Positions 1 through 7,407 are shown, counted from the stretch's first letter. The stretch is DNA of 7,407 nt from Gemmatimonadota bacterium (GCA_020348925.1 CP070758.1:200574-207980), one strand, 5' to 3'. The notes: generated by a model from the sequence alone, not told the origin. Made by a program: numbers and translations.

Positions 1-276
1 GATCTGTTGCCGGCCGAGTACGGTCTGGCTCAGAACTACCCGAACCCGTTCAACCCGGTGACGTCGATCGCCTACAGTCTGCCTCAGGCGGCCAAGGTCA
101 AGGTGGTTGTCTACAACACCCTGGGACAGATTGTGTCAGAGCTGGTGAACACCGATCAGGAGGCCGGGCATCACGTGGTCAAGTGGGATGCCCGGGATCT
201 GGCCAGCGGCGTCTACTTTTACCGGATCGAGGCCAACGACTTCACGGCCACCCGGCGGATGGTGCTGATGAAGTAA
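1..276 (+). CDS. C-terminal end of a secreted protein with a T9SS type A sorting domain (5' truncated by the window)
   Basis: Frame 1 is open from the first base to the TAA at 274-276, so 91 residues of a longer protein are visible and the real start lies upstream. The visible part is essentially all sorting domain. It has the N-terminal signature NYPNPFNP (residues about 12-19), a beta-rich middle with the VYNTLGQ segment, the SGVYFYRI strand motif, and a short basic and hydrophobic end, RRMVLMK. In T9SS cargo of the FCB group this domain directs passage across the outer membrane and is usually cleaved or anchored afterwards. The functional part of the cargo lies outside the window, so its role cannot be stated. 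An internal TTG at 7 could be mistaken for a start, but it has no ribosome site and sits inside the domain. The gene is followed by an intrinsic terminator and is unrelated to the arsenic operon downstream. Confidence 0.9.
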   Translation, partial: DLLPAEYGLAQNYPNPFNPVTSIAYSLPQAAKVKVVVYNTLGQIVSELVNTDQEAGHHVVKWDARDLASGVYFYRIEANDFTATRRMVLMK

Positions 277-330
277 AGTGCAATTCATGCTCTGGGGAGA
301 TGGTCTCCCGGAGTGTTGAATATAGGGAGA

Positions 331-367
331 AAGCCGCCCTGGTTTCAAGACCGGAGCGGCTTTTTTT
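331..367 (+). terminator. Rho-independent terminator of the T9SS-cargo gene
   Basis: The arms AAGCCGC (331-337) and GCGGCTT (356-362) pair perfectly. They are extended inward by CC/GG and GGT/ACC pairing around a bulged T and a small loop. Seven Ts follow at 361-367. The hairpin starts 54 bases after the stop codon at 276 and matches the classical GC stem plus U tract. It separates the T9SS gene from the downstream transcription units. Confidence 0.88.
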
Positions 368-553
368 ATATTGATGTTGAGGTATAGCGCCGTGCAACTA
401 TTTTTGGATTAATGTGCTTCCATATCTTTTGAGAAAGACTTCAGAAGTTATCAAAACTTCGGAAATCTGACACGTAATGGAAAATCCTGACCTGTCACCA
501 TCCTTTCCTGTTTTTCAATGTGATTTTCAAAAGCCTGCGAAACATAAAAAAGT
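368..553. other. Intergenic stretch without a gene
   Basis: No reading frame with a start and ribosome site is convincing here. The sequence is AT-rich. The only structure seen is a short hairpin, GAAGTT (444-449) pairing with AACTTC (455-460) around a five-base loop, with no T tract. The stretch ends at the promoter of the small gene at 605. Confidence 0.5.
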
Positions 554-582
554 TTGACACAGGCGACTTCCCGTCATACATT
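554..582 (+). promoter_or_regulatory. Sigma70-like promoter of the small gene at 605
   Basis: A perfect -35 box TTGACA (554-559) is followed after 17 bases by TACATT (577-582), which matches TATAAT at four of six positions. Transcription would start near 589, leaving a very short leader with the ribosome site AAAGGTG (594-600), four bases from the ATG at 605. Hexamer quality and spacing are seen directly. Activity is inferred, and FCB-group bacteria may use somewhat different promoter consensus sequences. Confidence 0.55.
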
Positions 583-604
583 TCCTTTTGTATAAAGGTG
601 TACT

Positions 605-862
605 ATGACAGCAGAGAACATACATCCCGCTGAAGTCATAAGTTATTCCGGCTACAGGGGTGAAGAGCGTCCTGCATCCTTTGTGTGGAAAGGGACACGT
701 CTGCAAGTTGAAGAGGTGGCAGAGCGGTGGCTGGAGAGGGGTGCAGTCGATGGTGGGAGTGAGAAGAGATACTTTCGCGTCAAAGCGGACGATGCACAAG
801 GCTATATTCTCTTTTACGATACTGACCAGGATCAATGGTTTGTGAGCGAACGGCAATCGTGA
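605..862 (+). CDS. Small conserved-looking protein of unknown function (85 aa)
   Basis: The ATG at 605 has a ribosome site AAAGGTG four bases upstream and a good promoter just before it, so a real gene is likely. The 85-residue product is acidic, has no signal peptide or membrane segment, and should be cytoplasmic. The N-terminal part reads EVISYSGYRGEERPASF, followed by a segment with VEEVAERWLE and a C-terminal beta-like part with YFRVKADD and GYILFYD ending near QWFV. This overall pattern (a beta hairpin, an RW-containing helix, then a YFxV strand and an aromatic end) recalls small uncharacterised bacterial proteins of the DUF6504 kind. That resemblance is from memory and is weak. The gene lies just upstream of the arsR promoter but has its own promoter, so it is probably not part of the arsenic operon. 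No function is proposed. Confidence 0.72.
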   Translation: MTAENIHPAEVISYSGYRGEERPASFVWKGTRLQVEEVAERWLERGAVDGGSEKRYFRVKADDAQGYILFYDTDQDQWFVSERQS

Positions 863-922
863 GTGATTTCGACTTATCAAAGAATTGATTTTCCTCAAGA
901 GAAGTTGCACAAGAGAAAAGAG

Positions 923-951
923 TTGACATGAACAGTGGCGGGTGTTATATT
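923..951 (+). promoter_or_regulatory. Promoter of the arsenic/thioredoxin operon
   Basis: A perfect -35 TTGACA (923-928), a 17-base spacer, and the -10 TATATT (946-951), five of six to consensus. The predicted start point, near 958, directly abuts the palindromic operator at 960-979. Repressor binding there would block RNA polymerase, the usual ArsR arrangement. This is the strongest promoter-like sequence in the window. Confidence 0.75.
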
Positions 952-959
952 TCAAAATT

Positions 960-979
960 ATATGAACATATATTCATAT
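960..979 (+). promoter_or_regulatory. ArsR/SmtB-type operator palindrome
   Basis: ATATGAA (960-966) is mirrored by TTCATAT (973-979) around the six-base centre CATATA. Nine of the ten base pairs of the 20-bp dyad match. This agrees with the known operator pattern of the ArsR/SmtB family (TGAA, six bases, TTCA, as in CzrA- and SmtB-type sites). It sits between the -10 box and the arsR ribosome site AAGGAG at 989-994, so it would be a self-regulated operator for the ArsR encoded immediately downstream. Confidence 0.8.
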
Positions 980-1000
980 GATCATTTTAAGGAGACATAC

Positions 1001-1372
1001 ATGAGAGATACGTTGCAGGTGTTTAAAGCCTTGTCCGACGAAACGAGACTCAGAATCCTGCACTTGCTTCAGAAACAGGAACTGTGCGTGTGTGAATTGG
1101 TGGAGATCCTGGAAATGGAACAGTCGAGGGTCTCTCATCAGCTCCAGATTCTGAAAAACGCACGTCTCGTGAACGACCGCAGAGAGCGGAAATGGATTGT
1201 CTATTCGTTAAACATTCGAGATGACGATTCTTGGAATCGAGATGTTTTTCGTCTTTTAAAGACGTTTCTTGATAAGGATGAGATCGTCGAGGAGGATGAA
1301 CGTCGTCTGAAACTCTGTTTGAAGAGTGATGTTCGGGAACGATGTCACACATTGGAGAGTGTCAGGAAGTGA
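1001..1372 (+). CDS. arsR: ArsR-family arsenite-responsive transcriptional repressor (123 aa)
   Basis: This is a winged helix-turn-helix repressor that represses the operon and releases DNA on binding As(III) or Sb(III). The N-terminal helix [16 protein letters not shown] is typical of the family. It is followed by ELCVCEL, the alpha-3 metal-binding box, with Cys29 and Cys31 as expected arsenite thiolate ligands. The recognition region [17 protein letters not shown] comes next, and the wing includes RKWIVYSL. Two further cysteines near the C-terminus (106 and 115) could supply a third ligand, but that is uncertain. The ATG at 1001 was chosen because AAGGAG lies six bases upstream. An in-frame upstream start at 935 would translate through the -10 box and operator, giving a non-family N-terminus. 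The stop codon overlaps the GTG start of acr3, suggesting translational coupling. Length is normal for the family. Confidence 0.93.
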
Positions 1373-2562
1373 ATTCGGAACCTGTTCGTAGGTTGAGCAT
1401 ATTTGAACACTATCTCACGCTCTGGGTTGCGTTGTGTATTGTTGCAGGTATCGGCCTTGGAAAAATCGCCCCACAGGTAGCCGCGGAGTTGGACGGCCTG
1501 GCCATTTTCGTGGGTGGTGCACCTGTTGTATCCATCCCCATCGCCGCTTGCCTTTTCTTCATGATGTATCCCATCATGGTCAAGATCGATTTTGCAGAGG
1601 TCATTCAGGCCGGAAAGAGCGGAAAGCCGGTGGGTCTCACGCTGTTTGTCAATTGGGCCCTCAAACCCTTTACGATGTATGCCATTGCTCTTTTTTTCCT
1701 GGGTGTTGTGTTCCGCGGACTCATCGGGACGGAGGCTGTGGACCTGGTCAAGATGCCCTTCGGTCTTGATCTGCCGGTGGGATCGAGCCACGGTGCCGGG
1801 ACGGTGGTGCTTGTCGACGGTGTGAAAATGCTCCAGGTACCGCTGTGGCGGAGCTATCTGGCCGGATGCATCCTGTTGGGCGTTGCACCGTGCACTGCCA
1901 TGGTCCTGGTTTGGGGTTACCTAGCCAAGGGAAACGACGGACATACCCTCGTCATGGTGGCCATAAACTCATTGACCATGCTCCTTCTGTATGGAGTGTT
2001 GGGTGGATTTCTTCTCGGTGTGGGAAGGCTGCCCGTACCGTGGCAGGCGCTCCTTCTGTCCATAGGAATCTATGTGGCGCTCCCGCTGGTGGCCGGTTTT
2101 TTCACGCGGAAGTGGATTATTGCGATGAAGGGGGAAAACTGGTTCAGAGACAAGTTTCTTCATATTCTGACCCCAGTCACCATAGCGGCGCTCCTGGTTA
2201 CCCTTGTCCTTCTCTTTTCGTTCAAAGGGGATGTGATCCTGTCAAATCCGCTGACCATCCTGTGGGTCGCTATTCCACTGTTCATCCAGACCAATCTCAT
2301 TTTCTGGGTGGCCTACGGGTTGGCCAGACTTCTCAACTTGACATACAGAGATGCCGCGCCTTCGGCCATAATCGGGGCATCCAACCACTTTGAGGTGGCC
2401 ATTGCCACTGCTACGATGCTGTTCGGCCTTTCCTCCGGAGCCGCCCTGGCAACCGTGGTGGGGGTCCTCATTGAGGTGCCGGTGATGCTCATGCTGGTTT
2501 CAATCTGTAAGCGGACAAGCCACTGGTTTTCTGAGTTTTCACCGCAACCTCCACCGGTATAA
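1369..2562 (+). CDS. acr3: ACR3-family arsenite efflux transporter (397 aa)
   Basis: This is an inner-membrane carrier of the BART superfamily that expels As(III), usually in exchange for protons. The hydrophobic profile fits about ten membrane segments. The family signature [12 protein letters not shown] places the essential cysteine at 175 in the fourth segment. [13 protein letters not shown] carries the conserved glutamate (342) of the ninth segment, followed by [19 protein letters not shown] near the end. The GTG at 1369 is preferred. It forms a four-base GTGA overlap with the arsR stop, has GGAGAG (1354-1359) nine bases upstream, and leaves the usual short N-terminus before [10 protein letters not shown]. 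An in-frame ATG at 1342 (406 aa) is possible but has a weaker ribosome site. Most ACR3 proteins are around 350 residues. The extra length here is largely in about 40 residues between the third and fourth segments (residues 118-157) and in a polar tail. Substrate assignment follows from the family and from arsR next door. Confidence 0.94.
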
Positions 2563-2621
2563 GGAGAAACCGATCTGAAGATTCGAAAAACCAGGGTTCT
2601 GGATAAGGATTGATAGTATCC

Positions 2622-3791
2622 ATGAGGGAAAGAACAAAACTGGCATTGTTTCTCATCGTCTTCGCTGTTGCCTACTTTTTGCCGATTCAGAGTGTCAGAG
2701 TACAATCGGCCATTGTCGAGGCTTTCCACTTACTTCGGGAGTACGCCCGAGAGCACGTTCTCTTCTGTCTGGTACCCGCCTTCTTTATTGCCGGGGCCAT
2801 CTCTGTATTCGTCAGTCAAACGTCGGTGACGAAATATTTCGGCGCTGGCGCTAAGAAAGTTCTCTCGTACAGTATCGCCTCGGTTTCCGGAACGATCCTG
2901 GCCGTCTGTTCCTGTACAGTGCTGCCATTGTTCGCAGGTATTTATAAAAGGGGGGCAGGCCTCGGACCGGCCACGGCTTTCCTGTACTCAGGGCCGGCCA
3001 TAAATATACTGGCCATCATTCTCACGGCAAGGGTATTGGGTTGGGAGCTGGGTATTGCCCGGGCAGTTGGAGCCATTGTTTTCGCCGTTGTCATCGGGTT
3101 GCTCATGGCGGCCATCTACAGAAAGGAGGAACAGCTGGGAACAGCTCAGACAGTTTCTCTCGATTCAGAGGGAGAAAAACGACCGCTGTGGAAGAACGGT
3201 CTCTATTTCCTGACCCTGATTCTTATCCTCATCTTCGCGGCCTGGGGTAAGCCGAGAGAGTCCGTTGGCTTCTGGAACGCAATCTACAACGTTCACTGGA
3301 TCCTAACTGGTGTTACCCTGTTATTTCTTTTTCTGGAACTTGTTTTCTGGTTCAGGAAGGATGAATTGGGTGAGTGGGTGGAGGGAACCTGGTTCTTCAC
3401 CAAGCAGATCCTTCCCCTTCTTTTTGCGGGTGTTCTGGTCGCCGGGTTCCTGATGGGTCGTCCAAATACTGATAGCGGATTGATTCCTGCCAGGTATATT
3501 GCTGACTTGGTCGGCGGGAATTCCTTTAAAGCAAACGTTCTCGCTTCAGTATCCGGTGCGTTGATGTATTTTGCCACTCTAACCGAAGTACCTATACTTC
3601 AGGGACTTTTGGGTTCCGGGATGGGGAAGGGTCCTGCCTTAGCTCTTCTGCTTGCCGGACCAGCCCTGAGTCTGCCCTATATGCTTGTCATACGAAGTGT
3701 CATTGGAACAAAGAAAACAGTGACCTTTGTTATACTGGTGATTGCAATGGCTACGATTACTGGGATGGTATTCGGAGCAGCCTGGAGGTGA
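2622..3791 (+). CDS. PF03773/COG0701 permease, ArsP-like (389 aa)
   Basis: This is a polytopic inner-membrane permease with roughly eight to ten predicted segments. Residues 86-130 hold the family core: SVSGTILAVCSCTVLPLF with Cys96-Ser-Cys98, then a GAGLGPATAFLYSGPAINIL block. A weaker copy of the same layout occurs in the second half (SGALMYFATLTEVPILQG, then GKGPALALLLAGPALSLP), indicating an internal duplication. The second copy has TLTE in place of the cysteines. Members of COG0701 include ArsP, which exports trivalent organoarsenicals, and other proposed metal exporters. Sitting between acr3 and a thioredoxin gene, an arsenic-related efflux role is likely, but the substrate cannot be read from sequence. 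The start is ATG 2622, with AAGGA (2605-2609) twelve bases upstream; an in-frame TTG at 2610 directly touches that site and is unlikely. The 59-base gap after acr3 shows no terminator. Confidence 0.88.
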   Translation: MRERTKLALFLIVFAVAYFLPIQSVRVQSAIVEAFHLLREYAREHVLFCLVPAFFIAGAISVFVSQTSVTKYFGAGAKKVLSYSIASVSGTILAVCSCTVLPLFAGIYKRGAGLGPATAFLYSGPAINILAIILTARVLGWELGIARAVGAIVFAVVIGLLMAAIYRKEEQLGTAQTVSLDSEGEKRPLWKNGLYFLTLILILIFAAWGKPRESVGFWNAIYNVHWILTGVTLLFLFLELVFWFRKDELGEWVEGTWFFTKQILPLLFAGVLVAGFLMGRPNTDSGLIPARYIADLVGGNSFKANVLASVSGALMYFATLTEVPILQGLLGSGMGKGPALALLLAGPALSLPYMLVIRSVIGTKKTVTFVILVIAMATITGMVFGAAWR

Positions 3792-3798
3792 TACTGAT

Positions 3799-4290
3799 AT
3801 GGAAGGTGTGACCATGATACGGATCGGTGGAGTTGAAATCGGGATTCTGGATCTGGACATATCCTTTGAAGAGATCAAACAACTCAATATTCATAATGAG
3901 GATGAACTGAAACGGGCTATTTTCCAGGAAATCAAGAAGAGAAATTATGTCCCGTCTTCCAAGGAGGAAGAATATACTGACGGACTCTATAAGGCATACA
4001 GAAAATTCATGGGAGAGAAGGTTGAGGAAGAGTATGAAGGATTGGAGATCAAGATTCTGGGGCCGGGGTGCGCCCGGTGCGACAAGCTTGAGCAGGATGT
4101 GCGCACCATTTTAACGGAACTCAATATTGCCGCTGAGGTACTGCATGTCCGCGATCCGATGGCCATTGCCGACTACGGTATCATCGGCACACCCGCACTT
4201 GTGGTCAACGGGATCATCAAATCGGCCGGAAAAGTACCGAATCGAGACGATATTGTGAAATGGATTACTGAAATCCAAAACAAATCATAA
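3799..4290 (+). CDS. Thioredoxin-fold redox-active disulfide protein with an N-terminal helical module (163 aa)
   Basis: The C-terminal 80 residues are a small thioredoxin of the redox-active disulfide protein 2 / Thioredoxin_3 type. It begins LEIKILGPGCARC with active-site Cys91 and Cys94, has the cis-proline motif GTPALVVNG at about 130-138, and ends in a basic helix DDIVKWI. The first 80 residues are not thioredoxin. A short beta-like start (MIRIGGVEIGILDLD) is followed by charged helices with SFEEIKQL, NEDELKRAIFQEIKKRNY and a tyrosine- and glutamate-rich stretch. There is no signal peptide, so it should be cytoplasmic. ATG 3799 has GGAGGTG (3784-3790) eight bases upstream, overlapping the permease stop codon. 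ATG 3814, with GGAAGGTG five bases upstream, is a credible alternative. The neighbours suggest it hands electrons to CcdA or services the permease; both are inference. Confidence 0.87.
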   Translation: MEGVTMIRIGGVEIGILDLDISFEEIKQLNIHNEDELKRAIFQEIKKRNYVPSSKEEEYTDGLYKAYRKFMGEKVEEEYEGLEIKILGPGCARCDKLEQDVRTILTELNIAAEVLHVRDPMAIADYGIIGTPALVVNGIIKSAGKVPNRDDIVKWITEIQNKS

Positions 4291-4320
4291 GACTTTGATC
4301 AGCAAGGAATAGATGGGACC

Positions 4321-5013
4321 ATGGAAAACATGTTGAACAACGCCAACGAGCTCATTCATACCAATCCCTGGCTTGCCTTCGTCGCCGTCTTTGTGGGCGG
4401 ACTCCTGACCGCCTCCAATCCCTGTGTTCTGGCCATGATTCCTCTCACCATAGGTTTTGTGGGAGGGACGAAGGAGATCGCGGGATTCAGGAAGGCGTTC
4501 TCCTTTTCCTTCGTTTTTGTGCTCGGGCTGGCCATAACCTTTACAATCCTGGGAATCATAGCGGCCCTTGCCGGGAGGCTTTTAGGAGATGTCGGAAGCT
4601 ACTGGAAATATATCGTCGCCGGTGTGTGTTTCGTTATGGGAATCCACCTCATGGAACTCTTCCGCTTTCAGATCCCCGGCGTGGGCGCTGTGCGTCCGAA
4701 ACGCGGGGGCATTATCGGTGCGTTCTTTCTTGGTCTTCTGTTTGGTGTTGTCTCCACTCCGTGCGCGGCACCCATTCTGGTCGTTCTTTTGGCCTTTATC
4801 GCGGCCAAGGGAAATGTTATGTATGGCGCACTGCTCCTACTCGTATATGCCCTGGGACATTGCGTTCTCATCCTGGTGGCTGGCACCTCCGTCGGTCTGG
4901 CCAAGGGCTTGCTCGAAGCGAGGGGATTGCGTCGAGCCACGAATCTGCTGAGAAAAGGGGCGGGAGGCCTCATTATTCTGGTGGGTCTCTATTTTCTGTT
5001 CATGTCTCCTTGA
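4321..5013 (+). CDS. ccdA: CcdA-type cytochrome c biogenesis / thiol-disulfide electron transfer protein (230 aa)
   Basis: This is a six-segment inner-membrane protein of the CcdA/DsbD-beta family, which carries electrons from cytoplasmic thioredoxin to periplasmic thiol proteins. The two diagnostic cysteines are present: Cys35 in ASNPCVLAMIP in the first segment and Cys148 in STPCAAPILVVLL in the fourth. Paired glycine-rich hydrophobic stretches and a length of 230 residues fit the short CcdA form rather than full DsbD. The start ATG 4321 has AAGGA at 4304-4308, somewhat distant at twelve bases. It lies 30 bases after the thioredoxin gene and directly before two exported thioredoxin lipoproteins. 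The natural reading is therefore that it links the cytoplasmic and extracytoplasmic members of this operon, not cytochrome c maturation, for which no other gene is present. Confidence 0.92.
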   Translation: MENMLNNANELIHTNPWLAFVAVFVGGLLTASNPCVLAMIPLTIGFVGGTKEIAGFRKAFSFSFVFVLGLAITFTILGIIAALAGRLLGDVGSYWKYIVAGVCFVMGIHLMELFRFQIPGVGAVRPKRGGIIGAFFLGLLFGVVSTPCAAPILVVLLAFIAAKGNVMYGALLLLVYALGHCVLILVAGTSVGLAKGLLEARGLRRATNLLRKGAGGLIILVGLYFLFMSP

Positions 5014-5062
5014 ACGTGTAGGTTTATTATTAAATATCGTGGATTCGGAGTAAAATAATACT

Positions 5063-5575
5063 GTGCGAAATATACTACAGTCATCATTTCCTGTTTTCTT
5101 TTTCTTTGTTTTGACGATAGAAATCTTTTCCGCCCTGTTTTCATGTGAAAAGAACAACCCGGAGAAACGGAGTGAAAACGGTCCCGAGGATGCTGTCGTT
5201 GTGGACGTCGTCGGTGAGGATTCGCACGGCGACAGTGTTACTGCAGAGTACCTCCACGAGATAATCCACAGCGGTCGCAAAGTTCTGCTCAACTTCTGCT
5301 ACTGCTGCGACTGCAAGATTACGAAACCCATGCTGCAAAACGCTGTCGAGAAGTATGCCCTTCCTGTGACGGTGATCACTGTGGATGTGATGGAGCATTT
5401 CGATCTGGCCGATGCGTATGGCGTGAAGCAAAGTCCCTTGTACATTCTTTTTAATGAGAGGGGCGAAAAGACGGACACGTTGTATGGCTTTACGGAGAAT
5501 GATTTTATGGATTCGAAAGAGGTCCAGGAATGGTTGAAGAACGGTGTTCTGGAATCCGAAAGGGGGTTGAAGTGA
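5063..5575 (+). CDS. Predicted lipoprotein with thioredoxin fold and CYCCDC cysteine cluster (170 aa)
   Basis: The N-terminus has one basic residue, a long hydrophobic run with four phenylalanines, and a lipobox-like LFSC (Cys28), followed by a polar linker. This predicts an exported, lipid-anchored protein facing the periplasm. Glu20 within the hydrophobic run is unusual and lowers confidence in the signal. The thioredoxin-like domain covers about residues 60-165: LLNFCYCCDCK with Cys79, 81, 82 and 84 at the active-site position, a DVMEHFDLADAYGVKQSP segment with the cis-proline, and the LYILFNERGE strand. Ordinary thioredoxins have WCxxC, so four cysteines in six residues is atypical and could bind a metal or metalloid. 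GTG 5063 has GGAG twelve bases upstream, and no better start is seen. The stop overlaps the next gene's GTG start. Likely a partner of CcdA (inference). Confidence 0.83.
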   Translation: MRNILQSSFPVFFFFVLTIEIFSALFSCEKNNPEKRSENGPEDAVVVDVVGEDSHGDSVTAEYLHEIIHSGRKVLLNFCYCCDCKITKPMLQNAVEKYALPVTVITVDVMEHFDLADAYGVKQSPLYILFNERGEKTDTLYGFTENDFMDSKEVQEWLKNGVLESERGLK

Positions 5576-5811
5576 AGATCGAAGTCTTCGGGCCCGGGTG
5601 TGCCAAATGCACCGCCACGGCGAAGTATGCGCACGAGGCTGTGGCCGAATTGGGTCTTGATGCCGAAGTCGTTAAGGTGGAGAAACTCGACGAGATTATG
5701 AAACGAGGTGTCCTTATGACTCCTGCGGTCTTTATCGACGGGAAAAAATACAGTGAAGGAAAAATGGTAAAAAAAGACCAAATCAAGGAGTGGATACGGT
5801 CCGGAATGTAA
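5572..5811 (+). CDS. Small redox-active disulfide protein, thioredoxin family (79 aa)
   Basis: This compact glutaredoxin-sized thioredoxin-fold protein begins MKIEVFGPGCAKC, with Cys10 and Cys13. It has VLMTPAVFIDG with the cis-proline at 51 and ends in a basic helix KKDQIKEWI. This is the redox-active disulfide protein 2 architecture, complete at 79 residues. It resembles the C-terminal domain of the protein at 3799 (GPGCxxC, TPA, IxxWI), so the two are paralogues. No signal peptide or membrane segment is present, so it is probably cytoplasmic even though the genes on both sides encode predicted exported lipoproteins. The GTG at 5572 was chosen over an in-frame ATG at 5530. It starts exactly at the domain, overlaps the preceding stop as GTGA, and has a G-rich ribosome site (5562-5566) five bases upstream. 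It could donate electrons to CcdA (inference). Confidence 0.88.
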   Translation: MKIEVFGPGCAKCTATAKYAHEAVAELGLDAEVVKVEKLDEIMKRGVLMTPAVFIDGKKYSEGKMVKKDQIKEWIRSGM

Positions 5812-5825
5812 CAAGGGGAAGGAAT

Positions 5826-6242
5826 GTGACTATCAGATTACTCCAATCAATCGTCGTTTCACTCTTATTCATTGTATGCTTCATGGGTTGTGGTGGAAAC
5901 GAGAGCAGGAGCTTCACTGAGGTTCCAGCCCTGGACGAGGCCCAACTGAAACAGACACTGTCATTGAAGAAATATGCGATGATCGAATTCGGTGGTCGCC
6001 ACTGTATTCCCTGCAAAAAGATGCAGCCCATCCTGACCGAATTGTCAAAGAGTTACGGAGCCTCGATTTCTATTGGAAATGTATACGTTCAGGAACAGTT
6101 GAAATTGGGTCGTGAATATAAAGTGCGCTTGATTCCAACACAGATTATTTTTGACAAACAAGGGAAAGAAATTTTTCGCCATATAGGATTCTGGGACAAG
6201 CCCCAGATCCTTGTCAAATGGAAAGAACTGAAGATTCTTTGA
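5826..6242 (+). CDS. Thioredoxin-fold lipoprotein with CIPC active site (138 aa)
   Basis: A short basic N-terminus is followed by a hydrophobic core and a clear lipobox FMGC (Cys22). Glycines and a polar linker come next, so the protein should be lipid-anchored and extracytoplasmic. The thioredoxin domain starts near residue 38. It shows MIEFGGRHCIPCKKMQPIL with Cys60 and Cys63 (Trp of the usual WCxxC replaced by His), VRLIPTQIIFD with the cis-proline at 104, and a C-terminal helix. This pattern is seen in periplasmic thioredoxins that receive electrons from CcdA/DsbD. GTG 5826 has AAGGGG (5813-5818) seven bases upstream and yields the clean signal peptide. An in-frame GTG at 5790 would lie inside the previous gene and add residues ahead of the signal. 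This is the last gene of the operon; the hairpin at 6263-6288 follows. Confidence 0.87.
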   Translation: MTIRLLQSIVVSLLFIVCFMGCGGNESRSFTEVPALDEAQLKQTLSLKKYAMIEFGGRHCIPCKKMQPILTELSKSYGASISIGNVYVQEQLKLGREYKVRLIPTQIIFDKQGKEIFRHIGFWDKPQILVKWKELKIL

Positions 6243-6262
6243 TAGTATAAAATGCGCTCATC

Positions 6263-6288
6263 GCGAGAATGTGGGGGTAAATTCTCGC
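6263..6288 (+). terminator. Hairpin after the operon, possible weak terminator
   Basis: GCGAGAAT (6263-6270) pairs perfectly with ATTCTCGC (6281-6288) around a ten-base loop, 20 bases after the stop of the last thioredoxin gene. There is no run of Ts afterwards, so it is not a classical intrinsic terminator. It may instead protect the 3' end or cooperate with Rho. Confidence 0.35.
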
Positions 6289-6327
6289 ATTCACTTCTGC
6301 GTTGCTCTAAATCCTGGATCGATGGAG

Positions 6328-6380
6328 TGATGGAAAGGCAAGAGAGAAGAAATATGTGAGCCAGGGTTCCCTTTCCATCA
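6328..6380. repeat. 11-bp perfect inverted repeat with a 31-base loop
   Basis: TGATGGAAAGG (6328-6338) is the exact reverse complement of CCTTTCCATCA (6370-6380). It lies in the roughly 500-base interval between the operon and hsdM. Neither arm adjoins a T tract or a recognised promoter. It may form an RNA stem or be a trace of a small inserted element; only the repeat itself is certain. Confidence 0.6.
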
Positions 6381-6608
6381 TGTGAAGGAAGTAAAAGGAA
6401 AAGCCCGTCCAAAGCCTTCGTTGAGATCGTTATCGGTTTGCTCCTCTTGCCGGACGGTTTAACGGCTCAAGCTTCACAGCGGTTACACCTCCACCCCTCC
6501 GCACTCGAGCTCCTCTACTACTCGTTACTTTCCCACTTTTTAACATTTAGATCTTTTGACTTTTGGACTCGCGAATGGAAATTGACACTTTTTTGCACGA
6601 TCCAATAG

Positions 6609-6643
6609 AAAATCAAGAGGTTGCAAAATTTGCCCTTGATTTT
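6609..6643. repeat. 9-bp inverted repeat overlapping the hsdM promoter region
   Basis: AAAATCAAG (6609-6617) and CTTGATTTT (6635-6643) are exact reverse complements. A smaller inner palindrome, GCAAA-A-TTTGC (6623-6633), lies between them. The A-rich and T-rich flanks could make it a weak bidirectional terminator. Its right arm also covers the -35 region and spacer of the predicted hsdM promoter, so a repressor site is an alternative reading. Confidence 0.5.
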
Positions 6644-6657
6644 GGGTGTTGTATGAT
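6630..6657 (+). promoter_or_regulatory. Candidate promoter of the hsdM operon
   Basis: TTGCCC (6630-6635), a 16-base spacer, and TATGAT (6652-6657), which matches TATAAT at five of six positions. This would give a leader of roughly 95 bases before the ATG at 6759. A second, weaker option upstream is TTGACA (6582-6587) with TAGAAA (6606-6611) at 18 bases. Both are predictions from hexamer matches only. Confidence 0.4.
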
Positions 6658-6758
6658 GTTATTTTGATAGTCTCCTGGATAAGACAACGTGAGACGCCAT
6701 CGATGAGTGTTTTCAAACTTGAAACTACGCGTCACAATGCTTTATAAGGAATCTGCCA

Positions 6759-7407
6759 ATGCCGGCCAATAATTCTGAAATCGAAAAACGGTTGTGGGAT
6801 GCAGCTGATGAGCTGAGGGCGAATTCGAAGTTGAAATCCTCCGAATACTCCGTACCTGTGCTTGGGCTCATCTTTTTGAAATACGCAGATCATCGATTCG
6901 CCGAAGTGCAGAAGAAGCTTGAGGGAAAGTCTACAGGAAGGCATAAAATAGGCAAGACCGACTATCAGGCTAAGGGGATTATGTATCTGCCGGAGCAGTC
7001 CCGTTTCTCGTCGCTGATCAAATTGCCCGGTAGCGGGAACATCGGCAAAACCATTGATGAGGCCATGAAGGCCATTGAGTTTGAGAACGAGGAATTGCGG
7101 GACGTACTAACCAAGACCTATCACACAATCAGTGACCGAACTCTGTCCACCTTACTGAAGACTTTCAATGCCATTCCCATGGATATGGAAGGCGATGTCT
7201 TCGGGAAGATCTATGAGTATTTCCTGGGCAAGTTTGCCATGGCCGAAGGGCAGAAGGGGGGCGAATTCTTCACGCCCACGGCCATCGTCAAGCTCATCGT
7301 GGACATCATCGAACCGTATCACGGACGCATCTTTGACCCGGCCTGCGGGTCGGGTGGCATGTTCGTCCAGTCGGCCCGGTTCGTCGAGCGGCACAGGAAG
7401 AATCCCA
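6759..7407 (+). CDS. hsdM: Type I restriction-modification DNA methyltransferase subunit HsdM, N-terminal part (3' truncated by the window)
   Basis: 216 residues are visible, and the frame is open at the window end. Residues about 5-135 form the helical HsdM N-terminal domain ([31 protein letters not shown], a conserved basic/tyrosine stretch, and helices up to [12 protein letters not shown]). Then come [16 protein letters not shown] and [18 protein letters not shown], leading into the N6-adenine methylase domain with the S-adenosylmethionine-binding motif [12 protein letters not shown] (residues 192-202). The catalytic NPPF/NPPY motif would lie beyond the window. ATG 6759 has AAGGA (6746-6750) eight bases upstream, and the protein starts as HsdM proteins usually do. 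In the complete system HsdM works with a specificity subunit (HsdS) and usually the HsdR nuclease, presumably encoded downstream. A type I restriction system here marks the boundary to an accessory or defence region. Confidence 0.95.

Follow-up and report, generated by a model that had tools for sequence, protein, structure and literature searches.

A CcdA homolog and predicted exported thioredoxins in a putative arsenic resistance operon of a Gemmatimonadota genome

Introduction

Genes for thiol redox proteins have been described within arsenic resistance (ars) operons before. Castillo and Saier (2010; PMC2963123, section 3.9) reported CcdA, a thioredoxin, and redox-active disulfide protein 2 inside such operons, with arsC in the same operon in seven of eight instances. 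They weighed DsbD-like electron transfer, but the cytoplasmic location of ArsC led them to regard a role across the membrane as less likely (PMC2963123). A second described system, ArsEFG, is cited in a later article as conferring resistance to roxarsone and nitarsone (Chen, Zhang and Rosen, 2019, Environ Sci Technol 53:6182, via PMC9144182). NCBIfam models exist for ArsF and ArsG, and the NCBIfam name for redox-active disulfide protein 2 (TIGR00412) is “MTH895/ArsE family.” Among permeases, ArsP of Campylobacter jejuni effluxes methylarsenite and trivalent roxarsone (PMC6205960).

The sequence considered here, “the window,” is a stretch of 7,407 nt (G000:C1:200574-207980) from the single-contig, 5.04-Mb genome of a Gemmatimonadota bacterium, the sole representative of its phylum in the genome set used. 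An initial annotation regarded ArsR, Acr3, a permease, and a thioredoxin as a known kind of cluster; the combination with CcdA and redox-active disulfide protein 2 is not unrecognised either, having been published in 2010 (PMC2963123), and ArsE, ArsF, and ArsG are already named families. By gene content and order, the window carries a well-supported member of a widespread cassette, arsR-arsP-arsE-thioredoxin-ccdA with optional acr3, arsC, and arsM, which is not new. Taken together, gene content, a candidate operator, the cysteines of the encoded proteins, and a conserved neighbourhood make it probable that arsenic-induced efflux is combined here with a thiol relay, from CcdA to the predicted lipoprotein LP2, acting on an extracytoplasmic target.

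Results and Discussion

Gene Content and Regulation

Eight genes of the window form the cluster, all on the + strand, in the order given in Table 1. Family matches for every one of them confirm the eight-gene arsenic cluster first annotated at 1001-6242. Intergenic gaps are, in gene order, -31, 59, 7, 30, 49, -4, and 14 nt, a spacing that suggests an operon read as one transcript; a GTG at 1369, overlapping the arsR stop, is a possible alternative start for acr3. The gene arrangement far exceeds what chance would give. A hairpin 3' of position 6242 (~6263-6288) was considered as a terminator, but it is no stronger than shuffled sequences (z -1.0) and has no T run, and is not claimed as one.

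Table 1. Features of the window, in 5' to 3' order. Coordinates are counted from the first nucleotide of the window.
Feature	Position	Strand	Evidence and remarks
Sigma-70-like promoter	923..951	+	TTGACA-17-TATATT, extended -10 (TG before -10); consensus scan, 11/12 matches; 5' of arsR
Candidate ArsR/SmtB-type operator palindrome	960..979	.	ATATGAACATATATTCATAT; inverted repeat, 12-2-12-type
arsR, ArsR/SmtB metalloregulator	1001..1372	+	NF033788 99 bits (cut-off 55), PF01022; ELCVCEL As(III)-site motif
acr3, arsenite exporter	1342..2562	+	TIGR00832 369.6 bits (equivalog cut-off 282.8)
PF03773 ArsP-type permease	2622..3791	+	PF03773 258 bits; long form, ~390 aa; CSC motif
arsE1, cytoplasmic GPGCxxC thioredoxin-like protein	3799..4290	+	TIGR00412 86.0 bits (cut-off 62)
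ccdA, DsbD-type transmembrane electron carrier	4321..5013	+	PF02683 92.5 bits; Cys35, Cys148
LP1, predicted exported/lipid-anchored thioredoxin-fold protein	5063..5575	+	PF00085 E 4.6e-10; CYCCDC
arsE2, cytoplasmic GPGCxxC thioredoxin-like protein, 79 aa	5572..5811 (GTG start 5572)	+	TIGR00412 90.4 bits (cut-off 62)
LP2, predicted exported/lipid-anchored thioredoxin	5826..6242 (GTG start 5826)	+	PF00085 E 1.5e-12; CxPCKxM...IPTQ...RHxGF subfamily

Regulation of arsenic type by ArsR, as originally proposed, is supported by the CVC motif of the protein and by the candidate operator at the promoter, which is unique in the genome: ATATGAAN6TTCATAT has a single perfect match in 5.04 Mb, at this site. 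By sequence, ArsR combines an ArsR/SmtB fold, the CVC motif, and a predicted operator at its promoter, as expected of an As(III) repressor; its nearest solved relatives include SmtB, CzrA, and CadC. Acr3 exceeds the equivalog cut-off of its model and is assigned to the ACR3 family. For the PF03773 permease, the family match alone does not define a substrate.

Both ArsE1 and ArsE2 score above the TIGR00412 cut-off and have a CxxC, which places them in the ArsE (MTH895) family; MTH895 itself (1ilo) is a solved relative of ArsE2. ArsE1 has an 80-aa N-terminal extension, also found on the ArsE of loci L063, L071, and L144, for which a Pfam comparison gave no convincing match. The CcdA protein (solved relative CcdA 5vkv) has a DsbD_TM domain with one catalytic-position cysteine per half: the previously annotated Cys35 and Cys148 are intact in the alignment, where they occupy both CcdA catalytic positions. 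A second CcdA of the same genome adjoins a ResA/TlpA-like gene, so that ordinary envelope reduction would have its own carrier. LP1 and LP2 are predicted to be lipid-anchored because each has a hydrophobic N-terminal stretch and a lipobox-like Cys.

Conservation of the Cassette

Two sets of loci were read. For the first, the TIGR00412 profile was searched against 98 genomes from 98 different families; 30 scored above the cut-off, and 33 neighbourhoods were read. Neighbours of these 33 arsE loci include ArsP (25), ArsR (22), CcdA or ArsG (17), Acr3 (10), an exported thioredoxin (10), ArsF (8), and ArsC (5, by the thioredoxin-type profile alone), with none of these at five loci. The labels derive from profiles seeded with proteins of the window and of plasmids; some of them are approximate, as are some ORF starts and some ORFs that look fused, and many contigs break off near the locus. 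At 11 sites, that of the window among them, a PF02683 gene is no more than 6.5 kb from arsE, whereas 0.22 such sites would be expected at random, as estimated from rounded genome sizes and hand-transcribed positions. For the second set, the window CcdA was searched in 386 genomes, where its nearest relatives are 59-62% identical (G128, G315, G035, G188), and 40 loci were read from the top ranks. At 32 of these 40, ccdA lies near ArsP, ArsE, or Acr3, a count from loci chosen by CcdA similarity; co-occurrence is measured without bias only by the first set, which was selected on ArsE. What recurs is a core of permease, ArsE, exported thioredoxin, and CcdA, in which Acr3 is optional.

A scan of contigs with CcdA alone, in which the peptide patterns were poorly placed, found just distant DsbD-type genes unlinked to ars genes. 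The window CcdA had no match in a plasmid search; a related CcdA found one Sulfuricella plasmid. For Sao/Tso selenoprotein systems, a search of the literature gave unrelated matches only.

As judged from the neighbourhoods, the association of ArsE with the permease is no looser than its association with CcdA. Eleven of the 25 arsE loci with ArsP have neither CcdA nor ArsG; because ArsE accompanies the permease even there, neither of the two ArsE proteins of the window is necessarily an electron donor to CcdA, which leaves some doubt about how the relay would begin. ArsE1 and ArsE2 could instead be arsenical chaperones for the permease, independent of a repair of envelope thiols that CcdA and LP2 would carry out under arsenic stress, which is a narrower version of the favored explanation and overlaps it. 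These 11 loci speak for such a role, as do three at which ccdA adjoins acr3 with no ArsE (L137, L148, L154); it is nevertheless less likely than not, since in most ars-linked CcdA loci the thioredoxin-ccdA pair follows closely behind ArsE, and in the window arsE1 is immediately 5' of ccdA and arsE2 lies between the two lipoprotein genes.

The two lipoproteins differ in conservation. LP2 belongs to the conserved partner type of ars-linked CcdA, and LP1 does not. Twelve aligned members of the LP2 subfamily have G-x3-C-x-x-C-K-x-M, P-T-Q, D-x2-G, and R-H-x-G in common. LP1 has no close relative, and there is no other CYCCDC protein, in 75 loci; other proteins there reach at most 28 bits with it, against 384 for LP1 itself. 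The initial annotation had proposed looking for the CYCCDC lipoprotein together with CcdA and ACR3, and had staked its functional unit on ccdA and the lipoprotein genes being conserved beside arsR and acr3. For ccdA and LP2, conservation extends across families, and LP2-type thioredoxins do co-occur with CcdA in ars loci; LP1 fails on both counts. Neither LP1 nor LP2 matches the ArsF model NF040494 (cut-off 60 bits); proteins of L045, L047, and L063 do. Odd CxC-bearing, exported thioredoxin-like proteins recur in L050, L063, L064, and L116, and a profile of them aligns with the LP2 family (97.8% probability). Speculatively, they may be LP1 analogues, with clustered cysteines suited to As(III) binding.

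CcdA Lineages and ArsG

A midpoint-rooted tree of CcdA-like proteins (68 rows), in which several forks are weak and the bootstrap is unsettled, contains three sets: (i) proteins with SPCHL...GPCTF, encoded in most loci directly downstream of a CxPC thioredoxin, which are paraphyletic as drawn; (ii) ArsG, with seven rows (support 100/100), PCPL...FCPVS, and ArsF as partner; and (iii) the group of the window, with NPCV...[AST]PCAAP (93/87), including L115, L116, L117, and L064 and, more loosely, L046, L118, and L119. Nearly all of the aligned proteins retain one cysteine per half. The second cysteine of ArsG sits one position earlier, adjoining a proline. By the NCBIfam names, ArsEF is taken for a nitroreductase and ArsG for an exporter.

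If the window CcdA were likewise an arsenical efflux permease, with ArsE and LP2 as accessory subunits, its match to the ArsG model NF040495 (47.5 bits, E 1.3e-12) would be accounted for, as would the seven loci at which ArsG takes this position next to ArsE and the roxarsone and nitarsone resistance for which ArsEFG is cited in PMC9144182. This is improbable: the score is far under the ArsG equivalog cut-off of 200, the protein falls outside the ArsG clade and is matched better by DsbD_TM, it retains both cysteines for electron transfer, and the operon already has two dedicated exporters. The “permease” label of ArsG is itself open to question, because ArsG keeps the CcdA-type cysteine pair, although such a pair proves nothing about transport. 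Three CcdA/DsbD lineages (that of the window, the SPCHL set, and ArsG) seem to share one slot by ArsP and ArsE, each with an exported CxxC partner; hence, as a tentative extension which we hold to be possible rather than probable, the ArsF-ArsG pair, characterised as a nitroreductase with a permease, might in its turn relay thiol electrons across the membrane, and arsenical reduction outside the inner membrane a general, largely overlooked branch of resistance.

Relation to ArsC

arsC is absent from the operon, and a PF03960 protein from the whole genome. An ArsC-like protein of LMWPc type is encoded between pstS and pstC in the pst operon; it scores ~100 bits with TIGR02689 and TIGR02691, below their cut-offs. 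With the thioredoxin-type ArsC profile alone, ArsC is found near five of the 17 arsE loci with CcdA or ArsG and near 11 of the 40 CcdA-selected loci; because 12 of those 17 have no such ArsC nearby, a relay need not serve ArsC. The proposal of Castillo and Saier that the redox proteins feed electrons to cytoplasmic ArsC, with no transmembrane relay, fits the arsC gene of seven of the eight published instances (PMC2963123) and the ArsC-like protein of this genome, but is improbable here, given an operon without arsC, the low counts of neighbouring ArsC, and a conserved thioredoxin partner that could not serve a cytoplasmic enzyme because it is predicted to be exported.

Proposed Mechanism

For arsenic-induced efflux combined with a CcdA-to-LP2 relay, the following sequence of events can be suggested. 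ArsR, to judge from its CVC motif and operator, would leave the promoter upon binding trivalent arsenic. Acr3 would export As(III); a second trivalent arsenical, probably an organic one, would leave through the ArsP-type permease. ArsE1 and ArsE2 would be cytoplasmic dithiol proteins that serve the permease first, either handing over the arsenical or keeping the permease reduced. A cytoplasmic dithiol, on ArsE or a housekeeping thioredoxin, would pass electrons to Cys35 and Cys148 of CcdA, and these would hand them on to LP2, tethered to the membrane on its outer side. The extracytoplasmic target that LP2 would then reduce, helped locally by LP1, could be either an arsenical or a thiol that exported arsenic has blocked or oxidised. 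We infer the direction of electron flow, the partner assignments, and the target of the relay.

Several points count against the relay. Outward electron transport is not always found among CcdA homologues; ArsG, a homologue with its own pair of such cysteines, carries the label of an arsenical efflux permease; and ArsE is widespread with the permease at loci that have no CcdA. Of the inside-to-outside thiol relay tied to arsenic that was originally envisaged, the co-conservation of ccdA and an exported thioredoxin with arsR, arsP, arsE, and acr3 stands, as do the intact CcdA cysteines. LP1 does not, and a single relay with two carriers on either side of the membrane was an overstatement: 25 of the 33 arsE loci also have the permease, and LP1 was added locally.

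The survey shows that CcdA cassettes linked to arsenic genes are widespread among bacteria and need no arsC next to them; it also connects a set of uncharacterised genes with ArsEFG. Should the relay prove real, resistance to arsenic would include a step outside the inner membrane that is left out of models centred on ArsC, ArsB, and Acr3, and the exporter annotation of ArsG would deserve re-examination.

Comparison with Known Systems

The window permease resembles C. jejuni ArsP in belonging to PF03773 and lying in an ars operon, adjoining Acr3; the substrates of the C. jejuni protein are known, whereas the window protein is assigned by a family-level match alone. With CcdA/DsbD relays (CcdA with ResA or TlpA; DsbD) the window shares a single-domain DsbD_TM protein, the cysteine pair, and exported thioredoxin partners; it differs in that the set is under predicted ArsR control and encoded with arsenic exporters and ArsE. 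The ArsE family is common to the window and ArsEFG. In ArsEFG, an exported-looking CxxC protein (ArsF) and a CcdA-related membrane protein (ArsG) fill the same slot beside ArsP and ArsE, where the window has classical thioredoxins and a CcdA from outside the ArsG clade. In the operons of Castillo and Saier, the same three redox gene families occur within ars operons, as they do in the arsR-led operon of the window; unlike most of these, the window has no arsC, and it encodes two ArsE proteins, two predicted exported thioredoxins, and both Acr3 and ArsP.

Candidate redox partners in arsenic loci

A second exported thioredoxin-like protein, with CxC replacing CxxC, recurs in clusters pairing arsE (thioredoxin-like family) with ccdA or arsG. 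In three of the four examples (L050, L063, L064, L116) the site takes the form CxCx4C, and their Pfam matches are weak or absent; these are candidate As(III)-binding proteins. ArsG-type proteins, annotated as arsenical efflux permeases, keep one cysteine per half near the CcdA positions and adjoin exported-looking CxxC ArsF proteins (L045, L047, L050, L052, L063, L067, L073), so that the plain “efflux permease” label is questionable. The N-terminal extension of ArsE1 matches no Pfam family convincingly, and is also found on ArsE of L063, L071, and L144.

Features in the window, its genome (G000:C1), and other loci (L numbers)
Feature	Position	Remarks
Exported thioredoxin-like protein	L050:9313-9747	CxC
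Exported thioredoxin-like protein	L063:8041-8529	CxC
Exported thioredoxin-like protein	L064:1539-1943	CxC
Exported thioredoxin-like protein	L116:3327-3794	CxC
ArsE1 N-terminal extension	window 3799-4044	80 aa (KKRNYVP...EYTDGLYKAYRKFMG)
Secreted-looking protein, C-terminal end	window 1-276	NPFNP...YSLP sorting-type domain
Promoter-like site	window 554-582	DUF6504 gene's own
Small DUF6504 gene	window 605-862	just upstream of arsR
hsdM (type I restriction-modification), gene start	window 6759-7406	downstream of arsenic operon
PF03773 match	G000:C1:234377-235174	~30 kb downstream of window permease
ArsC-like low-molecular-weight phosphatase gene	L015:1492-1902 = G000:C1:1471244-1471654	between pstS and pstC

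Flanks and genome

The DUF6504 gene has no relative among the 75 ars loci read. The sorting-type domain farther upstream is typical of FCB-like phyla. Elsewhere, the genome has further PF03773 permease matches, for a total of five, one of them some 30 kb from the window permease (see table), and its phosphate-uptake operon apparently holds an arsenate reductase.
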